DNA from: Polaribacter sp. HaHaR_3_91
Lineage (GTDB): Bacteria > Bacteroidota > Bacteroidia > Flavobacteriales > Flavobacteriaceae
DNA length: 64,000 nt
Direction of reading: 5' to 3'
NCBI RefSeq assembly: GCF_019278525.1
Contig: NZ_CP058986.1
Location: 2,623,501-2,687,500 of the forward strand
Below, in pieces: positions 1 through 64,000 of the stretch. Positions within the stretch are counted from its first letter, which is position 1; every line of letters begins with the position of its first letter. The translations under genes and the position numbers were made by a program. The notes beneath the pieces are model-generated. The model made no database searches. It worked only from the letters and a program-made list of their open reading frames with translations, and was not told the origin of the DNA.

Positions 1-252
1 ATTGCACGCAGTCATCTGCAAGAAAGCATCAATTATACAAATATAAAAATTCAAAAATTAATGTCTAAAGACGATAATTTTCATTTTGTAAATATTTATG
101 ATGACTTATTAGATAAAAAAGGAAAACCTAATAGCAAGTATTTTGAAGAAGATGGATTACATTTTAATACCAAGGGTTACAACTTATTAGAAAAAGCACT
201 CCAGAAACATCCTATAATTTTCCCTCAAAAAATACTCGAAAAAACATTTTAA
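1..252 (+). CDS. SGNH/GDSL-type hydrolase, C-terminal fragment (cut by window edge)
   Basis: Reading frame 1 is open from the first base, so this is the last 83 codons of a gene that begins to the left. The fragment carries DGLHFNTKGY (fragment residues 51-60), which matches the last conserved block of SGNH/GDSL esterases: the Asp and His of DxxH complete the Ser-His-Asp triad. The nucleophile Ser block is outside the window. It is followed 30 bp later by another esterase, so the three hydrolases at the left edge may form one operon. Substrate unknown; acetyl or acyl esterase activity is typical of the family. Confidence 0.7.
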   Translation: MARSHLQESINYTNIKIQKLMSKDDNFHFVNIYDDLLDKKGKPNSKYFEEDGLHFNTKGYNLLEKALQKHPIIFPQKILEKTF

Positions 253-282
253 AATAGTATCTTAATGGAAAATTAATTTTTC

Positions 283-1011
283 ATGAAAAGAGAATATCAT
301 AAATGGTATAGTCAAAATCTTGAAAAAGAAATGGAACTCCTTGTATTTGGATATTCAGGTGAAAAAGTTTTGTTTTTCCCACCGAGAATGGGACGTTTTT
401 ATGATTATGAAAACTGGAAAATTATTGCCTCTGTAGAGCAAAAGATTAAAAAAGGAGAATTACAAGTTTATTGTGTAGACAGTGTAGATTTAGAATCTTT
501 TTACAATAGTTTTAAAGATCCAGGTTATAGAATTTATAGACATATACAATATGAAAACTACGTTATAGAAGAAGTACTCCCTTTTGCCAATTTACAAAAT
601 TCAAATAAAAATATAGTTTCTGCAGGTTGCAGTTTAGGTGCTTACCATGCAGTAAACATAGCCATGCGACATCCAAAATTGTTTTCTAAAGTTGTTGGTA
701 TGAGTGGACGTTATGATTTAACGAAATCTAATGGTTACTTTAAAGACTTGTTAAGTGGTTTCCATAATGATTTTGTGTATTTTAACATGCCGAATCAATA
801 TTTAAAAAATTTAGATGATCAAATTTTACTTAGTCAATTGAGTAAAATGAATATTATATTAGCAGTCGGAAAAGAAGATGTTTTTCTAGAAAGCAACTAT
901 AAACTATCTAATATTTTACAGGAAAAAGGAATTCCACATCACTTATTTGAATGGCAAGAAGAAGCTCATAGAGCATGTTATTGGCGTACAATGGTAAATC
1001 TCTATTTTTAA
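283..1011 (+). CDS. Alpha/beta-hydrolase esterase (esterase D-like family)
   Basis: A 242-residue protein without a signal peptide, so probably cytoplasmic. The nucleophile elbow GCSLG places the catalytic Ser at residue 117. Asp199 (GKEDVF) and His229 (EEAHRA) are well placed for the other triad members. The fold resembles the putative-esterase family that includes S-formylglutathione hydrolase and antigen-85-like proteins. It lies between an SGNH hydrolase and a secreted esterase on the same strand with gaps of 30 and 10 bp, which suggests co-transcription. The substrate cannot be told from sequence. Confidence 0.72.
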   Translation: MKREYHKWYSQNLEKEMELLVFGYSGEKVLFFPPRMGRFYDYENWKIIASVEQKIKKGELQVYCVDSVDLESFYNSFKDPGYRIYRHIQYENYVIEEVLPFANLQNSNKNIVSAGCSLGAYHAVNIAMRHPKLFSKVVGMSGRYDLTKSNGYFKDLLSGFHNDFVYFNMPNQYLKNLDDQILLSQLSKMNIILAVGKEDVFLESNYKLSNILQEKGIPHHLFEWQEEAHRACYWRTMVNLYF

Positions 1012-1021
1012 AATTATCTAT

Positions 1022-1933
1022 ATGAAACTAATACTTATTTTTTTATTTATGATGATATCCTTTGGTCAATTACAAGCACAAAATAAAGTTGTCTCTCTTT
1101 GGAAAACCATACCAAATAGCAAAGAAACCAGCGAAGAAGAATTTATAGAACATGGAGATATTGTTAAAATATCTAAAGTTAAAAAACCAACATTAGAAAT
1201 TTATGCTCCATCGAAACGAAATGCAACAGACAAAGCTGTTATTATATGTCCGGGGGGAGGTTATACTATGTTAGCCTATGATTGGGAAGGCACTGAAATT
1301 GCAAAATGGTTTAATAGCAAGGGAATTACTGCTTTTGTTCTAAAATATAGATTACCAAATTCCAAATCTATAAAAACTCCCAATGAAGCTCCTTTGCAAG
1401 ATGCCCAAAGAGCTATGAGATGGGTTCGTTTTAATGCTGATAAATTCGGTATTAATCCTAATAAAATTGGTGTTATCGGTTTTTCTGCTGGAGGACATTT
1501 AGCCGCTACTCTAGGGACTCAGTTTCATACTAAAAATAACTTTAAAGAAGAACCTACAGACACCATTTCTGCAAGACCAGACTTTATGGCTTTAATTTAT
1601 CCTGTAATTACGATGAAAGATGATTACACACACAAAGGTTCTCGAAATCAATTGATAGGTAAAAAACCTACCCAAGAATTAATAGAACAATACTCTAATG
1701 AGTTACAAGTTACAGAAAATACACCTCCTACTTTTTTAGTACACTCCTCTAATGATACTGCAGTTCCTGTAGAAAACAGTTTACAGTTTTACAAAGCTTT
1801 AAATGATAAAAAAGTAAAAGTAGAAATACATATTTATCCTTATGGAGGTCACGGTTTTTCTTTAGCAATAAATAAAAAAGGGTACTTACACACTTGGTTA
1901 GATCGATTAGAAGATTGGCTAAAAACCATATAA
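1022..1933 (+). CDS. Secreted alpha/beta-hydrolase (acetyl-esterase/BD-FAE-like)
   Basis: The first ~20 residues are a signal peptide ending near LQAQ, so the enzyme is probably periplasmic or exported. Visible motifs are an oxyanion-hole segment PGGGY (77-81), the nucleophile elbow GFSAGGH with Ser155, Asp245 (SSNDTAVP) and His277 (GGHGFS). This set is typical of carbohydrate acetyl/feruloyl esterases of the BD-FAE/esterase-lipase group common in polysaccharide-degrading Bacteroidota. It begins 10 bp after the preceding esterase. Specificity is inferred only from the family. Confidence 0.75.
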   Translation: MKLILIFLFMMISFGQLQAQNKVVSLWKTIPNSKETSEEEFIEHGDIVKISKVKKPTLEIYAPSKRNATDKAVIICPGGGYTMLAYDWEGTEIAKWFNSKGITAFVLKYRLPNSKSIKTPNEAPLQDAQRAMRWVRFNADKFGINPNKIGVIGFSAGGHLAATLGTQFHTKNNFKEEPTDTISARPDFMALIYPVITMKDDYTHKGSRNQLIGKKPTQELIEQYSNELQVTENTPPTFLVHSSNDTAVPVENSLQFYKALNDKKVKVEIHIYPYGGHGFSLAINKKGYLHTWLDRLEDWLKTI

Positions 1934-2245
1934 TTTTAAATCTATTTTTAGCTCTATATTTAACAACGTGCCAGGAAATTATCTCTTTTTAATAATTTAG
2001 AAATCTTAAATACTTTAATTAATTCAGAAAAAAGAGAATCCATTTATTTTTTAACTTCGTTCTATTAGTTTTTAAAATGGATCACACAAACCAATATCTT
2101 CAATATAAATTTCTATATATTTACTTATAAGAGATTTATTTATCTTTTACATAATTTAACAGTACAATAATTACTGAAATCTCAACAAAAATCAGTTTTA
2201 AAAACCTCAAGAAACAAGTATCTTTGTGCTCTTAAAATAAAAAAA
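1934..2245. other. AT-rich intergenic region upstream of mqo
   Basis: About 310 bp with no convincing gene, tRNA or hairpin. It holds the mqo promoter at its right end and otherwise shows only AT-rich, low-complexity sequence. Confidence 0.5.
2219..2226 (+). promoter_or_regulatory. Predicted -7 element of mqo
   Basis: TATCTTTG matches the Bacteroidota -7 consensus TAnnTTTG and lies 19 bp before the mqo start codon. No clear -33 TTTG is present; a T-rich stretch sits in the expected place. Confidence 0.5.
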
Positions 2246-3607
2246 ATGCCAAAGATTTCATCTGTAAAACATTCCGAATTTGTACTTATTGGAGGCGGTA
2301 TAATGTCTGCAACATTAGCCATCTTGCTTTATGAAAAATTTCCTGGAAAGAAAATAACCATCATAGAAAAGCTACCTACAATAGCCCAAGAAAGCTCTGA
2401 GGCTTGGAATAATGCTGGTACTGGACATGCTGGAAATTGTGAATTGAATTATACTCCAGAAAAAAAAGGTGTTGTAAATATTACAAAAGCCATCAGTATA
2501 TCGGAGCAATTTACAGAAACTTATAATTTTTGGAAAGACTGTGAAGAAAAAGGCTATATCAACAATTTATCAAAATGTATAAGTGAAGTTCCACATCTTA
2601 GTTTTGTTAGAGGAAAAAAGGACGTTGCTTTTTTAGAAAAGCGTTATGAGGTTATAAAAGATACCCCTCAATTTAAAGACATGCTTTTCTCTAAAGATAA
2701 AGAACAAATAAAAAAATGGCTACCTTTAATGATGGAAGGAAGAGCCGATAAAGAAGAAATTGCTGCTACCTTTTTTGAAAAAGGATATGATGTTAATTTT
2801 GGTGAAATTGCAGAACAAATATTTCGTTTCTTAAAAAAACAAGACAACGTAGAATTATTAAATCATAGCAATGTTAACAATATACAAAAGTCTAAAAGAG
2901 GTAATTGGGTAGTAACTATAAAAGGACAAAACGTTGTTAAAAGTTGGATGCTTGCCTCTAAATATCTTTTTATTGGAGCTGGTGGAGGTACATTGCCTTT
3001 ATTAGAGAAAGCAAATATAAAAGAAGCAAAAGGTTATGGAGGTTTTCCTATAAGTGGTCTATGGTTACGTTGTACCAATCCAGAAATTATAGAAAAACAT
3101 AACGCAAAAGCTTACGGTAAAGCAGGACGTGGTGCACCACCAATGTCTGTTCCTCATATGGATTCTAGAATGATTAACGGTAGAAAAGAATTATTATTTG
3201 GCCCTTTTGCGGGCTTTACAACTAGATTCTTAAAACATGGTTCTATGTTTGATTTACCAAGATCTGTTGAGTTTGATAATATTATGAGTTTATTAGGTGC
3301 AGGTTATCAAAATTTACCGCTTGTAAAATACTTAATAAAACAAGTAAGATTATCCTTTAAAGACAGGATGGAAGAATTAAGAGCTTTTTATCCTGAAGCA
3401 AATAACGACGATTGGAAAACTGTAATTGCTGGACAACGTGTTCAAATTATAAAAAGAAATAAAAAAGGGTTTGGTAAATTAGAATTTGGAACAGAAATAA
3501 TAATTTCTGAAGATAAAACAATTGCTGCTCTTTTAGGCGCTTCACCTGGTGCATCTACTTCTTACTCTGTAATGAAAGAAGTGTTTGACAAAAGTTTTAA
3601 ATTATAA
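2246..3607 (+). CDS. mqo: Malate:quinone oxidoreductase
   Basis: FAD-dependent membrane-associated enzyme that oxidises malate to oxaloacetate and passes electrons to the quinone pool, a TCA-cycle/respiratory link. The N-terminus has the Rossmann dinucleotide motif IGGGIMSATLA (about residues 15-25) and the family-typical EAWNNAGTGHAG segment. The end GASPGASTS is also characteristic. At 453 residues it is shorter than the ~490-550 residue Mqo of many bacteria, mainly at the C-terminus. Its stop codon overlaps the stop of the convergent crtY gene inside the palindrome TTATAA, leaving no room for a terminator between them. Confidence 0.93.
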   Translation: MPKISSVKHSEFVLIGGGIMSATLAILLYEKFPGKKITIIEKLPTIAQESSEAWNNAGTGHAGNCELNYTPEKKGVVNITKAISISEQFTETYNFWKDCEEKGYINNLSKCISEVPHLSFVRGKKDVAFLEKRYEVIKDTPQFKDMLFSKDKEQIKKWLPLMMEGRADKEEIAATFFEKGYDVNFGEIAEQIFRFLKKQDNVELLNHSNVNNIQKSKRGNWVVTIKGQNVVKSWMLASKYLFIGAGGGTLPLLEKANIKEAKGYGGFPISGLWLRCTNPEIIEKHNAKAYGKAGRGAPPMSVPHMDSRMINGRKELLFGPFAGFTTRFLKHGSMFDLPRSVEFDNIMSLLGAGYQNLPLVKYLIKQVRLSFKDRMEELRAFYPEANNDDWKTVIAGQRVQIIKRNKKGFGKLEFGTEIIISEDKTIAALLGASPGASTSYSVMKEVFDKSFKL

Positions 3608-4738
3608 AATTCTTTTAAAAAGTGCTATGATAAAATGTTTTGGAGGCATTTTAAGTATCACTTGTAAATCTTCAAAAACAGAAGTTTCTTCATCTAAAAA
3701 TTTTAATATTTTTTTAGGTGAAGAACGTTTAAATAAATTTGAAAAAAGAAAAGATCCTATATGGTTTTTTTCACTTAAAATATCTAATAACAGTAAATCA
3801 TAAAACCAAAATTTATTTATTTTATGAAATTTTGGTAATGGTTTATTTTGTTTTAAATGATTGATTAAAAGGATTGTTTTTTTATTAATCTTATTAAAAG
3901 TAAAACCTGTACTTGCTTTAGACCAGCCACCTGCAGTACCAATATTAATAATATTTTTAGAGTTTTTATTCCAAAATTTATAACAGGTCATTGGTATTAA
4001 ACCTTGCTCTTTTTCAATAATTTTATAATTGTTAATATTTTTACTTTGTAGATATTTTTCTATTTCTGTTTTATAAATATTATAAGCTAATAAATCTTTA
4101 GAAAACAAGGTATACTCAAACAATGCTTCTTTTTTATTGTAAGGAAGTATATACATAAAACGTGTATTTCCTTTTTGCTCAACCGTAAAATCCATAAAAG
4201 TTGCTGCACTATCATCAAAAAAATCTTCTTCTGTTTGTATAAAAAAACCAACAAAATGTTGTCTTAAAACAGGGTATTTAGACTGTTTTTTATAATCATC
4301 ACTCAAAATACTATTAAGTACAGTTCGTGTTTTTAATACCTTATTTTCTGTTATTACTTCTGCTTCAGAGGATAATTGATTAATATTAAGAACACTTTCT
4401 TCAAGAAAAGAAATATTTATTTTTGAGGCTATTTGATTCCATATTTTTAAATAAAAATCTTTACTACGAATCATTTTATACTGATAAGGAGCAATATTTT
4501 CTACCTTATTATATATAGCACTCTTAAATACAATATTTTTCCAAGAAGTAGTTAAAATGTCATTCCATTCGCCATCTTGTTCTTCCCAATAACACCAAGT
4601 TTTATCGTTAACTTGCTTTTTTACTTCGTCTACAATCAATATGGATTTGTTATCAAAGAAAGAATCTTTAGACATTCTGTAAGCCATCATTAAGCCAGAT
4701 GCTCCCCCTCCAACAATTATGTAGTCGTAATAATTCAA
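3602..4738 (-). CDS. crtY: Lycopene beta-cyclase, CrtY type
   Basis: Cyclises both ends of lycopene to beta-carotene. The N-terminal dinucleotide-binding motif IVGGGASGLMMAY (8-20) and the DKTWCYWEE block (45-53) are classic for CrtY/CrtL cyclases, and the conserved GTAGGWSKASTGFTF segment lies near residue 270. The 378-residue length is normal. It is the last gene of the leftward crtI-crtB-crtZ-crtY run, 66 bp after crtZ. No crtW ketolase or crtE is visible in the window, so zeaxanthin is the predicted end product and geranylgeranyl diphosphate must come from a gene elsewhere. Confidence 0.92.
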   Translation of the reverse strand: MNYYDYIIVGGGASGLMMAYRMSKDSFFDNKSILIVDEVKKQVNDKTWCYWEEQDGEWNDILTTSWKNIVFKSAIYNKVENIAPYQYKMIRSKDFYLKIWNQIASKINISFLEESVLNINQLSSEAEVITENKVLKTRTVLNSILSDDYKKQSKYPVLRQHFVGFFIQTEEDFFDDSAATFMDFTVEQKGNTRFMYILPYNKKEALFEYTLFSKDLLAYNIYKTEIEKYLQSKNINNYKIIEKEQGLIPMTCYKFWNKNSKNIINIGTAGGWSKASTGFTFNKINKKTILLINHLKQNKPLPKFHKINKFWFYDLLLLDILSEKNHIGSFLFSNLFKRSSPKKILKFLDEETSVFEDLQVILKMPPKHFIIALFKRIL

Positions 4739-4804
4739 AATAGATAAAATAATGTGTTTAGTAAAAATTGAAATAATTCGAAGAAACTAGTAAATTTTTA
4801 AACT

Positions 4805-5254
4805 CTAAAGTTTAGGTTTTTTAAAATATTTAAAAGGGACAAATAACATTCCAAAACACTCTCCTTCTTCTTTTCCTAAATGTTTATGATGCATTTTATG
4901 CGCTTTTCTCAAACCTCTTAAGTAACGGTTATTAGTATGCTTAAACCACTTAAAACGCTGGTGAATTAAAACATCGTGCACTAAAAAGTAGGCTATTCCG
5001 TAAAACAGAATTCCAAGTCCAATAAAAAACAAGAACGTGTATTCAGTATACGTACCAAAGTAAAAAAGTAAAATACTAGGTATTGCAAAAACAATAAAAT
5101 AAGCATCGTTTTTTTCGAATACACCTTGGTATTTTGGTTGATGATGATCTGCATGCAAATACCAACCAAAACCATGCATCACAAATTTATGCGTACACCA
5201 AGTAACACATTCCATAAAAAGAAAAACACCTAAAGTAATTAGTACAAAAATCAT
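4805..5254 (-). CDS. crtZ: Beta-carotene 3-hydroxylase, CrtZ type
   Basis: Membrane di-iron hydroxylase that converts beta-carotene to zeaxanthin through beta-cryptoxanthin. All histidine clusters of the fatty-acid-hydroxylase superfamily are present: HKFVMH (22-27), HADHH (34-38), HDVLIH (93-98) and HKMHH (119-123). Hydrophobic stretches near 1-20 and 50-92 are membrane segments. Length (149) matches bacterial CrtZ. The start codon overlaps the crtB stop codon by one base (TAATG arrangement on the minus strand), indicating translational coupling. Confidence 0.93.
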   Translation of the reverse strand: MIFVLITLGVFLFMECVTWCTHKFVMHGFGWYLHADHHQPKYQGVFEKNDAYFIVFAIPSILLFYFGTYTEYTFLFFIGLGILFYGIAYFLVHDVLIHQRFKWFKHTNNRYLRGLRKAHKMHHKHLGKEEGECFGMLFVPFKYFKKPKL

Positions 5255-6096
5255 TAAATAATGTTTAATTTATATTTTACGTAACTTCTAGCTAACAAAT
5301 TTATTTTCATCGGATTCGATATACGAATTCTAGTATCCATAATTTTTTCTGATGGAACTTCTTTTAATTTCTTCAGTAATCTTTTATAATATCTATATGC
5401 CATATAAACACCAAACTTAGCTTCAACAGGCAATTTAAGAATTCCGTTTTGATAAGCAAATTCAAAATCTGCTTCTATTTCGTCAATAATCAACTGCTTA
5501 GAAGATGCATCTAATTCTCCCAAATTTATATTCGGAAAATAAGAGCGATTCAACACTTCAAAATCATCTTTTAAATCACGTAAAAAATTTACTTTCTGAA
5601 AAGCAGAACCCAAACGCATTGCAGCCTCCTTTAATTCTTCAAACCTTTTATTATCACCATCAACAAAAACCTTTAAACACATTAACCCAACAACATCTGC
5701 AGAACCATAAATGTACGCATCATATTCTTCTTTAGTTTGGTATTCTGTTTTAAATAAGTCTGCTTTCATACTTTTTAAAAAGGCTTGCACCATTTCATCT
5801 GGTATTTTGTATTTATGAACCGTTTGCTGAAAAGAATTTAAAATGGGATTTAAACTAATACCAAGCTCTTTTGCTAGATAATAATCCTTTTCAAAATGTT
5901 CCATTAAAAGTTCTTTTTCATAATCATGAAAAGAATCTACAATTTCATCTGCAAAACGCACAAAACCATAAATATTATAAATATCTGTTCTAATTTTTGG
6001 AGACAACATATTTACAGCCAAAGAAAAAGAAGTGCTGTATTTTTTTGTAACCAACTTACTGCATTCACTAGAAACGCTATCAAATAGTTCTTTCAT
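5254..6096 (-). CDS. crtB: Phytoene synthase
   Basis: Condenses two geranylgeranyl diphosphates to phytoene, the first committed carotenoid step. The two Asp-rich Mg-binding motifs of the squalene/phytoene synthase family are seen: DEIVD (50-54) and the second DLKDD (174-178, within NFLRDLKDD). Length (280) is typical. It starts 3 bp after the crtI stop and overlaps the crtZ start, so the three genes are surely one transcript. Confidence 0.94.
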   Translation of the reverse strand: MKELFDSVSSECSKLVTKKYSTSFSLAVNMLSPKIRTDIYNIYGFVRFADEIVDSFHDYEKELLMEHFEKDYYLAKELGISLNPILNSFQQTVHKYKIPDEMVQAFLKSMKADLFKTEYQTKEEYDAYIYGSADVVGLMCLKVFVDGDNKRFEELKEAAMRLGSAFQKVNFLRDLKDDFEVLNRSYFPNINLGELDASSKQLIIDEIEADFEFAYQNGILKLPVEAKFGVYMAYRYYKRLLKKLKEVPSEKIMDTRIRISNPMKINLLARSYVKYKLNII

Positions 6097-6098
6097 AA

Positions 6099-7565
6099 TT
6101 ATAGTTGATTTTTAAAGATTAATTCTGATGCAATTTTTCCAGATATTAAAGCAGGAGGAACTCCAGGACCAGGAACCGTTAGCTGTCCCGTAAAATACAA
6201 ATTTTTTATTTTACTACTTTTAATTTTTGGTCTTAAAAAAGCAGTTTGCAAAAGTGTATTTGCCATTCCGTACGCATTTCCTTTGTATGAGTTGTATTCA
6301 CTTTTAAAATCATTTACACAAAAAGACTTCTTAAACAATACATGTTTTTTTACTTCCTGACCTGTTAACTTCTCAAACCTGTCCATAATTTTATGGAAAT
6401 ATTCTTCTCTCAGTTCATCCGTATCCTCTATTCCAGGAGCCAGAGGTATTAGAAAAAAACCAGCTTCTTTACCTTCTGGTGCAGAAGTTTTATCTGTAAT
6501 AGATGTAAAATTCGCATAAAAGAGAGGATCTGTTGGCCATTGCGGTTTATCATAAATTTCTTTAGCGTGTGCATCAAAATCGGTATCAAAGAACAGCGTG
6601 TGATGACTTACGTTTTCTATTTTTTTATCAAAACCAACATAAAACAACAAAGAGGATGGAGCAAAGGTTTTTTTCTCCCAATAACTTTCTGAATACTGTC
6701 TTACATTTTTATCTAACAAAGTTTCTGTATGATGATAATCTGCTCCACTTAAAACTAAATCCGTTTTAATTTCTTTTCCATTTACCAATAAACCAGTTAC
6801 ATTTTTAGAAGTATCAGTTATAATTTTTTCAACATTGGCATTCGTTTTAAACTTAACCCCTAAACTTTTAGCCAAGGAAACCATACCTTCTATTACGGTA
6901 TACATACCTCCTCTTGGGTGCCATGTTCCTAACCCGAAATCTGCATAATTCATAAAATTATAAAATGCAGGAGTATTATTTGGTTTTGCTCCTAAAAACA
7001 AAACAGGAAATTCTAAAATCTTGATTAATTTTTCACTTTTTATATCCTTTCTCACTTGTTTTCTTATGGTTGAAAAAAACTGAGAAACTCTTGCAATAGT
7101 TGTTGTATTCACTAATTCTAAAGGAGAAACCCCTGGTTGATACACCAAATCTTTTATGGCAGTATCATAATTAGATTTTGCTGAATCTAAAAAAGTTTTT
7201 AAATGCTTGGCACTTCCTTTTTCTTCATCTTCAAAAAGTTGATAAATCTTTTTTAATTCACTGGCTATTTTAACAGATGAGTTTTCTCCAAAATAAACTT
7301 CATAACCAGGATTTAATTTATCCAAGGTATAATAGTCTGATGGTTTTTTATCAAAATCAGCAAAAAAACGCTCAAACACATCGGGCATCCAATACCAAGA
7401 TGGCCCAATATCAAAAGTAAAACCATCTTTTTTGTACTGTCTTGCTCTTCCTCCTAAAGTATCGTTTTTCTCTAAAATAATAACTTCATAACCTGCTTTT
7501 GCTAAATAACAAGAAGCTGATAAAGCAGAAAAACCCGATCCTATTATATAAATTTTCTTCTTCAT
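6099..7565 (-). CDS. crtI: Phytoene desaturase (lycopene-forming)
   Basis: FAD-dependent desaturase that introduces the double bonds converting phytoene to lycopene. The FAD-binding GSGFSALSAS motif lies at 9-18, and the C-terminal bacterial-type desaturase signature YFTGQLTVPGPGVPPALISG is intact. At 488 residues it is full length. It is the first gene of the leftward operon. A -7 element followed by TTAAAC lies directly upstream, and the CarH-like regulator gene lies 58 bp further upstream on the same strand. Confidence 0.95.
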   Translation of the reverse strand: MKKKIYIIGSGFSALSASCYLAKAGYEVIILEKNDTLGGRARQYKKDGFTFDIGPSWYWMPDVFERFFADFDKKPSDYYTLDKLNPGYEVYFGENSSVKIASELKKIYQLFEDEEKGSAKHLKTFLDSAKSNYDTAIKDLVYQPGVSPLELVNTTTIARVSQFFSTIRKQVRKDIKSEKLIKILEFPVLFLGAKPNNTPAFYNFMNYADFGLGTWHPRGGMYTVIEGMVSLAKSLGVKFKTNANVEKIITDTSKNVTGLLVNGKEIKTDLVLSGADYHHTETLLDKNVRQYSESYWEKKTFAPSSLLFYVGFDKKIENVSHHTLFFDTDFDAHAKEIYDKPQWPTDPLFYANFTSITDKTSAPEGKEAGFFLIPLAPGIEDTDELREEYFHKIMDRFEKLTGQEVKKHVLFKKSFCVNDFKSEYNSYKGNAYGMANTLLQTAFLRPKIKSSKIKNLYFTGQLTVPGPGVPPALISGKIASELIFKNQL

Positions 7566-7589
7566 TTTTAATTTTGTTTAACAAATATA
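7566..7589 (-). promoter_or_regulatory. crtI promoter with candidate operator
   Basis: On the minus strand a perfect -7 element TATATTTG (7589-7582) is followed at once by TTAAAC. The 13-bp inverted repeat TTTGTTTAACAAA (7573-7585 on the plus strand) overlaps the predicted transcription start. The same TAnnTTTGTTrAAC arrangement is found in front of the carH-like gene. The element and position are visible; binding by the MerR-type regulator is inference. Confidence 0.55.
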
Positions 7590-7623
7590 CAATTTTATTA
7601 AACATAAAATTGAAAATATAAAA

Positions 7624-8517
7624 TTATATCACCTTTAACAAATCAGTTATAGTGTTATGTAGGTGAATTTGTGGACTTAAATCTAAGTGTTTAACCTGAT
7701 TTACTTTTTGACCAATAGCTATAAAAGTCTTACCTGAATTACGTATCATAGCATCTATTTCTTTAAAATAATCTTCTATTTTATCATCATACGGTTTAAT
7801 AGTTAAAGAAGTAATAAAACAAATTTCATTATCACTTTCTAAAAAATAATCCAAATTGTTTAAAGGCAAACTTTGCCCTAAATAAACGGTATGAGCCCCT
7901 CTTAAAACAAGTTCGTAATTTAAATATAAAAGTCCAATTTCATGAATTTCATTTTCTGGCAAAAACAACACATACGTTTTACTTGTTTCAGAAATATTAA
8001 ACTGTAGTTTTTCTGTATTTATAAGAATTTTCTGAACAATTAAATTAGAAATAAAATGTTCGTGAGCTGGTTTTAAAGTATCCGTTTGCCACAATAAACC
8101 CACATCATTTAAAAAAGGAATAAAGACTTCTTGAAAAATTTCTTGAAAAGTTTTTTCTTCTAAAAGTTTTTCATAAACATTATTGAACAAGCGTTTATCA
8201 AACTGAAACATCGATAGTTTAAGAGCATTAATAGATTCGTCATTTAAAGATGTTACAAAAGCTAATGCTCTAGTTTGTAAAATTAGCTCTTCATCAGACA
8301 TTTTTGAAATCTTAGAGATCTTAATATCATTATTATTTAATAAAACAATATTTAGGAGTTTCTGTAAATCTTCATTTGAATAAAAACGAATGTTTGTTTC
8401 ACTCCTTTTTGGCTCTAAAAGATTATACCTTTTTTCCCATATACGGATTGTATGTGCTTTTATCCCTGAAATATTTTCAAGGTCTTTAATGGTAAAATCC
8501 AATTTAATATTGTTCAA
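7624..8517 (-). CDS. CarH/LitR-like MerR regulator with B12-binding domain
   Basis: Predicted light-responsive repressor of carotenoid genes. Residues ~5-75 form a MerR winged-helix domain. The C-terminal part carries the B12-binding hallmarks: W143-x9-E153-H154, the Wx9EH signature of AdoCbl photoreceptors, and E190-x-H192-x-x-G195, which supplies the lower axial His to cobalt. In CarH proteins AdoCbl binding forms a DNA-bound tetramer and light breaks it. The residue after Trp143 is Gln144, where Thermus CarH has the His that ligates cobalt after light. Start codon is TTG, as no nearby ATG fits. The gene heads the crt cluster and diverges from an ECF sigma gene. Confidence 0.85.
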   Translation of the reverse strand: MNNIKLDFTIKDLENISGIKAHTIRIWEKRYNLLEPKRSETNIRFYSNEDLQKLLNIVLLNNNDIKISKISKMSDEELILQTRALAFVTSLNDESINALKLSMFQFDKRLFNNVYEKLLEEKTFQEIFQEVFIPFLNDVGLLWQTDTLKPAHEHFISNLIVQKILINTEKLQFNISETSKTYVLFLPENEIHEIGLLYLNYELVLRGAHTVYLGQSLPLNNLDYFLESDNEICFITSLTIKPYDDKIEDYFKEIDAMIRNSGKTFIAIGQKVNQVKHLDLSPQIHLHNTITDLLKVI

Positions 8518-8530
8518 TGTATTTTATTTT

Positions 8531-8550
8531 TAGTTCAACAAAGTTAACGA
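8531..8550 (-). promoter_or_regulatory. carH-like gene promoter/operator candidate
   Basis: On the minus strand TAACTTTG (8546-8539) matches the -7 consensus and is followed by TTGAAC, giving TAACTTTGTTGAACTAAAA. This repeats the arrangement at the crtI promoter (TATATTTGTTAAACAAAA). Read on the plus strand the site contains two 10-bp direct repeats, GTTCAACAAA and GTTAACGAAA. Autoregulation by the CarH-like protein is inferred. Confidence 0.45.
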
Positions 8551-8600
8551 AAAAACAAAGAATAAAATATTTTTTATTTAAAATGTAACAATTTATACTT

Positions 8601-8619
8601 TTACCCTACTAATAGGTAA
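8601..8619. promoter_or_regulatory. Inverted repeat upstream of the ECF sigma gene
   Basis: TTACC-N9-GGTAA, with further TA symmetry inside, lies 18 bp before the sigma-factor start codon. No TAnnTTTG -7 element is seen in front of this gene, which would fit use of an alternative sigma factor (possibly itself) or control by the neighbouring regulator. Confidence 0.35.
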
Positions 8620-8636
8620 CTAACTAATTTACAAAA

Positions 8637-9131
8637 GTGCAAAAAGATTTAGAGAAAAATTTTTTATTGGACTTTGAAGAAAATCAAAATATTGCTCATA
8701 AAATTTGTAGAATTTACACTACAAACCAAAGTGCTCATAATGATTTATTTCAAGAGATAACCATTCAGCTTTGGAAAAACTATCCAAAGTTTAGAGGAGA
8801 CTCTAAATTTAGCACCTGGATGTACAGAGTAGCTTTAAATACAGCAATTTCTTTGTATAGAAAATCTACAAGAAGAGTTAAAACACAAGATATTAGTGAT
8901 TTTGCTTATAAAATAAAAGCGACTGATTATGATGATACAGAAGAAATACAATTAAAAGCGCTGTACAAAGCAATTCATCAATTGAATGATATTGACAAGG
9001 CGTTGATATTTTTATATCTTGAAGACAAACCTTACAAAGAAATTTCTGAAACATTAGGAATTTCATCTGTAAATGCAAGAGTAAAAATGAATAGAGCAAA
9101 AGAGAAATTAAAAAACATTTTAAACCCATAA
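8637..9131 (+). CDS. RNA polymerase ECF-type sigma factor
   Basis: A 164-residue sigma-70-family protein of the extracytoplasmic-function type. Region 2 spans roughly residues 15-80 (DLFQEITIQLWKNYPKFRG, STWMYRVALNTA) and region 4 roughly 105-160 (PYKEISETLGISSVNARVKM). Start codon is GTG. It is divergent from the CarH-like regulator, 119 bp away, an arrangement reminiscent of litR-litS of Streptomyces. The two downstream genes (membrane protein, small barrel) follow with gaps of 4 and 8 bp and are probably in its operon. Confidence 0.9.
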   Translation: MQKDLEKNFLLDFEENQNIAHKICRIYTTNQSAHNDLFQEITIQLWKNYPKFRGDSKFSTWMYRVALNTAISLYRKSTRRVKTQDISDFAYKIKATDYDDTEEIQLKALYKAIHQLNDIDKALIFLYLEDKPYKEISETLGISSVNARVKMNRAKEKLKNILNP

Positions 9132-9135
9132 CAGC

Positions 9136-9750
9136 ATGGATTTATTAGATAAATATAAAAAAACTTGGGAAAATCAACCAGAAGAAGGAAATAAATTTTC
9201 TGCTGTTGATATCTACAAAATGGCTAAATCTAAGTCATCATCTATTGTAAAATGGATCTTTATTATTGGTATTTTAGAATTTGTATTTTTAAATTCTATT
9301 TGCTTTTTCTTAGATATGGAAGAAGCATATTTAGAATATGAAAAAATTGGATTAATAAATTTTGTTTATTATTCTCAAGTTTTGGCATATATAATTTTGT
9401 TCTATTTTTTAGTAATGTTCTACAAGAATTACAAAAGTATTTCTACCATTGATTCAACTAAAAAGTTGATGAAAAAAATTCTTAAAACTAGAAAAACAGT
9501 AAGAAACTACGTAATCTTTAACTTAGGTTATATGGCTTTATTGATGATTATTGTAATGGTAGCAGAAATAAACTTTAAATCTGAAGAGTTAGAAACCAAA
9601 CAAATATTTTTAATAATTCTTTTAACTCTTGTTGTTACATTGGTATTATTAGGTGTATTATGGCTCTTTTATCAATTGCTTTACGGAATATTATTAAAAA
9701 AATTGAATAGAAATTATAAAGAATTAGCTAAATTAGACGAGAATAATTAA
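9136..9750 (+). CDS. Four-helix membrane protein, possible anti-sigma factor
   Basis: The 204-residue sequence has a ~35-residue polar N-terminus (DKYKKTWENQPEEG) and then four hydrophobic segments near 38-60, 72-96, 120-143 and 155-185. It matches no enzyme family I recognise. It starts 4 bp after the ECF sigma gene. Membrane proteins placed like this often act as anti-sigma factors that hold the sigma factor through the cytoplasmic N-terminus; that role is inferred from position only. Confidence 0.6.
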   Translation: MDLLDKYKKTWENQPEEGNKFSAVDIYKMAKSKSSSIVKWIFIIGILEFVFLNSICFFLDMEEAYLEYEKIGLINFVYYSQVLAYIILFYFLVMFYKNYKSISTIDSTKKLMKKILKTRKTVRNYVIFNLGYMALLMIIVMVAEINFKSEELETKQIFLIILLTLVVTLVLLGVLWLFYQLLYGILLKKLNRNYKELAKLDENN

Positions 9751-9758
9751 TTTTTATT

Positions 9759-10241
9759 ATGAAAAAGTATTTCCTTCTTTTGTTTTTAAGCACTTCTTTT
9801 ACCATGATTTCTCAAGAAAACACTGATTTTTGGGACAATGTACAGTTTGGTGGTGGCGTAAGTATGAGTTTTGGTTCACAAACCACTATTGGTATTTCTC
9901 CGAGTGCCATTTATAATTTTGACAATGGCTTTGCTTTAGGAACTGGTTTAACCTATATCTATAGTAAAAACCAAGATGTCAAAACAAATGTTTATGGAGC
10001 AAGCATTATTTCTTTATACCAAATACCTAATATAGGTATTCAGCTTTCTGGAGAATTTGAACAATCATTTGCTAAACAAACGTTTAATTCACAAAGTACA
10101 AGTACTAGTTTTCCTGCATTATATTTAGGAGCTGCTTATAATACGGGGCGTTTTGCTATTGGTATAAGATATGATGTTTTGTATGATGACAGAAGCGTTT
10201 ACTCTTCTGCCATATCACCAATTATTCGTTTTTACTTTTAA
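9759..10241 (+). CDS. Small outer-membrane beta-barrel protein
   Basis: Residues 1-19 are a signal peptide (MKKYFLLLFLSTSFTMISQ). The mature part alternates polar and hydrophobic residues in barrel-like strands (FGGGVSMSFG, FALGTGLTYIY, FAIGIRYDVLY) and ends with an aromatic residue after an IIRFYF strand, as outer-membrane proteins do. About eight strands could fit in 140 residues. Third gene of the ECF sigma run. Function unknown; possibly part of an envelope response controlled by the sigma factor. Its stop overlaps the convergent threonine aldolase stop. Confidence 0.65.
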   Translation: MKKYFLLLFLSTSFTMISQENTDFWDNVQFGGGVSMSFGSQTTIGISPSAIYNFDNGFALGTGLTYIYSKNQDVKTNVYGASIISLYQIPNIGIQLSGEFEQSFAKQTFNSQSTSTSFPALYLGAAYNTGRFAIGIRYDVLYDDRSVYSSAISPIIRFYF

Positions 10242-11257
10242 AAACTTTTCAATTCCCTTAAAAGAATTTCATGCATTTCCGCTGTGTAATCTAAATGGGT
10301 AACAATTCTTATTCTTCCCTCGCCCATTGGCGTTAATAAGATATTTTTTGCTTCCATTTTATGGATAAATTTGTCTGCTCCTATTTTAGCATCAACATAG
10401 AAAATTACAATATTAGTTTCTATAGGTTCTACTTTTGTTACATAAGAAACAGCTTCTAAAACAGCACCTATTTCCTGTGCTTTTTTATGATCTTCGGCCA
10501 ATCTTTCTACATGATTATCTAAAGCATAAATTCCGGCTGCAGCTAAAAAACCGACTTGCCTCATTGCTCCTCCTAATAATTTTCTTATTCGTAATGCTTT
10601 TGCAATATGCGCTTTAGAGCCTAAAAGAATAGAACCAATCGGCGCACCTAACCCTTTAGAAAGGCAAATAGAAATCGTATCAAACAATTCACCATATTGT
10701 TTTGGAGTCTCATTTTTTGCAACCATAGCATTAAATAAGCGTGCACCATCTAAATGAAAGGCTAAATTATTTTCTTTCGATATTTTTTGTAATTTTTCTA
10801 ATTCAGAAAACTCCCAACAAGCTCCTCCTCCTTTATTTGTAGTATTCTCAATACAAACCAAACTCGCAAATGGCGTATGAATACCAAAGCCTTCATCAAT
10901 AGCATCTTGTAATTGCTCTGCAGTAAACATACCTCTATTTCCATCAATTAACTTACAAGTAACACCAGAATTAAATGCTGCTCCTCCACCTTCATAATTA
11001 TAAACGTGTGCGTATTTATCGCAAATTAACTTATCTCCTGGTTGTGTGTGTAATTTTATGGCAGTTTGATTTGCCATGGTTCCGGACGGAAAAAACAACG
11101 CATCTTCCATACCAAACAATTTTGCCGCTTTTTCTTGTAATTCGTTGGTAGTTGGGTCCATTTTAAAAACATCATCACCAACGTTGGCAGTCATCATTGC
11201 AGCCAACATTTCTTTTGTTGGTTTGGTAACTGTATCAGAAATTAAATCAATTATCAT
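10238..11257 (-). CDS. ltaE: Low-specificity L-threonine aldolase
   Basis: PLP enzyme of the beta-eliminating lyase family that cleaves threonine/allo-threonine to glycine and acetaldehyde. The N-terminus IDLISDTVTKPT is family-typical, the PLP lysine is K201 (ICLSKGLGAP) and the ring-nitrogen Asp is D170 (FHLDGAR). Length (339) is normal. The zinc-protease gene lies 11 bp upstream on the same strand, so the two may be co-transcribed. It meets the preceding barrel gene tail to tail with overlapping stop codons inside TTAA. Confidence 0.92.
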   Translation of the reverse strand: MIIDLISDTVTKPTKEMLAAMMTANVGDDVFKMDPTTNELQEKAAKLFGMEDALFFPSGTMANQTAIKLHTQPGDKLICDKYAHVYNYEGGGAAFNSGVTCKLIDGNRGMFTAEQLQDAIDEGFGIHTPFASLVCIENTTNKGGGACWEFSELEKLQKISKENNLAFHLDGARLFNAMVAKNETPKQYGELFDTISICLSKGLGAPIGSILLGSKAHIAKALRIRKLLGGAMRQVGFLAAAGIYALDNHVERLAEDHKKAQEIGAVLEAVSYVTKVEPIETNIVIFYVDAKIGADKFIHKMEAKNILLTPMGEGRIRIVTHLDYTAEMHEILLRELKSF

Positions 11258-11268
11258 TACGTCTTTTT

Positions 11269-13689
11269 TTAATATTTATAATCTGTTCCTATTGGAGATC
11301 CATCAGGAATTTGTAGTGCTTTTGTTTTCTTAAATGATGTTGGCTTTTTCTTAAAATCATCAATCATTTTTATCATTGCAATATCATATATTTTCTGAAC
11401 TCCTTTTGATTTTTTGTTTTCTAAAATTGATTTTATTTCATCTAATTTAAAAAGCACAATTGCATTAACTTGTTTGTACTGATTTTTATAAGACGCTAAA
11501 TAAAATAATTGCTCTAAAACAGTGGTATTAATTACGTTTTGTAACTCTTGATAATAAGAATCTTTATGTGTTTTTTTTATTGATTTAGAGATTAACTTAT
11601 CTATTAGTTCATCTAAACCTAATTGATTTTCATCTAAACTTTTGTGTGCAATTAATCTTGATGCTCTTTGTGGGTTTAACAACAAGTTTAAAGTCATTTC
11701 AGAAGCAGTTTCTACGGCTCCAAAAGCATCAAATTCTACACCTAAATTACTTTTAAAAGATTCTCTAGTTCTACCAAAACCCATCGCCCTTGGCGGAAAC
11801 AGAGCTAGTTTTTCTTTAGGAATTGCAATTTCATCAACAGCTATTGTTTTTAAAACTGCTTCTAATGCTATTTTTTCTAAAGAACCAGAAACTCTTTTTA
11901 CAACAGTTTCTTTACCTCCTTTTACTGCATAAGAATACTCTAAACCACCAATTAATTTTACGGTTGCTTCTGTTTGAAATCTGTGGAAAAAATACAACGG
12001 AACAAATACATCTTCTAAAACAGAGTAAGGTTGATTGGTTTTTATATTATCGGTAGAAAAATTAGCAATCGCCATTTTTCTAATTTCAAGTAAATTATAT
12101 AATTCTTCATAAATAGTACCGCCATTATCCCATAAATGAGAAGATGCACTGGCGCTTCCTTGAGATCTAGAATCTGCATCAGATAAATACTTAAATCCTT
12201 TTGCAGTAGCATTCTCAATAATTTTATTTAATTCATTCTCTTCATCCGTTTTAAAATCTTGATAAAAATAGGCGACAATTACTTTATCCCAATCTCCTAT
12301 TTTATTATCATAAGCATTAGAAAAATCAATTTTACCTCCTTTTAAAGTAAACTTTGGATGCGGATAATCCATTACAGAAGCTCTACCATTTGTACTAGCA
12401 GCAAAATTATGAGCAAAACCTAAAGTATGCCCTATTTCATGTGCAGATAATTGTCTTATTCTTGCAACTGCCATTTCTAAAGCAAAACTATCATCAGAAT
12501 TATTATTTGCATAAGGAGCTTGCAAAGCTTGTGCTATTAAAAAATCTTGACGAATTCTTAAACTTCCTAAACTAACATGCCCTTTAATAATTTCTCCCGT
12601 TCTTGGGTCAGAAATACTAGCACCATAACTCCAACCACGGGTAGAACGATGTACCCATTGTACCATATTATAACGAACATCTAACGGATCTGCTCCCTCT
12701 GGCAACATTTTCATTTGAAAAGCATTTTTGTAACCAATCGATTCAAAAGCTTGGTTCCACCAACGTCCGCCTTCTAACAAAGCAGAACGTACAGGTTCTG
12801 GAGTACCTCTATCTAAATAATAAATAATTGGTTCTTTAGCTTCAGAAATTACTGCTTCTGGGTTTTTCTTCTCCAATCTATGACGACGAATAAATTGCAT
12901 TTTTATGGGCTCGTTTACTGGAGTTGCATAATCTAAATAAGACATTGGATACCCACCAGAACGAGGATCGAACTTTCTTGGTTTGTACTTATTATCTGGT
13001 AATTCTACAAAAGAATGATGTTGGTTTACAGTTACCAAACTAGCATTAGGACTTACACTACTTATGTCACCTCCTTTGGCAGTACCTTTAAAAGTTAACA
13101 AAACATCAAACTCAACATTTTTAGGAAACGCTTTTGTTCTTTTAATATTAAAAGCAGATTTACTTTTATCTAAACTATAACTACCTTGTTTTGTTCTTAC
13201 CAACTTTGCAGAAACTCCATGAGCATCTCTTATAAAAAAATCTGTTGCATCTACTAAATACACGCCTTTTTTAGTTTCTTTTATTGTAAAACCATGCAAA
13301 ACAGATTTTGCAAATGCTTCTTTTACAGATTCTTTTTCTTCCTTATTATCTGTTATAGCTCTATACTCTAAATTAGGCTGTATTAACAATAATTTATTAC
13401 CAGCTTTTTTTAAATAAACTACTACACCACCTCCTAACTGGCCTCTATCTAAACCAATATCATTAGACCCAACTCCTTCAGAAAGAGAACGTACATAAAG
13501 AAATTCTTCTTCTAAAGTATCTATTTCAAGAAATATTTTATCAGAGTTATCATTATAATAAAAGGTAAAATAACCTTCGAATTTAGTAATTCCTTTTTGC
13601 AATTTATTACCTGTTTTTTCTGTAAAAAACTGAGAAAATCCATCAACAGAAAGTGTAATTAAAAATAAAATAAGTAGTGTTTTTTTCAT
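11269..13689 (-). CDS. Secreted zinc-dependent metalloprotease (DUF5117/DUF4953 family)
   Basis: An 806-residue exported protein: signal peptide 1-20 (ends near DGFSQ), then DUF5118/DUF5117-like N-terminal regions and a catalytic region with the extended metzincin-type zinc motif HEIGHTLGFAH (H417, E418, H421, H427). A downstream Met-turn candidate is ASVMDYPHP. Such proteases are abundant in Bacteroidota; substrates are unknown. It is upstream of and close to ltaE. Divergent from prfB. Confidence 0.88.
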   Translation of the reverse strand: MKKTLLILFLITLSVDGFSQFFTEKTGNKLQKGITKFEGYFTFYYNDNSDKIFLEIDTLEEEFLYVRSLSEGVGSNDIGLDRGQLGGGVVVYLKKAGNKLLLIQPNLEYRAITDNKEEKESVKEAFAKSVLHGFTIKETKKGVYLVDATDFFIRDAHGVSAKLVRTKQGSYSLDKSKSAFNIKRTKAFPKNVEFDVLLTFKGTAKGGDISSVSPNASLVTVNQHHSFVELPDNKYKPRKFDPRSGGYPMSYLDYATPVNEPIKMQFIRRHRLEKKNPEAVISEAKEPIIYYLDRGTPEPVRSALLEGGRWWNQAFESIGYKNAFQMKMLPEGADPLDVRYNMVQWVHRSTRGWSYGASISDPRTGEIIKGHVSLGSLRIRQDFLIAQALQAPYANNNSDDSFALEMAVARIRQLSAHEIGHTLGFAHNFAASTNGRASVMDYPHPKFTLKGGKIDFSNAYDNKIGDWDKVIVAYFYQDFKTDEENELNKIIENATAKGFKYLSDADSRSQGSASASSHLWDNGGTIYEELYNLLEIRKMAIANFSTDNIKTNQPYSVLEDVFVPLYFFHRFQTEATVKLIGGLEYSYAVKGGKETVVKRVSGSLEKIALEAVLKTIAVDEIAIPKEKLALFPPRAMGFGRTRESFKSNLGVEFDAFGAVETASEMTLNLLLNPQRASRLIAHKSLDENQLGLDELIDKLISKSIKKTHKDSYYQELQNVINTTVLEQLFYLASYKNQYKQVNAIVLFKLDEIKSILENKKSKGVQKIYDIAMIKMIDDFKKKPTSFKKTKALQIPDGSPIGTDYKY

Positions 13690-13760
13690 GTTTTGTATAA
13701 TTTCTATAAAACTATAAAATAACTATCACCTTTTAAAACAAGAAATCTTAAAATTTCATT

Positions 13761-13768
13761 TATTTTTG
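13761..13768 (+). promoter_or_regulatory. Predicted -7 element of prfB (very short leader)
   Basis: TATTTTTG matches TAnnTTTG and ends only 8 bp before the prfB start codon. With the usual spacing, transcription would begin within a few bases of the ATG, giving a leaderless or nearly leaderless mRNA. Confidence 0.5.
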
Positions 13769-13776
13769 TTCTACTT

Positions 13777-14871
13777 ATGATTACACAAGAACAACTTAAA
13801 GATATTGCCGAAAGAATTGAAAAGTTAAAATCTTATTTAGAGATTGATAAAAAACTGATTGAAATTGCCAATGAAGAAGAGAAAACGGTAGATCCAGATT
13901 TTTGGAACAACCCTAAAGAAGCAGAAGTTTTTATGAAAGAGCTTCGATTAAAGAAAAAGTGGGTAGAAGACTATCATAAATCCATCACTTTAAGTGAAGA
14001 TGTAAATGTCTTATACGAGTTTTACAAAGAAGGTGAAATTGAAGAAGCAGAAGTTGTAGAACAATTTGAAAAAGCAAGTACATTTTTAGAAGATTTAGAG
14101 TTTAAAAACATGTTATCCGACGAAGGAGATGTATTATCTGCTACCATACAAATTAATGCAGGCGCAGGTGGAACAGAAAGTTGCGATTGGGTAGAAATGT
14201 TGTCCAGAATGTATACCATGTGGGCAGAAAAACAAGGTTATAAATTAAAAACACTTAATTACCAAGCAGGTGATGTAGCTGGTATTAAAACCATAACCAT
14301 AGAAGTAGATGGCGATTATGCCTTTGGATGGCTAAAAGGAGAAAATGGCGTGCATCGTTTGGTACGTATTTCACCATTCGATTCTAATGGAAAACGTCAT
14401 ACAACCTTTGGCTCTGTCTATGTTTTTCCTGTTGCCGATGATTCTATAGAAATAGAAATTAATCCGGCAGATATAGAAATTGTAACTGCGCGTTCTAGTG
14501 GTGCTGGCGGACAAAATGTAAACAAAGTAGAAACCAAAGTTCAGTTAACACACAAACCAACCGGAATTCAGATTTCTTGTTCTAACTCACGTTCTCAGCA
14601 CGATAATAGAGCAACAGCATTAAAAATGCTAAAATCTCAATTATATGAAATTGAATTGCAAAAACAACAAGCCACAAGAGACGAGATTGAATCTGGAAAG
14701 CTAAAAACGGAATGGGGAAGCCAAATTAGAAACTATGTAATGCATCCTTATAAATTGGTGAAAGATGTAAGAACTGGTCACGAAACGGGTAATGTAGACA
14801 ATGTAATGAACGGAGATATAAACCCGTTTTTAAAGTCTTATTTAATGTTAAATGGACAAAAAAGCGATTAG
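13777..14871 (+). CDS. prfB: Peptide chain release factor 2 (no programmed frameshift)
   Basis: Recognises UGA and UAA stop codons and triggers peptide release. The SPF discriminator tripeptide is at 199-201, marking RF2 rather than RF1, and the catalytic GGQ motif is at 244-246 ([11 protein letters not shown]). The 364-residue frame is uninterrupted. Where many bacteria have an in-frame UGA after about 25 codons and a +1 autoregulatory shift, this gene reads straight through (KSYLEIDKK; bases 13831-13848 contain no stop or slippery CTTTGA). Confidence 0.96.
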
Positions 14872-14890
14872 ATTTAAAACACAATTATTA

Positions 14891-14963
14891 GAAGCTGTTT
14901 CCTGCTTTCCATTATATCTTTTTTTAAGAAAAATAAAAAAAGGATGTCATTTCAATCAGGGCT
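14891..14963. repeat. Dispersed flavobacterial repeat, copy A
   Basis: The segment holds CCTGCTTTCC, a TATCTTTTTTT tract, an AAAAAAAGGATGTC tract and TTTCAATCAGGGCTAA in that order. The T-rich and A-rich halves are partly complementary. The same order of blocks recurs at 62872-63009 and, rearranged, at 17917-18142. No coding capacity. Confidence 0.6.
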
Positions 14964-15003
14964 AAACTTGTTTGCTAACAAATAGAAAACTAAAAACATA
15001 CAG

Positions 15004-15345
15004 ATGATTAAAATATATCACAATCCACGTTGTTCTAAATCTAGACAAGGCTTAGAAATTATAGAAAACTCTAAGAAAGAATTCGAAATTGTAAAATATT
15101 TAGAAAAAATTCCATCAGAAAAAGAACTAACAGAAATTATTAAAATGTTAGACATCTCTCCTATTCAGTTAGTTAGAAAAACAGAAAAAATATGGAAAGA
15201 AAACTACAAAGGGAAAGAATTATCAGACAAGGAGATTATCAAAGCAATGATAGAGTCCCCAAAGTTAATAGAACGCCCAATTGTTATCAATAATAACAAA
15301 GCAGTTATTGGCAGACCTCCAGAAAATATTAAATCAATAATTTAA
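15004..15345 (+). CDS. ArsC-family (arsenate reductase-like/YfgD-type) protein
   Basis: A 113-residue thioredoxin-fold protein of the glutaredoxin-dependent ArsC/Spx superfamily. The N-terminal IYHNPRCSKSRQG holds the reactive Cys10, and RPIVINNNKAVIGRP is the conserved C-terminal block. No other ars genes are nearby, so true arsenate reduction is unproven; the short YfgD-like form is often encoded alone. It is followed 100 bp later by a TonB-type receptor. Confidence 0.85.
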   Translation: MIKIYHNPRCSKSRQGLEIIENSKKEFEIVKYLEKIPSEKELTEIIKMLDISPIQLVRKTEKIWKENYKGKELSDKEIIKAMIESPKLIERPIVINNNKAVIGRPPENIKSII

Positions 15346-15445
15346 CCTTAACTTTTTTGTGTTTTGTTTAACTTTTCTTTAACTACTTCTAATTAAACTT
15401 AGAGAGAACTTTGCTGTCTTAAAATAACAAGATTCAAAGACAATT

Positions 15446-17908
15446 ATGAAGAAAATTACACTCTTATTACTTTGCCTATTAACATCAACCTATTTGCTAG
15501 CTCAAAAGCCTAGTAATGAAACCATTTCTATTACAGGTAAAGTTGTAGATGCAAACACCAATCAACCATTAGAATATGCTACTGTAGTTTTAAAAAACAC
15601 TGAAACACAAGTAGTTTCTGGTGGAATTACAGATCAAACAGGTAGTTTTAATATTAAAAACCCAAAAGGAACGTACGAAATAAGTGTAGAGTTTATTTCT
15701 TTTAAAACCATCAAATTTCCAGTTCAAGAAATTTCATCAAACAAAAACTTAGGAACTATTAAACTATATGAAGATGCTAGTAGTTTAGATGAAGTGGTTG
15801 TTATAGCCGAAAAATCTACTGTAGATATTCGTTTAGATAAAAAAATATATAATGTTGGTAAAGACATGACGGTTAAAGGTGGTACCGCTTCTGATGTTTT
15901 AGACAATGTACCTTCTGTAGACGTAGATCCCGAAGGAATTGTTAGTTTAAGAGGTAGTGAAAACGTACGTATTTTAATCGACGGAAAACCATCTGCTTTA
16001 GTTGGTTTAAGCGGTGCAGATGCCTTAAAACAATTACCTTCTGATGCTATTGAAAGAGTTGAAGTAATTACATCTCCATCTGCAAGATACGATTCTGAAG
16101 GAACTGCAGGTATTTTAAATATCATTTTAAGAAAAGGAAAATCTTCTGGTTTAAATGGTTCTGTAAACGTTACTGTTGGAGATCCTAAAAATTATCAAGG
16201 TGGTGTAAATTTAAATTTACGTACCGAAAAAATAAATGTCTTTACTAATTTAGGGTATAACGATAATGCAGGTCCTGGTGTTTATAATTCTGATATAACT
16301 TACCTAACTAATGGAAATATAGATAGTATTAGAGTAGAAAACAGAGATAATGACCGAAGTAGAAAAGGCTTTAATGCTAATTTTGGTTTAGAATATTATT
16401 TAAACAAAAAAAGTTCTATTACAGGTACTATATTTGTAAGAGATTCTGATGGTAATGATATTTCTAAGAATAACATTAGCTCTTTTGATGCTTTAGATAA
16501 CAATTTATACAACTCTACACGTATTCAAACTGAAGGAGAAGATGATAAAACATTACAGTTTTCTTTAAATTATGTAAATAATTTTAATGAAGACGGACAT
16601 AAATTAACGCTAGATTTACAACATAGTGCTAGTAAGGAAAACGAGAATGCAATTATTATAGATATAAACCCAGAAACAAACACTACAAACGAACTTTCTA
16701 TAGACAATTTAGTGCAGGCAGATTACGTGTTACCAATTGGTAAAAACTCGCAATTTGAAGCAGGTTACCGTGGTAGTTTCCAAGATTTATCATCAAATTA
16801 CCTAGTTGTCGCTCCTAATTTAGACCCAGCATACAACCCTTCTAATAACTTAGAATTCATTCAAAATGTAAATGCTTTTTACACACAATTTGGTAGTAAA
16901 ATTAACAAGTTTTCTTATTTATTAGGTTTAAGAGCAGAAATTACAAACATTGATATTCAATTATTGAATAACAATGAAAATTACAATAAAAATTATACAG
17001 ATTTATTTCCAACCGTAAACTTTGGATATGAATTAAATGATGATCAAAGTTTTACCTTAGGGTATAGTAAAAGGTTAAGAAGACCAAGCTCTCGCTATTT
17101 AAACCCATTTGAAAGTAGAGAAAGTGAAGTTATTTTTTCTAAAGGAAACGTAGACCTAGACCCTACATATACAAATTCTTTCGATTTAGGTTACTTAAAT
17201 ACTTGGGGTAAATTAACTTTAAACTCTTCTATTTATTACCAACATTCAACAAACAATATTTCGAGAGTTAACAGTCAAGATGTTAGAGTTGTAAACGGAC
17301 TAGAAACCAATGTAATTATTAGACAACCAATTAATTTGGCTTCAGAAGACAGATCTGGTTTTGAATTTACAGCAAATTATAATGCTAGTAGAAAAGTACG
17401 TTTTTCTGGTAGCTTTAACTACTATCAATTCGAAACAGAAGGAGAATACACTTACAACGTTACAGACCCAAGTAATGGTAACCTAACACCAATTACTCAA
17501 AATTTCGATACAAAAAACGACTCTTGGTTCACACGTTTCGATGCTAAAATTACACTTCCTTGGGATATTCAATCTCAAACAAGAGTTTTTTATTACGGTC
17601 CAAAAAACGATGCACAAAGCGAAAGAGAAGGTATTTTATCTACAAACATAGCACTTAGTAAAGATATTTTAAAAGACAAAGGAACCTTAGTACTTAATGT
17701 TAGTGATCTTTTTAACTCTAGAAAGTACGAGGTTGTTGGGTACGCTCCAAGTAGAGAAAACCCAACCAATATCACAGACCAAACATTTCAAAGAAGAATG
17801 CGCCAGGTGTCTTTAACTTTTACCTACAGATTTAATCAGAGTAAAAACCAAAAAGATAGAAAACCAGCTGAAAATAGAGAAGATGATGGTGGCGGAGATG
17901 AATTTTAA
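15446..17908 (+). CDS. TonB-dependent-receptor-like outer-membrane protein (OMP beta-barrel family)
   Basis: An 820-residue outer-membrane protein. Signal peptide 1-19; CarboxypepD-regulatory-like domain about 27-110 (ITGKVVDANTNQPLEYATV); plug domain about 120-230 (GGTASDVLDNVPSVDVDP, SARYDSEGTAGILNI); then a long beta-barrel rich in Asn/Ser/Tyr. The C-terminus ends in an acidic, Gly-rich tail (ENREDDGGGDEF) rather than an aromatic residue, as is common in this subfamily. It stands alone with no SusD partner, so the substrate may be a metal complex or peptide rather than a glycan. A composite repeat and a terminator lie downstream. Confidence 0.88.
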   Translation: MKKITLLLLCLLTSTYLLAQKPSNETISITGKVVDANTNQPLEYATVVLKNTETQVVSGGITDQTGSFNIKNPKGTYEISVEFISFKTIKFPVQEISSNKNLGTIKLYEDASSLDEVVVIAEKSTVDIRLDKKIYNVGKDMTVKGGTASDVLDNVPSVDVDPEGIVSLRGSENVRILIDGKPSALVGLSGADALKQLPSDAIERVEVITSPSARYDSEGTAGILNIILRKGKSSGLNGSVNVTVGDPKNYQGGVNLNLRTEKINVFTNLGYNDNAGPGVYNSDITYLTNGNIDSIRVENRDNDRSRKGFNANFGLEYYLNKKSSITGTIFVRDSDGNDISKNNISSFDALDNNLYNSTRIQTEGEDDKTLQFSLNYVNNFNEDGHKLTLDLQHSASKENENAIIIDINPETNTTNELSIDNLVQADYVLPIGKNSQFEAGYRGSFQDLSSNYLVVAPNLDPAYNPSNNLEFIQNVNAFYTQFGSKINKFSYLLGLRAEITNIDIQLLNNNENYNKNYTDLFPTVNFGYELNDDQSFTLGYSKRLRRPSSRYLNPFESRESEVIFSKGNVDLDPTYTNSFDLGYLNTWGKLTLNSSIYYQHSTNNISRVNSQDVRVVNGLETNVIIRQPINLASEDRSGFEFTANYNASRKVRFSGSFNYYQFETEGEYTYNVTDPSNGNLTPITQNFDTKNDSWFTRFDAKITLPWDIQSQTRVFYYGPKNDAQSEREGILSTNIALSKDILKDKGTLVLNVSDLFNSRKYEVVGYAPSRENPTNITDQTFQRRMRQVSLTFTYRFNQSKNQKDRKPAENREDDGGGDEF

Positions 17909-17916
17909 AAGTATTT

Positions 17917-18142
17917 GGGCGTTTTAACAGGCTTTCCACACTCGCTTTTTTTCTGAAAAAGAAAAAAGAGCTCAAACAAATGCTTCAATCCCTAACGCGG
18001 GCATATTTGCTAATTATTTGTTACTACAACAAGTTTTTGCAAGTTTGCCCGCGTTAGGGATTGAAGTGAAAAGCCCACAGATTTTTACCTTTGTAAAAAA
18101 CGAGGACTTGTAACAGAAAGCCCGACCCTTGTGGTAACGCCC
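17917..18142. repeat. Composite inverted dispersed repeat, copy B
   Basis: Outer ends are GGGCGTT (17917-17923) and AACGCCC (18136-18142). Inside is a perfect 21-bp inverted repeat (17983-18003 with 18046-18066) built on CTTCAATCCCTAACGCGGGC. Each half therefore runs GGGCGTT ... CTTCAATCCCTAACGCGGGC, so two copies of one element face each other. No gene inside. The right half shares the GGGTCG-GCTTT-type block with copy C. Confidence 0.7.
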
Positions 18143-18180
18143 AAAAAAAACTCGTTCAAATAAATGAACGAGTTTTTTTT
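18143..18180. terminator. Bidirectional rho-independent terminator
   Basis: An 8-A run, stem ACTCGTTCA/TGAACGAGT with a 6-nt loop, and an 8-T run. It can end both the TonB-receptor transcript and the leftward small membrane-protein gene. Confidence 0.85.
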
Positions 18181-18200
18181 AATTATATGTTTTAAAAAGA

Positions 18201-18374
18201 CTACTTACCTTCCGCAGCTTTTTTAGCTTCTTTTTTTAACTTCATATTTTCCCAGATAGTTCCACCAATCCAGTAAGGAACCACAAATGTTAATAAGAAT
18301 ATTAACAACCAAAAACCAGCTGTAAAAATAAACATAAATAAAACCAATCCTGAAAATTCTGAAAAATCTAACAT
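18201..18374 (-). CDS. Small membrane protein, 57 residues
   Basis: A short frame on the minus strand starting ATG at 18374 and ending TAG at 18201. The translation begins MLDFSEFSGLVLFMF, has one or two hydrophobic segments between residues 9 and 33, and ends with a Lys/Ala-rich charged tail (KLKKEAKKAAEGK). The composition fits a real inner-membrane protein with a cytoplasmic basic tail. It faces a bidirectional terminator downstream and is divergent from fumC. I do not recognise the family. Confidence 0.6.
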   Translation of the reverse strand: MLDFSEFSGLVLFMFIFTAGFWLLIFLLTFVVPYWIGGTIWENMKLKKEAKKAAEGK

Positions 18375-18500
18375 TTGTATATTTTGTAAAATTATTAATG
18401 CAAAAATAATATTTATTTTTAAAAGATAGGCATCAAAAAAACATTTTTTTTAGTTATCTAAAAATGATAAATATCAACTTTATGTAATCATAGTTTTTTG

Positions 18501-18508
18501 TAAATTTG
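18501..18508 (+). promoter_or_regulatory. Predicted -7 element of fumC
   Basis: TAAATTTG matches TAnnTTTG exactly, 25 bp before the start codon. A TTTA at 18479-18482, 18 bp upstream, may be a weak -33 element. Confidence 0.55.
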
Positions 18509-18533
18509 TGTATCTAAAATTTACATTATAATT

Positions 18534-19931
18534 ATGAAATATAGAATCGAAAAAGACACTATGGGAAACGTAGAAGTTCCTGCAGACAAATATTGGGGTG
18601 CACAAACAGAACGCTCTAGAAACAACTTTAAAATAGGTGCTTCTGGTTCTATGCCATTAGAAATTGTTTATGGTTTTGCATATCTTAAAAAAGCAGCTGC
18701 ATATACAAATGCAGAATTAGGTGTTTTAACAGAAGAAAAAAGAGATTTAATCGCACAAGTTTGTGATGAAATTTTAGAAGGAAAATTAGATGATCAGTTT
18801 CCTTTAGTTATTTGGCAAACAGGTTCTGGTACACAATCTAACATGAATGTGAATGAAGTAATTGCTAATAGAGCGCAAGAAATTGCAGGAAAAGTAATTG
18901 GTGAAGGCGAAAAAGTGATTCAGCCAAATGATGATGTAAACAAATCGCAATCATCTAACGATACATTTCCTACAGGTATGCACATTGCTGCTTACAAAAA
19001 AATTATAGAAACTACTATTCCTGGAATTACGCAATTAAGAGATACTTTAAAAGCAAAAACAGAAGCTTTTAAAGATGTAGTAAAAATTGGTAGAACGCAT
19101 TTAATGGATGCTACTCCACTTACTTTAGGTCAAGAGTTTTCTGGTTACGTTGCACAATTAAACTTCGGTTTAAAAGCGTTAAATAATACTTTAGATCATT
19201 TATCTCAATTAGCTTTAGGTGGTACAGCAGTAGGTACAGGGTTAAATACACCTGCAGGTTATGATGTTTTGGTAGCAAAATATATTGCACAATTTACAGG
19301 AATGCCATTTATTACAGCAGAAAACAAATATGAAGCTTTAGCAGCACACGATGCTTTAGTGGAAACGCATGGAGCTTTAAAGCAAATTGCTGTTTCTTTA
19401 AATAAAATTGCCAACGATATTAGAATGATGGCTTCAGGACCAAGATCTGGAATTGGAGAAATTATTATTCCTGCAAACGAACCTGGATCTTCTATTATGC
19501 CAGGTAAAGTAAACCCAACACAGTGTGAAGCTATGACAATGGTTGCTGCTCAAGTGATGGGTAATGACGTTGCCGTAACAATTGGTGGTGCTCAAGGACA
19601 TTATGAATTAAATGTTTTTAAACCTGTAATGGCTGCAAATGTTTTACAATCTGCTCAATTAATTGGTGATGTATGTAAGTCTTTTGATGAACATTGTGCT
19701 TCTGGTATAGAACCAAATCATGCTAGAATTACAGAATTGGTAAATAATTCTTTAATGTTAGTTACTGCTTTAAATACTAAAATTGGGTATTATAAATCTG
19801 CAGAAATTGCAAATACAGCGCATGCTAACGGAACAACTTTAAAAGAAGAAGCTGTTCGTTTAGGCTATGTAACTCCAGAACAATATGACGAATGGGTAAA
19901 ACCAGAAGAAATGACCGGCGGTTTAAAATAA
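18534..19931 (+). CDS. fumC: Fumarate hydratase, class II
   Basis: Interconverts fumarate and malate in the TCA cycle; an iron-independent homotetramer. The superfamily signature [15 protein letters not shown] lies near residue 318 with the catalytic Ser in GSS, and [12 protein letters not shown] is the substrate-binding block near residue 100. The 465-residue length is normal. Monocistronic, with its own -7 element and a strong terminator. Confidence 0.96.
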
Positions 19932-19953
19932 AAATATTAATTTTACATTCTCT

Positions 19954-19983
19954 AAAAGCTGCATACCTTATGCAGCTTTTTTT
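19954..19983 (+). terminator. Rho-independent terminator after fumC
   Basis: A 12-bp perfect stem (AAAAGCTGCATA/TATGCAGCTTTT) with a 3-nt loop and a 7-T run. Confidence 0.88.
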
Positions 19984-20014
19984 GGCTAAACAAAGTAAAT
20001 CATAATAAAAGAAA

Positions 20015-20494
20015 ATGAAGATGAACAAACACGAAGAATTTATGAGCGAAGCTGTAAAAGCAGCTTTAAAAGGAATGAATAATAACGAAGGGGGGCCTTT
20101 TGGGTGTATCGTTGTAAAAGACGGAGAAGTAATTGGTCGCGGAAATAACAAAGTAACATCTACCAATGATCCAACTGCACACGCAGAAGTTACTGCAATA
20201 AGAGATGCTTGTAAAAATATTGGTTCTTTTCAGTTAGACGGTTGTATTATATATACTTCTTGCGAACCTTGCCCTATGTGCTTAGGTGCTATTTACTGGG
20301 CAAGACCAGACAAAGTTTTTTACGGAAGTAATCAGCAAGATGCTGCAAATATTGGCTTTGACGATGAATTTATCTACAAAGAAATTCCTTTACCTTACGA
20401 GAAAAGAAGCATTCCGTTTGAGCAAATAGGAAGAGAGATTTCACTAGAGCCTTTTAATAAATGGGCAGAAAAGCAAGATAAAACAGCTTATTAA
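20015..20494 (+). CDS. guaD: Guanine deaminase, CMP/dCMP deaminase-fold type
   Basis: Zinc-dependent hydrolytic deaminase. The zinc site is visible as HAE (H56, E58) and PCPMC (C86, C89). Overall sequence (GGPFGCIVVKDG, SNDPTAHAEVTAIR-like block, CLGAIYWARP, FDDEFIYKEI) follows Bacillus-type guanine deaminase (xanthine-forming) much more closely than TadA tRNA deaminase. Length 159. A start at Met3 is equally possible. Confidence 0.85.
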   Translation: MKMNKHEEFMSEAVKAALKGMNNNEGGPFGCIVVKDGEVIGRGNNKVTSTNDPTAHAEVTAIRDACKNIGSFQLDGCIIYTSCEPCPMCLGAIYWARPDKVFYGSNQQDAANIGFDDEFIYKEIPLPYEKRSIPFEQIGREISLEPFNKWAEKQDKTAY

Positions 20495-20503
20495 ATTCCC
20501 TCT

Positions 20504-20531
20504 AAAAAACTGAAATTTTTCCTCAGTTTTT
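20504..20531 (+). terminator. Rho-independent terminator after guanine deaminase
   Basis: AAAAAACTGA and TCAGTTTTT form a stem closed by a 9-nt loop, directly after the gene. Confidence 0.7.
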
Positions 20532-20539
20532 ATATAACT

Positions 20540-20569
20540 AAAAAAGCATCGAATTAACGATGCTTTTTT
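20540..20569. terminator. Bidirectional terminator between guaD and the Wzc-like gene
   Basis: A-run, stem GCATCG/CGATGC, 6-nt loop and T-run; symmetric, so it also ends the leftward polysaccharide-export transcript. Confidence 0.85.
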
Positions 20570-20574
20570 AATTT

Positions 20575-23043
20575 TTAATTCTTTTTAAATAAACTAGATA
20601 TTCTAGAGAAGAAGCCTTTATTATCTTCATCCTCATGATAACCATTACCGTATTTTCCATAACCATAGCCGTAACCGTAGCCATAACCATAGCCGTAACC
20701 ATAACCGTATTTATTCTTTATAGAAAAGTCGTTTAAAACATAACTAATATTGGTTACTTCTTTATTTTTATACTTATCATCTATCATTCTCATCATTCCC
20801 TTTTCGGAATAATCCTGACGGATAACATAAATAATAGCATCTCCATATTTAAACAACTCTAATGCATCAGAAACTAAACCAACAGGTGGTGTATCAATAA
20901 TAACATAATCATATCTTTCTTGAAGGTCTTTAATCATCTTGTCTGCTGTTTCATTCAATAATAATTCAGAAGGATTTGGAGGTATTGGTCCAGACAAAAT
21001 AAGATCTAAGTTTGGCACTTTAGTCTTAATTATAATTTCATCTAATGTCTTTTGCTTGATTAAGTGGTTTACCACACCAACATCATTGGTTAAATCAAAA
21101 TCATCATAAATTTTAGGTTTTCTTAAATCTAAACCTACTAAAACTGTTTTCTTTCCGCTTAAAGCAAAAACAGTTGCCATATTTATAGAAATCATTGTTT
21201 TCCCTTCACCACTTACTGAAGAAGTTAAAACCAATGTTTTGGATTTATCTGAATCTGTATTTTTAAATAAAAATTGAATATTAGACCTAAGCGCTCTGAA
21301 GGATTCTGAAACTGAGGATTTTGGCTTATTAAAAACCGCTAGATTATTATTTCCATGGTTTTTACCTACAACACCTAAAACAGGAATTGCATAGTTATTT
21401 TGAATATCCTCTGCTGTGTGAATTTTATTATCTAAAACCTCTCTAGTAATAATATAAAATAAAGGAAAAACAATTCCCAACATTAAACCAACTAAATAAT
21501 TAAAACTTGGTATTGGGTATACAGGACCATTACCTAAGTCTTTAGCCGTATCTATAATTTTAACATCAGATACATTTGCAGCAATTGCAGAACCTGCTTC
21601 GTAACTTTTTTGCTTCAAATAATTATAATTTGCTTCTGAAATTTGATAGTTTTTTTCAAACTTTAATAAACCTTGTTCTGTTTTAGGTAATTTTTTAAGT
21701 TTGCTTTTATAAGTAGCTAATTCAGCATTTAATTTGTTAATTTTATTTTGATTAACAACTTTTAAAGTGGATATATTTTCTAATAAATTAGTTTTAGAAA
21801 TATTAATGTCATTACTCAACTTAATAACCTGTGGATGATTATCTGTTACAGAACCTCTTAATTTTTCTCTTAAACTAGATAATTGTATAAGTGTAGATAT
21901 TTCACCAGAAATCTTCCCATCTTGAACAGCTATTAAAGCAGGAACAGGAATATTTTCCCCATAGGTATCGTGAGAAAGTAAATAACTTCTTAAATTATTA
22001 AGATATTCATTAAACTCTAAAACATTTTTTTTCTCTTGATCTATCTCAATAGTTTCATTAAAAACAAGACTACCTTCTTCAGATAAATTGTAAATATTAT
22101 TTTTTTCCTTAAAAACCCCTAATTCCTTTTCTATTCGCTGTAAACTATCTTCTAATTGTGTAAACAAAAGCTCTATATAATCTTTCGTCTTTTTAGCATA
22201 AAGAATTTTTTGTTCTTGCTTATCTTCATCAAGAATAACAACCGTTGCATTTAAGTAGTCTACAATTCTATTTTTATTTGTACCTCCTTTAGACAATCTA
22301 AGCATAGAAGCTCCATTAGCTATACCTTCAACACCAATAGATTTATTACTACCTACAGTTCCATCAAAACTTACAAATTGAATATAAAATTTTTCACCAA
22401 CAGTAAACTTTTTGGTTTTTTGCAATGAAAAATTTAAAAATTCAGTATTTATCTGTTCATCAATTTTATACTCTTTAGAAAAAAGTGGAGAGGAAAAATT
22501 GTGAACACTTGTTGTATTTGTATCATAGGTAATTAAAGCATTTGAAGTATTCTCTTTAAGATCAAAAGATAATTTATAAGTATCTTCACCTGTAATTTCT
22601 ACTTGTATAAGTTGTCCATATAATTGAGGTTTACTAGTATCTAAATCTACCACAAAGGGAGTGTAACCATAAACATCCACTAACCTATACCTGCCTTCTT
22701 TTAAATAGTTTATGAAGAAATTTAATTTTCTAACTACCTTTTCATTATGTGTTCTAGAAGTTAAAACTACTTTTATAGTTTCTACGGCATCACTTGCTCC
22801 TCCCCAATTAAATGCTATGTTTGTTCCTGTAGAAAACAATGGATTGTTTTCTTCTTTTACAGATATTACGGTATTTAGATTATAAATTTTTGTTTTATAA
22901 TCATTCATAAATTTGGCAACTATCAAGGCAATAATAATAGTTACAAAAAAAAGTTTCCAATAAGATAAAACCTTAAAAACATACCCTTTAACATCAACAT
23001 TAGCTTGAATAGTACTGTTATTTAGTTTATTTAAATTATCCAT
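20575..23043 (-). CDS. Polysaccharide co-polymerase/tyrosine autokinase (Wzc-like)
   Basis: Inner-membrane BY-kinase that controls chain length and export of capsule or exopolysaccharide. Order: N-terminal transmembrane helix about 27-46, Wzz-type periplasmic domain with coiled coil (~285-460), second helix about 510-530, then the cytoplasmic kinase domain with Walker A SVSGEGKT (Lys615), DLRKPK Walker A' and VIIDTPPVG Walker B. The C-terminal tail is a run of GY dipeptides with about ten Tyr, the phosphorylation cluster, encoded by a hexanucleotide repeat. It begins 6 bp after the Wza-like gene. Confidence 0.92.
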   Translation of the reverse strand: MDNLNKLNNSTIQANVDVKGYVFKVLSYWKLFFVTIIIALIVAKFMNDYKTKIYNLNTVISVKEENNPLFSTGTNIAFNWGGASDAVETIKVVLTSRTHNEKVVRKLNFFINYLKEGRYRLVDVYGYTPFVVDLDTSKPQLYGQLIQVEITGEDTYKLSFDLKENTSNALITYDTNTTSVHNFSSPLFSKEYKIDEQINTEFLNFSLQKTKKFTVGEKFYIQFVSFDGTVGSNKSIGVEGIANGASMLRLSKGGTNKNRIVDYLNATVVILDEDKQEQKILYAKKTKDYIELLFTQLEDSLQRIEKELGVFKEKNNIYNLSEEGSLVFNETIEIDQEKKNVLEFNEYLNNLRSYLLSHDTYGENIPVPALIAVQDGKISGEISTLIQLSSLREKLRGSVTDNHPQVIKLSNDINISKTNLLENISTLKVVNQNKINKLNAELATYKSKLKKLPKTEQGLLKFEKNYQISEANYNYLKQKSYEAGSAIAANVSDVKIIDTAKDLGNGPVYPIPSFNYLVGLMLGIVFPLFYIITREVLDNKIHTAEDIQNNYAIPVLGVVGKNHGNNNLAVFNKPKSSVSESFRALRSNIQFLFKNTDSDKSKTLVLTSSVSGEGKTMISINMATVFALSGKKTVLVGLDLRKPKIYDDFDLTNDVGVVNHLIKQKTLDEIIIKTKVPNLDLILSGPIPPNPSELLLNETADKMIKDLQERYDYVIIDTPPVGLVSDALELFKYGDAIIYVIRQDYSEKGMMRMIDDKYKNKEVTNISYVLNDFSIKNKYGYGYGYGYGYGYGYGYGKYGNGYHEDEDNKGFFSRISSLFKKN

Positions 23044-23049
23044 AAATCC

Positions 23050-23841
23050 CTATAAATTTCTTGCTAAAATAAAAGTAGTACTTATCAATGTAAATAACGA
23101 AACAATTGTTGTGAGTGCTCCAAGACCAGTAGTACCTGTTCCCCATGTTTTTTGTTTCAATGGAATAACATTTATAATATCATTTGGTTTAACATAAAAA
23201 ACATCAGAATCAAAAGCACTTATTTGTGTTAAATCAATTGTAAATTTTTCTGTTCCCGTAATTGAGTTTCTAATAATTTCAACTTTTTTTCTATTTCCAA
23301 CAGCAGTAATATCTCCAGAACTAGAAATGGCATCTATAATTGAAAGCTTATTTTGAAATATAACATTAGGCCCAGGACTTCCTATTTCTCCAATAACGGT
23401 ATATTTAATACCAGCCAATTTTACTGAAACAAAAAGTTCTTCTTGGGTTTTAATGAATTTTTTTAATTCATTTTCTATTTTTTTCCGAACCTCCAGCACT
23501 GTATATCCTAAAACATTAATTTCACCTAAAGTTGGCATTCTAATGTTTCCGTAACTATCTATACTGTATCCTGAAAAATAAGATGCTCCTTCACTAAGAC
23601 CAGCTGCAGCACCTCCTGCATTTCCTGTAGATTGTTTCTTAAAAACAGCGACTAAAGACTCTTCATTAGATTTTATATCTATATTTAAGATATCATCAAC
23701 CTGTAACTTGTAGGGTATATTATTAATTCTTTTAATCTCTTTTTTTGCAATTGGCTCTCCTTGTAGATAAATTATATCCTTAGCTGGTATACACGAAAAA
23801 AGAAAAGGAATAAATAAGAGCAGTAAAAAATGGTTTCTCAT
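23050..23841 (-). CDS. Polysaccharide export lipoprotein (Wza-like)
   Basis: Outer-membrane export channel subunit partnered with the Wzc-like kinase. I place the start at 23841 (MRNHFLLLLFIPFLFSC), which gives a clean lipoprotein signal with Cys17; a frame extension to 23868 adds nine residues that spoil the signal peptide. After the lipobox come the polysaccharide export domain (YKLQVDDILNIDIKSNEE, GNIRMPTLGEINVLGYT) and a SLBB-like segment (YTVIGEIGSPGPNV). A C-terminal hydrophobic stretch lies at the last 25 residues. No glycosyltransferases are next to the pair. Confidence 0.88.
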   Translation of the reverse strand: MRNHFLLLLFIPFLFSCIPAKDIIYLQGEPIAKKEIKRINNIPYKLQVDDILNIDIKSNEESLVAVFKKQSTGNAGGAAAGLSEGASYFSGYSIDSYGNIRMPTLGEINVLGYTVLEVRKKIENELKKFIKTQEELFVSVKLAGIKYTVIGEIGSPGPNVIFQNKLSIIDAISSSGDITAVGNRKKVEIIRNSITGTEKFTIDLTQISAFDSDVFYVKPNDIINVIPLKQKTWGTGTTGLGALTTIVSLFTLISTTFILARNL

Positions 23842-23927
23842 TGTAATTTTAATCATAAATATGCACAAATATACTTTTTAAAAGTGGTTTACTATAATTT
23901 TATTTTACTTTCGTTTTTTATATAAAA

Positions 23928-24704
23928 ATGATTTATTTGATAACAAAATATTTAAAATTTCTCGTAAAATCATCTAATCAACATGGGGTCCACTCTCCTT
24001 TTGTGTATGATTTAATAACCAAATGTTTTTATAAAAAAACAGATCCAATATTAGTAAAATTGTTTTCTAAAACAAAACAACAATTATTAGACAACAAAAG
24101 TTTGATAAAAGTCACAGATTTTGGTGCAGGATCTAAAGTTTTTAAAAATAATGAGCGTCAAGTTTCTAAAATTGCAAAAATTGCAGGTTTATCAAACAAA
24201 AAAGCTAAATTATTAATTCGTTTAATTCAATATTTTAAACCTGATAATTTATTAGAAATTGGTACTTCTTTAGGTTTAGGTACATCAGCAATTAAAATTG
24301 GAAATAATAAAACAAATATTACAACATTAGAAGGTTGCCCAGAAACAAGTAAAGTTGCAGATTATTTATTCTCTAATAACAATTACAAAAACATTCAAAT
24401 AATTACAGGTGATTTTAAAGAAACGTTACCTTTAGCTATTAAAAACCAAGAATTCGATTGTATATATTTTGATGGGAATCATACAAAAAAAGACACCTTA
24501 CATTATTTTAATACTTGTTTAGATACGGTTACTAATAATTCAGTATGGATTTTTGATGACATTTATTGGAGTGACGAAATGAAAGAAGCCTGGACAGAAA
24601 TTAAAAATCACAAAAAAGTAACCGTTACCGTTGATATTTTTTACTGGGGAATTGTTTTCTTTAGAAAAGAACAAGAAAAAGAACATTTTAAAATAAGAGT
24701 CTAA
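23928..24704 (+). CDS. Class I SAM-dependent methyltransferase
   Basis: 258 residues. The SAM-binding motif I is LLEIGTSLGLGTSAIKIG (about residue 107-124), followed by an acidic strand end TLEG and motif IV DCIYFDGNH, as in O-methyltransferase family proteins. Substrate unknown. Divergent from the polysaccharide-export operon, 59 bp apart. Confidence 0.82.
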   Translation: MIYLITKYLKFLVKSSNQHGVHSPFVYDLITKCFYKKTDPILVKLFSKTKQQLLDNKSLIKVTDFGAGSKVFKNNERQVSKIAKIAGLSNKKAKLLIRLIQYFKPDNLLEIGTSLGLGTSAIKIGNNKTNITTLEGCPETSKVADYLFSNNNYKNIQIITGDFKETLPLAIKNQEFDCIYFDGNHTKKDTLHYFNTCLDTVTNNSVWIFDDIYWSDEMKEAWTEIKNHKKVTVTVDIFYWGIVFFRKEQEKEHFKIRV

Positions 24705-24760
24705 TTTTTTTTAAAGTGTTAAATCGTGTTAATTTTAAACAGCACTCTTTTTAAACTTTG

Positions 24761-24768
24761 TAACTTTG
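24761..24768 (+). promoter_or_regulatory. Predicted -7 element of the adenosyltransferase gene
   Basis: TAACTTTG matches TAnnTTTG, 27 bp before the start codon. No cobalamin-riboswitch-like structure is visible upstream. Confidence 0.5.
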
Positions 24769-24795
24769 ATTTAATGAAAAACCGCGACTAATATT

Positions 24796-25368
24796 ATGAA
24801 AATATACACAAAAACTGGTGACGCTGGTACAACTGCTCTTTTTGGAGGTACTAGAGTAAAAAAATACAATTTACGTATAGAAAGTTATGGTAATGTAGAC
24901 GAACTAAATTCTTATATTGGATTAATAAAAGATCAAGACATAAGTATACCTATAAAAGATTCTTTATTAAAAATTCAAAATGAATTATTTACTTTAGGTG
25001 CCATGTTAGCAACGCCTCCAGAAAAAGAAACTTTAAAAAATGGAAAAGAGAGACTTAACATTCCAAAAATTGATAATGCTTCTATTCTGTTTTTAGAAGA
25101 AGAAATTGATAAAATGGATTTAGAGCTTCCTCAAATGACTCATTTTATTCTTCCTGGCGGACATCAATCTGTGTCATTTTGTCATATTGCAAGATGCATT
25201 TGCAGACGGGCAGAACGCTTAGTTGTAGAACTAAATGATCAAGAAAACATTAATATTGACATACTAAAATACTTAAACCGACTTTCTGACTACCTTTTTA
25301 CGTTGGCACGAAAGTTGTCCAAAGACTTATCAGTAGCCGAAATCAAATGGATTCCTACAAAAAACTAA
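24796..25368 (+). CDS. Cob(I)alamin adenosyltransferase, PduO type
   Basis: Transfers the adenosyl group from ATP to cob(I)alamin to make adenosylcobalamin. The N-terminal KIYTKTGDAGTTALFGGTRV is the ATP-binding signature of PduO-type enzymes, and the C-terminal RCICRRAERLVV, YLNRLSDYLFTLAR block is equally typical. Length 190. Its product is the chromophore expected by the CarH-like regulator encoded at 7.6 kb, so the cell can at least convert imported or salvaged corrinoid to the photoactive form. Confidence 0.93.
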   Translation: MKIYTKTGDAGTTALFGGTRVKKYNLRIESYGNVDELNSYIGLIKDQDISIPIKDSLLKIQNELFTLGAMLATPPEKETLKNGKERLNIPKIDNASILFLEEEIDKMDLELPQMTHFILPGGHQSVSFCHIARCICRRAERLVVELNDQENINIDILKYLNRLSDYLFTLARKLSKDLSVAEIKWIPTKN

Positions 25369-25485
25369 CACGTTCTTTTTTTATCGATTTAAAGAAGTTT
25401 TTCATTTTATTTCATCCTTAAAGCATTAATTTTAAGATATTAACAAATTGAAAGAATAACTTCTCTATATATTTCTTAAAAAAGA

Positions 25486-25516
25486 CTTGTATAATTCAGT
25501 AAAAAAATTATTTTTG
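25486..25516 (+). promoter_or_regulatory. Promoter of DUF2795 gene (-33 and -7 elements)
   Basis: CTTG at 25486-25489, a 19-bp spacer and TATTTTTG at 25509-25516 match the Bacteroidota -33/-7 pattern; the start codon follows 21 bp later. Confidence 0.6.
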
Positions 25517-25537
25517 CACAAAATTAAACATTAAGAA

Positions 25538-25759
25538 ATGTATTGGACATTAGAATTAGCATCTTATTTAGCAGATGCGCCTTGGCCAGCAACCAAAGAC
25601 GAATTAATAGATTACGCTATTAGAACTGGATCTCCTTTAGAAGTAGTAGAAAACCTACAAGATATAGAAGATGAAGGTGATGCGTATGACTCAATTGTTG
25701 AAATTTGGCCAGATTATCCTACCGAAGATGATTATCTTTGGAATGAGGATGAATACTAA
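25538..25759 (+). CDS. DUF2795 protein, acidic, upstream of secA
   Basis: A 73-residue acidic protein with the DUF2795 pattern (APWPATKDELIDYA, PLEVVENLQDI) and a very acidic, Tyr/Trp-rich C-terminus. Function unknown. It is commonly seen just before secA in Flavobacteriia. Here 142 bp and a weak hairpin separate it from secA. Confidence 0.8.
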   Translation: MYWTLELASYLADAPWPATKDELIDYAIRTGSPLEVVENLQDIEDEGDAYDSIVEIWPDYPTEDDYLWNEDEY

Positions 25760-25779
25760 ACATAATAATTAAATATAAA

Positions 25780-25804
25780 AAGTCTCTAAAGAGGCTTTTT
25801 TTTT
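25780..25804 (+). terminator. Possible terminator between DUF2795 gene and secA
   Basis: AGTCTCT-AAA-GAGGCT forms a short stem with one G-U pair, followed by nine T. Confidence 0.6.
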
Positions 25805-25901
25805 GTTTTCTTACAACCTAGGAAACTATTTTTCAGGCTTTTAAAAAACCTGATACGGAACTATAATGCAGTTATTAATTTAACTGAAAATAACATAATA
25901 A

Positions 25902-28900
25902 ATGAATATTTTAAATTCAGTAATCAAACTTTTTGTTGGTGATAAACAAGAAAAAGATTTAAAAATTTTACAACCAGTTGTTGAAAATGTAAAAAAATTC
26001 GAGATAGAATTTTCTAAACTTTCTAATGATGCTTTAAGGGCAAAAACCATTGAGTTTAAAGAAAGAATAAAAATCGCTACAAAAGAATTTGATACTAAAA
26101 TTACTGAATTAGAAGAAGAAGCTAAGACAGCAAATATAGATCGTCAAGAAGATATTTATACTGAAATAGATACTCTAAAAGATGATGCATATAAAGTTTC
26201 TGAAGAAACTTTACTTAAAATTATGCCAGAAGCTTTTGCTGTTGTAAAAGAAACTGCAAAACGCTTTGTAGAAAATGAACAAGTAGAAGTTACAGCTTCT
26301 GCTTTTGATAGAGAATTATCTGCAGAAAGAGATAACGTTACTTTAGAAGGTGATAAAGCTTTTTGGGCAAACTCTTGGGATGCATCGGGTAAAGCTGTTA
26401 CTTGGGACATGGTTCATTATGATGTTCAATTAATTGGTGGATCCGTTTTACACCAAGGTAAAGTTGCTGAAATGATGACTGGTGAGGGAAAAACATTAGT
26501 TTCTACCCTACCTGTTTATTTAAATGCATTAACTGGTAACGGAGTTCATTTAGTAACCGTAAATGATTATTTAGCAAAACGTGATAAAGCGTGGATGGGA
26601 CCAATTTTTGAGTTTCATGGTTTTACAACAGATTGTATCGATTATCATCAACCAAATTCTGATGCACGTAGAAAAGCCTACAACGCAGACATTACTTATG
26701 GTACAAATAACGAATTTGGTTTCGATTATTTACGTGATAATATGGCTAGCTCTAAAGACGATTTAGTACAAAGAGCTCCTAACTACGCTATTATTGATGA
26801 AGTAGATTCTGTTTTAATTGATGATGCTAGAACTCCTTTAATTATTTCTGGACCAGTACCTCAAGGAGACAGACATGAATTTAACGAATTAAAACCTTTA
26901 GTTTCTGAAATAGTTACTAAACAAAAAAATCATTTGGTAAGTGTTTTTGCTGAAGCCAAAAAATTAATTGCAGACGGTAATGATAAAGATGGTGGATTCT
27001 TATTATTAAGAGTTTACAGAGGATTACCTAAAAACAAAGCATTAATTAAGTTTTTATCTCAAGAGGGAAATAAACAAATCTTGCAGAAAACAGAAAACTA
27101 CTACATGCAAGATAACAACAAGTTAATGCCACAAGTAGATGAAGACTTATGGTTTGTTGTTGAAGAAAAAAATAATCAAATTGATTTAACAGACAAAGGA
27201 ATTGCAGATTTATCAGAAAAAACTGCAAATGAAAACTTCTTTGTGTTACCAGACATCGGAGTTAAAATTGGTGAAATAGATAATTCTGAAAGTAGTAAAG
27301 AAGAAAAAACTGCTCAAAAAGAAGAGTTATACAAAGACTTTAGCATAAAAAGTGAGCGTATTCATACAATGAATCAACTATTAAAAGCATACACTGTTTT
27401 TGAAAAAGATGTTGAGTATGTTGTTATGGACAATAAAGTAATGATTGTTGATGAACAGACAGGGCGTATCATGGACGGTCGTCGTTATTCAGACGGATTA
27501 CACCAAGCAATTGAGGCAAAAGAAAATGTAAAAATTGAAGATGCTACTCAAACTTTTGCTACCGTAACTTTACAGAACTACTTTAGAATGTACAGAAAAC
27601 TGTCTGGTATGACAGGTACAGCAATTACAGAAGCTGGTGAGTTATGGGAAATATATAAATTAGATGTTGTAGAAATCCCTACAAACAGACCTATTCAAAG
27701 GGATGATAAAGAAGATTTAATTTACAAAACTGCACGTGAGAAATACAATGCAGTAATTGAAGATATTGTAAAACTAGTAGAACAAAATAGACCTGTTTTA
27801 GTTGGTACAACTTCTGTAGAGATTTCAGAGTTATTAGGTAGAATGTTACAAATGCGTAAGATTCCTCATAATATTTTAAATGCAAAATTACACAAAAGAG
27901 AAGCAGATGTTGTTGCCCAAGCTGGTAAACCTGGTATTGTAACCATTGCAACAAACATGGCAGGTCGTGGTACCGATATTAAATTATCTAAAGAAGTAAA
28001 AGATGCTGGTGGTTTAGCTATTATTGGTACAGAACGTCATGATTCTAGACGTGTAGATAGACAATTACGTGGACGTGCAGGAAGACAAGGTGATGTTGGG
28101 TCTACTCAATTTTACGTTGCTTTAGATGACAATTTAATGCGTCTTTTTGGTTCTGATAGAATTGCCAAAATGATGGATAGAATGGGCTTAAAAGAAGGTG
28201 AAGTAATTCAGCATTCTATGATTACCAAATCTATTGAAAGAGCACAAAAGAAAGTAGAAGAAAATAACTTTGGTATTCGTAAGCGTTTGTTAGAATATGA
28301 TGATATAATGAATGCTCAACGTGAGTTTGTTTATAAAAGAAGACGTCATGCATTAGATGGTAAACATTTACAGGTAGATATTGCAAACATGATTTATGAC
28401 ACTTGCGAATCTATTACAAATACGAATAAAGCTGCTAAGAATTTTCATAATTTTGAATTTGAATTGATTAAATTTTCATCAATGACTTCTCCTTTTACAG
28501 AAGAAGAATTTGATAAACTTTCACAAAAAGAAATCACAGACAAATTATATGATCTTGTTACTGAACATTACAAAAACAAAATTGAAAGAAATGCCGTTTT
28601 AGCGTTTCCTGTAATTAAAGATGTTTTTGAAAATGAAGGTGATCGTTATGAGCGTATTGTAGTTCCTTTTACAGACGGAACTAAATCTTTACAAGTTGTA
28701 ACCAACTTAAAAGATGCTTATGAAAGTGAAGGAAAAAGTTTAATTACAGATTTCGAGAAAAATATTACGTTGGCAATTATAGATGAGAACTGGAAAGATC
28801 ATTTACGTAAAATGGACGATTTAAAACAATCTGTTCAGAATGCGTCTTATGAGCAAAAAGATCCTTTATTAATCTATAAGTTTGAGGCTTTTGAATTGTT

Positions 28901-29243
28901 TAAAACTACCGTTGATGAAATAAATAGAGAGGTTTTATCTTTCTTATTTAAAGGAGAGCTTCCTAGTCAAGATGCAAATCAAATTTCAGAAGCGCGTCAA
29001 CAAAAAAGAGAAAGTTTAAATACATCTAAAGCAGATGTTCAAAACTCTACAGAGCAAGCTATAGAAAGCTCTCGTCAAAAACAATCTGAACCTGTTGAAA
29101 CCATAGTTCGTGAACAACCTAAAGTTGGTAGAAATGAGCGAGTTACCATTAAAAATGTAATGAGCGGAGAAGAAAAAGCTGTTAAATTTAAACAAGCAAT
29201 TCCTTTATTAGAAAAAGGAGAATGGGTATTGGTAAATAACTAA
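25902..29243 (+). CDS. secA: Preprotein translocase ATPase SecA
   Basis: Motor of the general secretion pathway, driving unfolded preproteins through SecYEG. Walker A MTGEGKTL lies near residue 194, [12 protein letters not shown] is the DEAD-like motif II, and RGRAGRQGD is motif VI. At 1113 residues it is longer than E. coli SecA (901), with extra insertions in the N-terminal half as usual for Bacteroidota. The C-terminal CxCxSGxxxxHC/C zinc-binding tail is missing; the protein ends in [15 protein letters not shown]. Confidence 0.97.
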
Positions 29244-29286
29244 TCTATTTATTTTCTATTAAAAGAAACAGTATATCATCAATAGA

Positions 29287-29317
29287 AGTCTAGAGTTTTA
29301 AGCTCTGGACTTTTTTA
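29287..29317 (+). terminator. Terminator after secA
   Basis: AGTCTAGAG/CTCTGGACT stem (9 pairs, one G-U) with a T-run. Confidence 0.75.
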
Positions 29318-29379
29318 TTTTAAAGAATACAGCATTCATTTTTATTATTTCAAGAATAATTCAAAAATATTAAACAAAA

Positions 29380-29411
29380 AAAACCGTTTAGAAAATTTCT
29401 AAACGGTTTTT
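29380..29411. terminator. Terminator after folE
   Basis: A near-perfect palindrome, AAACCGTTTAGAAA with its complement around one central base, flanked by A and T runs; it serves the leftward folE gene. Confidence 0.75.
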
Positions 29412-29449
29412 AATATTTATAGAATTCTGTTTAAGCAGAAATAATAGTT

Positions 29450-30118
29450 TTATTCAAAACTTGTATTCATTTTTAAGTACTCTAAAAATTCTCTTTTCGT
29501 TTCTTTTTCTTTAAATTTACCTCCAAACTCTGCAGTAACAGTAGAGCTTTCAATGTCTTTAATACCTCTAGAATTAACACATAAGTGCTTTGCATCAATA
29601 ACACAAGCAACATCCTCTACACCTAAAGCTTCTTGCATCGCTTGTACAACTTGCATTGTTAAACGCTCTTGCACTTGAGGTCTCTTAGAAAAATACTCTA
29701 CAATTCTATTCATTTTAGAAAGTCCAATTACTTTCCCATCAGAAATGTAAGCAACATGTGCTCTACCAATAATTGGTAATAAATGATGTTCGCAAGTAGA
29801 ATATACAACGATATTTCTTTCTACCAACATTTCACCATAATTGTAATTATTATCAAAAGTTGATGCTTTTGGTAAATTTTTAGGGTTTAATCCCATAAAA
29901 AGTTCATTAACAAAAGATTTAGCAACTCTTTTAGGAGTTCCTTGTAAACTATCATCTGTCAAATCCAAACCTAAAGTGGTTAAAATATCCTTAACACTCT
30001 GTTGAATTCTTTCAATTTTTTCTTCATCAGTTATATCAAAAGCATCTGCTCTTAATGGAGTTTTGGCTGATGTACCAACGTGATTCTCTCCTATTTCTTC
30101 AATTCTTTCGTCATTCAT
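29450..30118 (-). CDS. folE: GTP cyclohydrolase I, type IA
   Basis: First enzyme of tetrahydrofolate (and pterin) synthesis: GTP to dihydroneopterin triphosphate. Zinc-site and catalytic blocks are seen: YSTCEHHLLPIIGRAHVAYI and VIDAKHLCVNSRGI. The frame could start at 30160, but a -7 element covers 30158-30165, so transcription begins inside that extension. I choose ATG 30118 (MNDERIEEIGENHVG), which matches the usual flavobacterial start; ATG 30139 is the alternative. Confidence 0.93.
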   Translation of the reverse strand: MNDERIEEIGENHVGTSAKTPLRADAFDITDEEKIERIQQSVKDILTTLGLDLTDDSLQGTPKRVAKSFVNELFMGLNPKNLPKASTFDNNYNYGEMLVERNIVVYSTCEHHLLPIIGRAHVAYISDGKVIGLSKMNRIVEYFSKRPQVQERLTMQVVQAMQEALGVEDVACVIDAKHLCVNSRGIKDIESSTVTAEFGGKFKEKETKREFLEYLKMNTSFE

Positions 30119-30157
30119 TTTGCTGCTCAATTCAAACATTTCATTCTTATTATAGTG

Positions 30158-30165
30158 CAAATTTA
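30158..30165 (-). promoter_or_regulatory. Predicted -7 element of folE
   Basis: On the minus strand TAAATTTG, a full TAnnTTTG match. It argues against the longest possible folE start. Confidence 0.55.
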
Positions 30166-30222
30166 CGTGTTTGCAACGTATTATTTTAGTTTACGAATCA
30201 ATAAAAATTATAAAACTATAAT

Positions 30223-31590
30223 TTATGCTTTTAGTAAGGTTAGTATTTCTGATAAATCACCATCTGTTTGCTCTCCTGAATTCATATTCTTTAAAGTAAA
30301 AACATCATTTACTACATTAGAAACTACAAATTCTATTTCTCTAGAACTAACGTATTTCCATTGTCGTTTTTGTGCCTTATTACTTTCTGCTAAATCAGGA
30401 TAAAATTCACTTTTTATATTATTTTCTCTTAAAACCTTAATGGCTTTCATTTTTAGAACATTCGTATCAGACTCAAAATTTAAGAAAATAACCTTAGGTT
30501 TTGGTAAGTCTACAGCTTTAAACAAACCTAACTCTTCTAATACTAAATAGATTCTGTCTAATCCAAAAGAAATACCAACTCCAGAAACATCTTTTAAACC
30601 AAAGATTCCTGTTAAATCGTCATATCTTCCACCACCACCAATAGACCCCATTTTTACACCTTTTGGCGCAGCAACTTCAAAAATTGCACCGGTGTAATAA
30701 TTTAATCCTCTTGCTAAAGTAACATCTACTTCTAAAGTTGCTGTTTCTAAACCTAATTCTTCCACAGAATTAATTACAAAACGCAACTCTTCTACTCCAT
30801 TTGTTCCTTCTTCAGAAGTTGACAACATACTTTCTAACGAAGCTAGTTTATCTAAATTAGATCCAGAAAAATCGAACAAAGGTTGTACTTTATCAATGGC
30901 GTCCTCCGTAATTCCTTTAGATAACATCTCTTTAACAACACCGTCTTTACCAATTTTATCTAACTTATCTAAAGCTACTGTAAAATCGATTAATTTATCT
31001 TGTGCACCAATAACTTCTGCGATTCCAGAAAGTATTTTTCTATTATTAATTTTAATATTCGTACCTGCTAAACCAAGTTTACTAAAAACGGTATCATATA
31101 ATTGTACAAATTCTACTTCTTGCCATAAAGATTTACTACCAACAACATCTGCATCACACTGAAAAAACTCTCTAAAACGTCCTTTCTGTGGTCTGTCTGC
31201 TCTCCAAACGGGTTGTACTTGATACCTTTTAAAAGGAAATGTAATATCATTTTGATGTTGTACAACGTAACGTGCAAAGGGCACTGTTAAATCGTAACGT
31301 AATGCTTTTTCTGAAATTTGACTAGTAACTTTTAAGCTGTTTTTTTGTGATAAAAGACCTTCATCGGCTTTCTTTAAAAAGTCTCCAGAATTTAAAATCT
31401 TAAAAATCAAACGATCTCCTTCTTCACCATATTTCCCCATTAAAGTTGATGAATTTTCAAAACTTGGCGTTTCTATAGGTTGAAATCCGAATGTTTCAAA
31501 AGCAGTTTTTATCGTATTCATTATATACGTTCTGTTGGCTACTTCTGTTGGCGAAAAATCTCTAGTTCCTTTTGGAATACTTGGTTTCAT
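30223..31590 (-). CDS. hisS: Histidyl-tRNA synthetase
   Basis: Class II synthetase charging tRNA-His. N-terminal KPSIPKGTRDF is diagnostic; motif 2 is in PVWRADRPQKGRFREFFQCDADVVG (residues near 107-130 region), the HisRS-specific LARGLNYYTGAIFEV lies near 287, and motif 3 is GISFGLDRI. A C-terminal anticodon-binding domain follows. Length 455 is normal. Independent of folE, with a 63-bp gap. Confidence 0.97.
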   Translation of the reverse strand: MKPSIPKGTRDFSPTEVANRTYIMNTIKTAFETFGFQPIETPSFENSSTLMGKYGEEGDRLIFKILNSGDFLKKADEGLLSQKNSLKVTSQISEKALRYDLTVPFARYVVQHQNDITFPFKRYQVQPVWRADRPQKGRFREFFQCDADVVGSKSLWQEVEFVQLYDTVFSKLGLAGTNIKINNRKILSGIAEVIGAQDKLIDFTVALDKLDKIGKDGVVKEMLSKGITEDAIDKVQPLFDFSGSNLDKLASLESMLSTSEEGTNGVEELRFVINSVEELGLETATLEVDVTLARGLNYYTGAIFEVAAPKGVKMGSIGGGGRYDDLTGIFGLKDVSGVGISFGLDRIYLVLEELGLFKAVDLPKPKVIFLNFESDTNVLKMKAIKVLRENNIKSEFYPDLAESNKAQKRQWKYVSSREIEFVVSNVVNDVFTLKNMNSGEQTDGDLSEILTLLKA

Positions 31591-31707
31591 ATAAATCAGT
31601 TATCAATGTTCTTTTATCATTTTTTAATAAACCAGATTAGATTACTGATAATTGTTAAATGATAATCGCTTTTAGCGAACGCAAATATCGTGAAAAACTT
31701 AGAAATG

Positions 31708-32646
31708 TTATAAAATAGAATCAATTTTATTTCTGAATCTTAAAGCGTAAATAGCAGCATTTAACTCAAAGCCTAACAATAAGATAATTGCATTTAGCCA
31801 CACAAATAACATCAAGATTAAAAGCGTACCAATAGAACCGTATAATTGATTGTATTGTGCAAATTTAACTACATAAATACCGAATAAATAAAACGTACAT
31901 AAAGACACAACTGTGGTTAAAATTGCACCTGCAGAAAAGAATTTTGTTTCTTTACCCTGTTTTGTTCCGTACCTAAAAAGCAAAGATACAATAGTAAAAA
32001 TCATTACTAAGAAAACGGCATTTTTACCCAAAAGAAAAAGATCTAAATCACCGGTATCTAACCAACCCGTTTCGTCTATTTTAGATAGTGCTACTTGATA
32101 TAAAATTAAGGTGGTAATGGTAACTATTAAAAAGAATGACATTAATAAAGAAACTCCTAAAGAAACAAAATAGGCTCTAAAAACATTTCTAACATCAGTT
32201 ATATGATATGAATGCTCAAAACCACCAAAGATAGCATTCACACCATTTGTCATTAAAAAGATAGACAATAAAAAACCAAAAGAAAGCAAACCTCCATATT
32301 GATTGTTAATAATATCTTTTAACACAACATCTACAGCTTCAAATGTTTGTGGAGGCAACACCTCCTTTATAAATGAAAATAAGCCTTCTTGAAAACCTTC
32401 TATTGGAATGTATGGAATTAACGTTAAAATAAACAGTAAAAAAGGAAAAACGGCCATAAAAAAACTAAATGCAATTCCACCTGCTCTAGTTGTTAAAGCT
32501 CCTTTTACAATACCAATTATGTACATTTCTATAACATCGTACAAGGACATTCCTTCTAAACCAGGAATTTTTACTCTTTTTCCAAATAGTACCAAGAAAT
32601 TTACAACTGGTATTTTTTCTAATTTCTCTTCTATTTCTTTACTCAT
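31708..32646 (-). CDS. YihY/BrkB-family inner-membrane protein
   Basis: 312 residues with about six hydrophobic helices starting near residue 55. The family hallmark segment RAGGIAFSFFMAVFPFLLFI (56-75) and the YHITDVRNVFRAY loop are clear. The biochemical role of the family is uncertain; the older name ribonuclease BN is a misnomer. Single gene. Confidence 0.88.
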   Translation of the reverse strand: MSKEIEEKLEKIPVVNFLVLFGKRVKIPGLEGMSLYDVIEMYIIGIVKGALTTRAGGIAFSFFMAVFPFLLFILTLIPYIPIEGFQEGLFSFIKEVLPPQTFEAVDVVLKDIINNQYGGLLSFGFLLSIFLMTNGVNAIFGGFEHSYHITDVRNVFRAYFVSLGVSLLMSFFLIVTITTLILYQVALSKIDETGWLDTGDLDLFLLGKNAVFLVMIFTIVSLLFRYGTKQGKETKFFSAGAILTTVVSLCTFYLFGIYVVKFAQYNQLYGSIGTLLILMLFVWLNAIILLLGFELNAAIYALRFRNKIDSIL

Positions 32647-32737
32647 TATTTTGAGTTACAAAGTTAAATTTAGTAGCAAAGTTACAAACTGCATGAGTAA
32701 AAACAGTAGTTAATTTTACTTTCGTTTTAATTATAAA

Positions 32738-33310
32738 TTATTCAATAATAATTTTATATTCTGATAAAAGCCCAATAATATTCTCTTTACTAAACTTCCC
32801 TCCTTTTAAACTATTATTTTCCGGACTAATATTAAAGTTAAAAGCAGTTCTAAAATCTGACTTCTCTAAATTTGTTCTGTCAAAAATTGCCCCTTTAAAA
32901 TCACAATTATCAAAAGAAGAATTGGTTAAAACTGCTTCTGTAAAATCTACTTCTTGTAAGTTACAATTACCAAACTTTGTATTCGGAATTTTTAATTTAT
33001 AAAAAGACGAAAAACTTAATTGACAATCTTTAAAACTAAACTGTAGTAAAAACGCATCGCATTCATTAAATTTCACTCCCATCATTTTACAATTGATAAA
33101 AGCAACCTCTCTAAAAGCAGTATTATCTAAAATTGCATTGCTAAAATTACAATCTATAAATTCGCATTCTACAAACTGAATATTGGACGCATGTACATTC
33201 TCAAAATTACAATTGGTAAATGTACAATTATCATACTCGCCTTTGTTTATTTTAGTTTTCCTGAAATCTATTTTAGTAAATTCTTCGCTATCAAAATAAG
33301 TATCTGTCAT
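32738..33310 (-). CDS. Pentapeptide-repeat protein
   Basis: 190 residues made largely of A(D/N)LXX-like pentapeptide repeats (CTFTNCNFENVHASN, CEFIDCNFSNAIL, CDFKGAIFDRTNLEKSDF), which form a right-handed quadrilateral beta-helix. No signal peptide. Some relatives (Qnr) mimic DNA and protect gyrase, but nothing in this sequence proves that role. It follows the NlpE-like gene by 6 bp. Confidence 0.85.
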   Translation of the reverse strand: MTDTYFDSEEFTKIDFRKTKINKGEYDNCTFTNCNFENVHASNIQFVECEFIDCNFSNAILDNTAFREVAFINCKMMGVKFNECDAFLLQFSFKDCQLSFSSFYKLKIPNTKFGNCNLQEVDFTEAVLTNSSFDNCDFKGAIFDRTNLEKSDFRTAFNFNISPENNSLKGGKFSKENIIGLLSEYKIIIE

Positions 33311-33316
33311 CTAAAC

Positions 33317-33685
33317 TTACTCTTGTTTTGTTAATTTATAGTTTAATTCACTTTTAATTTTATTACCATCAATATCTAGCATTTCAATATAATTGTCTCC
33401 AATTTCATATTTAAAAGGACTCGTTTCCAACTCTAAAATTACTTTTCCGTTTTCAACGGAATAATTTCCTGTTTTCGTAAAAACAGTATCATCACCTTGT
33501 CCCTTATATACACTCTCTAACACAAAAGTTTTATCAGAATTTAAGGTCATTTTATTATCGATTCCCGTACAATTAGCACATGGAAACTCGCCAATATAAA
33601 CACCAGAAACATCTTGTGCTGTGTTATTTTTACATGCTAAAAATAGAATACAAACTACCGCTATAACTTTTATAATATGTTTCAT
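33317..33685 (-). CDS. NlpE N-terminal-domain lipoprotein
   Basis: 122 residues: lipoprotein signal with lipobox Cys18 (LFLAC), then an NlpE/CutF-like small barrel with a CxxC pair in FPCANCTG (C36, C39), DKTFVLESVYKG and GKVILE segments. NlpE-like proteins are linked to copper tolerance and envelope-stress sensing in enterobacteria; here only the N-terminal domain is present. Preceded 8 bp upstream by the M3 peptidase. Confidence 0.82.
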   Translation of the reverse strand: MKHIIKVIAVVCILFLACKNNTAQDVSGVYIGEFPCANCTGIDNKMTLNSDKTFVLESVYKGQGDDTVFTKTGNYSVENGKVILELETSPFKYEIGDNYIEMLDIDGNKIKSELNYKLTKQE

Positions 33686-33693
33686 TTTATTAA

Positions 33694-35796
33694 TTATTTT
33701 AAACCTCTTGCTTCTAACATTGGTGCTGCTTTAGGATCTCTCCCTGCAAATGTTTTATACATTTCTGCATAATCCATTGTGTTTCCTTTAGATAAAACTT
33801 GCTCACGGAATTTTTGTCCGTTTTCACGAGTTAACAAGCCATTGTCTTTAAACCAATCATACGCATCATGACTCAACATTTCTGTCCATAAATAAGAATA
33901 ATAACCAGCAGCGTAACCACCACTAAAAATGTGTGCAAAATAAGTAGAACGGTATCTTGGAGGAATTTCATCCAAATTTAATTTCATACTTTTTAAGGCT
34001 TCTGCTTCAAAATTAGCTACATCTTCAATGGTCTCTTTTGGTGAAATTGTATGCCATTTCATGTCTAAACTAGAAGAACATAAATTCTCTATCATAGAAT
34101 ATCCTTGGTTAAAAGTACCCGCATCTTTAATTTTTTGCAACAATTCAGCAGGAATCACTTCTCCTGTTTTATAATGTATCGCGTAATTATTTAAAATTTC
34201 TGGATGTGTTGACCAATTTTCATTAAACTGAGAAGGAAATTCTACAAAATCTCTTGCGGTACTTGTACCAGAAATAGATGCATATTTTTGATTTCCGAAG
34301 AAACCGTGTAATGCATGGCCAAACTCATGAAACATGGTTTCAACTTCATCAAAACTGATTAATGTCGGTTCTCCTTCTGCTGGTTTTAACGAATTACAAA
34401 CATTATAAATTACAGGTTTTTGATTGCGTAATTTAGATTGTTTTACAAAATTACTCATCCACGCACCACCACGTTTGCTATCTCTTGCAAAATAATCTCC
34501 AAAGAATAATCCTAATTTAGAACCGTCCTCTTCAAACAACTCATACACCACAACATCTGGGTGATAAGTAGGAATATCTGTACGTTTTTTAAATGTAATT
34601 CCGTATAATTTTGTTGCCGCATAAAAAACTCCTTTTTCTAAAACGTTTGTCATTTCAAAATAAGGTTTTACATCATCTTCATTTAAGTTATATTTAGATT
34701 TACGTACTTTTTCTGCATAATAATTCCAATCGTAAGCAGCTAATTTAAAGTCTTCTCCTTCTTTATTAATTTCTGCTTGAATCTCTTTTATTTCTGATGC
34801 TGCTTTGTCTAAAGAACCAGGAATTAAATTTTTGAACATGTTAAAAACCTTGTCTGGAGTTGCCGCCATGGTTCCTTGTAAACTCCAACTAGCATAGTTA
34901 TCAAAACCTAATATTTGTGCTTTTTCCGATCTTAACTTTGTCATTTTTAAAACAAGATCACTTGTATCATACTCACCAGCATCTGCTCTATGAATTGATT
35001 TTTCAAACAATTCTTTTCTTACTTCTCTATTTTCTAACGTTTGTAAAGAAGCTTGTTGCGTTGTATTTACTAACTGAATTTCATAGGCACCATCTTTTTC
35101 TAAAGACTTTATTTTTTCATCAGAAAAACCTTTTAAACCTTCTTTATTAGTAACTGTAATTCCTCCTTTTTTACTTGCATCTAATAATTTTTTTCCAAAA
35201 TCGTTAGATAAACTCGCTATTTCTGAATTGATTTCTTTTAATTTCTCTTTTTTTTCTTCGGATAAATTTGCGCCTGCTTTAGAAAAATTCTTAAAATATT
35301 CTCCAACCAAATGTTTAGATTCAGCATCTAAATTAGCTTCAGAAAGATTTTCATAAACCGATTTTACTTTTGCAAACAATTGTGTATTTAATAAAATATC
35401 ATCGTTGTGTTTAGAAAACTTTGGCGCTAATTCTTTTTGATTTTCTTTAATAGTATCATTGGTATGCGCGCCTGCCAATCCATAAAAAACAGCAGTTACA
35501 TCATCTAACTTTTTACTACTTTCTTCTAAAGCTAAAATGGTATTTTCAAAATTTGGAGCCTCAGTATTCTGAGTAATTTTTTCAATTGCCTCATTTTGCA
35601 ATTTCATACCTTCTAAAATAGCCGGTAAAAAATGTTTTGCTTTAATTTTAGTAAAATCTGGTGTACCATATTCTAACGTACTTTTCACTAATAAAGGATT
35701 TTTAGAAATATCCATTGTGTTTTCTTTTTTAGCTTCTTTAGTGTTGCAAGAAATCACCAACATTAAAGATGCAGCTATTGTTATATATTTTTTCAT
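33694..35796 (-). CDS. M3-family oligopeptidase lipoprotein (Dcp-like)
   Basis: A 700-residue zinc peptidase with a lipoprotein signal (Cys17 in VISCNTK), so envelope-anchored. Zinc motif FHEFGHALHGFFG is intact, with the downstream Glu in the FVEFPSQFNENW region typical of the M3 family (peptidyl-dipeptidase Dcp/oligopeptidase A). Probably degrades small peptides in the periplasm or at the cell surface. First gene of a likely M3-NlpE-pentapeptide transcript. Confidence 0.92.
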   Translation of the reverse strand: MKKYITIAASLMLVISCNTKEAKKENTMDISKNPLLVKSTLEYGTPDFTKIKAKHFLPAILEGMKLQNEAIEKITQNTEAPNFENTILALEESSKKLDDVTAVFYGLAGAHTNDTIKENQKELAPKFSKHNDDILLNTQLFAKVKSVYENLSEANLDAESKHLVGEYFKNFSKAGANLSEEKKEKLKEINSEIASLSNDFGKKLLDASKKGGITVTNKEGLKGFSDEKIKSLEKDGAYEIQLVNTTQQASLQTLENREVRKELFEKSIHRADAGEYDTSDLVLKMTKLRSEKAQILGFDNYASWSLQGTMAATPDKVFNMFKNLIPGSLDKAASEIKEIQAEINKEGEDFKLAAYDWNYYAEKVRKSKYNLNEDDVKPYFEMTNVLEKGVFYAATKLYGITFKKRTDIPTYHPDVVVYELFEEDGSKLGLFFGDYFARDSKRGGAWMSNFVKQSKLRNQKPVIYNVCNSLKPAEGEPTLISFDEVETMFHEFGHALHGFFGNQKYASISGTSTARDFVEFPSQFNENWSTHPEILNNYAIHYKTGEVIPAELLQKIKDAGTFNQGYSMIENLCSSSLDMKWHTISPKETIEDVANFEAEALKSMKLNLDEIPPRYRSTYFAHIFSGGYAAGYYSYLWTEMLSHDAYDWFKDNGLLTRENGQKFREQVLSKGNTMDYAEMYKTFAGRDPKAAPMLEARGLK

Positions 35797-35896
35797 TTTT
35801 TTTTATTTTAGTTACAAAGTTAAAAGCAGTAACAGAGTTGCAAAGTCAGACTTTGTATACTGCAACTTTGTATTTTTTTCAAACTTTTTAACATTC

Positions 35897-36754
35897 TTAA
35901 AAAGCTTTTAAACTTAAATCTAAATTATAAACCGAATGTGTTAATGCACCAGAAGATATAAAATCTACACCACATTCTCCGTATTTTCTAATCGTTTCCT
36001 CGTTAATTCCGCCTGAAGATTCTGTTAAGCAAGTATCACCAATTAGTGCAACTGCTTTTTTAGTATCTTCATAATTAAAGTTATCTATTAAAATTCTGTA
36101 AACACCGTCGTTAGATAAAATTTCTTTAATTTCTTCTAAACTTCTCGCTTCCACAATAATTTTAATATCGATATTCTTTTCTGCTAAATATTTCTTTGTT
36201 TTGGTAATTGCAGCTGTAATTCCGCCAGCGAAATCGATGTGATTGTCTTTAATCATTACCATATCATACAATGCAAAACGATGGTTTTCTCCTCCTCCAA
36301 TTTTTACAGCCCATTTTTCAATAGCTCTAATTCCTGGTGTTGTTTTTCTAGTATCTAATACTTTAGTTTTTGTTCCTTTTAATAAATTTGCAAAAAAGGC
36401 TGTTTTTGTTGCTATTGCAGACATTCTTTGCATAGCATTTAAAACCAAACGTTCTGCCATTAAAATCGATTGAGACTTCCCGGAAACATGAAAAACAATA
36501 TCTCCATATTTTACATCATCACCATCATTTATAAATGTTTCTATTTCTAAATCTTTATCAACGTAAGAAAAAACTTGTTTTGCAAATTCTACTCCGGCTA
36601 TAATTCCGTCTTCTTTTACCAACAATTTTGCCTTTCCTTCTGCATCGGCAGGAATACAAGAAAGTGAAGTATGGTCTCCATCTCCAATATCTTCTCTAAT
36701 AGCATTTTTTATAATTAAATCTAACTCGTTCTGAAATTGTTCTTTTGATATCAT
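35897..36754 (-). CDS. nadC: Nicotinate-nucleotide pyrophosphorylase (carboxylating)
   Basis: Converts quinolinate and PRPP to nicotinate mononucleotide in de novo NAD synthesis. Recognisable blocks: EDIGDGDHTSLSCIPADA at the start, LVLNAMQRMSAIAT, DTRKTTPGIRAIEKWAVKIGG with the active-site Arg/Lys residues, and VEARSLEE. Length 285 is typical. Divergent from rlmH. Confidence 0.95.
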   Translation of the reverse strand: MISKEQFQNELDLIIKNAIREDIGDGDHTSLSCIPADAEGKAKLLVKEDGIIAGVEFAKQVFSYVDKDLEIETFINDGDDVKYGDIVFHVSGKSQSILMAERLVLNAMQRMSAIATKTAFFANLLKGTKTKVLDTRKTTPGIRAIEKWAVKIGGGENHRFALYDMVMIKDNHIDFAGGITAAITKTKKYLAEKNIDIKIIVEARSLEEIKEILSNDGVYRILIDNFNYEDTKKAVALIGDTCLTESSGGINEETIRKYGECGVDFISSGALTHSVYNLDLSLKAF

Positions 36755-36811
36755 AATTATTGAATTCTGATGTAAAAATAACCAATGATTTTCAACTTTT
36801 TGTTACTTCTG

Positions 36812-36842
36812 TTGAATTTATGTTTTAAAACAGATAAATTTG
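36812..36842 (+). promoter_or_regulatory. Promoter of rlmH
   Basis: TTG at 36812-36814, a 20-bp spacer and TAAATTTG at 36835-36842. Transcripts would start near 36850, just before the palindromic repeat. Confidence 0.55.
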
Positions 36843-36862
36843 TACCGACAATAATTGTCTCC

Positions 36863-36907
36863 TCGAGTGCAGTCGAGAGGTTTTTATAAGGTCTCGACTG
36901 CGCTCGA
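36863..36907 (+). repeat. Palindromic repeat in the rlmH leader
   Basis: TCGAGTGCAGTCGAGA (36863-36878) and TCTCGACTGCGCTCGA (36892-36907) form a 16-bp stem with one G-U pair and a 13-nt loop. Its GC content stands out from the surroundings. It resembles the CTCGACTGCGCTCGACCTGACA palindromic repeats scattered in Flavobacteriaceae genomes. Confidence 0.75.
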
Positions 36908-36920
36908 CCTGACAAGAATT

Positions 36921-37394
36921 ATGAAAATTAAATTACTAGCCATTGGTAAAACTGACAATAAAAATTTGATTCAGTTAATTGATGAATATCAAAATAGATT
37001 AAAGCACTATATAAAGTTTGAATTAGAGATTATTCCCGATATTAAAAACGTAAAGAATTTAAGCGAAATTCAACAAAAAGAAAAAGAAGGTGAATTGATT
37101 TTATCTAAACTACAAAACACAGATAATTTAGTTTTGTTAGATGATAAAGGCAAACACTTCACCTCTATTGAGTTTTCTAAATATTTACAGAAAAAAATGA
37201 ACGCTGGTATAAAACAATTAGTTTTAGTAATTGGTGGACCTTATGGTTTTTCTGATGCGGTTTATAGAAAGTCTGTCGGAAAAATATCTTTATCTAAAAT
37301 GACATTTTCACACCAAATGATTCGTCTTTTTATTGTTGAACAATTGTATAGAGGTTTTACAATTCTTAAGAATGAGCCTTACCATCATGAGTAA
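36921..37394 (+). CDS. rlmH: 23S rRNA pseudouridine-1915 N3-methyltransferase
   Basis: SPOUT-family methyltransferase acting on helix 69 of 70S ribosomes. The knot segment LVIGGPYGFSDAVY and the C-terminal FSHQMIRLFIVEQLYRGFTI...YHHE are family-defining. I start at ATG 36921 (MKIKLLAIGKT, 157 residues); an in-frame extension to 36855 only translates the palindromic repeat and has no homology value. Confidence 0.94.
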   Translation: MKIKLLAIGKTDNKNLIQLIDEYQNRLKHYIKFELEIIPDIKNVKNLSEIQQKEKEGELILSKLQNTDNLVLLDDKGKHFTSIEFSKYLQKKMNAGIKQLVLVIGGPYGFSDAVYRKSVGKISLSKMTFSHQMIRLFIVEQLYRGFTILKNEPYHHE

Positions 37395-37405
37395 AAAATA
37401 TTTTT

Positions 37406-38620
37406 CTATTTCTTACTTCTACTGTAATCTTGAGGTGAATGTGATGTAATACTTTTAAAGGCAATAAAAAAAGGATTATAAGATGCAAATCCCGTTTTAT
37501 AGGCTAAAGACTCAAAGGTTTCTGTGTTTAAAAAACCACCTTCAATAAGTTTAAGAGCATCTTGTATTCTACTATTTTTTCTATATTCTGTAAAAGAAAT
37601 TTTAGAATGATATTTAAACAAATAAACAATATGACTTGTAGGTACCCCTAAAGTTTCTGCAATATCACTCTGTGAAACTTTTTGACCTCTAAAAATAAAT
37701 TGTTCTGCACTTAATTTATCAACTTCTTGAATATAACTTACAATATTGGTTCTTATATTTTCTTGTAATCTATAATCTTGACTATCTTCTTTTATAGCGA
37801 CTTCTATTACCCAATTATTACCTACAATGTCACTTACTGAAGCTAATTGCTCTTCCTCTTCAGGTGATACCTCATTAAATTTTAATAAGGTTTTATTAAG
37901 AATAGGAAGTCCGTATAAAATTTCTGGAGAGATTAAAATTTTAAAGAAAACGGATAACCAGAAAACCATTGAAAAAACAGCCATTGTTTTCCCCGAAACC
38001 TTACTACCTGATTTAAACTCTAAATACAAGGAAATAAAAACCATTAAACTACAAAGTATGTTAATTACAAAAAAATAAATGGTCCAATTTTTAACCAAAT
38101 TAAAATGATCTTTATTTAAAAGCATGTTTTTTCTGAACCAAACTTTATTCTTTAACAATATAAATATTAAAACGATATAAAACAGCACAAAAATTGATAT
38201 CAAATAAAAATTAGTCATTGTACCAAAATAAAATATAAAGCTATTTTGTAAAACTTCGACTGAATTGATTAGATATAGAAATATTATAAAAAAAAGATGT
38301 TTAAAATCTTTAGGGTTGTATGCTTTTTTCTGATCTACTAAATGCTTATAATATAAATATAAAGAAGGAGCAAGAATTAAAAAAAGTAAGGAATATAAAC
38401 CGCTATCTGGTTTTAAAATCGATTGTAAACCTAAAACATAACTACCATGAAAAAAATAACGAAATGAAATTACACTTATAATTAAAACTAAAAAAAAATT
38501 ACAAAATGGATTAGATCTATATGACCTAATCATTAAGGTAAGTATAACAAGCCCAATAATGCCTGTAAATAAAAATAAAAAGGCTTCGATCAAACCATTT
38601 GAGGTGTTTTTATTTATCAA
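37406..38620 (-). CDS. Membrane-anchored AraC-family transcription regulator
   Basis: 404 residues. About seven hydrophobic helices occupy residues ~10-235, followed by a linker and a C-terminal AraC helix-turn-helix pair (~300-400; DIAETLGVPTSHIVYLFKYH and FESLAYKTGFASYNPFFIAF). Such 7TM-AraC regulators are common in Bacteroidota and may sense a ligand at the membrane. Two direct repeats 37 bp upstream of the gene look like a tandem binding site, suggesting autoregulation. It converges with rlmH, 11 bp apart. Confidence 0.88.
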   Translation of the reverse strand: MINKNTSNGLIEAFLFLFTGIIGLVILTLMIRSYRSNPFCNFFLVLIISVISFRYFFHGSYVLGLQSILKPDSGLYSLLFLILAPSLYLYYKHLVDQKKAYNPKDFKHLFFIIFLYLINSVEVLQNSFIFYFGTMTNFYLISIFVLFYIVLIFILLKNKVWFRKNMLLNKDHFNLVKNWTIYFFVINILCSLMVFISLYLEFKSGSKVSGKTMAVFSMVFWLSVFFKILISPEILYGLPILNKTLLKFNEVSPEEEEQLASVSDIVGNNWVIEVAIKEDSQDYRLQENIRTNIVSYIQEVDKLSAEQFIFRGQKVSQSDIAETLGVPTSHIVYLFKYHSKISFTEYRKNSRIQDALKLIEGGFLNTETFESLAYKTGFASYNPFFIAFKSITSHSPQDYSRSKK

Positions 38621-38656
38621 ACCTACAAAAAATTAACTAATATTCTTTTAATTTTA

Positions 38657-38695
38657 TTACTGATTCATTAAAATTCTTACTGATTTCATTAAAAT
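38657..38695. repeat. Direct repeats upstream of the AraC-type regulator
   Basis: TTACTGATTCATTAAAAT (38657-38674) and TTACTGATTTCATTAAAAT (38677-38695) recur with a 20-bp period, about two helical turns. This is the usual geometry of AraC-family half sites. Confidence 0.6.
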
Positions 38696-38742
38696 GACTA
38701 GTCCTTAAATTTTTAAATGAAGTTTACATTATTTATTTATTC

Positions 38743-38912
38743 TAAGTTTGAGTTGGCATATGCAAAGAAGAAAAAGAAGAAGAGTAAATAAACTTGTCAA
38801 CGACAATATATGTGTTTATAGAAAATTAAAAAGTAATTTTTATGAATTTGGGGGAATAATAAAATAGTTTCTTTTGATTTTTATGTAAACACATGTTGAC
38901 AAGTTTTTTATA
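38743..38912 (+). ncRNA. Candidate structured small RNA (or miniature element)
   Basis: TAAGTTTG (38743-38750) matches the -7 consensus. Downstream AAACTTGTCAAC (38790-38801) pairs perfectly with GTTGACAAGTTT (38895-38906), then after an 8-nt one-sided bulge ATGTGTTTA (38810-38818) pairs with TAAACACAT (38886-38894). An inner stem AAAATTA/TAATTTT lies at 38822-38840. The closing stem runs directly into six T, like a terminator. The predicted transcript is about 155 nt. A transposon-derived miniature element is the alternative. Confidence 0.4.
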
Positions 38913-39057
38913 CTTACCAAAAAAAAATCGTAACCTATAACACTTTATTTTACACTTTTCACAAGAGCTCTTCCTGTTACAATAATTCCTTAATTTAAAT
39001 TTTTATATTAATCAATTTCTATCGCTGAACTCTTTAAAATTTCACTGTTTAATTTCT

Positions 39058-39065
39058 TACATTTG
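39058..39065 (+). promoter_or_regulatory. Predicted -7 element of rdgB
   Basis: TACATTTG matches TAnnTTTG and ends 5 bp before the first ATG (39071), so transcription should begin at or just after that ATG. Confidence 0.5.
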
Positions 39066-39079
39066 CTAAAATGAAACAG

Positions 39080-39661
39080 ATGAAATTAGTTTTCGCTACC
39101 AACAATTTAAACAAACTTGCTGAAGTTCAAGAAATGTTACCAGACTCAATACAATTATTGAGTTTAAAAGACATTAACTGTTTTGATGAAATAGAAGAAA
39201 CAGAAACCACTTTAGAAGGAAACGCTAAATTAAAGGCAGATTATATTACCAAAAAATTCGGTTATAATTGTTTTGCTGATGATACCGGTTTAGAAGTAGA
39301 AAGTTTAAACGGAAAACCAGGTGTATATTCTGCACGTTTTGCAGGTGAGCCTTCTAATTCTGAAAACAATATGCAAAAATTATTGGTAGATTTAAAACCT
39401 ACTGAAAATAGAAAAGCACAATTTAGAACCGCTGTTGCTTTAAACTTAAATGACGAAAATTTTCTTTTTGAAGGAATTTGCAAAGGAGACATTCTAGAAA
39501 AGAAACACGGAGAAAAAGGTTTTGGATATGACCCCATATTTAAACCAAAAGGTTATGAAAAATCTTTTGCAGAAATGACTTCAGAAGAAAAGAACACCAT
39601 TTCTCATAGAGGAATTGCAATTCAGAAATTAGTAAAATTTTTATCAAAATATAATTATTAG
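39080..39661 (+). CDS. rdgB: Non-canonical purine NTP pyrophosphatase (RdgB/HAM1)
   Basis: Hydrolyses dITP, ITP and XTP to keep damaged purines out of nucleic acids. [17 protein letters not shown] is the canonical N-terminus; [20 protein letters not shown] is the substrate-binding block and GFGYDPIF the purine pocket. The ATG at 39071 adds only MKQ and lies at the predicted transcription start, so 39080 is preferred. Length from there is 193 residues. Confidence 0.94.
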
Positions 39662-39678
39662 AATCAAACTCTGGAACA

Positions 39679-39715
39679 TTATCTTCAAGTTAAAAATATT
39701 TTAACTTGAAGATAA
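39679..39715. repeat. Perfect 17-bp hairpin between rdgB and the ABC permease
   Basis: TTATCTTCAAGTTAAAA (39679-39695) and its exact complement (39699-39715) with a 3-nt loop. No T-run follows on either strand, so it is not a standard terminator; it may be a Rho-independent-like 3' end, an operator or a small repeat. Confidence 0.6.
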
Positions 39716-39773
39716 AAGCACAGCTTTAGAGAAGTTTAAGTAAGTTTAGACTGTGCACAACCAACAAGCATCA

Positions 39774-40802
39774 ATGGAAAACAAATCATACACAAAACAC
39801 TTCCTTTTTTTATCAATTTCACTGGTAGTTTTGTTCTTTTTGAATATCAGTTTTGGGTCTGTTTCTATTCCGTTTAAAGATATTTTCAACAGCCTTTTTG
39901 GCGGTAATGTAACCAAAGAAAGTTGGGAAACCATTATTGTTAATTTTAGAGTACCAAAAGCCATAACAGCTATTTTAGTAGGTTCTGGCTTGTCTATTTG
40001 TGGTTTACTCATGCAAACCTTATTTAGGAATCCTTTGGCGGGTCCTTTTGTATTGGGTATCTCTTCTGGAGCAAGTTTAGGAGTTGCTATTTTAATTTTA
40101 GGTTCTTCTGTTTTTGGTGGCTTTTTTCTAACAAGTTCTGTATCTAATTGGTCATTACCTATAGCTGCAAGTCTTGGTGCTTTTTTAGTTTTATCTGCTG
40201 TAATTATTGCAGCAAACAAAGTTAGAAACACTATGTCTATTTTAATAATTGGATTAATGTTTGGCTCACTAACATCTGCAGTTATTAGTGTTTTAGCTTA
40301 CTTTAGTGAAGCAGCCCAAATACAGCAATACCTCTTTTGGAGTTTTGGAAGTTTGGGTAATTTAACTTGGAATGAAATTACCGTTTTTACTATTATTTAT
40401 TGCATCGGAATTTTAGGAACTATTACCGTTATAAAACCTTTAAACAGTTTTTTATTAGGTGAAAATTACGCAAAAAGCTTAGGCGTTAATGTCAAAAAAA
40501 GCCGAAATATTATTTTACTAATTACCAGTGTTTTAACGGGTGTAATTACAGCATTTTCTGGACCAATTGCATTTGTAGGATTGGCAGTTCCGCACATTGC
40601 AAGAATGTTATTCTCGAGCTCTAATCATAAAATATTATTGCCCGCAGTAGCTATTATTGGTGCCATTGTTTTGTTAATTTGCGACGCCATAGCACAAATG
40701 CCTACAAGTGAATTTACATTGCCTATAAATGCAATTACATCTTTATTTGGTGCACCCATTGTTATTTGGTTGCTAATTAGAAAAAAGAGATTATTTGTTT
40801 AA
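39774..40802 (+). CDS. FecCD/BtuC-family ABC transporter permease
   Basis: A polytopic permease of about ten helices for iron-siderophore, haem or cobalamin import. Family blocks: NFRVPKAITAILVGSGLSICG, LMQTLFRNPLAGPFVLGISSGASLG and FVGLAVPHIARM. The frame can begin with GTG at 39753, but ATG 39774 (MENKSYTKHFLF) is a better start just before the first helix. The ATPase gene follows after 49 bp. No substrate-binding protein is adjacent, so substrate identity is open. Confidence 0.9.
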   Translation: MENKSYTKHFLFLSISLVVLFFLNISFGSVSIPFKDIFNSLFGGNVTKESWETIIVNFRVPKAITAILVGSGLSICGLLMQTLFRNPLAGPFVLGISSGASLGVAILILGSSVFGGFFLTSSVSNWSLPIAASLGAFLVLSAVIIAANKVRNTMSILIIGLMFGSLTSAVISVLAYFSEAAQIQQYLFWSFGSLGNLTWNEITVFTIIYCIGILGTITVIKPLNSFLLGENYAKSLGVNVKKSRNIILLITSVLTGVITAFSGPIAFVGLAVPHIARMLFSSSNHKILLPAVAIIGAIVLLICDAIAQMPTSEFTLPINAITSLFGAPIVIWLLIRKKRLFV

Positions 40803-40821
40803 AAGGATAAATTAATCCTAA

Positions 40822-40841
40822 CCTTCCTTTTGGGAAGGAGG
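40822..40841 (+). promoter_or_regulatory. Hairpin containing a strong Shine-Dalgarno before the ATPase gene
   Basis: CCTTCC (40822-40827) pairs with GGAAGG (40833-40838), which overlaps GGAGG (40837-40841) placed 10 bp before the ATG. Strong Shine-Dalgarno sequences are otherwise absent here; the hairpin could mask it. The palindrome resembles AACCTTCC...GGAAGG repeats of Flavobacteriaceae. Confidence 0.5.
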
Positions 40842-40851
40842 TAGCTCATTT

Positions 40852-41652
40852 ATGAATAAACAAGAAAATAAACATATCGTTTTAAAAACTGAAAATCTAT
40901 CTATAGGTTATCAGCAAAAAAAGACCCCTAAAATTATTGCTTCAAACATCAATTTAGAAATTGAAAAGGGAAAATTAATAACGGTTTTAGGCAAAAACGG
41001 AATTGGAAAATCGACTCTTTTAAGAACACTTTCTAAGGTTCAGAAACCTATTTCTGGTGCTATATTTATTCATCAGAAAAACTTAAAAAACCTTACAGAA
41101 ACCACACTTTCTACACAGTTAAGTTTAGTATTAACAGAACGTTTACCAGAAAGCCAATTAACGGTTTACGAATTAATTGCCCTTGGTAGACAACCTTACA
41201 CAAATTGGATTGATAAACTTTCTAGTAAAGACATCGAAAAAGTAGAAACTGCATTACAACAAACAGAAATAGAACATCTTAAAAATAATCGTTTTTATGA
41301 ATTAAGTGACGGTCAATTACAAAGAGTTTTAATTGCACGTGCACTTGCACAAGATACAGATATTATTATTTTAGATGAGCCAACAGCCCATTTAGATATG
41401 CATCATACTATTAAAATATTTTCATTGTTAAAAAAGTTAGTTGCAGACACTCATAAAACCGTTATTATTTCTTCTCACGAAATAAACCTTTCTATTCAAT
41501 TAGCCGATCAAGTAATGCTTTTAACAGAAAACACCGTTCATTTTGGTACGCCAACAGAATTGATAGCAACAAATGCTTTTGACACCCTTTTTCCTAAAGA
41601 ACTTGTTAATTTTAACAAAACGTTACAACAATTTGTGATTAACAAAAGTTAA
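40852..41652 (+). CDS. ABC transporter ATP-binding protein (FecE/BtuD type)
   Basis: ATPase partner of the preceding permease. Walker A GKNGIGKST (about 49-57), Q-loop near LVLTERLPESQ, signature LSDGQLQRVLIARAL, Walker B IIILDEPTAHLD and the H-loop ISSHE are all present; the signature has Asp in place of the second Gly-side Ser/Gly as often seen (LSDGQ). 266 residues. Substrate unknown: iron chelates and cobalamin are the usual cargoes. Confidence 0.92.
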   Translation: MNKQENKHIVLKTENLSIGYQQKKTPKIIASNINLEIEKGKLITVLGKNGIGKSTLLRTLSKVQKPISGAIFIHQKNLKNLTETTLSTQLSLVLTERLPESQLTVYELIALGRQPYTNWIDKLSSKDIEKVETALQQTEIEHLKNNRFYELSDGQLQRVLIARALAQDTDIIILDEPTAHLDMHHTIKIFSLLKKLVADTHKTVIISSHEINLSIQLADQVMLLTENTVHFGTPTELIATNAFDTLFPKELVNFNKTLQQFVINKS

Positions 41653-41702
41653 GTTTGATGTTTAATTTACAATCAACTTTATAATTTTTATTCAACCAAC
41701 TC

Positions 41703-42734
41703 ATGAAAAACACCTTTTACACTATTGGGCTATTCTTTTTAATAGCATGTAGCTCTAGTAAAACCACCACGCAAGAAGATTTAAATATCGATTATGCTGC
41801 AAAATATGCAGAATCAATTACGGCTGAAAACTTAAAAACACATTTATATATTTTTGCTTCAGATGAGTTTGAGGGAAGAAATACAGGTGAGCCTGGACAA
41901 AAAAAAGCAATTAAATATTTAAAAGATTTTTACGTAAGCCAAGGTATTGCTTCACCTTTAGGTGGTGATGATTATTTTCAGGAAGTTTCTGCAGAATTTT
42001 TAAATAAAAACTCTAGAAGAGGAAACTTAAAAGATTCTGAAAATGTTTTAGCTTTTATAAAAGGTACAGAAAAACCAAATGAAATTGTTGTTATTTCTGC
42101 ACATTTAGATCATGAAGGAATAAAGAATGGTGTAATTTATAATGGAGCAGATGATGATGGTTCTGGTTCTATGGCTATTTTAGAAATTGCAGAAGCTTTT
42201 CAAAAAGCAGCTAAAGCTGGAAAAGGGCCTAAAAGATCTGTGTTATTTTTACATGTTACCGGAGAAGAAAAAGGCTTATTAGGTTCTAAGTACTATACAG
42301 AAAACCCTGTTTTTCCTTTAACAAATACCGTTTGTGATTTAAATATAGATATGATTGGTAGAGTTGATAAAGCACATACTTTAGATTCTAATTATGTGTA
42401 TTTAATTGGTGCAGATAAATTAAGTACAGAGCTTCACGAAATTTCTGAAAAAGCAAATACAAAATATACCAATATTAATTTAGATTATAAATATAATGAC
42501 GAAAATGATCCTAATCGTTTTTATTACAGATCAGATCATTATAACTTTGCAAAACACAATGTACCTGTAATATTTTATTTTAACGGAACTCATGAAGACT
42601 ACCACAAGCCTTCTGATACTCCTGATAAAATTGAATATGACTTATTAAAAAAAAGAACGCGTTTAGTGTTTTATACAGCATGGGAAGTTGCCAATAGAGA
42701 AGCAAGATTAGTTGTTGATAAAGCTGGCAAGTAA
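41703..42734 (+). CDS. M28-family zinc aminopeptidase, lipoprotein
   Basis: 343 residues with a lipoprotein signal (Cys16 in LIACSSS). Zinc-binding pattern of M28: SAHLDH, NGADDDGSGS, TGEEKGLLGS, DMIGR and a C-terminal HEDYHKPSDT. The co-catalytic ligands all appear intact. Located on the outer or inner membrane by lipidation; probably trims peptides. Ends with a strong palindromic terminator. Confidence 0.9.
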   Translation: MKNTFYTIGLFFLIACSSSKTTTQEDLNIDYAAKYAESITAENLKTHLYIFASDEFEGRNTGEPGQKKAIKYLKDFYVSQGIASPLGGDDYFQEVSAEFLNKNSRRGNLKDSENVLAFIKGTEKPNEIVVISAHLDHEGIKNGVIYNGADDDGSGSMAILEIAEAFQKAAKAGKGPKRSVLFLHVTGEEKGLLGSKYYTENPVFPLTNTVCDLNIDMIGRVDKAHTLDSNYVYLIGADKLSTELHEISEKANTKYTNINLDYKYNDENDPNRFYYRSDHYNFAKHNVPVIFYFNGTHEDYHKPSDTPDKIEYDLLKKRTRLVFYTAWEVANREARLVVDKAGK

Positions 42735-42760
42735 TACATTTTAGTCAATAAAAAATTAAG

Positions 42761-42788
42761 AAAACCTCACAATATTGTGAGGTTTTTT
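42761..42788. terminator. Terminator after the M28 peptidase
   Basis: Perfect palindrome on AACCTCACAATATTGTGAGG with A and T runs. A virtually identical hairpin follows the next gene at 44108. Confidence 0.85.
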
Positions 42789-42863
42789 TGTATGCATAAT
42801 TAATTTTTATTGATAACAAAATGAATCATGATAATAGTCATATCTAAAAACTTATATAACCGC

Positions 42864-42871
42864 TAATTTTG
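42864..42871 (+). promoter_or_regulatory. Predicted -7 element of the iron-type alcohol dehydrogenase gene
   Basis: TAATTTTG matches TAnnTTTG; leader about 55 nt. Confidence 0.45.
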
Positions 42872-42931
42872 CGAACAGAAAAACAGTGTAAAAACACCGA
42901 TTTTTATTAACTACAACTAAACAAACTAAAA

Positions 42932-44086
42932 ATGTTACAAAACAGAAGAATTTACTTACCACCATTAAGTTTAATTGGCCCAGGAGCGTTAAACGATTTA
43001 GGAGAAGAATTAAAAAGCTTACCTTACAAAAAAGCACTTTTTGTAACTGACGAGGTTTTAGTGAAAATTGGTGTTGCTCAAAAAATTATTGATGTAATGG
43101 AAGCTTCAGAGGTTGAAGTAGTCCTTTTTGATAAGGTTCAGCCAAACCCTACTTGCCAAAATGTAAACGCAGGTTTAGAATTGTTAAAAGACAATTCATG
43201 TGATTTTATCTTGACGCTAGGTGGCGGTTCTCCACAAGATTGTGGTAAAGCTATTGGTATTTTAGCAACAAATGGTGGAGATATTAAAGATTACGATGGT
43301 ATTAATATATCAAAAAAAGCAGCATTACCAATTGTAGCAATTAATACAACTGCTGGTACTGCGAGTGAGGTTACTATTAATTATGTGATTACCGATGCGG
43401 AACGTCATATTAAAATGGTGATGGTCGATAAAAATTGTTTAGTTTCAATTGCTGTAAACGATCCAGAATTAATGATTGGTATGCCTGCAGGTCTAACCGC
43501 AGCAACAGGTATGGATGCCTTAACACATGCTATTGAAACGTATGTTACTAAAGGAGCTTTTGGTTGGTCTGATGCTTTGGCATTAGAGGCTATTAAATTA
43601 ATTTCACAAAGTTTAGAAATAGCTGTTGTAGATGGTAAAAATATCGAAGCAAGAAGCAAGATGGCTTGGGGTCAGTTTATTGCTGGTCAAGCTTTTTCAA
43701 ATGCTGGTTTAGGTTATGTGCATTCTATGGCACATCAACTAGGTGGTATGTATAATTTACCTCATGGTGTTGCTAATGCAATTCTATTACCACATGTAGA
43801 AGCTTTTAACCTACCTGCTTGTGCACATAAATTAAAAAGAGTAGCAAGAGCTATGGGAGTTGGTGTATTAGAAATGAGCGATACACAAGGTGCTAATGCT
43901 GCTATTTCTGCTATAAAAGCCTTATCTAAATCTGTTGGAATTCCTTCTGGATTAAAAGAATTAGGTGTTAAAGAAGAAGATTTTGCAGAAATGGCTAAAA
44001 ATGCTTTAGCAGATGTTTGTACAGGAGGAAACCCTAGAGAAGTTACACTAGAAGATACTATTGCAATTTATAAATCAGCAATGTAA
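42932..44086 (+). CDS. Iron-containing alcohol dehydrogenase (YiaY/AdhB/FucO-like)
   Basis: 384-residue group III dehydrogenase. NAD-binding block LTLGGGSPQDCGKAIG, AINTTAGTASEVT, and the metal-binding region GMDALTHAIETY plus HSMAHQLGGMYNLPHGVANAILLPHV give the expected Asp and three His ligands. Similar to Zymomonas AdhB and E. coli YiaY/FucO. Single gene flanked on both sides by identical terminators. Physiological substrate unknown. Confidence 0.9.
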   Translation: MLQNRRIYLPPLSLIGPGALNDLGEELKSLPYKKALFVTDEVLVKIGVAQKIIDVMEASEVEVVLFDKVQPNPTCQNVNAGLELLKDNSCDFILTLGGGSPQDCGKAIGILATNGGDIKDYDGINISKKAALPIVAINTTAGTASEVTINYVITDAERHIKMVMVDKNCLVSIAVNDPELMIGMPAGLTAATGMDALTHAIETYVTKGAFGWSDALALEAIKLISQSLEIAVVDGKNIEARSKMAWGQFIAGQAFSNAGLGYVHSMAHQLGGMYNLPHGVANAILLPHVEAFNLPACAHKLKRVARAMGVGVLEMSDTQGANAAISAIKALSKSVGIPSGLKELGVKEEDFAEMAKNALADVCTGGNPREVTLEDTIAIYKSAM

Positions 44087-44107
44087 TTTTTTTTTAAAAT
44101 AATATTT

Positions 44108-44135
44108 AAAAACCTCACAATATTGTGAGGTTTTT
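44108..44135. terminator. Bidirectional terminator between the dehydrogenase and the TPR gene
   Basis: Same palindrome as at 42761 (AACCTCACAATATTGTGAGG) with A and T runs; also serves the leftward TPR gene. Confidence 0.85.
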
Positions 44136-44146
44136 AATTTTTGAAC

Positions 44147-45517
44147 TTATTCCATCGCTTTTTTATAATCAACTAAAAGCTTTTGTACTTTTTTATCATC
44201 ATAGACAATTGGGTACAATTCTTTTAAAATAATATTATAATCGTAATCTATTTTTAAAGCAGTAATTAAGTGGTCAAATCCGTATTTTTCTTTATTCAGA
44301 ATAAAAAATAAGCCTGCTAATCTATATTCTATTTCAGCAGCATCTTTGTAAAATTTTTGTGCTTTAATTAAAGTACTTATTGCATCGTTAAATTCACCTA
44401 AAAAAGATAATACATCCGTTAGACCAATAAAAACCTCTAAGTCAGTATCATTTAAACTTAAACATTTTACATAACCAACTACAGCTTCTTCATAGAAATT
44501 AAGTCTTAAATTAATTTCAGCATATCGTCTCCAATACAAGAAATTGTCCTCTTCAATTTTTAACGCCTTAGAAATATAATAAGCTGCTTTCTGATAGTTT
44601 TCATCTAAGAATGATAAATTAGCAAGTGACACCCAACCTTTATCTAATAAAGGATCTTCATGTACCGCTTTTTTATAAAATGAAATAGCTTCATCTAAAT
44701 TTAATAATTTTTCATAACACTCACCTACCCTAAGGCACACAAAAGCAGTCGCATCATCTAATTCTAAGGTAATTAAATAATTATCTATCGCTTCTTTATA
44801 ACGCCCTAGTTGCTCTAAGGTTTTTGCTTTTTCTAAATAACCCCCAATAAAAGATTCATCAATTAAAACAGCATATTCAAAAGACATCAATGCCTTTTCA
44901 AACATTTCTAAAATAAAATACTGCCTTCCTAATTGATGCCAAGCAACTTCACAATATGGATTTATTTCTACATAACTGTTTAAATAGGTAATTGCTTCTT
45001 CATGTTTAGCCTCCATATCAAAACAATAGACAACATTATATAAGGCAGAATAATCTTCAAAATCTACTTCTACACACTTTATAAACGTAGAACGTGCATT
45101 ATTAAAGTCGTCTAAATACAAATATTCCATGCCTAAAAGAGACCAAACATCTACTTTATCATCTGTAAAAGTCAACGCTTTTTTTAATAATTCTATAGAC
45201 TCTTTATGGTTTCCTTGTTTAGAACTGATGGTTGCTTTTTGTATAAAAACTTCATCATTATTAGGCTCTAAACGCTCAATTATTTTTAATAATATGGATG
45301 CTTTATCTAACTCATCTTCAAAAACATAAATTTCTACTTGTAGTAATTTTAAATCTACAGAAGCAGGGTGTTGTTGCAACCCTAATTTTACTGCTTTTTT
45401 AGCCAAAGCATGTTTACCAGCATCTAAATAATGTACAATTATTTCTTCAAACTCAACCAGATCAAAAAAATAAACTGCGTTGGTTTTAAGCATGGATTCA
45501 AACTTTAAGAGGGACAT
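44147..45517 (-). CDS. Tetratricopeptide-repeat protein
   Basis: 456 residues composed of about twelve TPR-like helical pairs (for example AWHQLGRQYFILEMFEKALM, CLRVGECYEKLLNLDEAISF, GWVSLANLSFLDENYQKAAY). No signal peptide, so cytoplasmic. A protein-interaction scaffold of unknown partner; divergent from the pyrR-pyrB operon. Confidence 0.85.
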   Translation of the reverse strand: MSLLKFESMLKTNAVYFFDLVEFEEIIVHYLDAGKHALAKKAVKLGLQQHPASVDLKLLQVEIYVFEDELDKASILLKIIERLEPNNDEVFIQKATISSKQGNHKESIELLKKALTFTDDKVDVWSLLGMEYLYLDDFNNARSTFIKCVEVDFEDYSALYNVVYCFDMEAKHEEAITYLNSYVEINPYCEVAWHQLGRQYFILEMFEKALMSFEYAVLIDESFIGGYLEKAKTLEQLGRYKEAIDNYLITLELDDATAFVCLRVGECYEKLLNLDEAISFYKKAVHEDPLLDKGWVSLANLSFLDENYQKAAYYISKALKIEEDNFLYWRRYAEINLRLNFYEEAVVGYVKCLSLNDTDLEVFIGLTDVLSFLGEFNDAISTLIKAQKFYKDAAEIEYRLAGLFFILNKEKYGFDHLITALKIDYDYNIILKELYPIVYDDKKVQKLLVDYKKAME

Positions 45518-45683
45518 AACTATTAGTTTTGAATTAGTATATTAAAGGTACTATAACTCCTAGTTCCCATTTAATTTAGGTTATTTTTTTTTTAACAATT
45601 TAGTTAACATTAAAGTGATTTCGTTTTTAGTTGCTATAAATTTTGCACATACATTTATTTACAGTAATTTTGATTTTCAATAA

Positions 45684-45703
45684 CTATCAAGCTAAATTGA
45701 TAG
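45684..45703 (+). promoter_or_regulatory. Hairpin just before the pyrR start
   Basis: CTATCAA/TTGATAG with a 6-nt loop, followed by CTTTTCTT, ends 8 nt before the pyrR start codon. It could influence translation initiation. It does not contain the known PyrR binding-loop consensus. Confidence 0.35.
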
Positions 45704-45711
45704 CTTTTCTT

Positions 45712-46251
45712 ATGAGCAAAAAAAACTTACTTAACTCAAAGGATATTGAAATAATTTTACATCGATTGGCTTGTCAGTTAATCGAAAATCATAACGATTT
45801 TTCTAATACCGTATTAATTGGTTTACAACCTAGAGGTAGTTTTTTGGCTAATAGATTAGCCGATTTATTAAAAAACACCTACAACGTTAAAAACTTAAAA
45901 TTAGGATTATTAGATATTACCTTTTACAGAGACGATTTTAGAAGAAGAGATGCACCTTTAGCAGCTACAGCAACTAAAATGGACTTTATAATTGAAGGTA
46001 AAAATGTAGTAATTATTGACGATGTTTTGTTTTCTGGTAGAAGTATTAGAGCTGCATTAACTGCAATGCAAGCCTACGGCAGACCAGAAAATATTGAGCT
46101 ATTAGTATTAATAGACAGACGTTTTAGTAGACATTTACCAATTCAGCCAAATTATAGAGGCCGTCAAGTAGATGCTATTAACCATGAAAAGGTATTAGTT
46201 ACCTGGAAAGAAACACATAAAAAAGACGCAGTTTACATAGAATCAAAATAA
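45712..46251 (+). CDS. pyrR: PyrR: pyrimidine operon regulator/phosphoribosyltransferase family
   Basis: PRTase-fold protein of the PyrR family with the PRPP loop VVIIDDVLFSGRSIRAAL, and the PyrR-typical LVLIDRRFSRHLPIQPNYRGRQVDA segment. In Gram-positives PyrR is an RNA-binding attenuation protein with weak uracil PRTase activity; the mechanism in Bacteroidota is not established. Start chosen at ATG 45712 (MSKKNLLNSKDIEIIL, 179 residues) because the extension to 45643 is hydrophobic and covers a leader hairpin. pyrB follows 2 bp later. Confidence 0.9.
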   Translation: MSKKNLLNSKDIEIILHRLACQLIENHNDFSNTVLIGLQPRGSFLANRLADLLKNTYNVKNLKLGLLDITFYRDDFRRRDAPLAATATKMDFIIEGKNVVIIDDVLFSGRSIRAALTAMQAYGRPENIELLVLIDRRFSRHLPIQPNYRGRQVDAINHEKVLVTWKETHKKDAVYIESK

Positions 46252-46253
46252 TT

Positions 46254-47183
46254 ATGTCAGAATTAAGTGTAGAACATTTATTAGGAATTAAGTATCTAAA
46301 AGAAACTGATATTGATCTTATTTTTAGAACTGCAGATCATTTTAAAGAGGTAATTAACAGACCTATTAAAAAAGTTCCTTCTCTTAGAGATATTACTATT
46401 GCTAACTTGTTTTTTGAAAACAGTACGCGTACAAAACTAAGTTTCGAATTGGCAGAAAAAAGGCTTTCTGCAGATGTAATTAACTTTTCTGCAGGACAAT
46501 CTTCTGTAAAAAAAGGAGAAACTTTAATTGATACTGTAAACAATATATTGGCAATGAAAGTTGACATTGTTGTTATGCGACATGCAAGTGTTGGTGCTGG
46601 AGTTTTTCTATCTAAACATGTAGATGCTAAAATTATTAATGCTGGAGATGGAACGCATGAACATCCAACACAGGCTCTTTTAGATTCTTATTCTATTAGA
46701 GAAAAATTGGGTAGTGTAAAGGGCAAAAAAATTGTTATTGTAGGTGATATCTTACACTCTAGAGTTGCATTATCTAACATTTTTGCGCTGCAATTACAAG
46801 GTGCTAAAGTAAAGGTTTGTGGTCCTACAACCCTTATTCCTAAATACATTTCTAGTTTGGGTGTAGAAGTAGAAACCAATCTTAAAAAAGCTTTAGAATG
46901 GTGTGATGTTGCCAATGTTTTACGTGTTCAAAATGAAAGAATGGATCTTAAGTACTTTCCTTCTACCAGAGAATACACGCAACTTTTTGGTATAAATCAG
47001 GAGATTCTAGATAATTTAGACAAGAAAATTGTAATCATGCATCCAGGACCTATAAATCGTGGTGTAGAAATAACAAGTGAGGTTGCTGACTCTAATCAAT
47101 CTATTATTCTAAACCAAGTAGAAAACGGAGTTGCCGTAAGAATGGCCGTTATTTATTTATTAGCACAACAGGTTAAAAGATAA
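46254..47183 (+). CDS. pyrB: Aspartate carbamoyltransferase, catalytic chain
   Basis: Second step of UMP synthesis: carbamoyl phosphate plus aspartate to carbamoyl aspartate. Carbamoyl-phosphate motif FFENSTRTKLSFE (about 51-63), HPTQALLD and the closing HPGPINRGVEI are intact. 309 residues, standard for the catalytic trimer chain; no pyrI regulatory chain follows. Translationally close to pyrR, so an operon. Confidence 0.96.
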   Translation: MSELSVEHLLGIKYLKETDIDLIFRTADHFKEVINRPIKKVPSLRDITIANLFFENSTRTKLSFELAEKRLSADVINFSAGQSSVKKGETLIDTVNNILAMKVDIVVMRHASVGAGVFLSKHVDAKIINAGDGTHEHPTQALLDSYSIREKLGSVKGKKIVIVGDILHSRVALSNIFALQLQGAKVKVCGPTTLIPKYISSLGVEVETNLKKALEWCDVANVLRVQNERMDLKYFPSTREYTQLFGINQEILDNLDKKIVIMHPGPINRGVEITSEVADSNQSIILNQVENGVAVRMAVIYLLAQQVKR

Positions 47184-47224
47184 ATATAAACGCGATTTAC
47201 AATTCGTGTACTAAATCTGTAAAC

Positions 47225-47557
47225 ATGAAAATAGACAAAAAAGATACATATACACTTATTTCAAGTGATGAAAAGTCATTCTCTGAATTCTATAATTCTT
47301 TCTTAATTGAAGAAGAAAAAAGATCTAAAGAGCATATTATTATACAAATTTCAGATAACATTAACGCTTCAATAAAAGATTTTTCACTATTTTTGAGAAT
47401 AGCAGCACAAAAAAAGGAAAATGGCACATCATTTGTATTAGTAAATTCTAGTATTAATATAGACGATTTTCCAGACCACTTCAACATTACACCTACCTTA
47501 CAAGAAGCAATAGATGTAATAGAAATGGAAGCTATGGAAAGGGAACTAGGATTTTAA
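47225..47557 (+). CDS. STAS-like domain protein upstream of rnz
   Basis: 110 residues with the alternating beta/alpha pattern of a STAS fold (TYTLISSDEKSF, IIIQISDNINASIKDFSLFL, SFVLVNSSINIDDFP, TPTLQEAIDVIEMEAMERELGF). No kinase or sigma partner nearby. The order STAS-like, T9SS mini-protein, rnz is compact (11-bp gap, 4-bp overlap), so the three are probably co-transcribed. Often mislabelled ribonuclease Z through its neighbour. Function unknown. Confidence 0.6.
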   Translation: MKIDKKDTYTLISSDEKSFSEFYNSFLIEEEKRSKEHIIIQISDNINASIKDFSLFLRIAAQKKENGTSFVLVNSSINIDDFPDHFNITPTLQEAIDVIEMEAMERELGF

Positions 47558-47568
47558 ACAAGAAGCAA

Positions 47569-47889
47569 ATGGTAAAAAAACTACTTTTTATTTTATTTTT
47601 ATGTTACACTACAATAGGTATTTCTCAAGAAACATCTATAGATCGTTTATCTGCTGCGCCTAATCCATTTACAAATTCTACCAAAATTAGTTTTTCATCA
47701 GATGCTAACAAGACTGTTTATTTTACTGTTAAAAATGTTTTAGGAAAAACGGTATATAGAAAAAGTATTCAGATTAAATCTGGTAAAAATAACATTCCTT
47801 TTTATAAAGATAATTTAGCTACAGGTATGTACATTTATAGTATTCAGGACAATAAAAAAACCATCTCTAAACGATTTGTTATTAGATGA
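47569..47889 (+). CDS. Mini-protein consisting of a signal peptide and a T9SS type A sorting domain
   Basis: 106 residues: signal peptide 1-20 (ends GISQE), then almost at once the type IX secretion C-terminal sorting domain: PNPFTNSTKISFSS, VKNVLGKTVYRK, ATGMYIYSIQDN, KRFVIR. There is no cargo domain. This is strange because the sorting domain normally guides a large exported protein and is then removed. It overlaps rnz by 4 bp (ATGA). Confidence 0.78.
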   Translation: MVKKLLFILFLCYTTIGISQETSIDRLSAAPNPFTNSTKISFSSDANKTVYFTVKNVLGKTVYRKSIQIKSGKNNIPFYKDNLATGMYIYSIQDNKKTISKRFVIR

Positions 47890-48800
47890 GTATAGCACTA
47901 ACTATTTTAGGATGCCATTCTGCAACTCCTAGAAAAAACGCTTTTCCTACTTCTCAATATTTAGAAATTAACAACAGTCATTTTTTGATTGATTGTGGAG
48001 AAGGTACGCAGCGTCAAATGAGAAAATATAAAGTAGGTTTCTCTAAAATAAATCATATTTTTATTACGCATTTACATGGTGATCATTTTTATGGTTTGGT
48101 TGGCTTATTAGCTACTTTCGGTATTTTAAACAGAGAAAAAGAACTCCATATTTATGGACCAAAAGGTATTAAAGAAGTTACTTTATTACAATTGAGAGTT
48201 TCTCAATCTCACGCTAAATATAAAATGATTTTTCATGAATTAACTTCAAAAGAAAGTGAACTTATTTTTGAAGATGATAAAGTTTCTGTAACTACAATTC
48301 CTTTAAATCATAGAGTTTATACAAATGGTTATTTGTTTACAGAAAAGCAAAAACCAAGAAAATTAAACATGTTAAATATTAGCGGATATCCAGATATTGA
48401 TAAAGCTGATTATTTAAATATTAAAGCAGGTAAAGATGTTGTTTTACCTTCTGGAGAAATTGTTTCTAATTTAGAATTAACAATTCCGGCAGACAAACCT
48501 TTAAGTTTTGCTTTTTGTAGCGATACTTGTTATAAACCAGACATTGTACCTATTATAAAAGATGTAGACCTATTGTACCATGAAGCTACCTTTTTAGCAG
48601 ATAGAGAAGATTTGGCAAAAAAGACAAAACACGCAACAACGAAGCAAGCTGCTGAAATTGCCAAACAAGCCAATGCTAAACAGTTAATAATTGGGCATTA
48701 TTCTGGTAGATATAATGATATTAACGTTTTTAAAGCCGAAGCACAAGAAATATTTAAAAACACTAACCTAGCAGAACCAGGAAAAGTATTTAAAGTATAA
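47886..48800 (+). CDS. rnz: Ribonuclease Z
   Basis: Metallo-beta-lactamase-fold tRNA 3'-processing endonuclease. Zinc motif THLHGDH puts ligands at H62, H64, D66 and H67; later FCSDTCYK, LLYHEATF and the PxKR-like exosite region NHRVYTNGYLF also fit. 304 residues. Its start lies inside the stop of the upstream mini-protein gene (ATGA), implying coupled translation. Confidence 0.94.
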   Translation: MSIALTILGCHSATPRKNAFPTSQYLEINNSHFLIDCGEGTQRQMRKYKVGFSKINHIFITHLHGDHFYGLVGLLATFGILNREKELHIYGPKGIKEVTLLQLRVSQSHAKYKMIFHELTSKESELIFEDDKVSVTTIPLNHRVYTNGYLFTEKQKPRKLNMLNISGYPDIDKADYLNIKAGKDVVLPSGEIVSNLELTIPADKPLSFAFCSDTCYKPDIVPIIKDVDLLYHEATFLADREDLAKKTKHATTKQAAEIAKQANAKQLIIGHYSGRYNDINVFKAEAQEIFKNTNLAEPGKVFKV

Positions 48801-48805
48801 TTAAT

Positions 48806-48890
48806 AAGTAAATTGAATTGGTTTTCTAAATTTATTAGAAAATAAAATATTTTGAAAAGGGAAGTTTAACTTTACCAATTCAATTTACTT
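48806..48890. terminator. Nested hairpin between convergent rnz and CoA-binding gene
   Basis: A perfect 17-bp stem (48806-48822 with 48874-48890, on AAGTAAATTGAATTGG) encloses 51 nt with an inner TTTTCTAA/TTAGAAAA hairpin. It ends flush with both genes' stop regions. Confidence 0.6.
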
Positions 48891-48891
48891 T

Positions 48892-49254
48892 TTAATATTG
48901 CCCCATGCTCAACATTACTAATGTACAAGCAACTTCTACTGCTATAGAATTCTCTTCTAAAAGCTTTACAAATTCTCCATTTTCAGATCCAGGATTAAAA
49001 ATTACCCTTCTAGGTTTTAATCCAATTATATAGTTATAGTATTCTTCTTGATTTTTTGGATTTAGATACAAAGTAACCGTATCAATATTATCAAACTCTT
49101 TTTTTTCGGTTTCAATGACAACACCTAAAACGGTTCCTTTTCTTATGCCTAAAGCAGCAACTGGTATTTCTTTATCTACAAGTCTTTTTATAGCAATATT
49201 AGAATATTTGTTAGGATTTGTTGATGCGCCAAGAACTAATGTTACATTTTTCAT
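48892..49254 (-). CDS. CoA-binding domain protein (CoA_binding_2)
   Basis: 120-residue Rossmann-like protein of the YccU/CoA_binding_2 type (LVLGASTNPNKYSNIAIKRL, VAALGIRKG, IFNPGSENGEF, VEVACTLVML). The family binds CoA in crystal structures; cellular role unknown. Single gene facing rnz. Confidence 0.88.
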   Translation of the reverse strand: MKNVTLVLGASTNPNKYSNIAIKRLVDKEIPVAALGIRKGTVLGVVIETEKKEFDNIDTVTLYLNPKNQEEYYNYIIGLKPRRVIFNPGSENGEFVKLLEENSIAVEVACTLVMLSMGQY

Positions 49255-49533
49255 TCTGTTAATTTACGTTAAACAAATTTAATATCATAACAAATATAAA
49301 CCAATCGATTAATAAAAGCTAGTAATATTAGAAATCCATTATACCTATTTAACTTCATTTTTCTAAAAATACAAAAACAGTAAATAAAATCTTAATTAAC
49401 AAGAAACATAAAATAACAATAGATTTCATTGCTTAAAATAAGGTTCTAATTTCCCGTTAAAAAATACTTTCATATCATAATAAAAGACAAAGTTTCACTT
49501 TAATTAAGTAATCATTTTTAGCATCTTTGTAAC

Positions 49534-50109
49534 ATGTATCAAACTATAACAAATCATATCAATAATCATATTACTCCAACAACTATTGATTTGCAATTGT
49601 TTAATGCCATTTTAACGGAAACATCTATACCAAAAGGTCAGTTTTTACTATTACCAGGCACCATTGTAAAGCACGAATACTTTGTAATAAAAGGCTGTTT
49701 AAAAGCTTATTATATGGATGATAAAGGGAATAGGCATATTATACAATTTGCTATAGAAAATTGGTGGGTAGGAGATTTTGATGCATTTTATAATCAAACA
49801 CCTTCCATATTACATATAGAAGCTATAGAAGACTCTAAATTACTATCTATAAGCTATGACAATCTTCAAAAAATTTATGATGAGGCACCTATTTTTGAAC
49901 GTTACTTTAGAATTTTAACCACAAAGGCATTCATCGCGCAGCGAAAAAGAATTTTATCTACATTAGAAAAAAACACCCAAGAACGTTATCTAGAATTTTG
50001 CTCCTCTTACCCAAATATAGAAGATAGAGTACCTAATTACGATATTGCAAATTATTTAGGTGTTTCTCCAGAAAACTTAAGTCGTGTAAGGCGACAACTA
50101 AAAAGTTAA
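49534..50109 (+). CDS. Crp/Fnr-family transcription regulator
   Basis: 191 residues: cyclic-nucleotide-binding-like beta-roll about 25-115, dimerisation helix about 120-150, and a C-terminal HTH whose recognition helix SPENLSRVRRQL carries E180-x-x-S183-R184. ExxSR is the FNR arrangement that reads TTGAT half sites. There is no N-terminal Cys cluster, so it is not an oxygen-sensing Fe-S FNR; the effector is unknown. It lies 88 bp upstream of an Old Yellow Enzyme gene on the same strand. Confidence 0.88.
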   Translation: MYQTITNHINNHITPTTIDLQLFNAILTETSIPKGQFLLLPGTIVKHEYFVIKGCLKAYYMDDKGNRHIIQFAIENWWVGDFDAFYNQTPSILHIEAIEDSKLLSISYDNLQKIYDEAPIFERYFRILTTKAFIAQRKRILSTLEKNTQERYLEFCSSYPNIEDRVPNYDIANYLGVSPENLSRVRRQLKS

Positions 50110-50120
50110 ATCTTTCTTAA

Positions 50121-50134
50121 TTGATCTAAGTCAA
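50121..50134 (+). promoter_or_regulatory. Fnr/Crp-type operator before the Old Yellow Enzyme gene
   Basis: TTGATCTAAGTCAA differs from the perfect TTGAT-N4-ATCAA palindrome at one position. Its centre (50127.5) is about 41-45 bp upstream of the start expected from the -7 element at 50157, the class II activator position. Confidence 0.55.
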
Positions 50135-50156
50135 TAATATTAGCTTTCTATTCCTT

Positions 50157-50164
50157 TAATTTTG
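50157..50164 (+). promoter_or_regulatory. Predicted -7 element of the Old Yellow Enzyme gene
   Basis: TAATTTTG matches TAnnTTTG; no -33 TTTG is present, in keeping with activator dependence. Confidence 0.5.
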
Positions 50165-50197
50165 TGTAGATTTAACAATAAAAAAAGTCAACATAAA

Positions 50198-51292
50198 ATG
50201 AGCAAGCAACAATTATTAACTCCATATAATAAAAATATTAATCTAAAAAACAGGGTCGTAATGGCTCCCATGACACGTAGTAGAGCAAATAACGAAGGCA
50301 ATGTAGCTACGAACGAATTACATGGTTTATATTACGAGCAACGTGCTTCTGCAGGTTTAATTATTACAGAAGGATCGCAGGTATCTAAAGATGCAGTTGG
50401 TTATATTCATACTGCAGGAATATATTCTGATGAACAGGTAGAAGGTTGGAAAAAAGTAACCAAACGTGTACATGACAAAGGAGGAAAAATCTTTATTCAA
50501 TTATGGCATGTTGGTAGAATATCTCATCCAGAATTTCATAATGGTGAATTACCTCTTTCAGCATCGGCCATAAACCCAAACGCACAATCTTTTACGCCAG
50601 AAGGTTTTAAAGATACGGTTACACCAAAAGAAATGACAGTTGAAGATATTAAAACTACGGTTAACGATTTTAAAAATGCAGCTGCAAATGCAGTAAAAGC
50701 AGGTTTTGATGGCGTAGAAATTCACTCTTCTAATGGTTATTTATTTCATCAATTTTTTACAAACTGTTCAAATAAAAGAACAGATGATTATGGTGGAAAT
50801 ACAACAAACAAAACCCGTTTCTTTTTTGAAGTTTTAGATGCAATGAAAGAAGTAATTCCTCAAGAAAAAATAGGGGTACGTTTCAATCCTTCTCTAAACG
50901 GTTTGTTTGGCATCAATTTAGACGAAGAAACCATACCAACTTTTGAGTATATTATTAAAAAACTAAATGATTATAATTTAGCATACGTTCATCTTTCAGA
51001 ACCTTTTACAGATGTTTCTGATGTTCCTTTTGCTGTTACTGAAATTGCAAAACATTTCCGTCCGTTATATAATGGAACGCTAATGATTAACACTTCGTTT
51101 GATAAAGAAAAAGGAAATAAAGTACTTGAAGATGGAGATGCTGATTTAGTGGCTTATGGTAAACCTTTTATTTCTAACCCAGATTTAGTAGAACGTTTTG
51201 AAAACAACTTAGAATTAGCTGAGTGGAATCAAGATACTTTTTATACTCAAGGACCTAAAGGTTATACAGATTACCCTAAAGCGAATAAATAA
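50198..51292 (+). CDS. Old Yellow Enzyme family ene-reductase (NemA-like)
   Basis: FMN-dependent NADPH oxidoreductase that reduces activated alkenes such as N-ethylmaleimide and other electrophiles. TIM-barrel hallmarks: VVMAPMTRSRA, QLWHVGRISHPEF, FDGVEIHSSNGYLFHQFFT, and YGKPFISNPDLVERF. I start at ATG 50198 (MSKQQLLTPYN, 364 residues); the TTG extension to 50162 overlaps the -7 element. Probably controlled by the Crp/Fnr gene just upstream. Confidence 0.92.
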   Translation: MSKQQLLTPYNKNINLKNRVVMAPMTRSRANNEGNVATNELHGLYYEQRASAGLIITEGSQVSKDAVGYIHTAGIYSDEQVEGWKKVTKRVHDKGGKIFIQLWHVGRISHPEFHNGELPLSASAINPNAQSFTPEGFKDTVTPKEMTVEDIKTTVNDFKNAAANAVKAGFDGVEIHSSNGYLFHQFFTNCSNKRTDDYGGNTTNKTRFFFEVLDAMKEVIPQEKIGVRFNPSLNGLFGINLDEETIPTFEYIIKKLNDYNLAYVHLSEPFTDVSDVPFAVTEIAKHFRPLYNGTLMINTSFDKEKGNKVLEDGDADLVAYGKPFISNPDLVERFENNLELAEWNQDTFYTQGPKGYTDYPKANK

Positions 51293-51343
51293 GTAGTTTT
51301 TTTTTAAAAAATAGTTTTTAATACTGTTTTAGAAACTATAATA

Positions 51344-51385
51344 AACAACAAATGCCAATATAAGTTTATATTGGCATTTGTTGTT
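51344..51385. terminator. Very long hairpin between convergent OYE and fabH genes
   Basis: A 20-bp perfect complement (51344-51363 with 51366-51385, containing AAATGCCAATATAA) around a minimal loop. Likely a bidirectional terminator, though it lacks a strong T-run. Confidence 0.65.
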
Positions 51386-51420
51386 ACTTAAAATTTGGAT
51401 TGTTATTTGCGACTAAATTA

Positions 51421-52428
51421 TTACCATCTAATAATTACACTTCCCCAAGTAAATCCACTTCCAAAAGCAGCTAAAACAACTAAATCGTTGTCTTTTATTT
51501 TACCTTCTTCCCAAGCTTCGGTTAACGCAATAATTACAGAAGCAGCAGTTGTGTTTCCGTATTTTTGAATATTATTAAAAACCTTGTCATCAGACAATTT
51601 AAACATCTTTTGTATAAACTGTGCGATACGTAAATTTGCCTGATGTGGAATTAACATATCAATATCTTCTTTCTCTAACTTATTTGCTGCTAAACCTTCT
51701 ACAATTGCTTCAGAAAAACGTGTTATGGCGTGTTTAAAAACAAACTGACCATTCATGTAAGGAAAGTATGAAACATCATCCGGATCATTTCTTTCAATAA
51801 TTCCTGGGACCCATTTTCCGGTAGACGGACCTTCTAAAACCAATTCTTTTGCATGTTTTCCTTCCGAATGTAAATGAGAAGATAAAATTCCTTTTCCTGC
51901 TTCTTCACTTCTAGAAAGTACAGCAGCTCCTGCTCCATCACCAAAAATAACCGAAATATTTCTTCCTCTTGTAGATTTGTCTAATCCTCCAGAATGATTT
52001 TCAGCACCAATTACCAAAACATTTTTATACATTCCTGTTTTAATAAATTGATCTGCAACAGACATCGCATAAATAAAACCAGAACATTGGTTACGTACAT
52101 CTAATGCAGGAATTGTTCCCATATCTAACATTTCTTGCACTTGCACACCACCTCCAGGAAAATACATATCCGGACTTAAAGTTGCAAATACTATAAAATC
52201 GATATCATCTTTTGTTAACCCAGCTCTTTCAATTGCTATTCTAGATGCTTTTGCCCCCATAACTGCCGTTGTGTCTTCTGTTTTTGGGTCTATCCAACGT
52301 CTTTCTTTAATTCCTGTTCGTTCCTGAATCCATTCATCTGAAGTTTCCATAAACTCTTTTAAGTCGTTATTGGTAACAACATTCTCTGGAACATAATACC
52401 CAAGTCCCGTTATTTTTGAATTATACAT
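51421..52428 (-). CDS. fabH: Beta-ketoacyl-ACP synthase III
   Basis: Starts fatty-acid elongation by condensing acyl-CoA with malonyl-ACP. The active-site Cys lies in DVRNQCSGFIYAM, His in LIPHQANLRI and Asn in QKYGNTTAAS. 335 residues, normal. It stands alone here, away from the fab cluster; Flavobacteria often carry several FabH-like enzymes, some for branched primers. Confidence 0.92.
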   Translation of the reverse strand: MYNSKITGLGYYVPENVVTNNDLKEFMETSDEWIQERTGIKERRWIDPKTEDTTAVMGAKASRIAIERAGLTKDDIDFIVFATLSPDMYFPGGGVQVQEMLDMGTIPALDVRNQCSGFIYAMSVADQFIKTGMYKNVLVIGAENHSGGLDKSTRGRNISVIFGDGAGAAVLSRSEEAGKGILSSHLHSEGKHAKELVLEGPSTGKWVPGIIERNDPDDVSYFPYMNGQFVFKHAITRFSEAIVEGLAANKLEKEDIDMLIPHQANLRIAQFIQKMFKLSDDKVFNNIQKYGNTTAASVIIALTEAWEEGKIKDNDLVVLAAFGSGFTWGSVIIRW

Positions 52429-52608
52429 AATTATATATTGTTTTTTTGATTTTTTGCAAACTCTTAATACGTAAAAGTACTAATTTATAAAAATAAACGA
52501 AAGAGTTGCCATTAAAATAATATTTATGTCATCTTGTCATAAAATTCTCTTTGGTATTTTTTTTGAATAACCTTTATCAGAATAATAAATTAATAAAATA
52601 AACATAAA

Positions 52609-54513
52609 ATGGCAAAAGGAAATATTAATGTATCAGTAGAAAATATTTTTCCACTAATTAAAAAATTCTTGTACTCAGATCACGAAATCTTTTTACGTGA
52701 ATTAATTTCTAACGGAACAGATGCAACTTCTAAACTAAAGCATTTAATTGCTATTGGTGAAGCTAAAACTGAATTAGGTGATGCTAAAATTGAAATCAGC
52801 ATAGATAAAGAGGCTAAGACAATAACTATTAAAGATCAAGGTTTAGGAATGACTGCAGATGAAGTTGAAAAATACATCAACCAAATTGCATTTTCTGGAG
52901 CTGAAGAATTTTTAGACAAATATAAAGACAACGAAGCTGGTATTATTGGTCATTTTGGACTAGGTTTTTACTCTGCTTTTATGGTTGCAGAAAAAGTAGA
53001 ATTAATTACAAAATCTTTTAAAGATGAGCCTGCTGCTCATTGGACTTGTGATGGTTCTCCAGAATTTACACTAGTAGAAAGCGATAAAGCAGACAGAGGA
53101 ACTGAAATTATTTTACATGTTGCAGAAGATTCTTTAGACTTCTTAGAAGAAAGTAAAATTGGAGGTTTATTAAACAAATACAATCGTTTTAACCAAGTGC
53201 CAATTAAATTTGGAACAGAAGAAATTAACGATCCTGAGTTTACACCTGCAACTACAACAGATGCTGATGGGAAAGAAACTACAGAGCCTCATAAAAAAAT
53301 TACAGTTGATAATATCATCAACAACACAGAACCTGCTTGGACAAAAGCGCCTGCAGATTTAAGTGATGAAGATTATGAAAACTTCTACAGAGAATTGTAT
53401 CCAATGCAATTTGAAGAGTCATTATTCCACATTCATTTAAATGTAGATTATCCTTTTAACTTAACAGGTATTTTATTTTTCCCTAAGTTATCTACCTCAA
53501 TGGATATGCAAAAGGACAAAATTCAATTATACCAAAACCAAGTTTTTGTAACGGATAATGTAGAAGGAATTGTTCCTGATTTCTTACAAATGCTAAAAGG
53601 TGTTATCGATTCTCCAGACATTCCATTAAACGTTTCTCGTTCTGGTTTACAGGCAGACGGAGCGGTAAAGAAAATTTCTGGTTACATTACTAAAAAAGTA
53701 GCCGATAAATTATCTTCTATATTCAAAAAAGACAGAGCAGATTTTGAAACAAAATGGAATGATATTAAAGTAATTATTGAGTACGGAATGTTGTCTGAAG
53801 ATAAATTCTTTGACAAAGCGAAGAAATTTGCATTGTACCCAACAGTTGCAGACACATATTTTACGTTTGATGAATTAATTGAAAAAACAAAAGATTCTCA
53901 GACTGATAAAGAAGGAAATCACGTTCTTTTATATACATCAAACAAAGAAGCACAACACAGTTATATTCAAGATGCAACAGCAAAAGGATATGAAGTATTG
54001 TTATTAGATTCTCCTATTATTTCTCATTTAATGCAGAAATTAGAAGGTGGTGATGCTAAAGTAAAATTCTCTAGAGTAGATGCAGATCACGTAGATAATT
54101 TAATTAAGAAAGACGATAACGTAATTTCTAAATTATCTGAAGATGAAATTGCAACTTTAAAACCAATTATTGAAGGTGCCGTAAATTCTAAAACATATAC
54201 GGTTCAATTAGAAGCGATGGATTCTGCTTCTTCTCCGTTTATGATTACAGTGCCAGAATTTATGCGTAGAATGAAAGAAATGCAAGCTTCTGGTGGTGGT
54301 GGAATGATGGGAATGGGTAATTTCCCAGACATGTATAACTTAGTTGTTAATACAAACAGCCCGTTAGTTGCTGATATTTTAAATAATAAAGATGAAGCTG
54401 CTCAGAAAGGTTTAATTTCTCAAGCTTTTGATTTAGCTAAATTATCTCAAAACCTTTTACATGGTGAAGAGTTAACAAACTTTATAAAACGTTCTTACGC
54501 GTTAATCAAGTAA
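52609..54513 (+). CDS. htpG: Hsp90-family chaperone HtpG
   Basis: ATP-dependent chaperone. The GHKL ATPase domain shows FLRELISNGTDATSKLKHL, KDQGLGMTADEVEKYI and IGHFGLGFYSAF; the middle-domain catalytic Arg lies in LNVSRSGLQ. 634 residues, standard. A Gly/Met stretch (SGGGGMMGMG, about 564-573) occurs in the C-terminal dimerisation domain. A palindromic repeat and terminator follow. Confidence 0.96.
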   Translation: MAKGNINVSVENIFPLIKKFLYSDHEIFLRELISNGTDATSKLKHLIAIGEAKTELGDAKIEISIDKEAKTITIKDQGLGMTADEVEKYINQIAFSGAEEFLDKYKDNEAGIIGHFGLGFYSAFMVAEKVELITKSFKDEPAAHWTCDGSPEFTLVESDKADRGTEIILHVAEDSLDFLEESKIGGLLNKYNRFNQVPIKFGTEEINDPEFTPATTTDADGKETTEPHKKITVDNIINNTEPAWTKAPADLSDEDYENFYRELYPMQFEESLFHIHLNVDYPFNLTGILFFPKLSTSMDMQKDKIQLYQNQVFVTDNVEGIVPDFLQMLKGVIDSPDIPLNVSRSGLQADGAVKKISGYITKKVADKLSSIFKKDRADFETKWNDIKVIIEYGMLSEDKFFDKAKKFALYPTVADTYFTFDELIEKTKDSQTDKEGNHVLLYTSNKEAQHSYIQDATAKGYEVLLLDSPIISHLMQKLEGGDAKVKFSRVDADHVDNLIKKDDNVISKLSEDEIATLKPIIEGAVNSKTYTVQLEAMDSASSPFMITVPEFMRRMKEMQASGGGGMMGMGNFPDMYNLVVNTNSPLVADILNNKDEAAQKGLISQAFDLAKLSQNLLHGEELTNFIKRSYALIK

Positions 54514-54518
54514 TAACA

Positions 54519-54593
54519 CGTCATTACGAATGAGGAACGAATGAAGTAATCTGTTTCTTTAAATTTACAGATTACTTAGTACCTCGCAATGAC
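54519..54593. repeat. REP-like palindromic repeat after htpG
   Basis: GTCATTACGAATGAGGAACG...GAAGTAATCTGT on the left and ACAGATTACTT...ACCTCGCAATGAC on the right form an imperfect stem with an AT-rich loop. This is the GTCATTGCGAGGAACGAAGCAATCTG palindrome family, widespread between genes of Bacteroidota. Confidence 0.75.
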
Positions 54594-54603
54594 TTATAAG
54601 ACC

Positions 54604-54636
54604 AAAACCTCTCTGTGTATTCAGAGAGGTTTTTTT
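54604..54636 (+). terminator. Terminator after htpG
   Basis: AAAACCTCTCTG/CAGAGAGGTTTT, 6-nt loop and a T-run. Confidence 0.88.
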
Positions 54637-54698
54637 GTTTTAAAACAACTATGAAACTTTAAATGTTTTTGTAAATTAGACAGACTATTTAATTAATT

Positions 54699-55046
54699 AT
54701 GAAACTCGTACACACAAATACATTACCAGAAATTGGCACAAGTCACGATGAGAATATCATGAAAAAAGTATTTATAGAAAGTGGAGAAATTCCTCAATTA
54801 ATGATGTTTGGTGCTGCCACACTTACTCCTGGACAAGCTGTAGAAACGCATAAACATGATACGATGTACGAAGTTTTTTATATACAATCTGGTAAAGCAG
54901 AATTTATTGTGAATGATAAAAAAATGATTGTAGTTCCCGGAGATTGTATCACAATTGAGCAAGGAGAATTACACTCAATGAACAATCCATTTTCAGAAAA
55001 CGTAACTTGGGTTTATTTTGGAATTGCAACAGACATACAAGACTAA
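54699..55046 (+). CDS. Small cupin-domain protein
   Basis: 115 residues forming one cupin barrel: motif 1 ETHKHDTMYEVFYIQSGKAEF with metal-ligand His/His/Glu, motif 2 VVPGDCITIEQGELHSMNN. Function cannot be assigned; possible metal-dependent isomerase, dioxygenase or sensor. Own transcript, with a hairpin terminator about 150 bp downstream. Confidence 0.85.
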   Translation: MKLVHTNTLPEIGTSHDENIMKKVFIESGEIPQLMMFGAATLTPGQAVETHKHDTMYEVFYIQSGKAEFIVNDKKMIVVPGDCITIEQGELHSMNNPFSENVTWVYFGIATDIQD

Positions 55047-55196
55047 TTTTAAAGATTCCTTTTAGCTTTTAAAAATACGTTTTCTTAATCATCATAAAGC
55101 TGCTTTAAAATCTACTTTGTAAATTCTAAGTCATTTTTTTCTGATTAAAATTGTAACTAAACTTAACTTTTTTTACTGCTGATAAAAACCACAAAC

Positions 55197-55224
55197 CTCA
55201 CTATTCATTCAGTGAGATTTTTTG
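55197..55224 (+). terminator. Terminator downstream of the cupin gene
   Basis: CTCACT/AGTGAG stem with an 8-nt loop and T-run. Confidence 0.7.
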
Positions 55225-55300
55225 TTTGATTTTGTCAGGAAAAAAGGGTAAATTCGTTTAACTTCTGATAAAATGAATTGAAACTTATTTTATTATTGGA

Positions 55301-55315
55301 GTTGTGGGTAATACT
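55301..55315. repeat. Left boundary repeat of the cassette-like unit
   Basis: GTTGTGGGTAATACT; its first ten bases recur as an exact inverted copy at 56093-56102, and 13 of 15 bases match over the extended repeat. Confidence 0.65.
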
Positions 55316-55344
55316 GAAATACCATTGTATAAATTGATATTTTA

Positions 55345-56073
55345 TTGAAAAAGAAAAACTATATAGGAAATGCTTTTGAAGAATTTTCACAAAGTCTAAG
55401 AGTACTTTTAGAGGCAGACTATTATGCACGAGAATTAATATTTGTGGATAGATCTGAGGCAATCGGAAATATTGAAACAGCTTTGACTAATGTATTAAAC
55501 TCATTTCATAGCCTTTATGATGCAATTAATAAACAATTGCAAGAGAAACCTATAGATTGGTATAGGACTGGTTCTTTAGCTTTTATTCTTGCGATACGTA
55601 ATGCTAGACATCATAACCATGCTAATAGAATTAGGACTTTATATACTTACCATCTTCAAGAGGCAAAGAATTTTCAAACGATGGAACAATGTGTATTGAT
55701 TGACTTCACTTCTCCTGAAGAAGAAGCAGATACTTTTGATGTTTATGTATCATGGGAAGATATTGGAGAATTGATTTCTATGCCAAAAAAAATAAGCAAG
55801 ATTACAGATGATACATCTTCTGAAATTATGAGCTATCTAAATTCTGAAAAATTTCCCGAATATACCAGAATGTATAATTTAAAAGAGGGAAAAGTGTTTT
55901 TGAATATTGTTCCATTAATAGTTAATGCTGCAATTGCAATTGTTCCTTTAATAAAAGATTATTGCAATTCTAATACAACCGAATCTAATACTTTTAAAGA
56001 ACTGTTCTCAAATATAAAACCTGCAGATACAATAAATCATGATGTTAATTGTGGACCTTTTGTTTTACCATAA
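55345..56073 (+). CDS. Unknown protein with a HEPN-like RNxxxH motif
   Basis: 242 residues, start TTG at 55345 (no ATG fits; an in-frame stop lies at 55330). Mostly helical N-terminal half with ILAIRNARHHNHA; R85-x4-H90 fits the Rx4-6H motif of HEPN RNases. A hydrophobic segment near 192-208 (IVPLIVNAAIAIVPLI) may insert in the membrane. I do not recognise the family. It lies between inverted GTTGTGGGTA repeats and is flanked by ~300 and ~180 bp of non-coding DNA, unlike the compact neighbours, which suggests acquisition. Confidence 0.65.
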   Translation: MKKKNYIGNAFEEFSQSLRVLLEADYYARELIFVDRSEAIGNIETALTNVLNSFHSLYDAINKQLQEKPIDWYRTGSLAFILAIRNARHHNHANRIRTLYTYHLQEAKNFQTMEQCVLIDFTSPEEEADTFDVYVSWEDIGELISMPKKISKITDDTSSEIMSYLNSEKFPEYTRMYNLKEGKVFLNIVPLIVNAAIAIVPLIKDYCNSNTTESNTFKELFSNIKPADTINHDVNCGPFVLP

Positions 56074-56087
56074 ATAATAGATAAAAA

Positions 56088-56222
56088 AATACTACCCACA
56101 ACAATGTATAAAAATAATAGCAGAATCAGTGATGAATTCAAGGGGTGTAGACCACTTCAACTTTCTTGTAACTTGACAATAAAGTGCCAGTAGTCGGCTA
56201 CTATTCTTATACTGAACGTTAA
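56088..56222. repeat. Right boundary repeat and structured module of the cassette-like unit
   Basis: Begins with TACCCACAAC (56093-56102), the inverted copy of the left boundary. It continues with CACTT (56153-56157)/AAGTG (56182-56186) pairing around TTGTAACTTGACAA, then the hairpin AGTAG-TCGG-CTACT (56189-56202), and ends ACTGAACGTTAAAC. The layout resembles a recombination-site-like or folded DNA module. Confidence 0.5.
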
Positions 56223-56255
56223 ACGAACCACTTCAATTTCTTCAAAGAAAATAAA

Positions 56256-56765
56256 ATGAAAAACTACACATTACTAATAGTACTTAACTTACTGCTTTTT
56301 AATTGTACAGATAAAAAAGAAGTAAGCTCTGTAGATTTTAAAAATTGGTCTAAAAGACACTTAGCAATCAACACGAAAGATTCTTTAGAGTACGGTAAAT
56401 CTTATCTTTCTGTGTACTCACAAATTTACAGTGTATCAGAACATAAAACCCATAGTTTAACTGCTATGGTTAGTTTGCGGAATACAAGTGACAAAGACAC
56501 TATCTATTTGTTAAAAGCAGAATATTACGATACAAAAGGAAAACCTGTACGTTCTTATTTTGATAAAACAATCTTTTTAGCTCCTTTAGAAACTACAGAA
56601 ATTATCATTGATGAAGTTGAAAAAAATGGAGAAACGGGTTCTAATTTTATTTTCGAATGGAAAATACCAAAAGATTGCCCAGAACCTTTATTTGAAGGAA
56701 TCATGAATTCTACCAAAGGTCAACAAGGATTGTCTTTTACAACACAGTCTAGAAGAATTAAATAA
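56256..56765 (+). CDS. DUF3124 lipoprotein
   Basis: 169 residues with a lipoprotein signal (Cys17 in LLLFNCTD) and a DUF3124 beta-sandwich-like domain (TAMVSLRNTSDKDTIYLLKA, KTIFLAPLETTEIII, GSNFIFEWK). Function unknown. It precedes the YpfJ-like protease gene by 38 bp on the same strand. Confidence 0.75.
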   Translation: MKNYTLLIVLNLLLFNCTDKKEVSSVDFKNWSKRHLAINTKDSLEYGKSYLSVYSQIYSVSEHKTHSLTAMVSLRNTSDKDTIYLLKAEYYDTKGKPVRSYFDKTIFLAPLETTEIIIDEVEKNGETGSNFIFEWKIPKDCPEPLFEGIMNSTKGQQGLSFTTQSRRIK

Positions 56766-56803
56766 AAATAAATAGTAAATTTATCTTTTTAAAATGATAT
56801 TTT

Positions 56804-57700
56804 ATGAAGTGGAAAGGAAATAGAAAAAGTTCTAATGTAGAAGACAGAAGAGGCGCCTCTTCTGGCGGGAGTTCTGGTGGTTTAGGTAGTTTAAGTCCTA
56901 TGATAATTGGACTTTTATTAAAATTAGTGACTTCTAAAAAAGGATTAATTATTGTTGGTATTGTATTAGCTGTCATGTATTTTACAGGCAATAATCCCTT
57001 AAACTTTATTACAGGAAATACTGGGAATCAAATAGAATCTTCAACTACTTACAAAGGAACAGCTAAAGAAAATGAGTTGGCAGAATTTAGCAACCAAGTT
57101 TTAAGAAGTACAGAAGATGTTTGGAACCAAATTATACAAGATTATAGAGAACCTACTTTAGTTCTTTTTACAGGCTCTGTGAATTCTGCTTGCGGAAGTG
57201 CTTCTAGCGCAACCGGTCCTTTCTATTGTCCTGGTGATGAAAAACTATACATAGATTTAAGTTTTTTTGAAGAAATGGAAAGAAACTTAAATGCTCCTGG
57301 AGATTTTGCACAAGCGTATGTAATTGCACATGAAGTTGGTCATCACATTCAAACCATAACAGGTATCAGTAAAAAAGTACAAGCTTTACGAGGTAAGGTG
57401 AGTCAAACAGAATACAACAAATACTCTGTTATGTTAGAATTACAAGCAGATTTTTACGCTGGTGTTTGGGCGCATCATTCTCAAAAAGATAATTTAATTT
57501 TAGATGACAATGATTTAGAAGAAGCATTAAACGCTGCAAATGCTATTGGAGACGATCGTTTACAAAAACAATCTACAGGACGCGTAGTTCCAGACTCTTT
57601 TACCCACGGAACTTCTGCGCAAAGAATGCGTTGGTTTAAAAAAGGTTTTGATACTGGCGATGTAAACCAAGGTGATACTTTTAGTGCAAGTTCTTTATAA
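56804..57700 (+). CDS. Neutral zinc metallopeptidase family protein (YpfJ-like)
   Basis: 298 residues: Arg/Ser/Gly-rich N-terminus (MKWKGNRKSSNVEDRRGAS), one transmembrane helix about 45-64, then the zinc domain with HEVGHH (H176, E177, H180) and a downstream ELQADFYAGVWAH that supplies the third ligand. Probably anchored in the inner membrane with the catalytic part in the periplasm. Substrate unknown. Confidence 0.9.
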   Translation: MKWKGNRKSSNVEDRRGASSGGSSGGLGSLSPMIIGLLLKLVTSKKGLIIVGIVLAVMYFTGNNPLNFITGNTGNQIESSTTYKGTAKENELAEFSNQVLRSTEDVWNQIIQDYREPTLVLFTGSVNSACGSASSATGPFYCPGDEKLYIDLSFFEEMERNLNAPGDFAQAYVIAHEVGHHIQTITGISKKVQALRGKVSQTEYNKYSVMLELQADFYAGVWAHHSQKDNLILDDNDLEEALNAANAIGDDRLQKQSTGRVVPDSFTHGTSAQRMRWFKKGFDTGDVNQGDTFSASSL

Positions 57701-57721
57701 CTTTTAATTTATTACTCCTAT

Positions 57722-58237
57722 ATGATTTCAATTAAAAAAGCAGCTTTAGAAGATGTTAAAGCATTAGCTAAAGTTGGTGAAAAAGCATTTTTAGTTCCAC
57801 ATAAAGAAGCCATTTCTAAGGAAATGATGGATGCTTATATTAGTACTAGTTTTAATGAGCAAAACTTAATTGAAGAGATAACCAATAAGAAGTTTCAATA
57901 TAATTTAATTTTTAAAGGTGATGTTTTAGCTGGTTATTCTAAGATTATTATCAATTACAAAAACGAAAACATAAAGGAAACCAATGTTACAAAAATGGAA
58001 CGTTTGTACTTATTGGAAGAGTTTTATGGAGCAGGTTTAGGTAAACAATTATTTACACACAATTTAGAGTTAGCCAAACAACAAAATCAAAAAGGTATTT
58101 GGTTGTATGTATGGGTAAAAAACTACAAAGCAATCGATTTTTACAAAAAAGCAGGCTTTAAAAAAATAGCAGATTATGATTTTCCTGTTTCTAAAACAGA
58201 AACGAGACCTAATGATGTTTTTTATTTAGAGTTTTAA
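57722..58237 (+). CDS. GNAT-family N-acetyltransferase
   Basis: 171 residues. The acetyl-CoA binding motif A is LYLLEEFYGAGLGKQLFTHNL, followed by GIWLYVWVKNYKAIDFYKKAGF. Similar to spermine/spermidine- or ribosomal-protein-type acetyltransferases; substrate not predictable. 21 bp after the protease gene. Confidence 0.88.
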   Translation: MISIKKAALEDVKALAKVGEKAFLVPHKEAISKEMMDAYISTSFNEQNLIEEITNKKFQYNLIFKGDVLAGYSKIIINYKNENIKETNVTKMERLYLLEEFYGAGLGKQLFTHNLELAKQQNQKGIWLYVWVKNYKAIDFYKKAGFKKIADYDFPVSKTETRPNDVFYLEF

Positions 58238-58253
58238 GATTATAATAACCTCA

Positions 58254-58290
58254 TAAAAAAAGCTTCAGAATACATATCTGAAGCTTTTTT
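58254..58290. terminator. Bidirectional terminator
   Basis: A-run, stem GCTTCAGA/TCTGAAGC, 7-nt loop, T-run; serves the acetyltransferase gene and the leftward DUF6263 gene. Confidence 0.87.
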
Positions 58291-58310
58291 ATTTCCTTAA
58301 AATAAGAAGG

Positions 58311-59045
58311 TTATTTTTTAACCATTGTCATTGTAATTTTAGACTTCAATTCTTGTCCGCTTACTGACATATTCATATCAATTGTAGAGTTTTCAGGAAT
58401 TCCAGAAGCTTTATCAATATTCATATTTCCAGAAATTTTTCCTGTTGCCATACCAGAAACATCACCAGATAAGTCTAAAACAACTTTATCACTTGATATT
58501 GACTTTACAGTATATAAAAAATCCATTTTCATACCTTTTTCTTCTTTAGTCATTGTCCAAGTACTACCAACACTAACAGCTTCTGTAGGATACACAACAT
58601 TACTAGATTGTTTTGCCATATCTTCTACTCCAGGGATACTTGGCTCTACTTTTACTTCTAAAATTTCACCTAAGTTATTTCCTTTAGCATAAATAAGAGC
58701 ACTTAACATTGGTCCCATTTGAGCTTTCATCATCTTACCAGTATCATCTAACTCTTCATCACTTTTAGTAGAATCAAAACTCATTGCTTGTCCACCTTGT
58801 AACATGTCCATAGTCATTTTAGTGAATTTCATTTCACTATCATAAGTATCATCCTTTACATCTAAAACTTTTATATCCATATTAATAAGCATTCCCATAG
58901 ACATTACAGTTCCCATTTCTTGAGAAATGTTCATTTCAACATCATAAGTAGCTCCTTTTTCATAGTTTAATCTAAGTAATGCAGCATCTTGCGCTAAGCT
59001 TAAGTTTGCAGAAATAGCTAGAAATAAAATTAACAATTTTTTCAT
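58311..59045 (-). CDS. Secreted DUF6263-type protein, Met-rich
   Basis: 244 residues with a signal peptide (1-18, NLSLAQ). The mature part is beta-rich with a GSTWTMTKEEKG segment typical of DUF6263-like proteins and unusually many Met (MGTVMSMGMLINMDI, MTMDMLQGGQAM). No catalytic motif. Periplasmic or outer-membrane-associated; function unknown. Confidence 0.7.
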   Translation of the reverse strand: MKKLLILFLAISANLSLAQDAALLRLNYEKGATYDVEMNISQEMGTVMSMGMLINMDIKVLDVKDDTYDSEMKFTKMTMDMLQGGQAMSFDSTKSDEELDDTGKMMKAQMGPMLSALIYAKGNNLGEILEVKVEPSIPGVEDMAKQSSNVVYPTEAVSVGSTWTMTKEEKGMKMDFLYTVKSISSDKVVLDLSGDVSGMATGKISGNMNIDKASGIPENSTIDMNMSVSGQELKSKITMTMVKK

Positions 59046-59101
59046 TTTTTAAAATTTAGTTTTATAATTATTTATATACAACGAATATAATATTTTGAAA
59101 C

Positions 59102-59132
59102 AAAAAAACGCTCACAAATTGTGAGCGTTTTT
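59102..59132 (-). terminator. Terminator after the E2 acyltransferase gene
   Basis: ACGCTCACAA/TTGTGAGCGT around one base, flanked by A and T runs; T-run on the minus strand follows the stem. Confidence 0.82.
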
Positions 59133-59156
59133 AGTATAATTGTATTTATTTTAAAA

Positions 59157-60479
59157 CTAGAAGTCTTGGTTTATGTCCCAAGCTTCTAAAATATCTTTTA
59201 AAGTTTTAATAAACATACCACCTAAAGCACCATTTACAACTCTATGATCATAAGAATGTGATACAAACATTTTTTGTCTAATTCCTATAAAATCACCTTC
59301 TGGAGTTTCTATAACCGCCGGCACTTTTCTAATAGCTCCTAAGGCTAAAATAGCAACCTGTGGTTGATTAATAATTGGTGTTCCCATAATAGAACCAAAA
59401 CCACCAACATTTGTAACTGTATAAGTTCCTCCTTGTATATCATCTGGCTTTAAAGCATTATTTCTTGCTCTATTAGCTAAATCATTAACTGATTTGGTAA
59501 TTCCTACCAAACTAAGCTGATCTGCATTTTTAATGACAGGAACAATTAAGTTTCCATCTGGTAACGCAGCAGCCATTCCTAAATTAATATTTTTCTTTTT
59601 AATAATGGTATCACCATTAACAGCAATATTAATTAAAGGATATTTTTTAATTGTAGTAGCAATTGCTTGCATAAAAATTGGTGTAAAAGTTAATTTCTCT
59701 CCTTCTCTTTTAAAGAAAGCATCTTTAACCTTATTTCTCCAATTTACAATATTGGTTACATCAATTTCTATAAATGATTGTACATGTGCAGAAGTCTGTA
59801 TAGAATCTACCATGTGCTTAGAAATCAATTTCCCCATTCTACTCATTTCTATTATTTCATCTTCTCCATTTACAGAAATTGGTGCTGCTTTAGCAACCGT
59901 TTTCTCTATTTTTTTAGGAGCTTCAGCTTTAACAGGAGCTTCTGATGGTGTTTCTTTAATAACTTCACCTCTATTTTCTATATAAGAAAGGATGTCTTCT
60001 TTAGTAACTCTATCATCTTTACCCGAACCAGAAATAGATTCTAATTCGCTCATAGAAATACCTTCCGTTTGTGCAATATTTCTAACCAAAGGTGAATAAA
60101 ACTTACCAGAATCAGAAACTTTAGCAATTGGTGTAGAAACGGTGTCAACAGCTTTTTCAATCGTTTTTTCTATCTCTACCACTGGAGACTTTTCTGCATT
60201 TCCAGATGCAGCAACTGGTTCTGCACCAGAACCTTCTCCTTCTATTTCTATAATTGCAATGGTTGCTCCAACAGCAACAACATCATCTTTTTCAAATAAA
60301 ATTTCTATTAATGTACCAGCAACTTCAGAAGGAATTTCTGAGTCTACTTTATCTGTAGCAATTTCTACCACAGCTTCATCTAATTCAATGGTATCTCCAA
60401 CTTCTTTTAACCAAGAAGTTATCGTTGCTTCTGCAACACTTTCTCCCATTTTAGGTAATTTCAATTCAAATCTCGCCAT
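59157..60479 (-). CDS. 2-oxo acid dehydrogenase E2 (dihydrolipoyl acyltransferase)
   Basis: One N-terminal lipoyl domain (EIATDKVDSEIP, lipoyl Lys44), an Ala/Pro/Glu-rich linker, an E3/E1-binding domain (FYSPLVRNIAQTEGISMSEL) and the C-terminal catalytic domain. Start at ATG 60479 (MARFELKLPKMGESVAEA, 440 residues); the frame extension to 60503 lacks homology. The active-site block reads HSYDHRVVNGALGG: His is kept but the usual Asp of HRVxDG is Asn. Single lipoyl domain and absence of E1/E3 neighbours suggest a branched-chain or 2-oxoglutarate-type complex rather than PDH; not certain. Confidence 0.88.
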   Translation of the reverse strand: MARFELKLPKMGESVAEATITSWLKEVGDTIELDEAVVEIATDKVDSEIPSEVAGTLIEILFEKDDVVAVGATIAIIEIEGEGSGAEPVAASGNAEKSPVVEIEKTIEKAVDTVSTPIAKVSDSGKFYSPLVRNIAQTEGISMSELESISGSGKDDRVTKEDILSYIENRGEVIKETPSEAPVKAEAPKKIEKTVAKAAPISVNGEDEIIEMSRMGKLISKHMVDSIQTSAHVQSFIEIDVTNIVNWRNKVKDAFFKREGEKLTFTPIFMQAIATTIKKYPLINIAVNGDTIIKKKNINLGMAAALPDGNLIVPVIKNADQLSLVGITKSVNDLANRARNNALKPDDIQGGTYTVTNVGGFGSIMGTPIINQPQVAILALGAIRKVPAVIETPEGDFIGIRQKMFVSHSYDHRVVNGALGGMFIKTLKDILEAWDINQDF

Positions 60480-60503
60480 TTTATCTAATTTTTCAGTATG
60501 CAA

Positions 60504-60899
60504 AAGTACTAAAAATCGTTGATTTTATAGTGTTTTTAATCTAATAAAAAAATGAAACTACAAAACAAACTTTACATTATCCATAATAAAACTTATTTAA
60601 AATTTAATTTTGATGAATTTAATGTAACAAAAAATTAATTTTAATATATTTTACACAATATTGATTACCAATACAACTTTTATTTATGTAAACATAAAAT
60701 AGGTAATCAACTTAAACAAGCTACTTTAAAAAGTTAAATAATTAAAGATTATAATAGTATCCATAAGTTTTAAGAGAGACAAAAGAAATAAAAATGATTT
60801 TTAGCTATACAAATGTCCTTTTTAAATTTATTGATTTCCTATAATATTTAATTTCAACATTTAAATAATTCAAGAAACATAAAAATTTAAAATACAATT
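60504..60899. other. AT-rich intergenic region with nested inverted repeat
   Basis: About 400 bp without a gene. TTGATTACC (60661-60669) pairs with GGTAATCAA (60702-60710), and inside it TTTTAT/ATAAAA with ATGT/ACAT can extend the fold. Otherwise only AT-rich sequence and presumably the E2 promoter. Confidence 0.45.
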
Positions 60900-61340
60900 C
60901 TAAAGTCCACCAAAAACTGCAGCAACAATTAACAAAGCATATAAGGACATGGTTATAATAGTAAAAACTCCTATAAACTTATAGTGAGATTTTAACATCT
61001 CAAAAGCTTTAGCTAAAGTTTCATCATTTTTTGTAGACAATGCAGTTTTCATTTTATTAGAGAATTGTAATAAGTAATACACCGGAAAAAAATAAATAAT
61101 GGCTAGTACCAAATAAGTTACTGTCATTGTTAATCCTAAACTCTCAGGCATACCAGGTTGCATTTTACCTGCCAATTCGAAAATAGTTGTAGCAAAAACA
61201 GAAAAAACAAGCATGATTGCAATTAAGATAAAACCAATAATTGACAAGAATTTTGCCCATTTAGCTGTTTCTTTTAAAAAATTCTTAGAAGCCTTAGTTA
61301 TTGTAAGCTGTTCTAATTGAGTAATAGGATTGTGTATCAT
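60900..61340 (-). CDS. DUF5362-type membrane protein
   Basis: Start taken at ATG 61340 (MIHNPITQLEQLTITKASKNFL, 146 residues), since the upstream extension is hydrophobic without homology. Three to four helices: near 27-50, 68-92 and 122-144. The N-terminal amphipathic segment followed by helices matches DUF5362. Function unknown. Confidence 0.72.
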   Translation of the reverse strand: MIHNPITQLEQLTITKASKNFLKETAKWAKFLSIIGFILIAIMLVFSVFATTIFELAGKMQPGMPESLGLTMTVTYLVLAIIYFFPVYYLLQFSNKMKTALSTKNDETLAKAFEMLKSHYKFIGVFTIITMSLYALLIVAAVFGGL

Positions 61341-61388
61341 AAAATGAATTGTAAGGTTTCGTTTTTTCAAAAATAAACAAAAAAATGA

Positions 61389-61428
61389 AGCCACGAATTC
61401 ACAATTAAAAATTTGTGTATTCGTGGCT
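61389..61428 (-). terminator. Terminator after the ornithine aminotransferase gene
   Basis: AGCCACGAAT (61389-61398) pairs with ATTCGTGGCT (61419-61428); on the minus strand it is followed by a T-rich tract. Confidence 0.7.
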
Positions 61429-61480
61429 ATAATAATATTTAAAAAATCATTCCTTTTTAGGAATAACTAATTATATTAAG

Positions 61481-62722
61481 TTATTTAAATTCAGAAATTG
61501 TATTTTTAATAATTGAAATACAATCCATTAATTGTGCTTTATTCATCACCAATGGTGGTGCAAAACGGATAATATTTCCATGAGTAGGTTTCGCCAATAA
61601 ACCATTCTCTTTTAATTTCATACAAATATCCCAAGCTGTAGAACTATCTTCAGAATCATTAATTAAAATTGCATTTAACAAACCTTTTCCTCTAACCGAT
61701 TCTACTAAATGGTTGTTTTTACAAAACTCAGTTAATTCAGCTCTAAATATAATACCTAAAGCTTCTGCATTTTCCGCTAAGTTTTCTTCTGCAACAACTT
61801 CTAATGCCGCAATTGCAACAGCTGCCGCCACAGGGTTTCCTCCAAATGTAGAACCATGATTACCAGGTCCAATAACATCCATGATATTATTATTCGCTAA
61901 AACAGCCGAAACAGGATATGCACCACCACTTAACGCTTTACCTAAAATTAAAATATCTGGTTTCACATTCTCATGATCAACTGCCAACATTTTACCAGTT
62001 CTTGCAATTCCTGTTTGCACTTCATCTGCAATAAAAAGAACATTATACTCTGCACACATTTTTTTTGCCGCAGCCAAATATCCTTCAGAAGGTACATAAA
62101 CACCAGCTTCACCCTGTATCGGTTCTACCAAAAAAGCCGCAATATTATTACTACTTTCTAAAACCTCTTGTAACTCTTGTAAATTATCATATTCAATTTT
62201 GAGGAAACCTTTCGTGTAAGGACCAAAATTCTTTCTAGCAACAGGATCATTAGAAAACGAAATAATAGTAGTTGTTCTACCATGAAAATTATTCTCACAA
62301 ACAATAATCTCCGCCTTATTCTCTTTAATTCCTTTTACTTCATATGCCCATTTTCTAGCAATTTTTAAAGCAGTTTCAACCGCTTCAGCACCAGTATTCA
62401 TTGGTAATAATTTGTCGAAACCAAAAAGTTCTGTAGCAAATTTCTCATACTTACCCAATACATCATTATAAAATGCTCGCGAAGTTAAAGTCAAGGTTTT
62501 AGCTTGATTCACCATTGCATCAACTATTTTCGGATGACAATGACCTTGATTTACAGCAGAATATGCTGATAAAAAGTCATAATATTTTTTTCCTTCTGCA
62601 TCCCAAACATAAACACCTTCACCCCTACTTAAAACCACAGGAAGTGGATGATAATTATGTGCTCCATATTTGTTCTCTAATTCAATCGCTTCTTTCGAAG
62701 TTAATTTGTCTAAAACAGTCAT
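61481..62722 (-). CDS. rocD: Ornithine--oxo-acid aminotransferase
   Basis: PLP class III aminotransferase that turns ornithine and 2-oxoglutarate into glutamate semialdehyde and glutamate (arginine/ornithine catabolism, proline link). Family blocks: [51 protein letters not shown], and the PLP lysine in [17 protein letters not shown]. The [10 protein letters not shown] and YSAVNQGH pattern separates it from acetylornithine aminotransferase. 413 residues, full length. Confidence 0.95.
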
Positions 62723-62871
62723 TTTTTTTCGTTTTAAATGTTTATAATAAAATAACCATTCCTGTTCTACCTTTATCTTTTCAGCAAATACTGAAAACTC
62801 AGCGTGGGAAAGAAATCATCCCCGAAGTTTAGCAAAAGTAATCAATTAATAACTTACCTTAAAAATTATTT

Positions 62872-63009
62872 GGGCGTTACCTAAGGGTCGTGCTTTACAC
62901 TATATCTTTTTTGTATTTAGTTTATAAAAAACATACCTCAGGTAATTATTTTATTTCATTACTAATAACAACAGTTGTCAAAAAAGGATGCCGTTTCTAT
63001 CACTAACGC
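62872..63009. repeat. Dispersed flavobacterial repeat, copy C
   Basis: Starts GGGCGTTACC and ends CACTAACGC, so GCGTTA/TAACGC are terminal inverted repeats. Inside, ATCTTTTTTG (near 62905) is matched by CAAAAAAGGAT (near 62979). The GGGTCG-GCTTT block also occurs in the right half of copy B. Confidence 0.65.
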
Positions 63010-63090
63010 AAAAAGATATTGAAAATTTATAATAAGTGTTTGAAAATGGAAATTAACAAAGTTATTCATTATAATATTAAAAGTTAATTT

Positions 63091-63728
63091 GTCATTTCGA
63101 ATTTTTAAGAGGAATCACATTAAGAAAGTTAAGCATAGTATTATCAATTAAATGAAATATCATAGTTAGTACTCTTTTGTAATGATTTCACACACTGCCA
63201 GTCAAAACCTTTACGTTTAGTAAAATAAACCAAGGCTATTGATTCCAATATTAACACTCAGTTTGTCTTTTCTAGCTTTTGGGTGAGAAATCACATAAAA
63301 AAGTAAAGTATTGTGTAATCAAGCATATGAGATTTATCCTAAAATTTGAATGACAATTTAGAAGATTTCATCTCAAGTTCAGATTACAAAAATAACTATG
63401 ATTTAAGTTTAGAAAGAAACAAACTCAATTACAAAGAAAAAAGATTTACTAAAATAAGTTGAAATTAACAAAAGTGACAAAGATTAAGAATTCGCTACTG
63501 TCATTTCTAAGGAGTATACAAAACTAAACCTTTACGGTTAGTACAATAAACCAAGGCTTAATCTTCAAATATTTACACCTAATTTATCATTTCAACTTTT
63601 TGTAAGAAAACACCTAACAATATAAAGTAGTGTATGATCAAGAGTATAAGATTTTTCCTTCCATCAAATGATAAGTTAGATGATTTTATGTAATTCATAG
63701 ATTACAAAAAAGGTTATGTTTTCAGTTT
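63091..63728. repeat. Diverged tandem repeats downstream of the rRNA operon
   Basis: Two clear copies (63205-63410 and 63525-63728) begin CCTTTACG-TTAGTA-AATAAACCAAGGCT and end GATTACAAAAA, with a period of ~321 bp. A third partial copy starts at 63091 (GTCATTTCGAATTTTTAAGA). Each holds a degenerate GTCATTTC...GAAATCACAT unit. No open reading frame of note. Confidence 0.65.
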
Positions 63729-63737
63729 ATTACAAAA

Positions 63738-63768
63738 AAAAACCTCAATTCATAAGAATTGAGGTTTA
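63738..63768 (-). terminator. Terminator of the rRNA operon
   Basis: AACCTCAATTC/GAATTGAGGTT stem with a 4-nt loop; on the minus strand it is followed by a run of nine or more T. Confidence 0.85.
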
Positions 63769-63770
63769 GG

Positions 63771-63788
63771 ATCTTGAATATTCAAGAT
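63771..63788. repeat. 18-bp perfect palindrome 3' of 5S rRNA
   Basis: ATCTTGAATATTCAAGAT lies between the 5S 3' end and the operon terminator; possibly a processing signal. Confidence 0.6.
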
Positions 63789-63792
63789 TAAA

Positions 63793-63902
63793 GAAAGGCG
63801 GCGACCTACTCTCCCACATAAATGCAGTACCATCGGCGCGATTGGGCTTAACTTCTCTGTTCGAGATGGGAAGAGGTGAGCCCCAATGCTATAACCACCC
63901 TA
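63793..63902 (-). rRNA. rrf: 5S ribosomal RNA
   Basis: On the minus strand the sequence reads GGGTGGTTATAGC at the 5' end, CACCTCTTCCCATCTCGAAC, AGAGAAGTTAAGCCC, GATGGTACTGC, and GTGGGAGAGTAGGTCGCCGCC at the 3' end, all hallmarks of bacterial 5S rRNA with a closing 5'/3' helix. The ends are set by that helix and may be off by a few bases. The 23S gene should lie to the right; the last ~98 bases of the window look like spacer. Confidence 0.95.
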
Positions 63903-64000
63903 AAATTTTCAGCTAAATAATTTTAACTGTATAAGTTAACATATGGTAAAATAATATCTAAATCGTCTAATAAATAAAGAGGTTCTGCTCCCGCCTTTCG

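Follow-up and report, generated by a model that had tools for sequence, protein, structure and literature searches.

A solitary gene cassette of Polaribacter as the probable occupant of a dedicated, promoter-linked landing site in an integron-like system

Near the 3' end of a 64,000-bp stretch of the Polaribacter sp. HaHaR_3_91 genome (contig NZ_CP058986.1, positions 2,623,501 to 2,687,500; hereafter the window), a single gene stands between two short inverted sequences and ahead of a folded module, raising the question of what kind of element this is, where its borders lie and how it came to sit between ordinary genes. A sequence-only reading had suggested a mobile system of cassettes independent of classical integrons, a proposal that comparison with other genomes supports, with corrections to borders and structure. 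The inverted pair is present and exact, GTTGTGGGTA at 55301-55310 (+ strand) being followed by its inverted copy TACCCACAAC at 56093-56102, and is weak by frequency (allowing up to one mismatch, five matches in the window against 2.09 expected, with five or more in 9 of 100 shuffles). The bracketed gene (55345..56073, + strand) encodes 242 amino acids from a TTG start and matches no Pfam family above cut-off. Among the best 120 of its 301 homologues, many are 242-245 amino acids long and most 49-64% identical, and they come from several phyla, reaching Idiomarina, Dehalococcoidia and Phycisphaerales, a wide taxonomic spread that would fit cassette genes; a scan of genome contigs with the gene as query gave 24 stretches, none of which was confirmed. 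Outside the unit lie a cupin gene upstream (54699..55046, + strand, PF07883) and a DUF3124 gene directly 3' (56256..56765, + strand, PF11322).

Two cuts of the form G↓TT (the arrow marking the cut) would delimit an inserted cassette of 917 bp at 55302..56218 on the + strand, with the 5' cut at 55301/55302 and the right border at 56218/56219, the end at 56222 given by the sequence-only reading lying 4 bp too far. This right border coincides with the start of flank homology in two relatives (G059 and G060), and the same border rule applies at orthologous empty and filled sites elsewhere. The folded module, which had been placed after the cassette, is instead its 3' recombination site, an attC-like element at 56093..56218 (+ strand) made up of R'' (TACCCACAAC, 56093-56102), L'' (56106-56121), L' (56197-56212) and a final C-G at 56217-56218. 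The short elements noticed in it earlier (CACTT/AAGTG, AGTAG/CTACT and AACGTTAAAC) are indeed in the sequence, but comparison supports a different structure, in which 56106-56121 pairs with 56197-56212 on the bottom strand. The module scores 86.8 bits (E 1.1e-12) against R1, a model resting on 67 modules of which it is itself one, and folds, when taken alone, modestly better than shuffled sequences (z -1.87); an Rfam search returned four weak matches (E 0.29 or worse), none of them on the module. At its 5' start the cassette agrees with its own R'' in 7 of 7 nucleotides after GTT. An insertion sequence or MITE was considered and rejected: the window cassette has no gene recognised as transposase-like, its borders show no target duplication, and both inverted pairs, that of cassette start and R'' and that of the landing-site arms described below, are explained by attC logic.

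Far from being unique to its site, the module recurs under R1 in 57 of 58 genomes of the genus (the window's own included, up to 61 candidates being scored per genome) and in 93 of 247 genomes sampled over the phylum, in keeping with the proposed mobile system. With the window module alone as query, BLAST found eight places in its own genome (E <= 0.01), hits in 26 of the 59 genomes, its own among them, and hits on three plasmids of Persicobacter (class Cytophagia); phage records gave none. The own genome holds 65 R1 places, mostly clustered, the window module being among the few solitary ones, and module runs of about 100 kb occur in genomes G013 and G075. In the alignment of 67 modules, an outer stem of 15 pairs shows compensatory changes at 12 pairs and G-U at two positions (63/67 and 65/67 modules), the compensatory changes being partly so by construction because the finders and R1 require stem pairing; the early finder, on which this alignment (A1, 67 of 74 representatives) and R1 rest, accepted paired stems only, counting A.C as a pair and G.T not. 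By eye, the same stems are visible in the modules that BLAST alone had brought up first. The strand test was repeated with a finder giving A.C and G.T equal scores, which detected 332 modules in array regions (chosen since modules had already been seen there) against 11 in the reversed sequence, an excess beyond chance; among the wobble-type stem pairs of these modules, A.C outnumbers G.T by 1045 to 17 on the top strand, and it is because the G.T pairs thus fall on the bottom strand that bottom-strand use is suggested, the cassette sites presumably folding there as R''-L''-L'-R' hairpins.

The inverted repeat that first drew attention to the unit would follow from how such a site is completed in a circular cassette. 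Of 287 consecutive module pairs, 241 show a perfect match between the six nucleotides that follow GTT where the cassette begins and the reverse complement of its own R''; the single positions agree in 258-265 of 287 (0.33-0.54 in random pairs), whereas the R' following the module agrees with the cassette start at positions 1-6 in only 106-176 of 287. At position 8, the cassette start agrees with R'' in 2 of 287; nearly all modules have A at the start, where R'' would require G in most of the rows inspected, which is again a G.T pair on the bottom strand. The comparison of the unit's ends with integron core sites holds in kind; in sequence, GTTRRRY is found in 22 of 332 R' boxes and RYYYAAC in 23 of 332 R'' boxes. 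Judged by this anatomy, the window unit is one cassette of what appears to be an integron-like system. From the predicted cuts, the junction of its excised circle would read ..TGAACG↓TTGTGGGTAAT.. and the restored empty site TTATTGGAG↓TTAAACGAA.

No integrase had been seen in the window, and one lies outside it: an intact tyrosine recombinase of 371 aa about 300 kb away (G000:C1:2980378-2981493) heads a cassette array in the same genome. A second, frameshift-split copy (L070:7282-8399, G000:C1: about 3037282-3038399) heads another array, both copies being preceded by a second recombinase gene, of 489 aa. Of the 58 genus genomes, 26 have integrase homologues at E <= 1e-70, and 57 have modules. 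The coupling of integrase and modules is seen in a set of named genomes (Polaribacter, Cellulophaga, Tenacibaculum, Muricauda, Winogradskyella and others), where 60 of 62 loci were examined, two partial matches having been dropped: 75 modules lie in 226,514 bp downstream of the integrase against one in 441,717 bp upstream, and the opposite strand downstream has none. Modules lie downstream in 32 of the 60 loci, and among the 37 loci with at least 1500 bp of downstream sequence, 28 have modules and nine have none. The first cassette also begins at a set distance. In the other set, of 58 rows, a module lies downstream in 24 (21 distinct loci) and every first-cassette start matches 6 of 6 nucleotides; from integrase stop to first cassette, the distance over the distinct loci falls into two types, 33 bp in seven and 81-130 bp in 11, with 42 bp in one and exceptions at 684 and 1769 bp. 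The named genomes gave a first cassette start in 25 of 32 loci, 101-141 bp from the integrase stop in 19 of these 25. Since the sequence ahead of the first-cassette cut is similar in most cases (..CATATAAACAAG↓TT, ..CATATAACCAG↓TT), a site resembling attI adjoins the integrase gene.

The integrase itself differs from canonical IntI, whose additional (patch) domain was not found in it. The spacing from GLR to HxLRH is 90-92 in all 53 proteins extracted from the 58 integrase loci, compared with 133 in 14 and 105 in two of 16 canonical IntI and 98 in XerD, and the alignment with IntI4 (2a3v) falls into two pieces around a gap. Scores against the integron integrase models TIGR02249 (192 bits, cut-off 265) and NF040815 (208 bits, cut-off 220) stay below cut-off, and the closest solved structures by sequence are XerA-like (5hxy and 4a8e, 123 bits each), followed by IntI4 2a3v (110 bits) and XerD (80 bits). 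A quick tree was built from 74 rows, without bootstrap, and read as unrooted; of two Xer rows only one was kept, the other having too few columns. In it the 19 canonical IntI fall into a single clade (SH-aLRT 100), and 51 patchless rows stand apart from them with two changes. Plasmids of Acinetobacter and Aeromonas carry relatives of the patchless integrase, 53-59% identical over 50-61% of its length.

The system thus works like an integron and fails two of its defining features, because the integrase lacks the IntI patch and the R boxes are mostly not GTTRRRY. It shares with integrons the arrays of mostly one-gene cassettes in one orientation, a 3' hairpin site with bottom-strand signature, R''/R' boxes completed only in the circle, an integrase with an adjacent insertion site, and a probable crossover at G↓TT. 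It differs in the missing IntI-specific insert, in cassette-specific arms of about 9-10 nt, in the additional promoter-coupled landing sites scattered through the genome, and in an integrase gene that runs in the direction of the array in Polaribacter and many relatives. Both layouts occur: G132:C4, G116:C33, G124:C44, G252:C17, G236:C35 and G259:C13 have that of classical integrons, with the integrase directed away from the modules, and in G275, G195, G303 and G211 it has the same direction as the array. XerA and XerD resemble it as the best solved-structure relatives and in having no patch; unlike them, it heads cassette arrays with an attI-like site, and the Polaribacter query has about 100 residues ahead of the part aligned to the structures. 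The window cassette taken alone would look like a CALIN, a lone attC without a neighbouring integrase, whereas here the same genome encodes an integrase at another place and the target is itself a specialised site. According to an excerpt of PMC9668308, the additional domain is kept in archaeal IntI. A search of one limited collection of papers gave, among the matches listed, no description of a system of slots and a patchless recombinase.

Over the 247 phylum genomes, the integrase (E <= 1e-55) is present in 76 and accompanies R1 modules in 50 (odds ratio 5.7, Fisher p 2e-9, uncorrected for relatedness), leaving 43 of 93 module genomes with no integrase match and 26 of 76 integrase genomes with no R1 match. 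Canonical IntI exceeds its cut-off in 70 of 247. At E <= 1e-60, TIGR02249 matches 71 genomes, one of the same class and 70 of the same phylum, and none among the own genome, two other same-genus genomes sampled and the 17 same-family genomes listed. Canonical IntI, nearly all of it outside the own class, seems commoner in the phylum than the literature reports as far as excerpts go, that of PMC9024848 giving nothing for Bacteroidetes beyond In0 and, after it, a single complete integron from Salinibacter ruber.

What places a cassette so far from any array is indicated by the sequence on either side of it, which the sequence-only reading had overlooked. The upstream half of a target hairpin (55253..55301, + strand) begins with an R''-like arm, TTCGTTTAAC at 55253-55262, continues with the stem TGATAAAAT/ATTTTATTA and ends in ..GGAG↓, and its partner, the right arm R' (GTTAAACGAA, 56218..56227, + strand), lies beyond the cassette; joined, the two flanks fold into a hairpin. 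Overlapping the left arm is a promoter-like element at 55225..55256 (+ strand), with TTTG at 55225-55228, a spacer of 20 nt and TAAATTCG at 55249-55256. Its promoter function is suggested by the Bacteroidota promoter consensus, and by position the DUF3124 gene would share this promoter. Two solitary cassettes at unrelated places (L258 and L266) have flanks in common with the window cassette, TTTG-N20-TAA[AC]TTCG, and in 20 aligned landing sites TTG and TA..TTCG are kept at fixed spacing with single exceptions. The arm of the landing site, or slot, covaries with the right side of the cassette (TTCGTTTAAC/GTTAAACGAA, TTCGTTAAC/GTTAACGAA, TTCGCTAAC/GTTAGCGAA), and four sites, two whose partner arms lie close together and two after joining, fold into hairpins of the R-spacer-L-loop kind, L293 being less clean.

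Such slots also exist in many copies. The left-half pattern occurs 21 times, in 12 of the 58 genus genomes, with no match in a backwards control, and R2, built on sequence alone from 20 left halves, has matches in 49 of the 199 family genomes, with 10 in the own genome and up to at least 22 in others; given the covarying arms, this pattern and these R2 matches, the slot was no longer read as a GTT site hit by chance. Three landing sites in one genome (G035; L290, L291) have right flanks 98.7-99.6% identical over 453-561 bp, as if the slot had been copied. At L304 (G026:C15), the partner arm lies only 206 bp from the left arm, and the insert of about 160 bp is too short for a normal gene. The genes flanking the window site at 52609-54513 and 56804-58237, together with those at L295, L296 and L302, are presumably hsp90-, zinc metallopeptidase- and GNAT-like; the region that they frame has slots in different gaps in G000, G001, G021 and G004.

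Occupancy was compared over 40 sites picked by pattern and best score, not at random: 20 of the 21 genus sites (the G060 copy of the window site being treated separately) and 20 family-sample sites from the other 29 of the 30 best loci (nine left out; one, G020, is of the same genus). An exact partner arm lies within 6 kb at 28 of 40 sites (0.99 expected with shuffled arms), and follows a C at 27 (0.14 expected). Filled slots number 26, each with an insert that ends at an exact partner arm after a C. Five are empty or nearly so, with exact arms at L302 and L353 and one changed base at L293, L339 and L343; the remaining nine (L292, L294, L300, L305, L342, the truncated L350, L351, L354 and L355) were assigned to neither class. 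In most of the 20 genus sites the insert begins 47-50 nt after TTCG. Of the 26 filled sites, 14 (nine genus, five family) have a finder-recognised module whose end coincides with the partner arm. In the other 12 the attC has diverged or decayed or, at L344, cannot be recognised, so that many of the slots may be old.

Orthologous slots are found both empty and refilled, their borders held in common, and these include the empty-site variants that the idea of a mobile cassette calls for. At the window site itself, the insert of G059 carries a NACHT-SNaCT5 gene and an attC that has decayed (R1 50 bits), G060 has a third insert and G062 has none ahead of the DUF3124 gene. The empty L293 (G021) and the filled L289 (G035, 1236-bp insert) share a left flank 89% identical over 1499 bp and a right flank homologous from base 1 (89% over 173 bp), differing again beyond base 172. 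G001 and G021 have a slot in common (left 97.5%, right 84.6%) with inserts that do not match each other, as have G000 and G075 (left 81%, right 83%), whose inserts are alike only in a 44-bp piece; the pairs with different cassettes in the same slot are L295/L296 and L258/L301. One slot, L290, holds two cassettes. Among the sequences compared, arrays contain matches to attC pieces from slot inserts (up to 89%, L200) and none to the genes of these inserts, bar one remote protein match (25%, L120).

With good confidence, these features taken together point to the window cassette being a member of an integron-like system, seated in a dedicated chromosomal slot outside the arrays and presumably put there by a patchless recombinase. 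In the proposed mechanism, the slot combines a promoter-like element with a short hairpin of attC type, which is formed by the element's start region and built of R'' arm, small loop, L stem and R' arm, with the crossover at ..AG↓TT.. The tyrosine recombinase coded at the head of an array elsewhere in the genome would act on slots in trans; a cassette, travelling as a circle, would present its bottom-strand hairpin and recombine with the slot at G↓TT, ending in one orientation between the promoter, which would drive it, and the downstream gene. The recombination itself we infer from sequence borders. The wider picture, somewhat less secure and still the probable one, is of a distributed integron of the Flavobacteriaceae, in which a patchless recombinase with storage arrays serves many scattered, promoter-coupled slots, each usually holding and expressing one exchangeable cassette.

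The same slots might be leftovers of former integrons, each an old attI or attC that has retained one or two cassettes and has no dedicated role. The decayed or missing attCs of some slots, the two cassettes at L290 and a CATAT..AG↓TT-like half site common to slot and attI suit such an origin. Relics would not, however, be expected to have promoter-like element, arm and core in common over 20 aligned sites, to reach at least 22 matches in a genome or to retain exactly matched arms when empty, as L302 and L353 do, and R2 applied to 16 array loci gave one weak match (L120, E 1.5e-4), the rest having E 0.017 or worse; this origin is unlikely. Chance insertion by a canonical IntI, as at the attG sites of E. 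coli, is more unlikely still. Insertion of cassettes outside arrays has been published (excerpts of PMC12901181 and PMC12444791), which is the likeness to the present case, off-target sites of canonical IntI are described in excerpts of PMC10127599 and PMC8876359, and canonical IntI is common enough in the phylum, as counted above. attG sites are, as far as these excerpts describe them, divergent in sequence and structure and spread over many loci (PMC12444791), in contrast to one conserved, structured, promoter-linked family that is re-used, and the own genome and its sampled relatives have no TIGR02249 match at the E value given above; the slots were accordingly not classed as attG.

That the slot is simply a regulatory leader hairpin of ordinary promoters, the genes having come by homologous recombination or transposition rather than by a cassette recombinase, deserves the least credence of all. 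The slot does lie at the presumed transcription start with its arm and core conserved, and its flanks are homologous across species, all of which a leader would explain. A leader would not explain why inserts start at one position and end at the partner arm, which stands after a C, as in attC, in every filled site, why an array-type module lies at that arm in 14 of them, or why the window cassette has neither a recognised transposase-like gene nor a target duplication. The dedicated slot served by a patchless recombinase remains the preferred reading.

Expression from the slot promoter is likely for some inserts because the first ORF begins 19-21 nt after the cut in five of the 12 inserts listed; it begins later in the others. 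In classical arrays, the cassettes nearest the promoter are expressed best. With one exchangeable cassette per promoter-coupled slot, many cassettes could be expressed at once, each from first position, and scattered promoter-linked slots would thereby let a genome express many captured genes together, changing what an integron is capable of. Among ten slot proteins scanned, L289 encodes an AbiTii-SEFIR/TIR, L298 a DUF4365 and L076 a NACHT protein, most others having no clear family; because of this cargo, the slot system may influence how phage-defence genes turn over in marine Bacteroidota. The system is widespread, and most of it would probably escape searches that rely on the IntI patch or on GTTRRRY; an old question, whether the IntI patch is needed for recombination of folded attCs, becomes testable.

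Phages may move such cassettes, since the lytic Polaribacter phage P12002L (L136) carries both module-family matches (14503-14624, 31118-31313 and 33377-33496) and shorter look-alikes (near 32224, 38036 and 38880). R1 finds two places on this phage at E <= 2.4e-5, which are not equated with its experimentally tested attCs; an excerpt of PMC9892861 describes two predicted attCs of P12002L, of which one recombined with attI1 by IntI1. Matches and look-alikes on the phage lie around DNA methyltransferase genes.
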